DNA of 41,223 nucleotides from Polycladomyces zharkentensis (GTDB lineage: Bacteria; Bacillota; Bacilli; Thermoactinomycetales; JIR-001), in assembly GCF_016938855.1 (NCBI RefSeq), contig NZ_JAFHAP010000021.1, positions 1 through 41,223 of the forward strand. Reading direction: 5' to 3'. A program made the position numbers and the translations under genes. The notes under the pieces are model-generated. The model did not search any database and was not told the DNA's origin. It saw only the letters and a list, made by a program, of their open reading frames with translations. This document shows, in pieces, positions 1 through 41,223 of the stretch. The stretch's first letter is position 1. Every line of letters starts with the position of its first letter.

Positions 1-26
1 TTCACCAGACACGCCCTAGTACGGTT

Positions 27-251
27 GTGGTTGCCCCATCTTCTGTTCGTTCAGGGTGTGCCGTGTTCTTTTTTGTTTATTTGGAGCTGATGATCTCTGT
101 GGTTTGGCGGTGGGGGATTATCAATCCGAGTGCCATCGGTTCATTGATTATGTGGGGCGGACTGCTGATTGCGTATCTCATTGGTATATCCGGTGGTACG
201 TCCGACGTGTGTGACATGCCATGTATCCGAATGATCGGCGAAAACAGGTGA
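27..251 (+). CDS. Small hypothetical membrane protein, near window edge
   Basis: A 74-residue frame opens with GTG; an internal ATG at 90 would leave 53 residues. It has one or two hydrophobic stretches (about residues 12-25 and 36-54), then a short polar tail. No family is recognised. The next frame (221-466) overlaps its end by 31 bases and is also hydrophobic, so the two may be halves of one four-helix membrane protein broken by a frameshift, or two coupled small genes. No convincing ribosome binding site is visible and the window edge is close, so the start is uncertain. Confidence 0.3.
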   Translation: MVAPSSVRSGCAVFFFVYLELMISVVWRWGIINPSAIGSLIMWGGLLIAYLIGISGGTSDVCDMPCIRMIGENR

Positions 252-466
252 GAGCGGCCTGGATAGGTGGTTGGGCGTTCTTTTTTCCGGCGTTGGTTTG
301 TCTTACGGCTTGGATTTGGGGAAATGTGCACGACCGTGGGAACATGTGCAATGGGTACGTGGTGTTCGCCGCTATTGGCGCTGTGGCATTTTTCTTGCCG
401 CCGTCTTTTACGGCATGTGGGTGCGGGTGGAGATGGGGATTGATAAAACAAAGATTGGATAGATAG
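221..466 (+). CDS. Small hypothetical membrane protein
   Basis: An 81-residue frame begins with a basic segment (MYPNDRRKQVRAAW), followed by two hydrophobic helices at about residues 15-34 and 45-62, and ends with a basic tail. This is a plausible two-helix inner-membrane protein with a positive-inside start. It overlaps the preceding hydrophobic frame by 31 bases in another register. No family is recognised. It may be the C-terminal half of a frameshifted gene that starts near position 27. Confidence 0.3.
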   Translation: MYPNDRRKQVRAAWIGGWAFFFPALVCLTAWIWGNVHDRGNMCNGYVVFAAIGAVAFFLPPSFTACGCGWRWGLIKQRLDR

Positions 467-607
467 GTTCTATCTGTTTATCAAGCATAGGTTTCTGTTG
501 CCAGCTCATATATGGGGGCTTCATGCTGTTTTCAGGTGGAGCCTTTTTTCTTTCAACTGAAAACCAGAAAATAGACTATGAATGAATTGGCAGAAAGGAG
601 ACCGATG

Positions 608-1108
608 ATGGTAGACAAAGATGAACTTGTTGAACTTCTGAGACAATGGGGAGTATCGCATGCCGAGGAGTGGGCGGAACAAGAGTTGCGTGATGAACAT
701 TTTGCGGTTCTCGCGATGTTTCGATTTCTGCGACCGCTCCAACATATGCTGGATGGTTATCTTTACGGTAGTGAATACTGGGTGCAACAAACCATCGAAC
801 GGAAAGACCCTACAGCTGAAGTGTTGAAGGAAATGATCGATGCCGGAATCGCACCTGAGAAAATTGGATGGTTTGCTTATTGGATTGCCAGAGAAGCTAT
901 CAATGCAGTCCTCTATCGCTTGGACGATCCTGCTGGTGGTGATTATGATTTGCCGAATGAGGGAGAAGGATTACCCAGTTGGAGTTTGCAAGAACGTATC
1001 GAGCATAGAGAGGGGACAAAATGGACCGCCGAATTGACAGGCAGAGTGATCGGAGGCATGCATACTCTTTTCCCTTTTCATAACCCGGAAGACAAGAAGA
1101 TGGAATGA
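608..1108 (+). CDS. Hypothetical soluble protein
   Basis: The protein has about 167 residues, is acidic and tryptophan-rich and probably all-helical. It has no signal peptide or membrane segment and belongs to no family I recognise. Three in-frame ATGs occur at 578, 605 and 608. The strong site AAAGGAG at about 594-600 lies 7 bases before the ATG at 608, so that start is preferred, with 605 as the alternative. The gene stands alone between the small membrane genes and a degraded copy of repeat family A. Its base composition and codon use look like ordinary coding sequence. Confidence 0.65.
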   Translation: MVDKDELVELLRQWGVSHAEEWAEQELRDEHFAVLAMFRFLRPLQHMLDGYLYGSEYWVQQTIERKDPTAEVLKEMIDAGIAPEKIGWFAYWIAREAINAVLYRLDDPAGGDYDLPNEGEGLPSWSLQERIEHREGTKWTAELTGRVIGGMHTLFPFHNPEDKKME

Positions 1109-1133
1109 TTGATGAGAAACAGCACCAAAGGTC

Positions 1134-1255
1134 GAGAATGCTGCGATTCCGGGTGCGCCGTTTTGCCTATCGCTCCTGTTTCGCTGGGAGCGGGTCCGAA
1201 TCCCGTCGAGTGTGGGGTGCTTAAGACGGGAAATCCGAACCCACGGACTTTGTCA
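1134..1255. repeat. Degraded, rearranged copy of dispersed repeat family A
   Basis: The block GATTCCGGGTGCGCCGTTTT followed by ATCGCTCCTGTTTCGC is the reverse complement of the core of the copy at 37454-37642. Immediately after it, GACGGGAAATCCG and ACTTTGTCAACAA match the forward orientation of the same family. This locus is therefore a deleted, partly inverted mosaic, not a clean copy. It fills the gap between the genes at 608-1108 and 1295-1459. Confidence 0.5.
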
Positions 1256-1294
1256 ACAACCTGAAGGTCCAACCTCGGGGCGACTGAAACGACG

Positions 1295-1459
1295 TCATTC
1301 TCCATCCGGATAATGTTTGGCCAAATATTCGTGAATTGCCCGGTCTGCTTGTTCCAATGTGTCAAATGTGGCAAGTTCACCGGAGAATTCCACCTGAATG
1401 CGTCCGTCGGGCAACAGGCGGCGGTCTACGGATACAGGGTCTTGGCGGAACGGTTCCAT
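1295..1459 (-). CDS. Small hypothetical protein (54 aa), last of a minus-strand run
   Basis: On the minus strand an ATG at 1459 opens 54 codons ending in TGA at 1295-1297. The product starts MEPFRQDPVSVDRRLLPDGR and ends in an amphipathic helix rich in Ala, Glu and Leu. AAAAGGAG lies about ten bases upstream of the ATG. The protein is small, soluble and acidic, with no recognised family. It appears to be the last of three tiny genes on this strand (1597-1749, 1484-1600, 1295-1459). A longer overlapping frame in another register (1377-1577, GTG start) has poorer composition and is taken to be a shadow. Confidence 0.5.
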   Translation of the reverse strand: MEPFRQDPVSVDRRLLPDGRIQVEFSGELATFDTLEQADRAIHEYLAKHYPDGE

Positions 1460-1483
1460 AGGGCGTTTGCTCCTTTTTGTGTC

Positions 1484-1600
1484 TTACATGTTTGGGAGGC
1501 GATTTTTCACTTTCCGCTTCCACCGGGACAGAATCATGGTCGCGGTCAGGTTGATCCTCGCCTCCCACTGGTTTCACCAGTCCAGCTCCATGTGCGTCAT
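1484..1600 (-). pseudogene. Small gene with an in-frame TGA at codon 9
   Basis: The ATG at 1600 overlaps the stop of the upstream 50-residue gene as ATGA, the usual sign of translational coupling. The frame reads MTHMELDW, then TGA, then continues for 29 codons rich in Trp, Arg and Lys to a TAA at 1484-1486. The part after the TGA looks like genuine protein (NQWEARINLTATMILSRWKR). The simplest reading is a nonsense change, perhaps of a TGG codon, in a 38-residue gene. A sequencing error or an unrelated downstream frame cannot be excluded. Confidence 0.35.
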
Positions 1601-1749
1601 TCGGTCTGCTCTTCGACTTCTTTGTTCATCGCAGTGACGTCGGCTGCTTCGTTGTTTTGTTCATAAGCCAGTTGAATGAATTGCGCGGCATCCGTTTCCT
1701 GCTCGTCTTCCATCTCTGTGTAGCGGGGATCATTCTTTTTGATGTTCAT
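1597..1749 (-). CDS. Small acidic hypothetical protein (50 aa)
   Basis: On the minus strand the ATG at 1749 follows AAGGAGG by about seven bases, a near-ideal ribosome binding site. The 50-residue product begins MNIKKNDPRYTEMEDEQETD and is very acidic, with no membrane segment and no recognised family. Its stop codon overlaps the start of the next tiny gene. It is the first of a run of three small genes, transcribed away from the membrane-protein gene at 1894. Confidence 0.6.
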   Translation of the reverse strand: MNIKKNDPRYTEMEDEQETDAAQFIQLAYEQNNEAADVTAMNKEVEEQTE

Positions 1750-1893
1750 CTTCGTGGCCTCCTTAATGGGTGATACCCATATTATGGGGAATTGGCCGAA
1801 GGATTATGAGCGATGAAGCGACAAGTGAAAAAAGGATCAATGATCGATGATCACTTTGAGCATTTGAATCTTCGCAATGGGAATCATTGACTG

Positions 1894-2172
1894 ATGGGGG
1901 AGTCATTTTTGGAAACAGGAAATCGCGGCATCCGTATTTTATCTACATTTTTGATGATATTTGGTTTCATGGTAGCCATCCTCCGCGCCGTGCAGATCGG
2001 ACTTTCCATTGGTATGCACAAGGTCTTGTGTATGCCCGTGCAAGGGTGCACGGATACGGAGATCGGTTTTTTTTACGCATTGCTCAGCGTCATGTTGCCC
2101 GGCTTGCTGTTTGCCGGCGGGTTGGGACTTCGACAAGGAAAGCTGGGGTTGGTGGTCGCTGGCCATTTATAA
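1894..2172 (+). pseudogene. N-terminal part of a membrane-protein gene split by the TnpB element
   Basis: The frame gives 92 residues with hydrophobic helices at about 16-39 and 58-80. It may start at ATG 1894 or at TTG 1909, which has GGGGGAG in front of it. Its TAA stop is formed by the first two bases of the inserted element, since the host sequence ends with TTTAT at 2166-2170. Removing 2171-3660 joins this frame, with no gap, to the membrane-protein frame at 3661-3875. That restores a 163-residue protein with about four helices. The family is not recognised. The gene is interrupted, and this part could still be made as a truncated protein. Confidence 0.6.
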
Positions 2173-2238
2173 AATACGAGCGGGAAATTCCAGCCCTTCA
2201 GGGTTGGGATGAAAGCGAGCGTCTGAGGGAGGGGTTTT

Positions 2239-2391
2239 TTACCCCTCTCGCAAGTCCGACATTTTTTGTAAATACTCTTTGACTAACTTCTCAATAATCT
2301 TGCTAGCATCTGTATTTTCTTTAGCAGCTTGTAATTTTAGTTGCTTAATCACTTCTTCATCTAACGAAGTTGTGAATTTTTTGCGTGGCAT
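2239..2391 (-). CDS. Ribbon-helix-helix (CopG/Arc-like) DNA-binding protein
   Basis: The ATG at 2391 on the minus strand is preceded by GGAGGG and opens 50 codons. The product starts MPRKKFTTSLDEEVIKQLKL. A basic beta strand (KKFTTSL) is followed by two helices (DEEVIKQLKLQAAKEN and DASKIIEKLVKEYL). This is the ribbon-helix-helix fold, which dimerises and puts the strand pair into the DNA major groove. The gene diverges from tnpB, and the 66-base space between them holds a TACGTA inverted repeat over the tnpB promoter. It therefore probably represses tnpB and perhaps itself. Its stop falls inside the element's left-end hairpin, so it belongs to the element. Confidence 0.75.
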   Translation of the reverse strand: MPRKKFTTSLDEEVIKQLKLQAAKENTDASKIIEKLVKEYLQKMSDLREG

Positions 2392-2404
2392 TAATTTTCC
2401 CTCC

Positions 2405-2433
2405 TTGTCCTATTACGTATTTACGTATATAAT
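2405..2433 (+). promoter_or_regulatory. tnpB promoter with a TACGTA palindromic operator
   Basis: TTGTCC (2405-2410, four of six consensus bases) and TATAAT (2428-2433, perfect) are 17 bases apart. Two TACGTA hexamers at 2414-2419 and 2422-2427 fill the spacer. Each hexamer is a palindrome and the pair is a symmetric 14-base site. A site of this size and position suits a ribbon-helix-helix dimer or dimer pair blocking RNA polymerase. That the neighbouring gene product is the binder is inferred from adjacency. Confidence 0.65.
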
Positions 2434-2457
2434 ATAGGAAAAGGAGGTGAAAAGCAA

Positions 2458-3588
2458 ATGCACAAAGCGTTTAAATTTCGGATCTATCCAACGAGAGAAC
2501 AAGTTACACTCATTAATAAATCCATTGGTTGTAGTCGTTTTGTATTCAATCACTTTCTAGCCAAATGGAATGAAACATACGAGCAAACAGGAAAAGGACT
2601 AACCTATAGTGCTTGTTCCAAACAATTAACCCAATTAAAGAAGGAACTGGAGTGGTTGAAAGAAGTAGATTCTACTGCACTACAAAACGCATTGAAACAT
2701 CTGGATGACGCATTCAAACGCTTTTTCAAAAGGCAGAATGAACGTCCACGCTTCAAAAGCAGGAAAAATCCTGTTCAATCATACACCAGTCAATGCAATC
2801 ATCCTAAGAAAGGGAAACCCACAATTGAAGTAGTTGGAAACAAAACCAAGCTACCAAAACTAGGATGGGTTAAGTTTGCAAAATCCAGAGAAGTAGAAGG
2901 AAAAATCCTTTCCGCTACGATTCGTCGCAGTCCATCAGGAAAATATTTTGTTTCTATCCTATGTGAAATGAACTACTGCCCATATGTTCCAGTAGATCAA
3001 GAAAAAGCAGTTGGTGTGGATCTTGGCTTGAAAGATTTCGCAATCCTTTCAAACGGTCAAAAAATCAATGCTCCCAAGTACTTCAGAAAGTACGAAAAAC
3101 AATTGGTCAGATGGCAACGAACCATGTCACGTAGGCAATATGGCGGTAGCAATTGGAACAAAGCACGTTTAAAGGTTGCTAAGATCCATGAAAAGATCGT
3201 AAATGCAAGGCATGACTTTCTTCATAAAATGTCAACCAAACTGATTCACGAAAACCAAGTGATCTGTTTGGAAGACTTGCAAGTGAAAAACATGGTGAAA
3301 AATCATAAGCTGGCAAAATCAATTACGGATGTGTCATGGTCTGAGTTTGTCGCGATGCTGAAATATAAGGCTGAGTGGTACGGTAGAACCATAGTTAAAG
3401 TCGGTAAGTCCTTTCCATCCAGCCAGCTATGTTCCAACTGTGGGCGTCGCCATAAAGAGGTAAAGAACCTCAATCTAAGAGAATGGACATGCCCAGAGTG
3501 CCAAACTCACCATGACCGAGACATCAACGCATCCATCAATATCCTGCAAGAAGGTATAAGACTTTTCACCGCAGGGCTTGCGGGTTGA
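2458..3588 (+). CDS. tnpB: TnpB, RNA-guided RuvC-type nuclease of an IS200/IS605-type element
   Basis: The 376-residue protein appears full length. It has the N-terminal [10 protein letters not shown] segment, a RuvC-I Asp at D188 ([10 protein letters not shown]), a RuvC-II Glu at E272 (ICLEDLQ), a four-cysteine zinc ribbon (C325, C328, C345, C348), and a RuvC-III Asp at D355 (DRDINAS). All three catalytic acids are present, so the nuclease should be active. TnpB proteins cut DNA next to a short target-adjacent motif using an RNA from the element's right end. Here the motif should be TTTAT, the sequence flanking the left end. AAGGAGG precedes the ATG by nine bases. The base composition is more AT-rich than the neighbouring genes, a sign of transfer. 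Confidence 0.93.
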
Positions 3589-3660
3589 GCTTGGTCAATA
3601 TCCTGTCAGTAGATGGGAGTTCCCAAGAATCCCACGGATTCAGCCGTGTGGAGTGTCAAC
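3540..3660 (+). ncRNA. Probable omega RNA (TnpB guide RNA) scaffold
   Basis: In the TnpB family the guide RNA comes from the 3' end of tnpB and the right end of the element, and its guide lies just outside the right end. Here the right end folds as CCCACGG...CCGTGTGG, directly before the terminal GTGTCAAC. A guide would be read from about 3661 onward, inside the broken membrane-protein gene. It would match the empty site behind TTTAT. The 5' limit given is a guess. Confidence 0.5.
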
Positions 3661-3875
3661 ACGTGTTCGACCCCATTGTAGCATTTGTCACCAGAGGTGC
3701 TTCAGTTAATATCTTGTTGCTCATTTACGCTTTTCTCTGCCTGCTTCTGCTCATTTATCTCTATCGGGAAAAAGTATTGGCATACGCCTCCATTCAGGGA
3801 AATAAGAGAAGAAATTTGTTGATCCTGTTTTGGACCTCGGTTATCATCTTGATGTTATTTGAATTAAGCGTATGA
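3661..3875 (+). pseudogene. C-terminal part of the membrane-protein gene split by the TnpB element
   Basis: The frame is open through the element's right end, but the native part starts at 3661. It encodes about 71 residues with two strongly hydrophobic helices (SVNILLLIYAFLCLLLLIY and LLILFWTSVIILMLFEL) separated by a basic loop. It joins in frame to the part ending at 2170 when the element is removed (TTA TAC GTG). It lacks its own good start site. The next gene, the pseudouridine synthase, begins 74 bases on. Confidence 0.55.
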
Positions 3876-3949
3876 ATGAAAGCCAAAATCCAATGGGAAA
3901 CATGATCCAACTGCTGTGGAGCGGGCAGAGGAGGAAGTGAGGTGAAAAC

Positions 3950-4873
3950 ATGGAATCACACACCGTGATGACACATCGTGTCGATGAGTCGGAGGACGGC
4001 AAGATGGTCCGCCAGGTCCTGCGCAACCGGTTCCGGTTTTCCCGCCGCCAGTTTCGCCGATTGAAGGTGACCGATGGTGTTCGGGTCAACGGTTCATTCG
4101 CCTATTTGACCTCCCGCGTGAAGACGGGGGATGTCATCACTGTCACCCTGACGGACGAAGAACCGGTGCACATTCCTCCTCAACCCGTCCCCTTACACAT
4201 CATGTATGAAGATGAAGATCTGCTGGTGTTGGACAAACAACCGGGTGTCGTTGTGCATCCGACCAAAGATTACCGGGATTGGACATTGGCCAACGGTTTG
4301 GTGCATCATTGGCGGGAAAGGGGAGAGACTCATCAGGTACGGCCGGTTACAAGGCTGGATAAAGAGACGTCGGGCTTGATCGTGTTTGCCAAGCATGCAC
4401 ACGCCCATGCTTTTTTATCCGGGCAGATGGCGAACAAGCGGTATAAACGCGAATATTTGGCCATCGTGCACGGCCGTGTGTTGCGGACATCCGGTACGAT
4501 CGATGCCCCGATCGGTCGGGACCCCGCCCACACCAGCCGCCGCATCGTAACCCCGGACGGAGCGGAGGCGGTCACCCACTACCGGGTGGAGGCGGCTTTT
4601 TCCAAGGCATCGTTGGTACGTCTCTCACTGGAAACGGGGCGAACCCATCAAATTCGCGTCCATTTGGCGCATCTCGGTCATCCGATCATCGGCGACACCT
4701 TATATGGAAATGAGGAAGATGCGGCCATGTGGGGAATGGAGCGGCAAGCCCTGCATGCCGCGCGATTGACGCTCATCCATCCGCGCGACAAATCCTCGCG
4801 CACCTGGGAATCCCCCATTCCTGCGGATATGAAACGGCTGTTGGACCGGGTGAAACAGGCGGAAAACAAGTGA
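3950..4873 (+). CDS. RluA-family 23S rRNA/tRNA pseudouridine synthase
   Basis: The 307-residue protein converts specific uridines in RNA to pseudouridine. An N-terminal S4-like RNA-binding region (about residues 20-70, containing RFSRRQFRRLKV) is followed by the catalytic domain. The motif RLDKETSG contains the catalytic Asp at about D137, and GRTHQIRVHL and GDTLYG are the other family signatures. Length and domain order match Bacillus RluD-like enzymes (YjbO/YhcT/YlyB type); which paralogue is not clear, so no symbol is given. AGGTG a few bases upstream supports the ATG. It looks like a stand-alone gene, with the lipase start 72 bases after its stop. Confidence 0.9.
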   Translation: MESHTVMTHRVDESEDGKMVRQVLRNRFRFSRRQFRRLKVTDGVRVNGSFAYLTSRVKTGDVITVTLTDEEPVHIPPQPVPLHIMYEDEDLLVLDKQPGVVVHPTKDYRDWTLANGLVHHWRERGETHQVRPVTRLDKETSGLIVFAKHAHAHAFLSGQMANKRYKREYLAIVHGRVLRTSGTIDAPIGRDPAHTSRRIVTPDGAEAVTHYRVEAAFSKASLVRLSLETGRTHQIRVHLAHLGHPIIGDTLYGNEEDAAMWGMERQALHAARLTLIHPRDKSSRTWESPIPADMKRLLDRVKQAENK

Positions 4874-4945
4874 AAAACAGGCAGCAGGAATTTGGCTCCT
4901 TTCGAGAGAATGGCACACTCATTCCACGGAAAGGAGCGATACCCA

Positions 4946-6601
4946 GTGAGACACAGAAAATGGTTCCTCTTTGCCGCCTTGTTGATGTGCATCCTCTTGG
5001 TTCCCGGCACACCGGCAGTCGGAAAGGCGAGCGTTCCGCCTCCCGTCAAGATGGGACAGGTGAACGGGGGCGATGTATCCACCGCCACTGATCCGCCGGG
5101 AACATGGTATTTGGGAGCGACACCGCCCAATGCCGATTCCGGCAAGCCACCAATCGTATTTGTTCAGGGGTTGAACGGCACGGCCGAAAGTTGGTGGGAA
5201 GACACGGTATACCATGGCCGCAACGATATGTATGAAGACGCTTACCATGCAGGATACCGAACAGCGTTCCTGCAGTTGTGGGACGCTTCGGGTAACGGCG
5301 GTGCGAGCATGTGGGACAACGGTCAGTTGCTGGCCGAGCTGTTGCGCCAGATTTCACAATACTTCGGGCAACCGGTCAATGTGGTGGCGCACAGCAAAGG
5401 CGGGATCGATGCACAGACTGCGTTGGTGTATTACGGTGCCTCTCCCTATGTGGGCAAGGTTATCACGTTGGGGTCCCCGCATCACGGCTCGCATCTGGCC
5501 GACCTGGCTTACAGCTGGTACGCGGGGTGGCTGGCTGACTTGTTGGGGATCAAAAGTGACGGGGTATACGTTCTGCAGACGGGCTACATGGACCAATTCC
5601 GCTCTGATACGGACGGACGTCCCGAGGTGAGCCGCAATCCGTTCTACACCGCTGCGGGTACCAACTGGGGACCGTTTCCCTCCGCATTGTGGACGGGCGG
5701 AGCGTATCTGTCGGTGCATGGCAGCAATGACGGGCTGGTCAATGTATGGAGTACCCAATTGCCCTACGCGTCCCATATTTTTACGGAAAATTTCGATCAC
5801 GATTTGATCCGCACCGGCTCTGCTTCATTCAACCGGATTGAACCGTTGTTGCGAACGGGTAAAACGGCGATGACGGCAGAACCGTCGGCGCATGCGTCCG
5901 CAACCAGGGATGCCGTGCAAACGGCCGCCGCCCAACAAGTGGTGCGCGGACAGTCCCTCCCGGCAGGGCAAACCGTGACGGAGACGGTACCGGTCGAATC
6001 CGGCAATGGAGAAGTGGTGTTTCACGTGATGACCGGACATGCAGGAGCACAGGTGACGCTGGAGTCCCCGACAGGTCAGATTTACAACAGTCAAAGCCCG
6101 CAATATTTCACCGGTGTCGATCAGGGTATTTTCCGCAACGCGAATGTAAGCGCTTTCCGAATCGCGCAACCCGCCGTCGGCAACTGGAAAGTAAGCATTC
6201 AAAACAGCGTGGACGACGCGTATCTGATGGCGGTCACCTATACTTCCGCATCCGGTTTGCAATATCAGATCGACCCGGTCAAGGGCAAGAACGGGGTCTT
6301 TGCGGTCAAAGTGACGCCCGCCGCGGCTTCGGCCCGCTGGGACCGTTGGAACGTCCGCGTCCGTGTCGTGCCGCCTTCGGCTCAAACGGCAGCGGCCATG
6401 AATCAGCAAAGGATGGAGATGCGCCTGGTTCCTTCACGACAGGCCGGTGGATTTGTCGGCACTTTGCCTGCCTTCACCCAAACAGGCGTGTATAATGTCA
6501 CCGTCGATGTAAGCGGTTGGACCCCGGACGGCCACCCGTTCGCCCGGACCTGGATTGAATCGGTGTACGTTCCGGGAAAAACGTCCTCGATGAAACGGTG
6601 A
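4946..6601 (+). CDS. Secreted triacylglycerol lipase-like alpha/beta hydrolase
   Basis: The 551-residue protein should hydrolyse ester bonds of lipids outside the cell. A signal peptide (MRHRKWFLFAALLMCILLV... ending near GKA) precedes the hydrolase domain. The oxyanion-region strand IVFVQGLNG is followed by the nucleophile elbow AHSKGG (S150) and the family segment TLGSPHHGSHLAD. The acid is probably D262 (SNDGLV) and the base H285 (FDHDLIR). After about residue 300 comes a beta-rich C-terminal region of about 250 residues of unknown role. The GTG at 4946 is chosen because AAAGGAG lies nine bases before it and the signal peptide begins there. An upstream in-frame ATG at 4892 would add 18 polar residues. 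Confidence 0.85.
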   Translation: MRHRKWFLFAALLMCILLVPGTPAVGKASVPPPVKMGQVNGGDVSTATDPPGTWYLGATPPNADSGKPPIVFVQGLNGTAESWWEDTVYHGRNDMYEDAYHAGYRTAFLQLWDASGNGGASMWDNGQLLAELLRQISQYFGQPVNVVAHSKGGIDAQTALVYYGASPYVGKVITLGSPHHGSHLADLAYSWYAGWLADLLGIKSDGVYVLQTGYMDQFRSDTDGRPEVSRNPFYTAAGTNWGPFPSALWTGGAYLSVHGSNDGLVNVWSTQLPYASHIFTENFDHDLIRTGSASFNRIEPLLRTGKTAMTAEPSAHASATRDAVQTAAAQQVVRGQSLPAGQTVTETVPVESGNGEVVFHVMTGHAGAQVTLESPTGQIYNSQSPQYFTGVDQGIFRNANVSAFRIAQPAVGNWKVSIQNSVDDAYLMAVTYTSASGLQYQIDPVKGKNGVFAVKVTPAAASARWDRWNVRVRVVPPSAQTAAAMNQQRMEMRLVPSRQAGGFVGTLPAFTQTGVYNVTVDVSGWTPDGHPFARTWIESVYVPGKTSSMKR

Positions 6602-6640
6602 GTTGGGTCCAGGTTGACGGGGTATGGGTGAGGTTTAGCG

Positions 6641-6796
6641 ATTTCCGATTTCCCGTCTTCCGTAGCGACAGACAGAGTCGCTCGACGTTGTTCCAAGAGG
6701 GTGGCCGTATTTCCACGAGCGATCTTGGAGCTTGCCGAGAGGGAAAACGGCTCACCCGTAACAGGAAAGTGGTTCCACCACTTTGTCAGCAACTCT
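6641..6796 (+). repeat. Dispersed repeat family A, copy 2
   Basis: This intergenic block shares long stretches with 10979-11156 and 37454-37642: AGAGTCGCTCGACG, AGAGGGTGGCCGT, GAGAGGGAAAACGGC and CACTTTGTCAGCA. An inverted repeat (GGGTGGCCGT...ACGGCTCACCC) can form a long hairpin. It lies downstream of the lipase and stops just before a terminator hairpin. No reading frame is conserved among the copies. Confidence 0.75.
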
Positions 6797-6821
6797 CCCC
6801 TTCCCACGAAGGGGTTTTTTT
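6797..6821 (+). terminator. Rho-independent terminator after the lipase
   Basis: CCCCTTC and GAAGGGG form a seven-pair stem with a CCAC loop, followed by seven T residues. It lies about 195 bases after the lipase stop, directly after repeat copy A2, and would end transcription before the dehydrogenase gene. Confidence 0.85.
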
Positions 6822-6902
6822 GTACCCGGAATTCCATGTGCATCGTTTATGAAAAAAGGGGAGATTTTCGGTAGAATGGAGGAGAATGAAGGAGGGAAAC
6901 CG

Positions 6903-7676
6903 ATGAGCCAACGAGTGGCTTGGGTAACGGGCGGCGCCACCGGTCTCGGGGTGATGATCGCCAAGGGACTGGCCGAAGACGGCTATCATATCGCGGTCAA
7001 CTACCGAAAGAGCCGGGAAGCTGCTGAACGTTTGGTATCCGAGATTGAATCAATAGGACGGGAAGCGATGGCCATGCAGGGTGATGTGAGCCAAGTGGAG
7101 GATGTGCGGCGCATGTCGCGGTCGATTCTGGAGCGATGGGGGCGGATTGACGTGCTTGTCTGCACGGCGGGACCGTTTTTGTTCCGTCACATTCGCCTGA
7201 CGGATCTCACGGATGACGAATGGCGGGAGATGGTGGACGGCAATTTGTCCGGCGTTTTCTACTGCGCCCGCGAAGTCATCCCCCACATGCGCAAGCAGCG
7301 ATTCGGCCGCATTATCACGTTTGGCTTTCCCGACGTGCAAAACGCCCCGTCGTGGCCGGGGGTGTCCGCCTATGCGGCGGCCAAAGCGGGTGTCGTTTCC
7401 CTGACGCGGTCGATGGCCGAAGAGGAAGCGCCCTATGGGATTACAGTCAATATGGTTTGTCCCGGTGATATCCGTCATCCCTACAAGGAAGCACCCATCG
7501 CCGCCGCGCGGGGAAAAAAGGAACCCCGCAACCCGGTGGGGCGTCCGGGCACGGGAGAAGACGTGGCGCGGGTGGTCCGGTTTTTGGCACACCCGGATTC
7601 GGATTTTATCACCGGAGGGGTGATTCCGGTCACGGGTGGCTTTGATAACCGGGATTTTCGTTTCAGTCCGACATGA
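6903..7676 (+). CDS. Short-chain dehydrogenase/reductase (SDR family)
   Basis: The 257-residue protein is a probable NAD(P)-dependent oxidoreductase. It has the dinucleotide motif TGGATGLG near the N-terminus, a DV pair at 61-62, and the active-site YxxxK (Y157, K161) in SAYAAAKAG. The usual catalytic Ser about 13 residues before the Tyr is not seen: the segment reads ITFGFPDVQNAP. Activity may therefore be altered or use another residue. The substrate cannot be told. The ATG at 6903 follows AAGGAGG by seven bases; an upstream extension of the frame runs into the preceding terminator and is rejected. It is transcribed alone. Confidence 0.88.
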   Translation: MSQRVAWVTGGATGLGVMIAKGLAEDGYHIAVNYRKSREAAERLVSEIESIGREAMAMQGDVSQVEDVRRMSRSILERWGRIDVLVCTAGPFLFRHIRLTDLTDDEWREMVDGNLSGVFYCAREVIPHMRKQRFGRIITFGFPDVQNAPSWPGVSAYAAAKAGVVSLTRSMAEEEAPYGITVNMVCPGDIRHPYKEAPIAAARGKKEPRNPVGRPGTGEDVARVVRFLAHPDSDFITGGVIPVTGGFDNRDFRFSPT

Positions 7677-7771
7677 CGGGTTTTTGCCGGTTGGCGTCGG
7701 ACTTTGTTCATCGAACTGACAACGAAGACGTAGAAAATTACGTTATAATAGAATGGTGAATCCAAATGGGA

Positions 7772-7933
7772 TTATCGGCGATCAAACAGCCGACCCAGTC
7801 CGAACCACAGCAACGAACCTGCCAATCCGATCACGCAACCGATCCAGCCGTACAGTTGCCACAGAAAGAGCGTCGCCGCCAACCCGACCCATCCCGTCAT
7901 TCGACAGGCGAACACGGCCGCTTTTCTGTTCAT
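7772..7933 (-). CDS. Small two-helix membrane protein (53 aa)
   Basis: On the minus strand the ATG at 7933 is preceded by GAGGTGAGGG and opens 53 codons. The product begins MNRKAAVFACRMTGWVGL and has two hydrophobic helices separated by a short turn, ending in a basic tail (GRLFDRR). No family is recognised. It lies alone between the dehydrogenase and the penicillin-binding protein, both on the other strand. The codon pattern and membrane topology support a real gene. Confidence 0.6.
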   Translation of the reverse strand: MNRKAAVFACRMTGWVGLAATLFLWQLYGWIGCVIGLAGSLLWFGLGRLFDRR

Positions 7934-8214
7934 ATCCCTCACCTCACGTATTGATGGTACATTGTCGGGTTGAGGGAAAACAAGGAGAAGTTTCCGTGAA
8001 AAATTGTCAATTTCGCAAATGGGTTGGACTGATTCTCCCGTTCTAGTAATATAAATCATTGGTATGATAAGAATTTTTCCCAGGTTGTTCGGTGACGACA
8101 GAGAGAAAGTCACAGCCCGGCAATCCTGCACCGCAGCGCGTTCGGTGCGCGAGAGTGGAGGATTTGTCGTTATTCCCTTTTGGGTGAAAAGCCAGGTGAC
8201 AGGGGGTTGGAAGG

Positions 8215-10917
8215 ATGGACGAATTGCGACGGAGCAGCCGCAACCGGCCGCTGCGTTCCCGATCATCGCGGTCCGAAACGCCGCCGGCGCGCGCGCGTGC
8301 GGCCTCCCGGGCGAGCCGCGGGGGTCAGGGCGGCGGTGGAAAGTCGGGGATTTGGCGTTTCTTTAACTGGAAATGGCTTGTATTGGTGTTGATGACGAGT
8401 GGATTGCTGATCATCGGTGGATGTTCCGCGTTGAAGGCGTATGCCAGCACTGTTAATTGGGATGATATGAAGAACCAGGATACGGCGTCCACCCTGTATG
8501 ACCAAAAGGGTCAAGAAGTGATGAAACTGGGAGAGGCGGACAAGGAATATGTCACATATGAACAAATGACCAAGGTGAATCCGGATCTCCCCAAAGCGTT
8601 CGTCAAGGTGGAAGACGTCCGTTTCTACAAACACCATGGGGTGGACTGGTTCGGTCTGGGCCGGGCCGTCGTCAAAAACATCATCACACTCCGAAAAGGG
8701 GAAGGCGGCGGGACCATCACCATGCAGGTGGCCCGGAATATCATCCTGAAAAACCGGGAAAAGACCTATTCCCGGAAGTTGAAAGAGATGGCCACGGCGA
8801 TGGCCATTGAAGACCAGTTCAATAAAAACAGGATTTTGGAAGCGTATCTGAACAACATCTACTTCGGCAACGGGATCAAAGGCGTGGCGATGGCCGCCAA
8901 GGTGTATTTCGGCAAAGACATCACCAAAGTGAAATTGGAACCGGAAGAAATCGCCTTGTTGGCCGGATTGCCGAAAGCGCCGGAGGGGTACAACCCGATC
9001 TATCATGCGGACAAGGCATTGAAACGGCGGAATATCGTCTTGATGAAGATGGCGGAAGATGAAAACCTGCCGCCGATCATCCAGCCGTCCGAGGTGGACA
9101 AATACAAACAAAAGCCGTTGGGTGTCAATACCGCGAAATTCAAGGAATACAAGAAGAAAACCAAGCAGTACGATGCGTACAAGGAATATGTGATTCGCGA
9201 ACTGAAGGAACGGTATGACATCAGCGAAACCGAATTGGCGACCGAGAATTATAAAATCTACACCGGTTTGAATCCGAAAGCGCAGGAGGCCGTAGAGAAA
9301 GCAGTCAAGGACGATCGGCTTTATCAAGGGCATAAGGAATTAGATGCCGGTGCGACGATGGTCAACCCGAAAAACGGGCTGATCGAAGCGATCGCCGGTG
9401 GGCGGTTCTACAAGCCGACGTTTAGAATTCGTTCAATCGATCCGCACCAACCGGGATCGTCGATCAAACCGATCACTGTGTATGCACCGGCGATCGACTT
9501 GAATGACGATATCAACGAGTACGCGATGATTCCGGATGAGCCGGTTTCCTACGGCGGATGGACACCGGAAAACTATGAGAAGAAATATTACGGTCTCGTC
9601 CCGATGCGGGATGTTGTGGCCGAATCGATGAACGCGGCGACGGTATGGATTTTGGACAAAAAAGTCGGGTTGGAAAAGGCGCTGAAATACGGTCGGAAAG
9701 CCGGCCTGTCCCTGAAGGAACGGGATAAGGGATGGTCGCCGCTTGCATTGGGCGGATTGACTGATGGCGTGACGACAGTGGAAATGGCACAAGCCTACTC
9801 CGCATTGAACAACAACGGCGTGATGAATGAGGCCCATGCCGTGGAGAAAGTGTTGAGTGCGGACGGAGAAGTCGTAGAACCCGAAAAAGAAGTGAAAAAG
9901 AACGTCCGTGTATATTCGAAAAAAGCGGCATGGTACACCACCCGGATGTTGTTGTCCGTTGTCTCCGGTGAGGGTGTGACTCACGGCAACACCGGGAAAT
10001 TCGCCAAACTGGACAACGGTCAACCGGTGGCGGGGAAAACGGGAACGACACAAAACGGCAAAGACGCGTGGTTTGTCGGCTACACGCCGAAGCACGTGTT
10101 GGCGGTCACCATTTTCAACCCGCCGAAAGGCGAACAAGTGGAGTTGACCGGCGGGAAATATCCGGCGAAAATGTTCAAGGCGATTATGGAAGATACGATG
10201 GAATCCAACAACGAGCGGATTACGGCGTTTGAGCCGCCGCCGGGTGTGCCGGAACCGACACCGCCGTTCCAGTTGATGGCCGTCAGCGTGAGTGCGCAGT
10301 ATGACCAGGCGTCGCACGCCGTCCATCTGAGCTGGAACGCGCAAAATGATCCGCGTGCCAAATACCGTGTGGAACGCTCCGAGGATCAGGTCAACTGGCA
10401 GCCGTTGGGTGAGGTGCAAGGCGGTTCGTTTACGGATACCAGCATCCAAGTGCCGCAAGCCGGCGGAGACGGCGGCCTGATCGGTGGACCCACGACGACA
10501 CCGCAACCGAAAACCTATTTCTACAGAGTCGTCGCCATCGACACGAAAACCAACCAAGAGCTGCCGTCCAACGTGGCTACGGTACAGGTGACGCCGGATC
10601 AGCCGCAAACGCCGCCGCCTGACCAAGGGAACCCGCAAGGCAACCCGCAGGGCAATGATCAGGGCAATCAGCAGGGGAACCCGCAAGGCAATGACCAAGG
10701 TCAGGGTCCCGGCGGATTCCTGGGTGGCCCGGACGGTCAAGACGGTACGAACGCGGGCGGTCCTGGCGGTACGGATCAAGGTACCACCGGTGGAACGGAT
10801 CAAGGTGGAGCCGACCAAGGGAACGACACCGGAACCGATCAGGGCGGTCAAGGCGGTAATGGTGGCAACGGTGGCAACGATGGCCGCAATGGCGGAGACG
10901 GTGGTTTCATCGGCTGA
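8215..10917 (+). CDS. ponA: Class A penicillin-binding protein (glycosyltransferase/transpeptidase)
   Basis: The 900-residue protein polymerises and cross-links peptidoglycan at the outer face of the membrane. A basic cytoplasmic tail (1-50) and one membrane helix (about 52-70) precede the GT51 domain. That domain has E133 in VEDVRFYKHHGVDW, GGGTITMQVARN, and RKLKEM. The transpeptidase domain has the SxxK motif at S415-K418 (PGSSIKP), SMN near 475 and KTGTT near 605. A fibronectin-III-like domain follows (about 680-790), then about 100 residues of Gly/Gln/Asn/Asp-rich low complexity. The arrangement matches PonA of Bacillus. AGGGGG lies eight bases before the ATG. A terminator follows at 10931. 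Confidence 0.95.
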   Translation: MDELRRSSRNRPLRSRSSRSETPPARARAASRASRGGQGGGGKSGIWRFFNWKWLVLVLMTSGLLIIGGCSALKAYASTVNWDDMKNQDTASTLYDQKGQEVMKLGEADKEYVTYEQMTKVNPDLPKAFVKVEDVRFYKHHGVDWFGLGRAVVKNIITLRKGEGGGTITMQVARNIILKNREKTYSRKLKEMATAMAIEDQFNKNRILEAYLNNIYFGNGIKGVAMAAKVYFGKDITKVKLEPEEIALLAGLPKAPEGYNPIYHADKALKRRNIVLMKMAEDENLPPIIQPSEVDKYKQKPLGVNTAKFKEYKKKTKQYDAYKEYVIRELKERYDISETELATENYKIYTGLNPKAQEAVEKAVKDDRLYQGHKELDAGATMVNPKNGLIEAIAGGRFYKPTFRIRSIDPHQPGSSIKPITVYAPAIDLNDDINEYAMIPDEPVSYGGWTPENYEKKYYGLVPMRDVVAESMNAATVWILDKKVGLEKALKYGRKAGLSLKERDKGWSPLALGGLTDGVTTVEMAQAYSALNNNGVMNEAHAVEKVLSADGEVVEPEKEVKKNVRVYSKKAAWYTTRMLLSVVSGEGVTHGNTGKFAKLDNGQPVAGKTGTTQNGKDAWFVGYTPKHVLAVTIFNPPKGEQVELTGGKYPAKMFKAIMEDTMESNNERITAFEPPPGVPEPTPPFQLMAVSVSAQYDQASHAVHLSWNAQNDPRAKYRVERSEDQVNWQPLGEVQGGSFTDTSIQVPQAGGDGGLIGGPTTTPQPKTYFYRVVAIDTKTNQELPSNVATVQVTPDQPQTPPPDQGNPQGNPQGNDQGNQQGNPQGNDQGQGPGGFLGGPDGQDGTNAGGPGGTDQGTTGGTDQGGADQGNDTGTDQGGQGGNGGNGGNDGRNGGDGGFIG

Positions 10918-10930
10918 CGCTAACCGTTTG

Positions 10931-10962
10931 AAAGGACCGGCGAGAAAGCCGGTCCTTTCTTG
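10931..10962 (+). terminator. Rho-independent terminator after ponA
   Basis: AAAGGACCGGC and GCCGGTCCTTT form an 11-pair stem with a six-base loop, followed by a short T-rich run. It lies 13 bases after the penicillin-binding protein stop. A near copy of this hairpin occurs at 11157-11187, on the far side of repeat A3. Confidence 0.85.
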
Positions 10963-10978
10963 TTGACACAATTCGTCT

Positions 10979-11156
10979 CTCCGATCTCCCGTCTCCTTTC
11001 ACAGCGATGGCTGAAGTCGCTCGACGGGAAATTGGGATCCGCTATTGACAAGAGGGTGGCCATTTTCCCATAAGCGACCTTTAGCTAGCGAAACAGGAGT
11101 GAGAGGGCAACTGTCACACCGAAATCGTGTGGCTCAACTACACTTTCAGCAATCTC
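10979..11156 (+). repeat. Dispersed repeat family A, copy 3
   Basis: The block shares GTCGCTCGACGGGAAATT, AGAGGGTGGCC, TTTTCCCA, GCGACCTTT, GCGAAACAGGAG and TTTCAGCAATCTC with the other copies. The central inverted repeat is decayed here (GGTGGCCATTTTCCC against GGGCAACTGTCACACC). It is bracketed by two similar terminators. No gene lies in the block. Confidence 0.75.
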
Positions 11157-11187
11157 AAGGACCGGTACAAAAGCCGGTCCTTTTTTC
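11157..11187 (+). terminator. Second terminator, near copy of the one at 10931
   Basis: AAGGACCGG and CCGGTCCTT form a nine-pair stem followed by six or more T residues. Most positions of the hairpin are identical to the terminator directly after ponA. It lies just upstream of the YkvI-like gene and insulates it. Confidence 0.8.
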
Positions 11188-11258
11188 ATTTGTTCTAACC
11201 CCGTTTTCCTGCCCATAGACTAGTCCTGAAAGGGACGAGTCGCGGGGAGTGAGCGGGA

Positions 11259-12296
11259 TTGGGAAATCGTGTGATGGCAGCGTGCCGGATCGGGTTTACC
11301 TATATCGGTACGGTGGTGGGCGCCGGGTTTGCCTCTGGACAGGAAATCATGCAATTTTTTACGCGTTTCGGCTCACAAGGCATATGGGGCATCGTGGCGG
11401 TCACCCTGATGTTTTCATGGCTGGGCACCCGAATGATGGTGATGGGGGCGCGGTTGAAGGCTTCCTCATATGAAGAGCTGAACCGGTTTCTGTTCGGCCC
11501 CCGGTGGGGGAGATGGATGAACGGATTCGTGGGGCTGGTATTGTTCGGCGTTACGACGGCGATGATGTCGGGGACGGGCGCCCTGTTCAGGGAACAATTG
11601 GGGTGGTCGTTTCACGTGGGTGTCATTCTGACGGCTGTGGTGGCCTTCGCTGTGATTCTTCGTGGATTGGATGGGATTCTTTCCGTCAATTCGCTGATCG
11701 TGCCGATGATGTTCCTTTTTACCGTACTCGTGGCGATCAACGGTTTGGGGCGGCCGGAGGCGGTCGGGTGGCTGACGGCATCGCATCACGGCGGCGGGCA
11801 GTGGTGGTTGTCCGCGTTGACATATGTGGCGTTCAATCTGGCCATGTCTCAAGCGGTGTTGGTACCGATGGGCAAAGAAGTGGCCGATGAGCGGCTTCTC
11901 GCGGCGGGAGGATGGATCGGCGGAGTGGGATTGGGTGTGATGCTGTTGGCCAGTCATTTTGCCATGACGTTGGAGATACCGGAAATTCTTCAAAGGGAAA
12001 TCCCGATCGCGATGGTGATTGCTGCGTTGGGCACCGTGATGAAGGCCTTTTTTCTGTTGGTGATGTGGGGGGAGATTTTTACCACCCTGATCGGCAATGT
12101 GTACGGTTTGGCCGCCCATCTGCACGAATATCTGCCTTTTCGCATGAATACGATTATGGCCGGCATTTTCATCGCTGGTTATGTTTGTTCGCTGATCGGG
12201 TTTCCCGCTCTGGTTGGATATGTCTATCCGTTGTTTGGCTACTGCGGACTGGCGGCGATCGGGCTGTTGGCATTGAGACCGTATCCCCGCTGGTGA
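11259..12296 (+). CDS. YkvI-type polytopic membrane protein (probable transporter)
   Basis: The 345-residue protein has about ten hydrophobic helices. It begins with a conserved-looking segment (IGTVVGAGFASGQEIMQFF) typical of the YkvI family, whose fold resembles LeuT-type transporters; the substrate is unknown. The chosen start is the TTG at 11259, with GGGGAG about nine bases upstream. A GTG at 11271 and an ATG at 11274 are alternatives that change only the first five residues. The PlsY-like gene follows after 12 bases with its own GAGGAGG, so the two form an operon. The preceding terminator suggests an own promoter in 11190-11250, but no strong one is seen. Confidence 0.8.
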   Translation: MGNRVMAACRIGFTYIGTVVGAGFASGQEIMQFFTRFGSQGIWGIVAVTLMFSWLGTRMMVMGARLKASSYEELNRFLFGPRWGRWMNGFVGLVLFGVTTAMMSGTGALFREQLGWSFHVGVILTAVVAFAVILRGLDGILSVNSLIVPMMFLFTVLVAINGLGRPEAVGWLTASHHGGGQWWLSALTYVAFNLAMSQAVLVPMGKEVADERLLAAGGWIGGVGLGVMLLASHFAMTLEIPEILQREIPIAMVIAALGTVMKAFFLLVMWGEIFTTLIGNVYGLAAHLHEYLPFRMNTIMAGIFIAGYVCSLIGFPALVGYVYPLFGYCGLAAIGLLALRPYPRW

Positions 12297-12308
12297 GGAG
12301 GCATTGTC

Positions 12309-12872
12309 ATGGGAACGCTCATCATTGCACTTGTCGCTTATGGGATCGGCATGTTCCCCGTTTACGGATGGTGGATGGGAAAACGAATCCATGGGGAAGC
12401 GATCATGCATACCGGTCCGTTGCAGGATATGGTACTGTGGGCGGGATTGGAAATGACCAAAGGTGCGTTGGCCGTGCTGATCGGATGGGCGACGGGCGGA
12501 TGGTTTGCTGCCAGCGTGGCGGCATTGATGGTGGTGGTGGGCAGCTTGTATCCGGTTGTCCCCGCTTTTCGCGGCGGCGGGGGAATGGCGGTGGCGGCCG
12601 GAGCGCTGTTCGTGTTGAGTCCGATGCTGGTCGTGGCGGGCATCTTGATTTATTTTGTCAGTTTGTTGTTGACGCGGTATCTGGAGATTTCCACGTCGCT
12701 GGCCACTGTGGCCGTGATGATTCTGTCGGGTGTGATTTCTGCGCATATGTACGTCATCATCGTCGCCGTTTGTGTGGGGGCCCTGATTCTGTATCATCAG
12801 CCGAAGCATCGTTTTGGCAGGCACCGTGCGCGTTTTCGCGGGTGGAAGAACCTCTTTCGCTTCCGTCGGTGA
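12309..12872 (+). CDS. PlsY-like (glycerol-3-phosphate acyltransferase family) membrane protein
   Basis: The 187-residue protein has five or six hydrophobic helices and the layout of PlsY, which acylates glycerol 3-phosphate using acyl phosphate. The first loop (FPVYGWWMGKRIHG) and the second (GSLYPVVPAFRGGGGMAVAAG) align by eye with the PlsY motifs GSIPxGxLIGK and GHxFPxxxxFxGGKGVAT. The conserved His and Lys of the second motif appear as Ser and Gly. It is therefore probably a divergent paralogue, and the enzyme activity is doubtful. It ends in a strongly basic tail. GAGGAGG precedes the ATG, 12 bases after the YkvI-like gene. Confidence 0.7.
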   Translation: MGTLIIALVAYGIGMFPVYGWWMGKRIHGEAIMHTGPLQDMVLWAGLEMTKGALAVLIGWATGGWFAASVAALMVVVGSLYPVVPAFRGGGGMAVAAGALFVLSPMLVVAGILIYFVSLLLTRYLEISTSLATVAVMILSGVISAHMYVIIVAVCVGALILYHQPKHRFGRHRARFRGWKNLFRFRR

Positions 12873-12903
12873 TACCATGAGGAAGAAAAGAGGGGGAACC
12901 GCC

Positions 12904-13083
12904 GTGGAGTGGACAGGCTATTTGCGCCCCTTGCAACATGAAGTGGCCGAGCCGATCACGTGTTTTGCCCGGTGGGGGAAACGAACGCCCCGGCTCAACG
13001 ATGGGACGGGGCGAACAACCTGCATCACGTTTCTCCGGGAAAAGCTTGCCGCCATTGTAACAACGGTGATTGTGATCCATTGA
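12904..13083 (+). CDS. Small hypothetical protein (59 aa)
   Basis: A GTG at 12904, seven bases after AGAGGGGG, opens 59 codons; an ATG at 12877 lies in frame but without a good site. The product starts MEWTGYLRPLQHEVAEPITC and ends in a hydrophobic stretch (LAAIVTTVIVIH). Third-position GC is raised, as in nearby genes, which supports coding. No family is recognised. It could belong to the YkvI/PlsY-like operon. The second mobile element begins at or just after its stop. Confidence 0.4.
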   Translation: MEWTGYLRPLQHEVAEPITCFARWGKRTPRLNDGTGRTTCITFLREKLAAIVTTVIVIH

Positions 13084-13091
13084 CTTTTTAA

Positions 13092-13566
13092 AGAAAAAGT
13101 CGCCTGAAAGCACACGGTGCCCATAGGAAGTACCCTTGTATTTCAATCGTGGGATGAAAGGCGGCGTTGCCCGGCATCCCCTTTTGGGGATGGTAAGGGC
13201 AACCAATTTGCTGTATAATCGAACGTACGAGCGGTGCTCATCCCACTGGTAGTGGGTTTGTTCCTGTGTACGTCATGGTATGAGGTTCCAGTGGCGAACC
13301 AATCACTTCCACTGGGTAAAACCATGAGAGTGAGTGAAAAGGAACTGGCGTACTGGTAATACCACGGGCACTTCCGTTGGTCGCAGGTACGCCGCCCAAG
13401 CGGGTACCTGCAGCGTTGTTGTAGAACTGCTTGGGACGGGGTGATGACACACCCCTTAGCTTGAGGGTTGCCTGAAACAGAAATGGACTGAGGGCGTTAA
13501 CCACTCAAGAATCCCACGGCGACCATAGGGAGTGCCTGTGGTACTTTAGCCGTGTGGAGTGTCAAA
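13092..13566 (+). mobile_element. tnpB-less IS200/IS605-type derivative (element 2)
   Basis: The right end (AGAATCCCACGG...AGCCGTGTGGAGTGTCAAA) matches that of element 1. The left part has GTGGGATGAAAGGCG followed by a hairpin (CATCCCC TTTT GGGGATG, 13175-13192), the same order as in element 1. Left and right ends also resemble each other: CACGGTGCCCATAGGAAGT at about 13113 against CACGGCGACCATAGGGAGT at about 13515. Inside, only a short tail of a TnpB frame remains (13332-13444). The left border is not fixed: TTTAA at 13087-13091 is the best candidate flank, but it lies in a small native palindrome (13082-13101). Confidence 0.65.
13332..13444 (+). pseudogene. C-terminal remnant of a second TnpB
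   Basis: In one frame this stretch reads GNTTGTSVGRRYAAQAGTC followed by SVVVELLGTG and a TGA at 13442-13444. This resembles the tail found at the C-terminus of many TnpB proteins and differs from the tail of the tnpB at 2458. The frame is closed by an upstream stop, and no RuvC or zinc-ribbon part is left. The downstream sequence up to 13566 would be the guide-RNA scaffold, so the element may still make a guide RNA without its nuclease. Confidence 0.5.
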
Positions 13567-14359
13567 GGTGCAGCTCCACCCTGACTTTGTAGCCGCTGTA
13601 TTTCCGCATGTTGATGACTCCGTTTTCCAAGATCATATACTGAGCTTTGACACCGATCAGCTTCCCCTTAATATGTTCCTGCTTGTCCAAGGATAAAGAT
13701 GTAATTTTGTCGGGAATCTGCAAATGTGGATACTCAAAAGTCCAAACATCATGTGACTCAACGAAGTATCCCAGATACTGGGCAGGGATTTTGTTTTTCA
13801 TGTCGGAACGAACAGCCGATAAATCCTTGTCTGCGATTTGGTTTTTCAGCATCCTGCGCCAATTTGTTTTGTCATTGATGAATTGGGACAGGTGATATTC
13901 TATTTCCCCGGCGGTTTTTCGGTCAGGCACCTCCGCTATGGGAACGGCAGCCACTGCCCCTTGATCGATCCAGCGTTTGATCATGTTCGGTTTTCTGGTA
14001 ATCCCCACTTTGATATCATCGCTTAGGGCAAGATAAACGATATGGGGTTGCATGCAGTGAGATCGACCGAAATCTTCATCACGGCACGTTCCCTTATGAA
14101 AATGGCAAAGATGAGGTTTCACGATGCAAATATCATTTTCGGCCCGATCCCGAAAGCACGGAAAGCACGATCCGCTGTTAAACGATTTTTTGATTTTTCG
14201 CCCGCAATAAATACAGGATATTTCTCCGAGGTAGTTGATTTCAATGGTTTTCCCCAAGTAATCATTGAGCGGGATTTCCTCATGATCCAGTCTCAGAAGG
14301 TATGATATCGGCGTATTGTATTGGTGGCCAAGTGGCCGAATATGTCCGGTAAGTATCAT
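13562..14359 (-). CDS. DUF2797 family protein
   Basis: The protein has about 265 residues. The N-terminal half holds paired cysteines (CIYCGRK, CFPC, CHFHKGTC) that probably bind zinc. The second half, with VYLALSDDIKVGITRK and RWIDQGA, has the GIY-YIG-like layout known for DUF2797. The function of the family is not established. The ATG at 14359 on the minus strand is used because AAAGGGG lies seven bases before it; a TTG six bases further up is less likely. The TGA stop (13562-13564) lies inside the right end of element 2, so the last codons were changed by the insertion. Confidence 0.75.
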   Translation of the reverse strand: MILTGHIRPLGHQYNTPISYLLRLDHEEIPLNDYLGKTIEINYLGEISCIYCGRKIKKSFNSGSCFPCFRDRAENDICIVKPHLCHFHKGTCRDEDFGRSHCMQPHIVYLALSDDIKVGITRKPNMIKRWIDQGAVAAVPIAEVPDRKTAGEIEYHLSQFINDKTNWRRMLKNQIADKDLSAVRSDMKNKIPAQYLGYFVESHDVWTFEYPHLQIPDKITSLSLDKQEHIKGKLIGVKAQYMILENGVINMRKYSGYKVRVELHL

Positions 14360-14399
14360 AATCAAACCCCTTTAACTATTCTTCGGTAACCGTGGATGA

Positions 14400-14947
14400 A
14401 CATCAAGGTTGAAATCTATTTCTTTTTGCTGTCTTTTCTCTTAGTATACACTACCTTTTTCAGAGCGTTTTTAGGTAAAGCGTTTTTTGTTTGGGATCGT
14501 CTGTTTTGTGGTATCCGTCTCAAACATGACTTTCGGGATCACTTTGTGACGCGCTTTGGCTCGTGCACACGCTTGTTTGATTTCTTTCTCAGCTTTTTCT
14601 ATTGACGGACATTTTGCGGATCGTCCATAAATGTCTGTACGTCAAATACGTATAAAGGCGTTCCTTTTGTTGCTCCAACCGTGATCGTCAATCATCTTCC
14701 TGCAAATGTTGTTCCGCGCTTTTATCATCGTGTTCCACTTGTATTCGTTCCGGCATTTCCCAAGAAGATTCAATCGTTTTTCTTCTGCTACTCAATTCGG
14801 GTGGACTTGTTGCAAGCAGCATGAATACACCGCAAATGTCACTTTTGTTCCGGTTGTCTTGCCTGACCATAGCCCGTCCACATTTACCACATTTCATCAT
14901 ACCAGCAGGAGGTTTTTTGATGCCACAGATGCTTTTATTCAATTCCA
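14400..14947 (-). pseudogene. Decayed C-terminal part of a serine site-specific recombinase
   Basis: Reading the minus strand from 14947 downward, one frame gives a zinc-ribbon segment GMMKCGKCGRAMVRQDN, as in the C-terminal domain of large serine recombinases. Further on, in shifted frames, come LEQQKERLYTYL, a lysine-rich coiled segment, and near the end KKVVYTKRKDSKKK and DFNLDVHPRLPK. Such endings are usual for this family. At least three frame changes separate these pieces, so the gene is dead. Its upstream part is cut by element 3. The N-terminal resolvase domain is not visible. Confidence 0.5.
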
Positions 14948-15193
14948 ATTGACACTCCACACGTTTGAAGACGCGGGATTCTGGCGTCCGCAGTCCATCC
15001 ACAATGGCTTCGTCCAAGCCTGGTAATTTTCGTTTCACGAGTTTTTGGTCGCATCGTCGTTTTCAGTGTTTTCTAACTTCCCGACTCGATTGCACCAAAA
15101 TTCTGTTTTTACTTGCGAGAGAAACAAAGCCTTCCCAATCTGACGTTGCTTTCATCCCAACACTGAAGGAGTGGGTTTTCCCGCTTGTTCTTT
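14948..15193 (-). mobile_element. 246-bp deletion derivative of the TnpB element (element 3)
   Basis: On the minus strand it begins after CGTTTAT with TTATAAAGAACAAGCGGG-like sequence matching the left end of element 1. CCTTCAGTGTTGGGATGAAAGC and CTCTCGCAAGT are shared with element 1. It ends with AGAATCCCGCG...CGTGTGGAGTGTCAAT. Both ends and the TTTAT flank are kept, but no gene is left inside. Removing it joins the flanks in a frame open for about 25 codons into the recombinase zinc-ribbon segment. It is thus a minimal, non-autonomous relative of element 1. Confidence 0.7.
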
Positions 15194-15198
15194 ATAAA

Positions 15199-16043
15199 CG
15201 CCACGCGCTCCGTGCAAGTATGAAATCCTGCGTCAACCATGATATCGATATCGACCTTGGAAAACATGATCACAAAAAAAGATGACGAAAACTAAATAAG
15301 GTACTCCAGCCTCCTGTATCTGGTGACCACGATGAGCGGTCTTTTTTATTCATCATGATGATGAAATATTGGTTCGTGTATCACCACATTGCTGATTTAC
15401 TTGCCCTTCCGGGATAAAGAGGGCCACCTCATTCGGATCTTGACGTTGTTTAAAGACTCTTTTTTTCCGTTGACATTTCTCCGATCGTGATGCGACGTAC
15501 AGACCGTTTGGCAACCTTCTGGCAAGAATGAACCGTTTTTTGGTGATAAGATGATATCAGGGATGGTTGAAGATGCTTCATTCATCGCAATATGTGGGTG
15601 TTTGGCGCAGGGACAAAATGAGATGATCAACGGAGGTGATTTTCCCGGTCACTGACGCTCATTGCTATCCCCCGCTCCGTTCCCGAGGTTCGGAGTTAGT
15701 CCGAACAATCCCGGCTGAGAGGGTAGTGCAAACAACCCTCTACCAGGGCACCAGTCCAAAATACGAAGCCAACTTCTCTTGATAGTGACCTGGCGGCCGT
15801 TTCCTTATCTTGGATGGCGGTTGAGGATGTACGCAAAACCACAAATGGCGAGCCATGATTCGCGGACCCATTCCCACAAGCAAAGGTACTTACAGATTGG
15901 CATTCGGTGCTATGAGAGATTCAAGAAGAAATAGTTAGTGAGCTTAAAAGGCTGTAAGCAAATTGAAGAAAGAGTAAAATGATCAATGGGTTCCCAACAT
16001 GTTGAGGGAAAAAGTATAGATCCGTTCAAAAGGAATAGATCGT
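15199..16043. other. Gene-poor stretch with decayed sequence and two strong hairpins
   Basis: I see no convincing gene here. A minus-strand frame at 15397-15630 has odd composition and no ribosome binding site. Two perfect seven-pair hairpins follow each other: GTTCGGA/TCCGAAC (15688-15706) and AGAGGGT/ACCCTCT (15718-15741). They could belong to a mobile-element end or a structured RNA. The stretch lies between element 3 and the SUKH-like gene, in a region of general decay. Confidence 0.4.
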
Positions 16044-16589
16044 ATGAATGACTTACATAAGGAAATATCAGGATATTGGGATAAAGATGATCTGGTTACA
16101 ATCAGCCGTGAACTACTTGACCCATTCGATTTGGCATATGATACCAAAATAGTGCTTTCATCCATTGGATTGCCAATGAATGTAGAAGAAGTGAAGGAAC
16201 ATCCATTTTATATCAATTTTTATCACGAGCCAGAGATGGGGTTATATTGTGGAGATGACTATATCATTATAGGCGACAACGAAAGCAGCAAAATCGGTAT
16301 TCATAAAAAAACCGGGAATATCCATTTGATTGAGGAAACCCCAGCCGCTTGTGTACAAATCAGATTTATCAATTCAGATATAGCCAAATTCCTTATGTTT
16401 TTAAAGGTATATTTGAGTTATCGACCTCAATTGGTGGATGCTATGGGAGAGGATGATGAAAAAAAGTTATTCGCCATCGTTGATCACATCAAACAACGCA
16501 TGAATCAAATGGATTCAAAAGCATTATTAGATGCAGAATCATATTGGTCGGTTATACTTGAACAAGTTGAAGATGGATTGTCGTGTTGA
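16044..16589 (+). CDS. Probable SUKH-type immunity protein
   Basis: The 181-residue acidic protein has the layout of the SUKH superfamily, probably SUKH-4. A central segment (YIIIGDNESSKIGIHKKTG followed by NIHLI) with strand-turn-strand character precedes FINSDIAKFLMFLKVYLSY. SUKH proteins protect against toxins delivered by contact or secretion systems. No toxin gene is seen next to it, so it may be an orphan immunity gene in a decaying island. AAAAGGA lies about nine bases before the ATG. Its composition is AT-richer than the neighbourhood, which fits transfer. A terminator follows at 16675. Assignment is by eye and uncertain. Confidence 0.55.
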   Translation: MNDLHKEISGYWDKDDLVTISRELLDPFDLAYDTKIVLSSIGLPMNVEEVKEHPFYINFYHEPEMGLYCGDDYIIIGDNESSKIGIHKKTGNIHLIEETPAACVQIRFINSDIAKFLMFLKVYLSYRPQLVDAMGEDDEKKLFAIVDHIKQRMNQMDSKALLDAESYWSVILEQVEDGLSC

Positions 16590-16674
16590 TGTAAACGAAC
16601 GATACATTCGGTTTCCAACCCATATAAAGAGGATGTATGGGGTAAGCCCTCAACCGAGGGACAGGCATATTGAA

Positions 16675-16706
16675 AAACCCAGCGGTTTTTTCCGCTGGGT
16701 TTGTCC
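16675..16706 (+). terminator. Rho-independent terminator after the SUKH-like gene
   Basis: AAACCCAGCGG and CCGCTGGGTTT form an 11-pair stem with a T-rich loop, followed by TGTCCTTTC. It lies 86 bases after the stop of the SUKH-like gene. Confidence 0.75.
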
Positions 16707-16759
16707 TTTCGTTTACTCCGTTGCTGGTGGACGTTAACCAACAGTATAAGGGGATTCAA

Positions 16760-16988
16760 ATGGATCATCATATCCAAAAGCTTGTCAAGCAAGCGATTGA
16801 CGAAGAAACAAGAGACGACGATCAAGCAGTTTCGGACTCTCTTCCAATCCCCATTTCACCCTGATGGCAAATTTGTATTGTTGGAAGTAAGAGGACATGA
16901 TGGGGATTTTGGTGTTTCCAGTACACTAATGTATTCGTCGATATGGTTCGTTGATATGGTTGAACGGGATGCCGAGGGCGGCCATTGA
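16760..16988 (+). pseudogene. Possible frameshifted small gene
   Basis: An ATG at 16760 follows AAGGGG by six bases and opens MDHHIQKLVKQAIDEETRDD. The frame ends after 34 codons at 16861-16863. Another register continues with FHPDGKFVLLEVRGHDGDF and stops at 16988. Together they could be one gene of about 75 codons with a frameshift near 16850. No family is recognised, and the shorter frame could be a complete small gene. Confidence 0.25.
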
Positions 16989-17518
16989 TCGGTATCACTC
17001 TTTCACCGGTACATTCCTTCACACAGTTAACTCCATGCGGGAGTATCCTTTTCTTCCGGGTTGTGGTTTTTTTATGCCGCTTGCAGTATCCTTTTTGATC
17101 AGTCCGATTGAGTATCGATTCAGAGAGCAAAATTGAAGTTACGGACAAAATGCTCATCGAAGCGTACTTTTCCGCATCCTGGGCTGAAAGTTCAAAGCGG
17201 GCCTTTCTCTCTTCTTTGCCGAGTGCGGATCGGGCTTCCGGGAATGCGATGCGGATGATAAGGATCAACGCTCTTAATCCCAGTCTCCACCAATGTGAAA
17301 TCGCTTTCACGGCTGGTGGTTTCGTGTAACTTAAAAATATCGAAACAATTTTTTTGAAAAAACTGTTCCGCTTTATTTGAAAAGGGTATATAATATAGAT
17401 GTGACACCGGCGAACGTAATAAGAAACAACGGCTAGTTTCAAACAGCGTCCTGTAATTTAACGCAATCCCCCCTTGCAATTCACCTTATTTCAATTGATA
17501 CAAGTTTGACCCCCTTGA
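16989..17518. other. Stretch without a recognisable gene
   Basis: Frames on both strands are open here (for example minus 16822-17442 and plus 17108-17329), but none has a good ribosome binding site, a recognisable motif or conserved-looking ends. The registers appear to swap on the minus strand near 17190, so a decayed gene is possible. I see no repeats that match other parts of the window. Confidence 0.3.
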
Positions 17519-17554
17519 GCGAAAAGGGTCGGCAATGCAGCCGACCCTTTTCGC
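17519..17554. terminator. Long symmetric hairpin, likely terminator for the minus-strand hydrolase
   Basis: GCGAAAAGGGTCGGC (17519-17533) and GCCGACCCTTTTCGC (17540-17554) form a perfect 15-pair stem with a six-base loop. It lies 22 bases beyond the stop of the hydrolase gene. No long T run follows on either strand, so termination efficiency is unsure. Confidence 0.65.
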
Positions 17555-17575
17555 TGTGTTTCTCTCACTGCGGTT

Positions 17576-18415
17576 TCACTTCAGATTCTGACGCAAAAAG
17601 CGGGCCGTCTCATCCAACACTTGATCCAGGTAAGGAGTTGTGCCGCGGAACGGGTGGACACAACCAAAAGTGTGATCCGCCCCTTCGATGATGACCAGCC
17701 GGGCCTGCACGGCGGCGTTGGCGAGTTGCTTGGCCGCAGTGAGCGGTACGGAGCGGTCGTCACTCCCGTGCAGGATCAGCAGGGGACGTTTGAAAGACGG
17801 GAGCCGTTTCAGGATGTCGAATCGCTCACGGTTGCGTTCCAGATCGTCCAATACCTCCCGGTGAATCGGCATCGCTTGTCCGGTGCGGGCGTTGGGAATG
17901 GTGGCGACGCCTTTTTCGCGGATTTCCCGCCTCAGCTCATCGGAGAACAGGTCAACACGGGCAACGCTGTTCCACAACACGACAGCCCCGATCTCCGGAT
18001 GATCCATCGCGAAGATCAGGCTGTTCCCTCCACCGCGACTGTGCCCGACAAGGGCAATTTTACTGGTGTCCATCGCCTCACGCAAAGGTACGTCTCCCTG
18101 TAACAGCCGATCCAGGAGGTATGTCAAATCCTCCTGCTCACGGGAATACGTATTGCGGGCGAACTTGTCCAGTTCGTCGAATTCTTCCAGGTTTTCACCC
18201 ACCCCGTTCATGGAGAAATTGAAGGTGATGACGGCAAACCCCCGTTCTGCCAAAACATGGGCAGCATGCGGGAAAAAGCCCCAGTTTTTGAATCCCTTAA
18301 AACCGTGGCACAAAATAATGACCGGGAGCGGCGATTCGGTCGTTGTGGCATAAACGTCTCCGCGGATGATGCGGTTTTCCTTTCCCAAATCCCATGTGAA
18401 TGTGCGATGTTCCAT
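17576..18415 (-). CDS. Alpha/beta hydrolase (serine esterase/peptidase-like)
   Basis: The 279-residue cytoplasmic protein has the hydrolase fold. It shows HGFKGFKNWGFF (oxyanion region), the nucleophile elbow GHSRGG near residue 145, LILHGSDDRSVP carrying the probable acid Asp, and GADHTFG carrying the probable His. A cap region of about 60 residues lies between the elbow and the last motifs. It resembles the dienelactone-hydrolase/acyl-peptidase type, and the substrate is unknown. The ATG at 18415 has only a weak site (AAGAG). It is transcribed alone, towards the hairpin at 17519. Confidence 0.85.
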   Translation of the reverse strand: MEHRTFTWDLGKENRIIRGDVYATTTESPLPVIILCHGFKGFKNWGFFPHAAHVLAERGFAVITFNFSMNGVGENLEEFDELDKFARNTYSREQEDLTYLLDRLLQGDVPLREAMDTSKIALVGHSRGGGNSLIFAMDHPEIGAVVLWNSVARVDLFSDELRREIREKGVATIPNARTGQAMPIHREVLDDLERNRERFDILKRLPSFKRPLLILHGSDDRSVPLTAAKQLANAAVQARLVIIEGADHTFGCVHPFRGTTPYLDQVLDETARFLRQNLK

Positions 18416-18489
18416 CTCTTGCGGCGCAAATGGTAAGGTTGCGCCTGTACCCTCCTTTCCGCGATCGGCTTCCCAAGGCGTGTCTCATC

Positions 18490-18716
18490 ATTCTGTAACC
18501 GGGACACATGTTTTCCCAGGCGGCGACTTACCAAGACCCGGCAGAGCGAAGACCCGGAAAGCGCAGCAATTGAATCGCGGGCAAATTCCTCTAAGAGAAG
18601 CGTACTTTGCCCGCGCCCTGCGCTCACCGGGTCGGAGCGGCCATGAGCCGCTTCCCCGCAGGGCGCAGGTGGAGCGAGCCGGGAAGCAATGTGGACCGTT
18701 TTTGCCGGACACGCCG
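18490..18716 (+). repeat. Dispersed repeat family B, copy 1
   Basis: The block aligns over about 225 bases with 22841-23068. Shared parts include ATTCTGTAA/ATTCCGTAA, ATGTTTTTCC-like, TTGAATCGCGGGC, AGCGAAGCGTA-like, TCGGAGCGG, CAGGTGGAGCGAGC and CCGGAC. It contains nested inverted repeats (GCCCTGCG...CGCAGGGC around GGAGCGGC...GCCGCTTCC), so the RNA could fold strongly. No conserved reading frame is seen. It occupies the gap between the hydrolase start and the cobalamin riboswitch. Confidence 0.65.
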
Positions 18717-18851
18717 TAAACAAACATCATTTCGCATCAAAACCGTCCATTTCCTCTTTCCCGCGAGTGCCGTTCACCAAACAAGGGGGATGGTCATAAG
18801 CCCGACGAAATGTTAAAATTCGGGTACAGCGATTTGCTGACCGACAAGTGA

Positions 18852-19035
18852 ATAGGCGAAAAGGTCCTTTATCCGAAACGGATAAAGGTGAAAAGGGAAG
18901 ACCGGTGTAAATCCGGCGCGGTCCCGCCACTGTGAGTGGGGAGCGCGGTCGCACGATGCCACTGTCCCCAAGGGGATGGGAAGGCGCGACCGAATGCGGT
19001 GATCCACGAGCCAGGAGACCTGCCTTTTCGCGGTC
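18852..19035 (+). promoter_or_regulatory. Cobalamin (adenosylcobalamin) riboswitch aptamer
   Basis: The B12-box core GCCACTGTGAGTG lies at 18926-18938, followed by the family's GCCAGGAGACCTGCC segment at 19009-19023. The outer stem pairs GGCGAAAAGGTC (from 18854) with GACCTGCCTTTTCGC (to 19031). Inner arms such as CCTTTATCC...GGATAAAGG are clear. It lies upstream of the B12-uptake genes and should lower their expression when cobalamin is abundant. Confidence 0.93.
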
Positions 19036-19119
19036 ACTTGCGATTCTCCTTCGGGGTGTGAGGAGGAGCGCAACACTCGCGTGCGCGTTTTCCAGCATGC
19101 GGTATGCGCGAGAGGATTT

Positions 19120-19149
19120 CCCTGACCTCGATGGAGGCGGGGTTTTTTT
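19120..19149 (+). terminator. Riboswitch-controlled intrinsic terminator
   Basis: CCCTGACCTC pairs with GAGGCGGGG around a GATG loop, with one bulged base, and a run of seven T residues follows. It lies between the aptamer and btuF, 29 bases before the ATG. It is the likely expression platform, formed when the ligand is bound. A further inverted repeat (CTCGCG...CGCGAG, about 19077-19112) lies between aptamer and terminator and may be the antiterminator arm. Confidence 0.75.
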
Positions 19150-19177
19150 ATGTTGGTGAAGGAAGGAGAGGGACTGG

Positions 19178-20122
19178 ATGAAGAGATGGTATGGTTGGTT
19201 GTTGTCGTTGTTGTTGGTCATGACGATGGGATTGGCCGGTTGTTCACAGGCACCCCAACCGCACGCTGATCATAATGGAAAACAAGGTGATTTCCCGGTT
19301 ACCCTCAAGGATGCATCCGGACAAAACGTAACGATCAAACAGGAGCCCCGGCGTATCGTTTCGTTGGTTCCCAGCACAACGGAAATCGCGTTTGCTTTGG
19401 GGCTGGACAAAAAGATCGTCGGCGTTTCCTCCTTGGACAATTATCCGGCGGAAGCAACGAAAAAGGAAAAAGTGGGCGATTTGAAGATCAACGTGGAAAA
19501 AGTGGTGTCGCTGAAGCCTGATCTGGTGCTGGCCAATCCGATCAACGGCCAGGATACCATCGGCCAATTGCGGAAACTGGGGTTGACGGTCGTGGTGGTG
19601 GACGGTCAAAGCCTCAAAGGTGTAGAAGATTCCATTCTCTTGGTGGGCAAAGCGACAGGTGCCGTGGACAAGGCTCGTCAGGTAGTCGCAAAGATGGAAC
19701 GGGAGAAAAACGAAGTGACGAAAAAGGTGGCTTCCATCCCGGCCGACAAACGGGTCAAAGTGTGGATTGAGCTGGACCCGACATTGTTTACCGCCGGTTC
19801 GGGCACCTTTATGGACGAGCTGATCCGTTTGGCCGGAGGGAACAACGTGGCCGCAAGCCAAAAAGGATGGCCTCAAGTGTCGGCGGAGCAGGTGGTCAAG
19901 TGGAATCCGGACGTGATCATCGCCACCTATGACACCGGCGGCAATAAAGCGGTGTCGCAAATCGCCTCCCGTTCCGGGTGGGCCGGGATCAACGCCGTGA
20001 AACAAAAACGGATCGTCACGGTCAACCCGGATTTGGTCAACCGGCCCGGCCCGCGGGTCACGCAAGGGCTGAAACAGATCGCGCAAGTGTTGTATCCGCA
20101 AGTGTTTGGTGCGAAACAGTAA
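19178..20122 (+). CDS. btuF: Cobalamin ABC transporter substrate-binding lipoprotein
   Basis: The 314-residue protein has a lipoprotein signal ending LAGC (C22) and the class III substrate-binding fold used by B12 and siderophore transporters. RRIVSLVPSTTEIAFALG is the typical BtuF-type start, and the second lobe ends NRPGPRVTQGLKQIAQ. It should capture corrinoids outside the membrane and deliver them to BtuC. Transcription is controlled by the upstream cobalamin riboswitch, which supports B12 over iron as substrate. GAAGGAGAGG precedes the ATG. The permease gene follows directly. Confidence 0.9.
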   Translation: MKRWYGWLLSLLLVMTMGLAGCSQAPQPHADHNGKQGDFPVTLKDASGQNVTIKQEPRRIVSLVPSTTEIAFALGLDKKIVGVSSLDNYPAEATKKEKVGDLKINVEKVVSLKPDLVLANPINGQDTIGQLRKLGLTVVVVDGQSLKGVEDSILLVGKATGAVDKARQVVAKMEREKNEVTKKVASIPADKRVKVWIELDPTLFTAGSGTFMDELIRLAGGNNVAASQKGWPQVSAEQVVKWNPDVIIATYDTGGNKAVSQIASRSGWAGINAVKQKRIVTVNPDLVNRPGPRVTQGLKQIAQVLYPQVFGAKQ

Positions 20123-20129
20123 GGGAAGT

Positions 20130-21176
20130 ATGATGGGGAGAAAGCAAATGTGGTGGTTGGCGGGTCTGGCGGGACTGCTGACGTTGACGGTGGCCGTGGC
20201 CGTTTCCGTCGGCAGTACGCCGATCCCGCTGGCGGATGTATGGCGGATTCTGGGGCGTGCGTTGCCCGGAGTCGGTTCGATGGTCCAACCTCCGGGCGAC
20301 CCGTCTGTCGAGACGATTGTGCGATCCATTCGGTTGCCGCGGGTGTTGCTGTCCGTACTGGTCGGGGCATCGCTCGCCATGGCGGGTGTCGTTTATCAGG
20401 CGTTGTTGCGTAACCCGTTGGCCGATCCGTACATTCTCGGTGTCTCGTCCGGCGCGGCGCTCGGAGCGGTCGTTGCGCTCCTGACCGGATGGGGAGCGGC
20501 TTGGCTGGGTGGTTGGAACGTACCCGCACTCGCGTTTGTCTGCTCCATGGTTGCATTGCTGGCCGTATTGCAATTGGCCAGAGTCGGTTCGCAGATGCGG
20601 CCGGAGACGCTCATCCTGTCCGGTGTGGTCGTACAGGCATTTTTCGGTGCGGTACTGACGTTTTGCATCGCGTTGTCGGAAGAGCAGCTGCAACAGATCC
20701 AGAGCTGGTTGATGGGCAGCTTTACCCTGCGGGAATGGGAACACGTCACCGTGGTGGTACCGTTTCTGGCCATCGGTACCGTGGTGTGCTGGTGGTTCAG
20801 CCGGGAGTTGAACCTGTTTGCGTTGGGCGATCGGGCAGCGGAACATCTCGGTGTGTCGGTCGGAATGGTGCGCGGACTGTTGTTGGTGACGGCATCACTG
20901 GTAACCGCCGCGGCGGTGTCCGTATCAGGGACGATCGGGTTTGTCGGGTTGGTCGTTCCACATGTGATGCGCATATTGTGCGGTCCCGATCATCGTTGGC
21001 TGATTCCGTTGTCCCTGTTGGCAGGCGGGGTCTTTCTGACGGGGGCCGATCTGTTGGCCCGGGTGGTGTTGGCGCCCCGTGAATTGCCGATCGGGGTTGT
21101 GACCGCGTTTGTCGGCGCGCCGTTTTTCGCATGGTTGTTGAGAAAGCATCTCCGTTCCCGCAGAGGGGAGGGGTAG
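20130..21176 (+). CDS. btuC: Cobalamin ABC transporter permease (FecCD/BtuC family)
   Basis: The protein has about 348 residues with around ten membrane helices. It carries family signatures LLRNPLADPYILGVSSGAAL and GFVGLVVPHVMRILCGPDHR, where the cytoplasmic loop couples to the ATPase. Possible starts are the ATGs at 20130, 20133 and 20148. The last has GGGGAG seven bases upstream, while AAGGGA serves the first two. A GTG at 20106 would overlap btuF and is unlikely. It is the second gene of the riboswitch operon and overlaps no neighbour; the ATPase starts directly after its stop. Confidence 0.9.
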   Translation: MMGRKQMWWLAGLAGLLTLTVAVAVSVGSTPIPLADVWRILGRALPGVGSMVQPPGDPSVETIVRSIRLPRVLLSVLVGASLAMAGVVYQALLRNPLADPYILGVSSGAALGAVVALLTGWGAAWLGGWNVPALAFVCSMVALLAVLQLARVGSQMRPETLILSGVVVQAFFGAVLTFCIALSEEQLQQIQSWLMGSFTLREWEHVTVVVPFLAIGTVVCWWFSRELNLFALGDRAAEHLGVSVGMVRGLLLVTASLVTAAAVSVSGTIGFVGLVVPHVMRILCGPDHRWLIPLSLLAGGVFLTGADLLARVVLAPRELPIGVVTAFVGAPFFAWLLRKHLRSRRGEG

Positions 21177-22007
21177 TTGGTGATAGCGGCTCGAAAAGTG
21201 GGCAAACACTACGGCGAACGCAGCGTGTTGGCCGAAGTGAGTTTGAATGTCGGCCCCGGTGAGATGGTGGGCATCATCGGTCCCAATGGATCGGGCAAAA
21301 CCACGCTGCTCCGGTTGTTGTCCGGTGAGGAACGCCCGGATACGGGTACCGTGATGTGGGAAGGCCGTCCGCTTGCAGATTGGTCGATCAAAGAACGGGC
21401 GCGTCGAATCGCCCTGCTCCCCCAGGAAGGATTGCCCCCGCTTGATTTCACCGTGGAGGAAGTGGTCATGATGGGCCGTCACCCTCACCAGGGTTGGCGG
21501 CCGTGGATGACGGAGCGGGATCGCGCACTGGTCGAGGAAATATTGGCCGATACGGACCTGCTTTCACACCGACGGCGACCTGTCTCGGTATTGAGCGGTG
21601 GTGAACGGCAACGGGTGGCGATTGCGCAGGCGATGGCGCAACAGCCCCGGTTGTTGTTGCTGGATGAGCCCACGACTTATCTGGATGTCAGGCATCAGTT
21701 GGGCATGCTCGACCGGATCGTGAGATGGAAACGGAAAGATGGGTTGTCCGTTGTCATCGTGTTGCATGATTTGAATCTGGCGGCGCAATTCTGTGATCGG
21801 TTGTTGTTGTTGAAAAATGGTCGGGTCATTCGGGAAGGGACAGCGGAGCAGGTGATCCAGGCGTCGGTGATCCGCGATGCTTACGGAATCGATCCGGTGA
21901 TGGTACGCCATCCGTCTGCCGGTGTGCCACAGGTATTGCTGCAGTCGAAGGAGAAAGGATTTGAGACCGGATCTTGCGGACAGCCGCTTTCTGTTTCTGC
22001 TCCATAG
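21177..22007 (+). CDS. btuD: Cobalamin ABC transporter ATPase (FecE/BtuD type)
   Basis: The 276-residue protein has Walker A GPNGSGKTT, signature LSGGERQRV, Walker B LLLLDEPT and the switch His in VLHDLNLAAQ, so it should power the transporter. It starts with TTG at 21177, right after the permease stop, or with GTG at 21180; GAGGGGAGGGG lies before both. The C-terminal 30 residues after VRHPSAGVPQ are less typical and may be an extension. It is the only FecE-type ATPase in the window, which matters because the siderophore importer at 29.6-32.6 kb has none of its own. Confidence 0.9.
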   Translation: MVIAARKVGKHYGERSVLAEVSLNVGPGEMVGIIGPNGSGKTTLLRLLSGEERPDTGTVMWEGRPLADWSIKERARRIALLPQEGLPPLDFTVEEVVMMGRHPHQGWRPWMTERDRALVEEILADTDLLSHRRRPVSVLSGGERQRVAIAQAMAQQPRLLLLDEPTTYLDVRHQLGMLDRIVRWKRKDGLSVVIVLHDLNLAAQFCDRLLLLKNGRVIREGTAEQVIQASVIRDAYGIDPVMVRHPSAGVPQVLLQSKEKGFETGSCGQPLSVSAP

Positions 22008-22009
22008 GG

Positions 22010-22140
22010 CGTGTCCGGTATGGATTACAACGGCTGTCTTCGGGCGCCCTTCTCCCTCTCGTTACCCGCATGGTGAGCCAATCCTTGGGGAAGAAAGGTT
22101 CCTAGCCGGAAAATGGTCGCCCTGTTTCTCGGCAATCTAC
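22010..22140 (-). repeat. Diverged copy of repeat family A, reverse orientation
   Basis: On the minus strand the order ACAGGGCGACCATTTTCC, then AACCTTT, then ACGAGAGGGAGAAGGGCGCC follows the order AGAGGGTGGCCGTTTTCCC, GACCTTT, GCGAGAGGGAAAACGGCGC of the intact copies. The match is partial and the ends are not clear. It fills most of the 200-base gap between the B12 ATPase and the adenosyltransferase. No gene or terminator is apparent there. Confidence 0.35.
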
Positions 22141-22207
22141 GGGGTATTGGGTTTCACGCCTGATGTGTTGGTCCGAACGGTGAACCGCTAATGGAGGAGT
22201 GAAGATC

Positions 22208-22765
22208 ATGCGCATCTATACCCGTACCGGAGATGAAGGAAAAACCGGTGTGATCGGCGGACGGGTGGACAAGGATGACATCCGTGTCGAAGCGTACGGT
22301 ACGATTGATGAGTTGAATGCGTTTGTCGGTGAGGCGATCGTCCGGATGAACACGGAGAAACACGCGGACATGATCCGCGATTTGACTGAGGTTCAGCACG
22401 AACTGTTCGACGCCGGCAGTGATTTGGCACAGGTGGGAAAAAAGCGACAGTACAAAGTGACATCCGACATGGTGACCCGTTTGGAGGGATGGATTGACCG
22501 CTACATGGAGGAAGCACCGGAAATCCAACGGTTTATCCTGCCCGGCGGATCACCCGTTTCCGCAGCGCTTCATCTGTGTCGCGTGCTGGCCCGGCGAGCC
22601 GAGCGCCGCGTGGTGACGCTGTGCCGCGAGCAGGAAACCAATGACGAGGTACGCCGTTATTTGAACCGTCTATCCGACTTTTTCTTCGCCATCGCCCGCG
22701 CGGCCAACGTGAGGGACGGTGTGTCCGATGTGGAGTACAAACGGGGAGGACAGGTGTTTCGATAA
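22208..22765 (+). CDS. pduO: PduO-type cob(I)alamin adenosyltransferase
   Basis: The 185-residue protein should transfer the adenosyl group of ATP to cob(I)alamin, making the coenzyme form. It has the PduO N-terminal motif YTRTGDEGKTG, VEAYGTIDELNAFVG, FILPGGS and the ATP-site stretch RRAERRVV. The ATG at 22208 is chosen because GGAGG lies ten bases before it; a GTG at 22199 would sit on top of that site. It follows the riboswitch-controlled uptake genes after a 200-base gap, so uptake and activation of B12 are probably co-regulated. Confidence 0.92.
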   Translation: MRIYTRTGDEGKTGVIGGRVDKDDIRVEAYGTIDELNAFVGEAIVRMNTEKHADMIRDLTEVQHELFDAGSDLAQVGKKRQYKVTSDMVTRLEGWIDRYMEEAPEIQRFILPGGSPVSAALHLCRVLARRAERRVVTLCREQETNDEVRRYLNRLSDFFFAIARAANVRDGVSDVEYKRGGQVFR

Positions 22766-22840
22766 GGGGACAAGCGGAGTTCGGCAGAGGGCTGGGAATT
22801 CCGGGGCTGCGCTCATAGATGGACAGAGTGTGGCTGGACA

Positions 22841-23068
22841 TTCCGTAAGGGCGCGATGTTTTTCCAAGCGAGCGAAGACCTGTGCCCTGATCGAACGGGG
22901 ACTCGGGTAGTGCAGGATTGAAATCGCGGGCCATCTCATCAAAGCGAAGCATATTTTGTCCGTGTCCGGCGCTGGCCAAATCGGAGCGGTCATGATTTGT
23001 TTACCTGCAGGGTGCAGGTGGAGCGAGCGGGAAAGCGATATGGACAGGTATTACCGGACGCACTCCGG
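22841..23068 (+). repeat. Dispersed repeat family B, copy 2
   Basis: This is the second copy of the block described at 18490-18716, in the same orientation. It shares the opening ATTCCGTAA and ATGTTTTTCC, the middle TTGAAATCGCGGGC and GCGAAGC, and the closing TCGGAGCGG, GCAGGTGGAGCGAGC and ACCGGACGCAC. The strong inner hairpin of copy 1 is not kept here. It fills the 380-base gap between the adenosyltransferase and the ArsC-like gene; the rest of the gap shows nothing else. Confidence 0.65.
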
Positions 23069-23146
23069 GAAGGAAGGGAATCGAACACGCCCGGTTCCGC
23101 CCAGTTGGGTATACTGGTAACGGACAATCTATGGGGAGGGTTTCAG

Positions 23147-23509
23147 ATGGCGAAGTTGAAAATGTACTGGTACCCCCGTTGCGGCACCTGTCGGAAAGCA
23201 AAAAAGTTTCTGGAGGAGCGGGGAGTGCCCTTTGAAGAGCAGCATATCGTCGAGAATCCGCCCAGCCGTGCGGAGCTGGAAGAGCTGGTTCGCAAAAGCG
23301 GCCTGCCCGTACAGAAGTTTTTCAATACAAGCGGACAAAAATACCGGGAGCTCAATCTGAAGGAAAAGTTGAAGACGATGAGCGACGATGAAAAGCTGGA
23401 TTTGCTCGCCAGTGACGGCATGTTGATCAAACGGCCGATCGTCACCGACGGCGAACGGGTCACGGTGGGCTTCAAGGAAGAGCAGTTTGAGGAAAATTGG
23501 GTGAGATGA
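23147..23509 (+). CDS. ArsC/Spx-family thioredoxin-fold protein
   Basis: The 120-residue protein belongs to the arsenate reductase (ArsC)/Spx/YffB family. It has CGTC (C12, C15) after the first strand in YWYPRCGTCRKAKKFL, and the family segments VRKSGLPVQKFFNTSG and LIKRPIV. The cis-Pro loop (KRPIV) and the Arg-containing start fit this fold. Most members of this type in Bacillus have no known substrate. GGGGAGGG six bases before the ATG at 23147 sets the start; the frame extends upstream through repeat B2, which is not coding. A terminator follows at 23515. Confidence 0.88.
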   Translation: MAKLKMYWYPRCGTCRKAKKFLEERGVPFEEQHIVENPPSRAELEELVRKSGLPVQKFFNTSGQKYRELNLKEKLKTMSDDEKLDLLASDGMLIKRPIVTDGERVTVGFKEEQFEENWVR

Positions 23510-23514
23510 GGTTA

Positions 23515-23545
23515 CCCGCCGCCTGATGAGGGCGGCGGTTTCCTT
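23515..23545. terminator. Terminator between convergent genes
   Basis: CCGCCGCC and GGGCGGCGG form an eight-pair stem with a short loop, followed by TTTCCTTCT on the plus strand. It lies six bases after the ArsC-like stop and just before the end of the minus-strand methyltransferase, so it may serve both. Confidence 0.75.
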
Positions 23546-23550
23546 CTCCG

Positions 23551-23997
23551 CTAGATTTTGCGCGCCATCATCACATTGACCGCATGTCGGTGCGGAATGC
23601 CGCCGGAGTGTGTCATCGCTTTGTAGTGGGCAAACGTGTCGGGGCGCATCCGGGGCGGAAGATAGTGCAGGACCCCGATCGAATAGACGGCATCCACCTT
23701 CGTATCCATACGATGGGATAACAAATCCGCTCGAACGGTGGTGAGGGCCACACCTTCCGTTTCCGCCCACTGTTTCGCTTTTTCCAACCCCGCCTGAGAC
23801 AGATCGACTGCTATCACGTTCAGCCCTTTTTTGGCGAAATAGACGGCATCCCGCCCTTCACCGCAACCCAGATCCACAACAGTTTTCCCCTGCACGGATG
23901 GAAGGGATTCAAGCAGACGGTGAGCCAATCGGTTGGGTTCGGTTCCCCAGTAAAAACCGGGTTGTTGATACAGTCGATCCATTTGTTCGGGATGCAC
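23551..23997 (-). CDS. Short SAM-dependent methyltransferase (TehB-like), probably C-terminally truncated
   Basis: The product has about 148 residues with a class I methyltransferase core: VVDLGCGEGRDAVYFAKKG (SAM-binding loop), AVDLS at the end of strand 2, and VDAVYSIGVLHYL. It resembles TehB-type enzymes, but ends soon after the GGI turn, in PHRHAVNVMMARKI, where relatives usually continue for 50 or more residues. It may therefore be truncated or frameshifted near 23600. The GTG at 23997 is chosen because GGAGG lies eight bases before it. An upstream GTG at 24078 would add 27 basic residues. The MerR-methyltransferase gene lies just upstream on the same strand. Confidence 0.7.
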   Translation of the reverse strand: MHPEQMDRLYQQPGFYWGTEPNRLAHRLLESLPSVQGKTVVDLGCGEGRDAVYFAKKGLNVIAVDLSQAGLEKAKQWAETEGVALTTVRADLLSHRMDTKVDAVYSIGVLHYLPPRMRPDTFAHYKAMTHSGGIPHRHAVNVMMARKI

Positions 23998-24087
23998 AGG
24001 CGATTCCTCCTGTTGGACGGGTTTTTTCGGGATGCTGACTCTTCTCTTCCGGGCAGGACCCTGGAGTAAAGTGTTCACTACTTCAAA

Positions 24088-25164
24088 TCAGCGAAATCGG
24101 TTTTCCTCGCGCGGTCTTGCCAACCATACATGCAGCATGGGGGTCAACGCTCGGAATTGAACGTCATATCCCCGTGATATCCACCATTGGCACAGCCATT
24201 CCAGGCGAACGTAGTATTCGGACGCCATCTCCTTCAGCACGTCTGTTCTGCCCGCCCGGCGAATCGTCTCTTTCCAGGCGTGAAACGTCTCGTCGCTCTC
24301 GATCATCCAATCGACCATACCGACCCTTCCGCCCGGACGCAAAACCCGACACATCTCCTCCAATGCCAGCGCTTTTTGTTCCTCGCGCAAATGATGAAAT
24401 GCAAAGCTGGTGACGACGAAGTCGAAAGTGTCGTCCGGGAAAGGAACGGCCAAAAAATTGCCCAGTTTGGTCGTCATTTCGGGGAATTTCTCCCGGCAGC
24501 GTCGCAGCATTTCCGCAGACTGATCCACGGCGGCCATCCGGATTCCGTTTGCGAGAAACCGTCCGCCCAGATTGCCTGTTCCCGCCCCCAGGTCCAATCC
24601 GCTTTCCCCCGGTCGGGCATCGATCCACTCGGTCAGCGTTTGCAAGGCGTTGTCGTATTCTGCATACAGATCCAGCGGATCATTTCTTTCCACGCGTTGG
24701 TCAAACGTTTCCGCCTGTCGATCGAACGCCCATCGGTCTTGCCACTTTAACCGCCATTGTTCCCGCTCTTGCCAACGGCGTGTGAGGCGGTACCAATCAT
24801 CCCAGGAAGGGGCCTGGTTTTGTTCCCCGTTTTGAATCATCCGCTCGATGATCTCCAATTGATGCTTGAGTCGGACCCACTCGGTGAATGTGGCGGCCCG
24901 TTGCAGTTCCAGGTAGCGGGTGACAACATGTTCTTGACCGCGGTCCACCTCGGCCAGCACTTTTTTGATCTCACTGACGGTCATGCCGATGCGGCGCAAC
25001 GTGACGATCGTTTGCAGACGCCATGCCTCCTCCTCGGTAAAAGTACGGTATCGGTTATCCGGTTCTTTGGGTGGTGCGATCAGCCCCTTTTCCTCGTAAT
25101 AGCGGATGGCGCGCGGCGTGATGCCCAACCGTTCCGCCATCTCTTTGATCTGCATCCTTCTCAC
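24088..25164 (-). CDS. MerR-type regulator fused to a SAM-dependent methyltransferase
   Basis: The 358-residue protein has two parts. Residues 1-75 are a MerR helix-turn-helix (MQIKEMAERLGITPRAIRYY, then YRTFTEEEAWRLQTI), followed by a helical linker that could dimerise. Residues from about 165 form a class I methyltransferase with GLDLGAGTGNLGGRF, AVDQS, DFVVTSFAFHHL and LRPGGRVGMVDW. Such fusions may sense SAM or a methylated ligand; the target is unknown. GTG at 25164 has AGGG seven bases upstream; the ATG at 25155 is an alternative. It is followed on the same strand by a second, shorter methyltransferase. Confidence 0.85.
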   Translation of the reverse strand: MRRMQIKEMAERLGITPRAIRYYEEKGLIAPPKEPDNRYRTFTEEEAWRLQTIVTLRRIGMTVSEIKKVLAEVDRGQEHVVTRYLELQRAATFTEWVRLKHQLEIIERMIQNGEQNQAPSWDDWYRLTRRWQEREQWRLKWQDRWAFDRQAETFDQRVERNDPLDLYAEYDNALQTLTEWIDARPGESGLDLGAGTGNLGGRFLANGIRMAAVDQSAEMLRRCREKFPEMTTKLGNFLAVPFPDDTFDFVVTSFAFHHLREEQKALALEEMCRVLRPGGRVGMVDWMIESDETFHAWKETIRRAGRTDVLKEMASEYYVRLEWLCQWWISRGYDVQFRALTPMLHVWLARPREENRFR

Positions 25165-25280
25165 AGGAGATCCCTCCCGTTTTCATCTTAAAGGTTGACG
25201 CCGCGTGAAGGTAAAGGGTATGTACCATCGGTTTCCGGTCAAAATGAAAAGGGAAATGGCTAAAAAAGGATGGATGGTCA

Positions 25281-26885
25281 ATGGTACAAACGGTTGCAGA
25301 TCACGTCGTGTCGCAATTGGTCGAATGGGGAGTGCAACGGGTGTACGGCGTGTTGGGGGATGGCAATCTGGCGTTGCTGGATGCGCTGTCCCGCCAGCGC
25401 AAGGTGCAGTATATCGCGTGTCGGACGGAGATGACGGCGGGGTTGATGGCATCGGCGGAAGCCAAATTGACGGGCAACCTGGGTGTCTGTACGGCCACCA
25501 GCGGTCCCGGTGCGGCTCTTTTGCTTGCGGGGTTGGGTGATGCCGCATTGGACCAGGTCCCCGTGTTGGCCGTCACCGGTCAGGTGCCGCGAGAGAAACT
25601 GGGGACAGGGGCCAAGCAGGAACTGGATCAGCAATTATTGTTTCAGCCCGTCGCGTCCTATTCCGCACTGGTGGCGGATGCTCACGGAATGCCGCTGCAA
25701 TTGCATTTGGCGATGCGGACGGCGGTGGAACAGGGAGGGGTGGGCCATTTGTCCGTTCCGAAAGATGTATGGAGCATGCCGGTTTCCGACGCTGTTTTTC
25801 CCCTGCCACCGGCCAAATGGAAACCGGAGGTTTCCGCGCGTGATGTGAGGACGGCGGCGGAGTGGCTCAACCAATCCCGGCGCCCCGTTTTGCTGGTTGG
25901 ACGCGGAGGAGAACGGGCAGGCCAACAGATTGCGGCGATGGCAGAACGGCTGGATGCACCGGTGATCGCCACCATGCCGGCACGACCGGTGATTCCCAAC
26001 GACCATCCCTTGTTTGTGGGGGGATTGGGACAGGCGGGCAGTGAACCGTCCACGGTGTTGCTCAATGAAGCGGATGTTTGTCTTGTATTGGGAGCGACTT
26101 GGTGGCCGAAAGCGGAAGTGCCCCGGCAGATCCCCATCATCCAGGTCGACGCCGATCCCCGTGCCATTGGACGGGTCGTACCGGTCACCGTGGGGATTGC
26201 AGGCAAGGTGGAGGACGTGGTGCCTGCCTTGTCCGGACAGTTGCAACAGCGGGACCGTACCGAGTGGCGCACACGGGTGCACCAGCTGCGGAAGGAGTGG
26301 GAACAGCGATTGGCTGACGAGGTGAGCCAAAACGGGGTGCCCATCGCCCCGCAGCGGGTGATTCACGCTTTGTCCCGCTGTGTGGCGGAAGACGCGGTAA
26401 TGGCGGTGGATACGGGCGACCACACGTTGTGGTTCAACCGCATTTTCCAGAGTCGCAGACAGGAGATTCTGATCTCGGGACGATGGCGGACGCTGGGATT
26501 TGCCCTGCCTGCGGCGATGGCCGCCAAGTTGGTCTATCCGGACCGACAGGTGGTCGCGCTGGCGGGTGACGGCGGGGTGATGACGACGATCGCCGATTTG
26601 GTGACAGCGGCCCATTACGGGTTGGACATCACATTGGTGGTGATGAACAACGGATCGTATGCCATGGAGAAAAATCGGATGCAACTGGTCGGATTCAACA
26701 CCATGGGCAGTGAGACGGTCAATCCGGATTTCTCCGCATTGGCTGCCGCATGCGGAGGAGAAGGGTTCGTCATCGAGCAACCGGAAGACTTGGAGCCGGT
26801 GTTGCAGCGGGCATTGGTTACATCGGTGCCCACAATCGTGGACGTGCGTTGTTCGGATGTCATGGTGCCTCATATCACATTTTGA
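25281..26885 (+). CDS. Thiamine-diphosphate enzyme (pyruvate oxidase/acetolactate synthase-like)
   Basis: The 534-residue protein has the three domains of the family. The N-terminal part carries the catalytic Glu (E50 in CRTEMTAG), the middle part is the FAD/nucleotide-type domain (about 190-330), and the C-terminal part binds thiamine diphosphate through GDGGVMTTIADL...MNNGS. It is closest in layout to YdaP-type pyruvate oxidases, though acetolactate synthase or a related decarboxylase cannot be excluded. AAAAAAGGA about ten bases before the ATG at 25281 supports the start. The SRAP gene follows after 15 bases, so they are likely cotranscribed. Confidence 0.88.
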   Translation: MVQTVADHVVSQLVEWGVQRVYGVLGDGNLALLDALSRQRKVQYIACRTEMTAGLMASAEAKLTGNLGVCTATSGPGAALLLAGLGDAALDQVPVLAVTGQVPREKLGTGAKQELDQQLLFQPVASYSALVADAHGMPLQLHLAMRTAVEQGGVGHLSVPKDVWSMPVSDAVFPLPPAKWKPEVSARDVRTAAEWLNQSRRPVLLVGRGGERAGQQIAAMAERLDAPVIATMPARPVIPNDHPLFVGGLGQAGSEPSTVLLNEADVCLVLGATWWPKAEVPRQIPIIQVDADPRAIGRVVPVTVGIAGKVEDVVPALSGQLQQRDRTEWRTRVHQLRKEWEQRLADEVSQNGVPIAPQRVIHALSRCVAEDAVMAVDTGDHTLWFNRIFQSRRQEILISGRWRTLGFALPAAMAAKLVYPDRQVVALAGDGGVMTTIADLVTAAHYGLDITLVVMNNGSYAMEKNRMQLVGFNTMGSETVNPDFSALAAACGGEGFVIEQPEDLEPVLQRALVTSVPTIVDVRCSDVMVPHITF

Positions 26886-26900
26886 AAGGGAGGAGATACC

Positions 26901-27581
26901 ATGTGCGGGCGTTTTACGCTGACCGCCGGGTTGGGCGATATCATGCGGCGGTTTTTGATCGCCGAAGCGGAACAGGTGGAACATGGGCCCCGCTACAATA
27001 TCGCACCCACTCAGCGTGTCCCGGTCGTGGTCGGGTTGCCGGGGGGCAAAAGGCGGCTGAGGATGTTTCGCTGGGGATTGGTTCCGCATTGGGCGCGCAC
27101 GCCCTCGATCGGGCAGCGGATGATCAATGCCAGAAGGGAAACCCTGCTGGAAAAACCGGCATTTCGCTCCCTGGTGCCGCGCCGCAGATGCATTATTCCC
27201 GCAGACGGGTATTATGAATGGAAAGCATTGCCGGACAAACGAAAACAACCGTACCGGATCGTGCCGAAGGACGGTCGATTGGCGGGGTTGGCCGGGCTGT
27301 GGGACCGATGGGTGTCACCGGAAGGGGAGACGATCGATTCGTTCACCATCATTACAACGGAAGCGGTCGGTCAGGTGGCATCCATCCACGACCGTATGCC
27401 GGTAATCCTGCGACCGGAGGCGGAGTCAGTGTGGTTGGACGCTGAGCTGCGCGATCCTGTCGCCGCTGTGGAGATGCTGGTTCCGCATGCGGAGACATTG
27501 TCCTTTTATCCCGTTTCCACGCTGGTCAATTCGCCGCGGAATGATGTGGCGCAATGCATTGAGCCGGTGGAGGGGGAGTGA
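26901..27581 (+). CDS. SRAP-family protein (YedK/HMCES-like abasic-site shield)
   Basis: The 226-residue protein has the SRAP signatures. The N-terminal MCGRF provides the catalytic Cys after Met removal, which crosslinks to abasic sites in single-stranded DNA. YNIAPTQ, RMINARRET, PADGYYEWK and HDRMPVIL (the active-site His) are all present. Known relatives act in DNA-damage tolerance. GGGAGGAG precedes the ATG. It lies 15 bases after the thiamine-diphosphate enzyme, with which it has no obvious functional link. No SOS (LexA) site was noticed. Confidence 0.95.
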   Translation: MCGRFTLTAGLGDIMRRFLIAEAEQVEHGPRYNIAPTQRVPVVVGLPGGKRRLRMFRWGLVPHWARTPSIGQRMINARRETLLEKPAFRSLVPRRRCIIPADGYYEWKALPDKRKQPYRIVPKDGRLAGLAGLWDRWVSPEGETIDSFTIITTEAVGQVASIHDRMPVILRPEAESVWLDAELRDPVAAVEMLVPHAETLSFYPVSTLVNSPRNDVAQCIEPVEGE

Positions 27582-27677
27582 CGGATTCCATCACGAAGAG
27601 GAAGAGCGGAAAGCATCCCCAGAAACTGTATATGAGTGAGCGTCGTTCCCGCCCCATAAGGAACGATAAAGGTTCAG

Positions 27678-27709
27678 GCACCCATCCACATTCGGATGAG
27701 TGCTTTTTT
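27678..27709 (+). terminator. Rho-independent terminator before the siderophore locus
   Basis: GCACCCATCC and GGATGAGTGC form a ten-pair stem with one mismatch, followed by six T residues. It lies about 100 bases after the SRAP stop and isolates the siderophore locus from the upstream operon. Confidence 0.8.
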
Positions 27710-27768
27710 GTGCTTGGGCGAGCTACACCCAACTTTCAACTCGTTTCGCATTTTGATATACTGTTTTT

Positions 27769-27787
27769 GATAATGATTATCATTATC
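27769..27787. promoter_or_regulatory. Fur box upstream of btr
   Basis: GATAATGATTATCATTATC matches the classical 19-base Fur consensus at every position. It lies 38 bases before the regulator's ATG, overlapping the likely promoter region (TATACT at 27757-27762 or nearby). Iron-loaded Fur should repress the regulator gene. Confidence 0.93.
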
Positions 27788-27825
27788 GATAAATGAGAGA
27801 AACAAAATAAAGGAGGTTGATACAT

Positions 27826-29475
27826 ATGACTCACCACGGACCGGTTCAGCGGGAAAACTCCGAGTTTTCATTGGATGGTTTGTCTTTCAGACTTCGGGAC
27901 GTGGAGATGGTCAACGGGGACGGTCATTGGCGGGGAGAGCAGCAATTCACCGTTTCTCATGTCCTGTTCGTGGTGACGAGCGGTGAAGGAAACCTGATAC
28001 TGGGTAGCAATGAATTCCGGCTGCGGCAGGACACAGCATTCGTGTGTCCCCCCGGAGAGACTTTCAGAACGGAAACGGAACAGCGGGATGGGCTGAAGAT
28101 GTTTCTGTTCAGGTTCGACGTCTTTCGGGAAACGGAGCGCAATGAAGAACAGATGCAGCATGGATCCAAAGAGCGTTTGTTTCCGTTGCAAAAAGAGATC
28201 CCGGTTTATCCCGCCGGTAAGCTCGTTTGCTTGTGCGATACCATTTACCATCACTGGCACAGCCAAGACGGTCTGGAACGCTTTCGAGGTCAGGTTGCTT
28301 TTCAGGAATTGCTTTACTATGTGTTGAATAGTATCCGCCTTCAGCCGGAAGACTCGCGACCGGCTCTCCAGGCGGCGAAAGACTATATGGAACGTCATTT
28401 TAACGAAAATTTGACGATAGAGGAATTGGCGCGCATAGCCAACATTAGCCCCAAGTATTTTGTGGATTTGTTTAAAAGGACGTATGGCATAAGCGCCATC
28501 AATTATTTGACGGAACTGCGAATCAACCGGGCCAAGCAGCTCATGGCTCAGTCCCGTGCCAAGCTGCGGGATATTGCCCACCAAGTCGGATATAACGATG
28601 AGTTTTATTTCAGCCGCAAATTCAAGAAGGTAGTTGGCGTGCCACCCAAGGTTTACATGAATCGACGCCGCCGTAAAATCGCCGCCTACAAACGTTCGAT
28701 CACCGGCCAGTTGATGGCGCTCAAGATCATTCCTTACGCTGCGCCGCTCCACCCGAAATGGACCGCTTATTACTATAACAAGTACCGAACCGATATACCC
28801 GTACATCTCAGCGCTTACCGCAAAAACCAACATTGGGAATCCAACGTCAAAAAACTCCTCCGTGAACGTCCGGATGTGGTGATCAGTACGGATGTGCTTG
28901 ACACCGAAGAAAAAGAGATGTTGGAACAGGTTTCACCCGTGTTTTACGTTCCGACGAAGGAGAAAAATTGGAAGGAACAATTGCTTTTGGTGGCTGAATT
29001 TCTGGGTGAGTCAGGGGAAGCCGAGCATTGGCTGAAAAGCTATGACAGGAAAACAAAGTTTGCAAGAGACCGGCTGAAACGATCGGTTCAGGATGACACC
29101 TTCCTGTTCGTGAAGGTTTCCAAGCAGAATCTTTCTGTTTACTGTAACCGCAGTATGAGTGAAGTATTTTACGATGAATTGCAGTTGGTTCCCGCATGTC
29201 GTTTCGATCGTTCCGTCTACGATCAGCAGGTGTCAATCGAGCAATTGGCCGATTTCGATGCCGATCGTCTCCTTTTGATCGTTCGCCAGGAATCAGAGAC
29301 ATTGACGTATTGGAAAGCATTGCAATATTCCATGCCGTGGCAGGAATTGAAGGCGGTACGGAATAACCGGGTTTATTTGATTTCTTCGGATCCATGGTTC
29401 GAATATTCGGCTTGTGCGCACAGCCGGGTCATTGACGAGGTGTTGAATCTCTTTTGCGAAAATCATCCAAATTGA
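27826..29475 (+). CDS. btr: Btr-like AraC regulator with a siderophore-binding domain
   Basis: The 549-residue protein fuses an N-terminal cupin-like part (1-170), two AraC helix-turn-helix motifs (about 182-285, with NLTIEELARIANISPKYFVD and LRDIAHQVGYNDEFYFSRKF), and a C-terminal substrate-binding domain of class III (about 290-549). This matches Btr of Bacillus subtilis, which binds bacillibactin and activates the feu importer. AGGAGG nine bases before the ATG at 27826 sets the start. A perfect Fur box lies upstream and a second one follows before the importer genes. The gene is thus iron-repressed and should respond to its own siderophore. Confidence 0.92.
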   Translation: MTHHGPVQRENSEFSLDGLSFRLRDVEMVNGDGHWRGEQQFTVSHVLFVVTSGEGNLILGSNEFRLRQDTAFVCPPGETFRTETEQRDGLKMFLFRFDVFRETERNEEQMQHGSKERLFPLQKEIPVYPAGKLVCLCDTIYHHWHSQDGLERFRGQVAFQELLYYVLNSIRLQPEDSRPALQAAKDYMERHFNENLTIEELARIANISPKYFVDLFKRTYGISAINYLTELRINRAKQLMAQSRAKLRDIAHQVGYNDEFYFSRKFKKVVGVPPKVYMNRRRRKIAAYKRSITGQLMALKIIPYAAPLHPKWTAYYYNKYRTDIPVHLSAYRKNQHWESNVKKLLRERPDVVISTDVLDTEEKEMLEQVSPVFYVPTKEKNWKEQLLLVAEFLGESGEAEHWLKSYDRKTKFARDRLKRSVQDDTFLFVKVSKQNLSVYCNRSMSEVFYDELQLVPACRFDRSVYDQQVSIEQLADFDADRLLLIVRQESETLTYWKALQYSMPWQELKAVRNNRVYLISSDPWFEYSACAHSRVIDEVLNLFCENHPN

Positions 29476-29515
29476 ATCCCGGATATTATCCATGGTCGAA
29501 CAAAAGGGTGCGATC

Positions 29516-29541
29516 TATAATCAATAATGAAAATCATTATC
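29516..29541 (+). promoter_or_regulatory. Promoter -10 and Fur box upstream of feuA
   Basis: TATAAT at 29516-29521 is a perfect -10 hexamer. AATAATGAAAATCATTATC (29523-29541) matches the Fur consensus at 16 of 19 positions and sits directly behind it, over the start of transcription. A clear -35 is not seen, as expected for a promoter that needs an activator such as Btr. Confidence 0.8.
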
Positions 29542-29586
29542 AACACAAAAACAATACATGTGAAAAAAAGGGGATTTTTAGGCTAT

Positions 29587-30537
29587 ATGAAAAGGAAATG
29601 CCTTCGTATCGGTCTGTATATTTTACTGATCCTTGTGGTGACCGCTTGCGGCGCCAAAAATTTGGCGGATCAGCCAAAAGAAACCGCCAACAATGAAACA
29701 AGAACGATCCATTATCTGGGCAAACACTATACGGTTCCCGCGAAGACGGACCGCATCGTGATCACCGGCAGTATGGAAGCAATGGAAGACGCGCTCGTCC
29801 TCGGCGTCAAACCGGTCGGCGCCATTACCGTAGGGGGCAAGTTCCCGGACATGTTTGCGGAAATGACGAGGTCCGCGCAATCGATCGGGGAAAAGGCACA
29901 ACCTGACATGGAGACCATCCTGAAACTGAAACCGGATGTCATCTTGGGGTCCACGAAATTTCCGCCGGCTGTCAGCGAGAAATTGGGGAAAATCGCTCCA
30001 ACCATTCCGGTTTCCCATATATCGACGAATTGGGAAGCCAATCTGCGCCTTCTGGCGGAGTTGACAGGCAAGCAAGACCTCGCCGAGCAAATTTTGAAGA
30101 AGTATCGGCGTGATGTCGTGGCGGCGAAAGCGCAATTAGGTGATCGACTGAAAGATAAAAAAGTCGTCATGATTCGCATCAGAGGCGGCAATATCATGAT
30201 TTATCCGGAAAATGTATTTTTCAACCCTTCGCTGTACAAGGATTTGGGGCTGACGGCACCGCAAGAGATCAAAAACGCCAAAGCGCAGGAAACGATCTCT
30301 TTGGAAAAATTCAGTGAAATGAATCCGGATTATATCTTTGTGCAGTTCTCCGAGAATGAGAACAAGGATCAACCACATGTACTCGAAAACCTGCAACACA
30401 ATCCGATTTGGCAAAGCATCAATGCGGTCAAAAACAAAAAAGTGTTCCTGAACGTCGTGGATCCGCTCGCGCAAGGCGGTACGGCATGGAGTAAAATCAA
30501 CTTCTTGAAGGCTGCTGTGGAGAAACTCTCCAAATGA
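29587..30537 (+). CDS. feuA: Ferri-siderophore ABC transporter substrate-binding lipoprotein
   Basis: The 316-residue protein has a lipoprotein signal (LYILLILVVTAC, lipobox Cys about C21) and the class III binding fold. TDRIVITGSMEAMEDALVLG marks the first lobe, and the second ends in WSKINFLKAAVEKL. It should bind the iron-loaded siderophore made by the dhb genes outside the cell. An in-frame ATG at 29527 lies within the Fur box and is rejected; the ATG at 29587 begins the signal peptide. Position between the Btr-like regulator and two FecCD permeases supports the FeuA role, but ligand identity is inferred. Confidence 0.85.
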   Translation: MKRKCLRIGLYILLILVVTACGAKNLADQPKETANNETRTIHYLGKHYTVPAKTDRIVITGSMEAMEDALVLGVKPVGAITVGGKFPDMFAEMTRSAQSIGEKAQPDMETILKLKPDVILGSTKFPPAVSEKLGKIAPTIPVSHISTNWEANLRLLAELTGKQDLAEQILKKYRRDVVAAKAQLGDRLKDKKVVMIRIRGGNIMIYPENVFFNPSLYKDLGLTAPQEIKNAKAQETISLEKFSEMNPDYIFVQFSENENKDQPHVLENLQHNPIWQSINAVKNKKVFLNVVDPLAQGGTAWSKINFLKAAVEKLSK

Positions 30538-30561
30538 TCGAAACAAGGCAGGTAGCACAAT

Positions 30562-31569
30562 ATGCGATTCAAGATTTCTTTGCCAGCCTTCATACTATGG
30601 CTTTCGCCGATTGCGATGGTGTTCACCATCCTCGCATCCATCCTGTATGGAGCAAAAAATATCGACTCTACGACGGTGTGGGATGCTGTTTTCCACTTTG
30701 ATCCAGGTAATGTGAACCATCAAATCGTGATGCATTCCCGTATGCCCAGAGCCGTTGGTGCGCTTCTGATCGGCGCGTTCCTGGCCATATCGGGGGCCGT
30801 CATGCAGGGAATGACCAGAAACTATCTGGCGTCGCCTTCCATTATGGGGGTTTCTGACGGGTCGGTTTTTACCATTACACTTTGCACGATTTTTGCGCCG
30901 AACGCTTCATCATTGGATATGATCATGTATTCGCTGATCGGTTCGGCGCTCGGAGCGGGCATCGCGTTCGGTTTGGCGTCACTTTTGCCAAACGGGATGT
31001 CTCCGGTTCGCATGGCGATCATCGGCACCATCATCGGGACGTTTCTCAGCAGCGTTTCGGCAGCCATGGCTTCTTATTTTCAAATTTCACAAAACATCAG
31101 CTTTTGGTATCATGCCCGGCTGCACCAGATGGACCCCGGCATGCTCAAACTTACGGTTCCTTTTGCGGTGGTCGGGATCGCTATGGCGCTCCTTGTTTCC
31201 AAATCGATCACGATTCTCTCATTGGGCGAGGAAGTGTCCATGAGCTTGGGACTGAGAACGGTGCTGGTCAAAGCGATGGCTGTCGCCAGCGTCGTCATTT
31301 TGACCGGCATTTCCGTCGCTTTGGCCGGTAATATCGGATTCGTGGGATTGATTGTTCCCCATATCACCCGGTTTTTGGTCGGTGTGGATTATCGGCGGAT
31401 TATTCCTTGCGCCGGCGTTCTCGGGGCCATCTTTTTGGCGCTGTCCGATATCCTCAGCAGGTTCTTGAACTATCCGTTTGAGACCCCGATCGGGGTCGTT
31501 ACTTCGCTGGTCGGTGTTCCTTTCTTCCTCTACTTGATCCGCAAGAAGGGGGGAAGGGAAGATGCCTAA
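30562..31569 (+). CDS. feuB: Ferri-siderophore ABC transporter permease (FecCD family)
   Basis: The 335-residue protein has about ten membrane helices with family motifs RMPRAVGALLIGAFLAISGA, GMTRNYLASPSIMGVSDGS and GFVGLIVPHITRFLVGVDYR. It pairs with the next gene as a heterodimeric channel, as in FeuB-FeuC. GGCAGG lies before the ATG, 24 bases after feuA. Its end overlaps the start of the second permease by eight bases, showing translational coupling. Confidence 0.9.
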   Translation: MRFKISLPAFILWLSPIAMVFTILASILYGAKNIDSTTVWDAVFHFDPGNVNHQIVMHSRMPRAVGALLIGAFLAISGAVMQGMTRNYLASPSIMGVSDGSVFTITLCTIFAPNASSLDMIMYSLIGSALGAGIAFGLASLLPNGMSPVRMAIIGTIIGTFLSSVSAAMASYFQISQNISFWYHARLHQMDPGMLKLTVPFAVVGIAMALLVSKSITILSLGEEVSMSLGLRTVLVKAMAVASVVILTGISVALAGNIGFVGLIVPHITRFLVGVDYRRIIPCAGVLGAIFLALSDILSRFLNYPFETPIGVVTSLVGVPFFLYLIRKKGGREDA

Positions 31570-32584
31570 AGCTTCGACAGGGCGCTTTTGGGCGGTCCTG
31601 CTCGCGAGCATGGGGGCCACTCTGGTTGCGATCTATGTCAGTCTGACGAACGGCGTATTCGACCTCACGGTCACGGATGTAATCAAGACGCTTCTTGGAA
31701 TTGATCCGGAGCCGGCTCACGAATTGATCATTTTCGACTTTCGGCTGCCACGGATTGTGATTGCTGCATTGGTCGGGTTTGGTCTCGGTGTTGCGGGTGC
31801 CGTGATCCAGGGGATCACACGGAACGGGCTGGCCGATCCCGGCATTTTGGGCATCAATGCAGGGGCCGGTGTGGCAATTGTCGTTTTTATGTTCTTCTTT
31901 GAAGAGAAAATCGCTGGAAGCGGATGGATGTCCGCCTTGGCGATGCCGCTGTTTGGATGGATTGGCGGCTTGGCAACCGCCGCTTTGATTTATCTGTTTT
32001 CGTGGCGAAACGGGGGATTGGACCCCCAACGTCTGATCCTGGTCGGGATTGCGGCAGGGTCAGGTCTCGGGGCCTTATCTCTGTACCTGTCACTGAAAAT
32101 GAACCCGCAGGACTTCGAAATGGCTACGATATGGCTCACGGGAAGCATCTGGAACGCCAACTGGAAATATATCGTTTCGATTCTGCCGTTGCTTGTCGTT
32201 TTGGTACCCGTCATCTTAAGCAAATCGTCTGTTCTTGACCTGTTTCAATTGGGGGAAGAAACAGCGAAAGGTCTGGGAGTTTCCACGGAAAAAGAGAAGA
32301 ACGTGCTGCTATTGTGCAGTATCGGAATCGTAAGCGCATGTGTTTCCGTGTCGGGAAACATCGGATTTGTCGGCCTGATGGCGCCGCATATCGCCAAGCG
32401 TTTGGTCGGCATCCGCCACAGTCGTGTCCTTCCCGTATGCGGAACCCTTGGCATGCTTTTGGTCATTGTGTCTGATTTTGTTGCAAAAAACGTGTTTTCT
32501 CCGGTGGAACTGTCCGTCGGTATTGTCATTTCCATCATCGGTGTTCCATATTTCGTTTACTTGTTGTTTGTCACCAAGGCATAG
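31562..32584 (+). CDS. feuC: Ferri-siderophore ABC transporter permease (FecCD family)
   Basis: The 340-residue membrane protein is the second permease. Its motifs are FRLPRIVIAALVGFGLGVAG, ITRNGLADPGILGINAGAG and GFVGLMAPHIAKRLVGIRH. GGGGGAAGG before the ATG lies inside the end of feuB. As in Bacillus subtilis, no ATPase gene follows; the energiser must come from elsewhere, YusV-like. A 286-base gap then separates it from the esterase, without a clear terminator. Confidence 0.9.
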   Translation: MPKASTGRFWAVLLASMGATLVAIYVSLTNGVFDLTVTDVIKTLLGIDPEPAHELIIFDFRLPRIVIAALVGFGLGVAGAVIQGITRNGLADPGILGINAGAGVAIVVFMFFFEEKIAGSGWMSALAMPLFGWIGGLATAALIYLFSWRNGGLDPQRLILVGIAAGSGLGALSLYLSLKMNPQDFEMATIWLTGSIWNANWKYIVSILPLLVVLVPVILSKSSVLDLFQLGEETAKGLGVSTEKEKNVLLLCSIGIVSACVSVSGNIGFVGLMAPHIAKRLVGIRHSRVLPVCGTLGMLLVIVSDFVAKNVFSPVELSVGIVISIIGVPYFVYLLFVTKA

Positions 32585-32870
32585 GAGGACAGAAGACGGT
32601 TCATGTCACGGAATGGAAGATTGCGATAAAACTGGGCGGATGAAGGAGAAGCCGTGCGTAACTGAACAGACGATTGCCTGCATGAAGGAAGCAAAGGTCC
32701 TCCTGCCCGGAGAAAAAGCGGGTGGATTGGATATGAGGTGTTCCCAAGACTTCGCCGGCGCCGATCCAGGTTTCCCGCGGCTCAATCCGTCACCGCATTC
32801 GATCAAGCTCCAAGCGATTCCTTGGAGAAGTGAAATTTACAACACAAACAATCAGGAGGGGATCGGTACA
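32585..32870 (+). other. 286-base gap between feuC and the esterase gene
   Basis: No terminator with a T run and no Fur box is seen. A small hairpin (CTCCAAG/CTTGGAG, about 32811-32830) lies shortly before the esterase ribosome binding site. The esterase frame happens to be open across the whole gap, but with no good start or motif. The dhb genes may therefore be read from the feuA promoter, or from a promoter I cannot identify. Confidence 0.4.
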
Positions 32871-33722
32871 GTGCAGAAAAATATCGAGCGGCCCGCCATG
32901 ACAGCCAGCATCAATGATCGCCGCGAAGTCACAATACCGCTGACAGAACAGCGTGTGATGCGTTCGCGCGCCGGAAACGAATATCAAATTTCCGTGGCAA
33001 AACTTGGTGAAAAACCGCCTCCTTCGGGATATCCGGTCATCTATCTGCTGGATGCCAATGCCGTATTTGGAACGATGGTGGAGGCGGTGAGAGTGCAGGC
33101 ACGTCGACCCGAGAAGACCGGAGTTGGTCCGGCGGTGATCGTCGGCATCGGCTATCGAACGGCAGAGCCGTTTCCTCCCGCCCGCCATTACGATTTTACG
33201 ATGCCGGTGTCCGCAACCGAACTGCCTCCGAGACCCGACGGAAAAGCATGGCCGGAACACGGCGGAGCCGAAGCTTTTTTGAATTTCATAGAAGAAGAGT
33301 TGAAGCCCATGATCGAGCGCGAATTCAAGATTGACCGTACCAGACAAACGATCGTTGGCCATTCTCTCGGCGGCCTCTTCGTGCTGCATGCGCTTTTTAA
33401 CAAGCCAGGCGCCTTCCGGACATATGTCGCCGGCAGCCCGTCCATTCACTGGAATAAGCAGCACATTCTTGATGCGGAACGGAAATTTGTGTCCCGCTTG
33501 GAACATGAAAATATCGATGTGCGAATCCTGCTTGCGGTGGGAGAGCTGGAGAAAAGGCATAAAAGCCGCGTACACGACAACGCGAGGGAGCTTTCGGAAC
33601 GCCTGTCCACCCTCGCAAGTCGTGGAGTACGGGTGGAGTTCAAGGAGTTTGAGGGTGAAGATCATGTATCGGTGCTGCCGGCATTGATCAGCCGGGCCGT
33701 ACGGTTTGCATTGAGCAGGTGA
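32871..33722 (+). CDS. besA: BesA-like siderophore trilactone esterase
   Basis: The 283-residue cytoplasmic alpha/beta hydrolase belongs to the Fes/IroE/BesA group, which cuts the trilactone of imported ferric catecholate siderophores to free iron. YPVIYLLDANAVFGT opens the fold, GHSLGG carries the nucleophile Ser, GSPSIHWNK is typical of this group, and GEDHVSV holds the catalytic His. AGGAGGGG nine bases before the GTG at 32871 decides the start; an ATG at 32898 is a second choice. The place directly before dhbA is the same as for besA in Bacillus subtilis. Confidence 0.88.
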   Translation: MQKNIERPAMTASINDRREVTIPLTEQRVMRSRAGNEYQISVAKLGEKPPPSGYPVIYLLDANAVFGTMVEAVRVQARRPEKTGVGPAVIVGIGYRTAEPFPPARHYDFTMPVSATELPPRPDGKAWPEHGGAEAFLNFIEEELKPMIEREFKIDRTRQTIVGHSLGGLFVLHALFNKPGAFRTYVAGSPSIHWNKQHILDAERKFVSRLEHENIDVRILLAVGELEKRHKSRVHDNARELSERLSTLASRGVRVEFKEFEGEDHVSVLPALISRAVRFALSR

Positions 33723-33746
33723 GGCGTTTGGAAAGGAAGTGATGAG

Positions 33747-34532
33747 ATGGATCGTTTGGGTATCAAGGGCAGAGTTGCCTTGGTAACGGGTGCCGCCCAA
33801 GGTATCGGGGAAGCGGTGGCTCGGGCCTTTGCCGAGCTTGGCGCCTTCGTTGCAGTCATGGATAAAAACGCCGATGGGCTCCACAGACTCGTGGATGACC
33901 TTGTTTCCGGCGGTCACCATGCGAGAGCCTTTCCGGCGGACGTGTGCGACAGAGCGGCCGTTGACGAGATGGTAGATTGGATCGAAGACAATATGGGCCC
34001 GATTGAAATCTTGGTCAACGTCGCAGGGGTGTTGCGGATGAATCCAGTCGAGTCTTTCAGCGACGAGGATTGGGCCGCGACGTTCGCGGTTAACGCCACC
34101 GGGGTTTTTTACGTATGCCGCTCGGTCATCCGATATATGGTGCCCCGCAGGGCGGGCTCGATCATTACAGTGGGCTCCAATGCTGCGTGGGTGCCGCGAA
34201 TGCATATGTCCGCTTACGCAGCCTCCAAAGCCGCGGCGACAATGTTTACCAAATGCCTCGGGCTGGAGCTCGCCCGGTACAACATTCGCTGTAACGTGGT
34301 GTCGCCCGGTTCGACGGACACGGAGATGCAGCGGTTGATGTGGGCGGATGAGAACGGAGCGCAGGCCGTTATCGCCGGATCTCCGGAGACGTTTCGGGTG
34401 GGAATACCGCTGGGGAAACTCGCCACCCCCTCTGATATCGCCGATGCGGTCGTCTTTCTGGCCTCCGACCGGGCAGGTCATATCACGATGCATGATTTGC
34501 GCGTCGATGGCGGTGCCACATTGGGGGCTTGA
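33747..34532 (+). CDS. dhbA: 2,3-dihydro-2,3-dihydroxybenzoate dehydrogenase
   Basis: The 261-residue short-chain dehydrogenase oxidises dihydro-DHB to 2,3-dihydroxybenzoate with NAD. It has TGAAQGIG near the N-terminus and the catalytic S144, Y157 and K161 ([19 protein letters not shown]). The C-terminal [10 protein letters not shown] and [12 protein letters not shown] are typical for DhbA/EntA. GGAAAGGAAGTG precedes the ATG. It opens the biosynthetic part of the operon, 24 bases after the esterase. Confidence 0.95.
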
Positions 34533-34557
34533 TCCCATTGAGAGGAGACTGCACAAC

Positions 34558-35802
34558 ATGATGAAACATGATGCTGTTCTCGAGGAATCTGCCGCGCAAC
34601 TTCTCGACGATTACCGGGCCGGCTCGCCTTTCTTCCTGTCTTCGCCGCATCGAACCATCCTGGCAGAAGGCGCGTTTGCCACGGTACCAAGCCAGGGCGG
34701 ACCGGATGAGTTGACAACCCTGCCCCGGCGCGTTGCCGCATTGCTGGCTCATGTCAAGCCGTCCAAATATTGCGACCCGGTCGTCGTGGGCGCGGTGCCT
34801 TTCGATCACACGACGCCAGCACAGCTTGTCGTGCCAACGAGAATCCGGTGGGCGGGACCGCTGCAATTCCATTCGGATGTTCAGGCAACCCCGCCTTTGG
34901 TGACGGCGTGCGAGATTCGCGAGGTTCCGGAACCGGAAGAGTATATTCGCGGCGTGGAGCAAGGATTGGCCCGTCTTCAGGCGGGCGAATTTGACAAGGT
35001 GGTGCTGTCGAGATCGCTGCATCTGACCTCGCCGGAAGCGATTGATATCCGTCAACTGCTTCGCAACCTGGCTCGTCACAATGCTGACGGCTACACCTTT
35101 GCCGTGGATCTGCCCCAATTCGGTTCAAGTGTCGCTTCTCCGGTATCCGGGCGGCGAACGCTGATCGGGGCCAGCCCCGAATTGCTCGTATCAAGGGCGG
35201 GCCTTCAGGTGACGGCCAATCCCCTGGCAGGGTCCAGGCCCCGCAGTGAAGATCCCGCCGAGGACCAACGGCGAGCGGCCGAATTGCTCGCTTCTGCCAA
35301 GGATCGGCATGAGCATGCGGTGGTCGTTGAGGCGGTCGCAGCCGCGCTCCGTCCGTATTGCCGGGAATTGGAAGTCCCTGCTGAACCTTCGCTGGTACAC
35401 ACCGCAACCATGTGGCACCTGTCGACCAAGATTGTAGGCGAGCTTTCGGATTCCGCCACCTCGGCGCTCGAACTTGCCGCTGCACTGCACCCGACTCCGG
35501 CCGTCTGCGGGACGCCGACCCGTTTGGCACGAACGGCGATCCGGGAGATCGAACCGTTCGATCGAGGTTTCTTCACAGGAATGATCGGTTGGGTGGATGC
35601 AAGCGGTGACGGCGAGTGGGTGGTTGCAATTCGCTGCGCGGAGGCTGATGAGCACTCGCTTCGTCTGTTCGCGGGAGCCGGCATCGTCGTTGGATCGAAG
35701 CCGGAGGAGGAACTCGCGGAGACATCGGCCAAGTTTCGCACGATGCTTCGCGCCATGGGGCTGGACCGCGAGTTAACAGATATGCATGTGAGGAGGGGAT
35801 GA
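34558..35802 (+). CDS. dhbC: Isochorismate synthase
   Basis: The 414-residue enzyme converts chorismate to isochorismate, the committed step of 2,3-DHB synthesis. The chorismate-binding domain shows [50 protein letters not shown] and GFFTGMIGW, all family signatures with the magnesium-binding Glu residues. GAGAGGAG about ten bases before the ATG at 34558 sets the start; a longer frame reaching into dhbA is not used. It follows dhbA by 25 bases. Confidence 0.95.
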
Positions 35803-35805
35803 TAT

Positions 35806-37437
35806 ATGCTGCCTGGATGCCCCACATGGCCCAAGGAGTTTGCGGATCTGTATCGGAAGACCGGTTGTTGGCGAGGTGAGACGTTTGGGCAAATGCTGCG
35901 GGAACGGGCCGACAAATACGGCGACCATATCGCGGTCGTAAGCGGCGATGTACGCTGGAGCTACAGGGAACTCGACACAAGAGCCGACCGGCTGGCGGCG
36001 GGGTTCCGCGAGCTGGGAATCAAGCCGATGGATCGCGTGGTGGTTCAACTGCCCAACATTGCGGAGTTCTTTGAAGTTTGCTTCGCGCTGTTTCGGCTGG
36101 GTGCGCTGCCCGTCTTTGCCCTGCCTGCCCACCGAAGCTACGAGATTGCTTATTTTTGCGAATTCACCGAAGCCGTCGCTTACGTCATACCGGATACGCA
36201 TTCGGGATTCGACTACCGGGAACTGGCCAGACACGTTCGGAACAAGGTTTCCACCTTGCGGCATGTGATTGTTGTAGGCGACCCGGGGGAGTTTGTGGCG
36301 CTTGAAGACCTGCACGCATCCCCCGTCAGCCTGCCGCAAGTAAGCGCCGGTGATGTGGCTTTCCTTCAATTGTCCGGTGGCAGCACCGGTTTGCCCAAGC
36401 TGATCCCCCGGACTCACGACGACTACATTTACAGCTTGCGGATCAGCGCTGAGATCTGCGGTCTTGATGAGACCAGCGTGTACCTCTGTGTGCTTCCGGT
36501 TTCGCATAATTATCCGCTCAGTTCGCCCGGCGTGCTCGGCACGCTGTATGCCGGCGGCCGTGTCGTGCTCGCGCCCAGACCCAGTCCGGACGACGCATTC
36601 CCTCTGATTGAGCGGGAACGCGTCACAATTACCGGGCTGGTACCGCCGCTTGCTCTGGTATGGCTGGAAGCGGTGTCGTCTCACCGTTATGACCTGTCCA
36701 GTCTCCGGGTGCTGCAGGTTGGCGGGGCCAAATTCGGCCCGGAAGTTGCCCGGCGGGTAAAGTCTGCGTTTGGCTGTACCTTGCAACAGGTTTACGGGAT
36801 GGCGGAGGGACTGGTCAACTATACCAGATTGGATGACCCTGATGAGATCGTGATCCATACCCAGGGCAAGCCGATGTCGCCATACGATGAGATTCGCGTG
36901 GTGGACGAAAATGATCGCGAGGTAGAGCCGGGACAGGTCGGACAGTTGTTGACCCGTGGCCCTTACACCATCCGCGGGTACTACAAAGCGGAAGAACACA
37001 ACGCCAAGGCGTTCACACCGGATGGCTTTTATCGCACCGGTGACTTGGTGAGAGTGACCCCGTCGGGCTACTTGATCGTGGAAGGGCGTGTCAAGGACCA
37101 GATTAACCGCGGAGGAGACAAAGTCTCGGCCGAGGAGGTTGAGAACCATCTCCTCGCTCATTCTGCCGTATTTGATGCGGCGGTGGTTTCCATGCCTGAC
37201 GAGTTCCTTGGTGAGCGGTCGTGCGCTTTCATCATTCCGCGCGGAAATCCTCCGACCGTGGCCGAACTGAAATCGTTCCTGAAGGAACGCGGGTTGGCGG
37301 CTTACAAAATCCCGGATCGGGTGGAGTTCGTCGATTCGTTTCCCAAGACCGGGGTGGGAAAAGTGAGCAAAAAGGCGTTGCGTGAGGCAATCGCTCAGAA
37401 GATACTGTCTGATCGGAAAACTCACACAGGAACATAA
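35806..37437 (+). CDS. dhbE: 2,3-dihydroxybenzoate-AMP ligase
   Basis: The 543-residue stand-alone adenylation enzyme activates 2,3-DHB with ATP and loads it on the aryl carrier domain of DhbB. It has [19 protein letters not shown] (phosphate loop), N235 in [12 protein letters not shown], the Asn typical of aryl-acid-activating domains, [21 protein letters not shown], and the catalytic Lys near the end ([12 protein letters not shown]). AGGAGGGG lies before the ATG, three bases after the dhbC stop. A 258-base gap with repeat A4 then separates it from dhbB. Confidence 0.95.
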
Positions 37438-37453
37438 TCGAACATTGTGAGGT

Positions 37454-37642
37454 TATTGACAAACTCCGCTGGTGCGCCGCTCCGTAGCGGCAGCCAGAGT
37501 CGCTCGACGGGAAATTCGGTCCCGATACCTAATAGAGGGTGGCCGTTTTCCCACGAGTGACCTTTGAGCTGGCGAAACAGGAGCGAGAGGGAAAACGGCG
37601 CACCCGGAATCGCGAGTGGTTCAACACTTTGTCAGCAGTCTC
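37454..37642 (+). repeat. Dispersed repeat family A, most intact copy, inside the dhb operon
   Basis: This is the best-preserved copy. GGGTGGCCGTTTTCCC and GGGAAAACGGCGCACCC (about 37537-37604) form a long stem, with a smaller loop between. The ends read ATTGACAAAC and CACTTTGTCAGCAG, which are roughly inverted to each other (TGACAAA/TTTGTCA). It lies between dhbE and dhbB, with no T run, so read-through is possible. A transcript through it would carry a large hairpin. Confidence 0.75.
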
Positions 37643-37695
37643 ACATTGCGCGATTGATGAAGACAATGGACTAAGACAATGAAGGAAGTGATCTG

Positions 37696-38643
37696 ATGGC
37701 TCTTCCCAGCATTTCACCGTATCCGATGCCTGCGGAGTTTGACCTGCCGAAGAACAAGGTGTCGTGGACACCTGATCCCAAACGGGCGGCCCTGCTCATT
37801 CATGATATGCAGCAGTATTTTCTTGACGCTTTCACTGCCGGAAAGTCGCCTGTGGTGGAACTGCTTTCGAATATCCGGTTGTTGCGGAGCCGATGCGCTG
37901 AGCTCGGCATCCCGGTGATTTACTCGGCACAACCCGGCGGGCAGACACCCGAACGTCGAGGATTGCTCAGGGATTTCTGGGGACCGGGCATGGACGACGG
38001 CCCCTATCAGAAGAAAATCGTGGACGAACTGGCGCCGGACGAGCACGACATCGTCATCACCAAATGGCGGTACAGTGCGTTCCAGAAGACCGATCTGCTG
38101 GAGATTCTGCGTCAGCGCGACCGTGATCAGCTGATCGTTTGCGGAGTATATGCCCACATTGGATGTCTCCTTACCGCATGTGACGCATTCATGCAAGATG
38201 TGCAACCGTTTTTCGTCGCCGATGCGGTGGCGGATTTCTCATGGGAATGTCACCGAATGGCGCTGACTTATGCTGCTGAGCGGTGTGCGGTCACAACGAC
38301 GACGCGGCGTTTGCTCGATGAGCTGGGGAGGATGCAAAACGAAACGCGTGAAGCTCAAGCTGCGGCTGACGGTCAACCGATCACGCTGCAGCTTGTGCGC
38401 GAACAGGTCGCCCGACTTCTCGACGAGTCCCCGTCGAATCTTGCCGACAGCGACGACTTGATTAGCAGAGGACTCGATTCCGTCAGGATCATGAGCCTGG
38501 TTGAGCGCTGGCGTCGCATCGGGGTCGAAGTGACCTTCGTGGAGTTGGCTGAGCACCCGACGCTCGCTGACTGGTGGAGACTGCTCTCTTCCCGGTCCAA
38601 GCGTGTGTCTTCGACTTCGACCCCGGACAATCTCAGCTTGTGA
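37696..38643 (+). CDS. dhbB: Isochorismatase with aryl carrier protein domain
   Basis: The 315-residue bifunctional protein has an isochorismatase domain (1-205), which splits isochorismate to dihydro-DHB and pyruvate. Key residues are D37 ([10 protein letters not shown]), K123 (TKWRYSAF) and the [16 protein letters not shown] segment. A C-terminal aryl carrier domain (about 228-300) has the phosphopantetheine Ser at S262 ([13 protein letters not shown]). It should carry DHB to DhbF. GAAGGAAG precedes the ATG. It follows repeat A4 and is followed by dhbF after 15 bases. Confidence 0.95.
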
Positions 38644-38658
38644 AGGAGGTCGCTACCC

Positions 38659-41223
38659 ATGCCTAACCGTCAGGATGTTCGCTGGCCTTTGTCGGGTGCG
38701 CAGTCCGGCATTTGGTTTGCACAACATCTCGATCCGGAAAACCCGATTTACAACGCCGGCGAATATATCGAAATCCACGGACCGATTGACCCGGCGCTGT
38801 TCGAGTCCGCTTTGCGGCAGGCCGTTATGGAAGCCGAGTCGCTGCATCTCCGTTTTGGAGAGGACGAGGACGGTCCGTGGCAGATCATCGATCCGTCTTC
38901 CGATTGGCCGTTTCATGTGATAGACCTCAGTGGGGAGCCGGACCCACGGGAGGCAGCTCTGGCATGGATGAAAGACGATCTGGCCCGGCCGGTCGACCTC
39001 AAACGCGGTCCGCTCTTTACCCAGGCTTTGTTCAAGGTGGCGCCTGATTGTTTCTTGTGGTATCAACGCATCCATCACATCGCGATGGATGGCTACGGTT
39101 TTTCACTCATAGCGAAACGAGTGGCGCAAATCTACACGTCACTTGTACAAGGCCTGCCTTGCGATCAGGGAGCCTTTGGCCCGTTGCATCTGATCTTGGA
39201 GGAAGATGCGGCCTATCGCGCATCAGAACAGTTTGAGCGGGACCGCCAATTCTGGTTGGAGCGTTTCGCCGACAGACCCGAGGTAGTCAGTCTCGCCGAC
39301 CGGGCGCAGAGGACGTCCAGAAGTTTCCTCCGTCGGACAGCATATCTGCCCCCGTCCGCACTGGAGCGTCTGCATGCGACGGCGCGCAACGCCGGCGTGA
39401 GTTGGCCGGATGTCGTGATTTCGGCGACAGCGGCTTACATACACCGTTTGACAGGTGCACGGGACGTCATTCTCGGTTTGCCGATGATGTGTCGGCTGGG
39501 CTCGGTCTCGCTGCGGATTCCCGGCATGGTGATGAATGTGCTGCCGGTGCGTTTGTCGATGCGTCCGGATATGAGCCTTTCCGAGCTCGTGCGGCAGGTC
39601 TCGCAGGAAATTCGCGAGGTGCGTGGTCACCAGCATTACCGGCACGAAGACTTGCGCCGCGATCTCAAATTGGTGGGCGAAAACCGGAGATTGTTCGGTC
39701 CGCTGATCAATGTGATGCCGTTTGACTACCACCTCAGCTTTGCCGGACATCGCGCCACCACACACAACCTCTCGGCCGGACCGGTCGATGATCTGTCGAT
39801 CAACGTTTATGACCGGGCTGACGGCAAGGGGATGCGAATCGACTTGGATGCAAATCCCGCAGTTTACAGCGCCGACGATCTCGAGGTTCACCGGCAGCGT
39901 TTCATACGTTTTCTGGAAACGATATCGGCGGCTGATTTGCATGAGCCGATCGGACGACTCGAACTTCTGCTGCCTGAGGAACGTCATCGGGTGTCCGTTG
40001 AGTGGAATGATACCGCTCATGCGGTGCCGGAAGCGAACTTGCCGGAACAGTTCCAAGCGCAAGTTGCCCGCAGCCCGGAAGCCACCGCCGTGGTGTTTGA
40101 GGATGCCGCATTGCGCTATGCCGAACTGAATGCACGGGCGAACCGGCTTGCGCACTTGCTGATTGCGCAGGGGGTGGGTCCGGAGCAGATCGTGGCTTTG
40201 GCGTTGCCGCGGTCGATTGAGATGGTGGTCGGGCTGCTGGCCGTACTCAAGGCCGGGGCGGCGTATCTGCCGTTGGATCCGGACTATCCGGCCGACCGGC
40301 TTGCTTTCATGCTCGAGGATGCCCGACCGGTGTGCATGATCACAAGCGCGAAGGTCGTATCCAAGCTGCCGGATGCCAGTGCCATGCCGCAGATCGTGCT
40401 CGATGAACCCGATACCGTCGAAAGACTGGGGCGGTATCCCGATACCGATCCGGGCGATTCTGACCGCATCCGGCCACTGTCGCCGCTCAACCCGGCCTAT
40501 GTCATCTACACCTCCGGTTCCACCGGCAGGCCCAAGGGTGTCGTTGTTCCATATGAAAGTTTAAACAATTTCCTTGCCGCGATGCAGGAGCAATTTCACC
40601 TTGAACAACAGGATCGGTTTCTGGCTGTCACCACGATCGCGTTCGATATCGCGGCCTTGGAGATGTTCCTTCCTCTCCTCAAGGGAGCCGGTCTCGTGAT
40701 CGCCCGGAAGGAGTCAATCCAGGACCCGTCGGTTTTGACGAAGATGATCGAAGATACCGGAGCCACCATCATGCAGGCCACACCTTCGCTTTGGCATGCA
40801 CTCGTGGAAAATCATCCTGAAAGTCTCAGAGGCCTGAGGGTGCTGGTCGGAGGAGAAGCGCTCCCCGGCAGTTTGATGCTGGCATTACAGAGACTGGATT
40901 GTCGGATTACGAATCTCTACGGACCGACGGAAACCACCATCTGGTCAACGGCCGCGACTTTGGACGATGCGCATACGGAGACCCCGCCGATCGGCCGACC
41001 GATTTGGAATACGCGGGTGTATGTGTTGGACAGCAGCTTGCAGCCGGTTCCGCCGGGGGTAGTGGGAGAACTGTATATAGCTGGTTCCGGGTTGGCACGC
41101 GGTTATTTGAACCGGCCGGGGTTGACCGCCGAGCGCTTTGTCGCCGATCCGTTCGGACCGCCGGGCAGCCGGATGTACCGCACGGGCGACCTGGCACGGT
41201 GGCGTGCGGACGGTACCCTGGAC
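38659..41223 (+). CDS. dhbF: Non-ribosomal peptide synthetase DhbF, N-terminal part (runs off the window)
   Basis: AAGGAGG lies before the ATG at 38659, and the frame is open for 855 codons to the window edge. A condensation domain (1-450) has HHIAMDG (H139, H140, D144). An adenylation domain starts near 465, with [34 protein letters not shown] and YRTGDLARW. The binding-pocket residues read D, I, L, Q, V, G, L, I, W, very close to the glycine code of DhbF module 1. The protein should join DHB to glycine; a second module, carrier domains and thioesterase would lie beyond the edge. Confidence 0.95.

What the first reader, a model, noticed from the sequence alone, without database searches (positions are those of the whole stretch)
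2239..2460. TnpB cassette carries its own ribbon-helix-helix gene and operator
A 50-residue ribbon-helix-helix gene lies inside the TnpB element, divergent from tnpB. The space between them has a TACGTA-TT-TACGTA site filling the spacer of a good promoter (TTGTCC, 17 bases, TATAAT). This suggests a dedicated repressor that keeps the RNA-guided nuclease at low level, a layout I do not know as a described TnpB accessory. The remnant of the same gene in element 3 (CTCTCGCAAGT) hints that it is a stable part of this element family.
Basis: partly seen in the sequence, partly recalled or inferred. Interest (0 to 1): 0.62.

Follow-up and report, generated by a model that had tools for sequence, protein, structure and literature searches.

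The report
Swappable repressor guarding TnpB nuclease gene
A tiny DNA-binding protein gene sits back to back with a transposon's RNA-guided nuclease gene, with its likely binding site inside the nuclease promoter; related regulator-plus-site units recur beside other TnpB genes and phage nucleases, as if they were an interchangeable safety switch for selfish DNA-cutting enzymes.

Summary
Confirmed: a 50-aa RHH gene (2391-2239, -) is divergent from an apparently intact tnpB (2458-3588, +), and TACGTA-TT-TACGTA fills the 17-bp spacer of the tnpB promoter. The repressor reading is supported by comparison, not experiment. (1) The RHH family, up to 90% identical, occurs at 17 viral-contig places (about 10 distinct cassettes): 16 are divergent from an HNH or GIY-YIG nuclease (three of these calls by eye), all 17 have TACGT half-sites, and 11 have two in the nuclease-promoter spacer. 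(2) RHH type and site type travel together while the nuclease changes: L224's TnpB is 79% identical to the window's, but its RHH (82%) and site are those of another element, C2. (3) RHH-TnpB pairs occur with TnpBs as little as ~25% identical. Wrong: the element-3 'remnant' is left-end DNA also found in RHH-free elements; RHH is an optional, exchangeable module. Closest published parallel: Arc-type genes reverse to cas12k in CAST transposons. Listings from nine library searches showed no RHH-TnpB report.

The parts
2171..2260 (+). left end (LE) of the IS200/IS605-type element, approximate limits: hairpin CCAGCCCTTCAGGGTTGG and the CTCTCGCAAGTCCGAC segment; overlaps the 3' end of rhh
   Evidence: at least 37 other LE-like places in own genome; LE without RHH in Marininema L030/L032; G001 copy aligns over 2177-3660
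2239..2391 (-). rhh: 50-aa ribbon-helix-helix (Arc/CopG-like) protein
   Evidence: Pfam RHH_1 and DUF6364 above cut-off, phrog_3180 Arc-like repressor, AF2 helices 12-25 and 29-49, mean pLDDT 76, purifying selection
2405..2433 (+). tnpB promoter TTGTCC-N17-TATAAT
   Evidence: same layout in G001 and S. soli and in nuclease loci
2414..2427 (.). putative RHH operator TACGTA-TT-TACGTA inside the promoter spacer
2458..3588 (+). tnpB, RNA-guided endonuclease, apparently intact
   Evidence: NF038281 606 bits; open frame and motifs
3589..3660 (+). right end with hairpin CCCACGGATTCAGCCGTGTGG; expected guide-RNA (omega RNA) scaffold region
   Evidence: sequence; boundary from alignment with G001; the omega-RNA role is general knowledge, not tested

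Best explanation
The RHH protein is the dedicated transcriptional repressor of the divergent tnpB gene and probably of its own gene. As a dimer it binds the TACGTA-TT-TACGTA dyad that fills the spacer of the tnpB promoter and shuts out RNA polymerase, keeping the nuclease (and the guide RNA, if it is cut from the tnpB transcript) low once the element is established. Gene, promoter and operator form an exchangeable control unit, acquired or swapped several times by TnpB elements and also used by phage HNH, GIY-YIG and other nucleases. A likely advantage, purely inferred, is timing: on entering a cell without repressor the nuclease is made in a burst until RHH builds up. Shown here: gene, site, promoter geometry, selection, co-occurrence, co-switching. 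Inferred: binding, repression, autoregulation, timing.
For: Selection on the RHH protein. Same layout and identical TACGTATTTACGTATATAAT in G001 between different flanks, RHH 96% and TnpB 91% identical. S. soli (RHH 73%, TnpB 77%) has TACGTGTTTACGTA in the same spacer. L238 (TnpB 51%, RHH 61%) has TTGTCA-TATACGCCTATGCGTAG-TATAAT. At 17 viral places (about 10 distinct cassettes; several contigs repeat one) RHH is divergent from an HNH or GIY-YIG nuclease in 16 (L184, L187 and L189 by eye), and 11 of the 17 have two ACGT in the spacer of a TTG-N16-18-TATAAT promoter. Scan of all loci then held: 12 distinct promoter-like strings have two ACGT in the spacer; 11 are RHH-linked promoters (3 tnpB, 8 phage or plasmid partner genes). 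Half-sites sort by RHH type: TACGT/ACGTA in 17 of 18 type-I regions and 0 of 18 others; GTCGT/ACGAC in 5 of 5 type-II and 0 of 31 others (rows are not all independent). L224 has a window-like TnpB (79%) but a type-II RHH and type-II site. Streptococcus phage loci L215/L216: RHH plus intergenic DNA 205 of 218 nt identical, nucleases 37% identical. Published parallel: Arc_1 and Arc_2 genes reverse to cas12k (PMC9938897, passages).
Against: No binding or expression data. A 6-bp-arm palindrome arises in 13.8% of shuffles of this intergenic region, and in 9-60% for the eight other regions tried. The gene is absent from most of the TnpB loci surveyed, including close relatives, and broken in S. alba, G022 and G002 copies. 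C17 and C20 keep intact RHH although tnpB is deleted or truncated, so RHH may matter without its neighbour's product, or these copies are young. The operator-in-spacer geometry is not universal: it is missing at L194-L197 and L208 (HNH partners), L204 and, by the two-ACGT rule, L238; type-II dyads overlap the -35 and follow the -10 instead. RHH relatives L218 and L219 lie beside a glycosyltransferase-like gene (by eye) with no TACGT half-site, and L204 beside a gene that is not a recognised nuclease. Type-IV regions contain none of the type-I, II, III or A/N/T motifs; no motif of their own was sought. Repression is not proven over activation. No promoter for rhh itself was found by the consensus scan.
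Confidence: 0.83

Rival explanations
1. RHH is a self-regulating passenger captured from a phage; it regulates only itself, and overlap with the tnpB promoter is incidental.
For: The closest RHH relatives found outside the bacterial elements are in viral contigs; most TnpB loci surveyed do without it; intact in C17 and C20 where tnpB is broken.
Against: The site lies between -35 and -10 of the tnpB promoter in window, G001 and S. soli and of the nuclease promoter at 11 of 17 viral places, and tnpB-linked RHHs of several types recur.
Confidence: 0.1
2. RHH is a transposition factor that binds the left end or TnpA, like an accessory architectural protein.
For: rhh overlaps the left end; in some IS605 elements tnpA is divergent from tnpB, as rhh is here (recalled); in L270 a tnpA-like fragment directly follows rhh on the same strand.
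Against: The type-specific sites sit at promoters; 34 of the 37 other left-end places listed lack rhh. Phage relatives were not tested for transposon ends.
Confidence: 0.04
3. RHH is an antitoxin-like partner that neutralises TnpB directly, the pair acting as a toxin-antitoxin-like addiction unit.
For: Some type-II RHHs weakly match antitoxin RHH models, below cut-off.
Against: The protein is only 50 aa, with little beyond the RHH fold; the partner nuclease families have unrelated folds (recalled); the DNA site, not the partner protein, tracks RHH type.
Confidence: 0.03

Closest known systems
Arc_1 / Arc_2 regulators of type V-K CAST transposons (PMC9938897)
   Same: Small RHH genes (53-72 aa) in reverse orientation upstream of a Cas12-family effector gene (cas12k); authors infer several independent acquisitions; the L250-type RHH matches Pfam RHH_5, the label given to Arc_2
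   Different: Partner is Cas12k in a Tn7-like transposon, not a TnpB with catalytic motifs in an IS605-type element; no sequence comparison with Arc_1/Arc_2 was made here
CvkR (MerR-type) repressor of cas12k (PMC9938897)
   Same: Divergent regulator whose operator lies mainly in the -35/-10 spacer of the effector promoter
   Different: MerR fold and a 21-nt spacer; unrelated protein
phrog_3180 Arc-like repressors of phages (e.g. Anoxybacillus phage A403)
   Same: Same protein family, TACGT-rich divergent region, nuclease-like partner
   Different: Lies in phage genomes; partner is not TnpB; in A403-type loci the site is not in the spacer geometry
SvtR (56B), AvtR, E73 viral RHH proteins
   Same: RHH fold; weak profile matches in the PDB (E 0.0007-0.05)
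   Different: Archaeal viruses; no nuclease partner known to me (recalled)
TldR (nuclease-dead TnpB homologues)
   Same: Regulation connected with TnpB elements (recalled; only a reference-list entry seen)
   Different: There TnpB itself became the regulator; here TnpB keeps its catalytic motifs

Membership tests
Ribbon-helix-helix (Arc/CopG) DNA-binding proteins | Sequence match to RHH models; strand plus two helices | tested here: met
   RHH_1 21.3 bits vs 20.5, DUF6364 29.6 vs 27.3; phrog_3180; AF2 helices 12-25 and 29-49 (no strand assigned, a dimer was not modelled)
Ribbon-helix-helix (Arc/CopG) DNA-binding proteins | Dimer binds an operator | not testable with these tools
   Comparative support only
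IS200/IS605-type element with TnpB | TnpB with RuvC and zinc-finger motifs | tested here: met
IS200/IS605-type element with TnpB | Subterminal hairpins at both ends, no target duplication | tested here: inconclusive
   Hairpin-like LE and RE seen in sequence; empty site not tested
IS200/IS605-type element with TnpB | Y1 transposase in the element | tested here: not met
   No match of a relative's TnpA in the window; three partial Y1 matches in the genome; so a tnpB-only derivative, presumably moved in trans
CAST Arc_1/Arc_2 regulators | Encoded upstream of and reverse to cas12k in a Tn7-like transposon | tested here: not met
   Partner is IS200_TnpB
Type II toxin-antitoxin antitoxin | Partner is a toxin bound by the RHH protein | not testable with these tools
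   Partner gene is TnpB; protein-protein binding cannot be tested
RHH-nuclease cassette of phages (my own description, not an established family) | Same RHH family, TACGT operator in the spacer, divergent nuclease | tested here: met
   Window meets all three; 11 of 17 viral places do

The most novel reading that the evidence does not exclude
A portable 'nuclease-control cassette' (RHH gene, divergent promoter and type-specific operator at that promoter) is shared and traded among otherwise unrelated selfish nucleases: TnpB, HNH, GIY-YIG and a zinc-finger/homing-nuclease type. Residues 5, 7 and 9 of the RHH strand (K/T/S, E/H/T, N/N/T, A/N/T) predict the half-site (TACGT, GTCGT, CATAG, GTTGT), and the cassette acts as an entry timer for homing.
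Probability: 0.55. Interest if true: 0.8.

Novelty: new variant of a known kind. Interest (0 to 1): 0.7.

Why it matters
How transposon-encoded RNA-guided nucleases are kept from harming their hosts is, as far as I know, little explored. An element-borne repressor would give TnpB its own switch, link its control to that of phage nucleases and of Cas12k transposons, and offer ready-made orthogonal repressor-operator pairs. It makes a direct prediction (derepression on entry into naive cells) that can be tested in laboratory strains.

Tried and rejected
Rejected: 'CTCTCGCAAGT = RHH remnant'. Rejected: a significance claim from the palindrome alone. Rejected: RHH as a fixed part of the family (5 of 97 loci). 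Rfam on 1000-5000 gave only two matches far below gathering score. Plasmid blastn covered at most 73% of the query, at 60-80% identity. The class survey of 398 genomes with profile A2 gave 10 genomes; the divergent ORFs of the new loci outside the order (L177-L179) are not TnpB-like; the broader phrog_3180 profile did find TnpB pairs. L243 scored as a type-II site, but the match is a hairpin at its left end. dN/dS against S. soli is saturated at synonymous sites, so counts are given, not a ratio.

Rows dropped and caps: one search kept the best 80 of 202 relatives; of 111 tnpB loci (80, 31) 14 were left out because the 5' end or upstream DNA was missing; RHH genes there were found with two profiles and by reading a list of 51 small ORFs, so other RHH types may be missed. 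One search scored 40 of 89 candidates. In one search, 35 matches were listed and 30 became loci; one (L262) is the window, so 29 were examined. In one search, 7 of 17 phage records were opened, 2 of 3 plasmids. Partner proteins of 10 loci were run through Pfam, and 9 of them through PHROGs; the rest were judged by similarity or by eye. RHH types were assigned by me. Literature: one search listed 15 of 249 papers and 15 of 30, so the listings are partial there.

Full report
What is there. The window lies in a 3.3-Mb, 22-contig genome; the public relatives of its tnpB with the highest identity are in Paludifilum, Marininema, Shimazuella, Thermoflavimicrobium and Paenactinomyces (Thermoactinomycetaceae, recalled), with Clostridia and cyanobacteria lower in the list. 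The element runs from a hairpin-bearing left end near 2171 to a right end near 3660; the G001 copy aligns over 2177-3660. It holds two genes: rhh (2391-2239, -) and tnpB (2458-3588, +). rhh encodes 50 residues and matches RHH models; an AlphaFold model from 11 rows gives helices 12-25 and 29-49, mean pLDDT 76. tnpB keeps GVDLG, LEDL and DRDINA motifs. Between them TTGTCC-N17-TATAAT faces tnpB, and TACGTA-TT-TACGTA fills the spacer.

What was wrong in the finding. CTCTCGCAAGT is left-end DNA. One search lists 37 other left-end-like places in the own genome (40 rows less the window and two tnpB pieces; 40 of 89 candidates scored), and whole-genome profile searches find RHH at three of them, C2, C17 and C20. 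Marininema elements with a 74%-identical TnpB have the same left end about 50 bp from tnpB and no RHH. Element 3 (15198-14950) is a short element of the kind seen at many of these places (read by eye), with no RHH signal (E 0.39 at best). Because rhh ends inside the left end, different RHH proteins share the tail SDLREG.

Is rhh a maintained gene? Window versus S. soli: about 23 of 27.7 synonymous and 18 of 116 nonsynonymous sites differ; C2 versus C17: 8 and 2 changes. Broken copies also exist: S. alba, G022, G002.

TnpB partners. RHH-TnpB pairs with both frames open: window, G001, S. soli, C2, L223/L224 (one element in two contigs), L256, L238, L250, L261, L265, L270, L286: 12 elements. The TnpBs range from 91% down to about 25% identity among themselves. 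By my grouping the RHH proteins are type I (window; RKKFTTSLD), type II (C2; ELHTTVD), type III (L250; RHH_5), type IV (RHH_3: L260, L261, L265) and an NINTTLD type (L270, L286). In the tnpB-first survey 5 of 97 loci had an intact divergent RHH gene (L031, L223, L224, L238, L250; the last scored only E about 0.5 with my profiles, was noticed by eye and matches RHH_5) and L046 a broken one. In the RHH-first survey of 398 genomes of the window's phylum (Bacillota, inferred) with phrog_3180, 23 genomes matched. Of 29 loci examined besides the window, 6 have tnpB sequence beside RHH by tblastn (L261, L265, L270, L286 open; L263 and L284 broken). Four more show a TnpB N-terminus by eye only: L260, L283 and L285 near contig ends, and L288, where tblastn finds no tnpB.

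Phage partners. Two viral-contig scans gave 17 distinct places with type-I RHH, about 10 distinct cassettes because several contigs repeat one. The divergent neighbour is an HNH or related endonuclease in 7 (L183, L193-L197, L208; for L193 by PHROG, not Pfam), GIY-YIG in 8 (L184-L188, L190-L192; L184/L187 by eye), GIY-YIG by eye at a contig edge in 1 (L189), and not a recognised nuclease in 1 (L204) (representatives were scanned). Of 7 phage records opened out of 17, four Streptococcus phages carry a CapR/zinc-finger protein; those of P7632 and CHPC1033 (L215, L216) were scanned and match PHROG homing/HNH endonuclease families, the other two were read by eye. Phage A403 carries the L196-type gene, 80% identical to the HNH protein L194. 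Leuconostoc phage L5 and wine phage CRBO14223 carry a glycosyltransferase-like gene instead, by eye. Of 2 plasmids opened out of 3, L220's partner matches the same nuclease PHROG; L221's was read by eye.

The site. Across all loci held at that point (2.33 Mb counting both strands, with redundancy) 1,730 strings, repeats included, fit TTGNNN-N16-18-TAYNNT; 12 distinct ones have two ACGT in the spacer, and 11 are RHH-linked: tnpB of window, G001 and S. soli, and eight partner promoters. The collection is enriched for RHH loci, so this shows localisation, not a genome-wide rate. Place by place, 11 of 17 viral places and all 6 Streptococcus-phage and plasmid loci examined have this geometry; L194-L197, L204 and L208 have half-sites but not the geometry, and L218/L219 have no half-site. 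L238 has TACGC..GCGTA in the spacer of TTGTCA-TATAAT. Half-sites sort by RHH type: TACGT/ACGTA in 17 of 18 type-I regions and 0 of 18 others; GTCGT/ACGAC in 5 of 5 type-II and 0 of 31 others; CATAG/CTATG in 4 of 4 N/N/T and 7 of 32 others (single matches); GTTGT/ACAAC in 3 of 3 A/N/T and 4 of 33 others; TAGTGGTACAC in 2 of 2 type-III and 0 of 34 others (rows such as C2/C17/C20 or L215/L216 are close relatives). Type-II dyads overlap the -35 and follow the -10 rather than filling the spacer. That strand positions like 5, 7 and 9 contact DNA is recalled for CopG/Arc-type proteins, so the residue-site agreement is a testable code, not a result.

Exchange. L224 TnpB is 79% identical to the window's and 42% to C2's; its RHH is 32% identical to the window's and 82% to C2's, and its site is ATGTCGTTGACGACAT as in C2. 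L256 carries two perfect copies of that site. In Streptococcus phages RHH plus intergenic DNA is 205 of 218 nt identical while the nucleases are 37% identical. So regulator and operator can stay together while the nuclease is exchanged. The window's RHH is closer to the viral L183 RHH (90% over 40 residues) than to C2's (42%), so separate acquisitions are likely; no tree was built.

Mechanism. Most likely the RHH dimer covers the promoter and blocks RNA polymerase. In several phage loci a further single site lies near the promoter facing rhh (read by eye), which would give tight nuclease repression and milder self-control; in the window the two are compressed into 66 bp. Binding, repression and timing are not shown.

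Literature. Nine searches of the held open-access library (listings seen, two of them partial; one search failed) showed no report of RHH with TnpB, or of an RHH-homing-endonuclease cassette. Passages and the Discussion of PMC9938897 describe Arc_1 (22) and Arc_2 (11) genes upstream of and reverse to cas12k, and CvkR binding in the cas12k promoter spacer. Passages of PMC8987985, PMC3119063 and PMC13092281 do not describe it. Subscription journals, preprints and ISfinder were not searchable, so earlier notice of such passenger genes cannot be excluded.

Noticed in passing
window 15198-14950 (-) and many other places in G000: Short left-end-to-right-end elements (about 250-300 bp), MITE/PATE-like by eye, many with a right-end segment like that of the C17 element; own Y1 transposase only as three partial matches.
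   Followed up: partly
L113 (C17 near 6280) and L112 (C20 near 3269): Elements with intact rhh and type-II sites, but tnpB internally deleted (C17) or truncated (C20).
   Followed up: partly
L270:1305-1638: A Y1-transposase-like fragment (DHVHLF) directly downstream of rhh on the same strand, suggesting an rhh-tnpA operon divergent from tnpB in some elements.
   Followed up: no
L214:1866-2411 (phage A403 gp21): Annotated 'terminase small subunit', but it lies at the place of the HNH-type protein divergent from the Arc-like repressor (HNH domain shown for the 80%-identical L194 protein).
   Followed up: partly
L163/L176, L167, L170; L112:8862-9674: Another RHH group divergent from a predicted membrane protein (by eye), with CATAG-type sites in L176; the own genome has a similar membrane protein gene.
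   Followed up: no
L029 and L064 upstream of tnpB: Close relatives of the window TnpB have tnpA co-directional and directly upstream of tnpB (two overlapping matches in L064, so perhaps broken), with no RHH gene found.
   Followed up: partly
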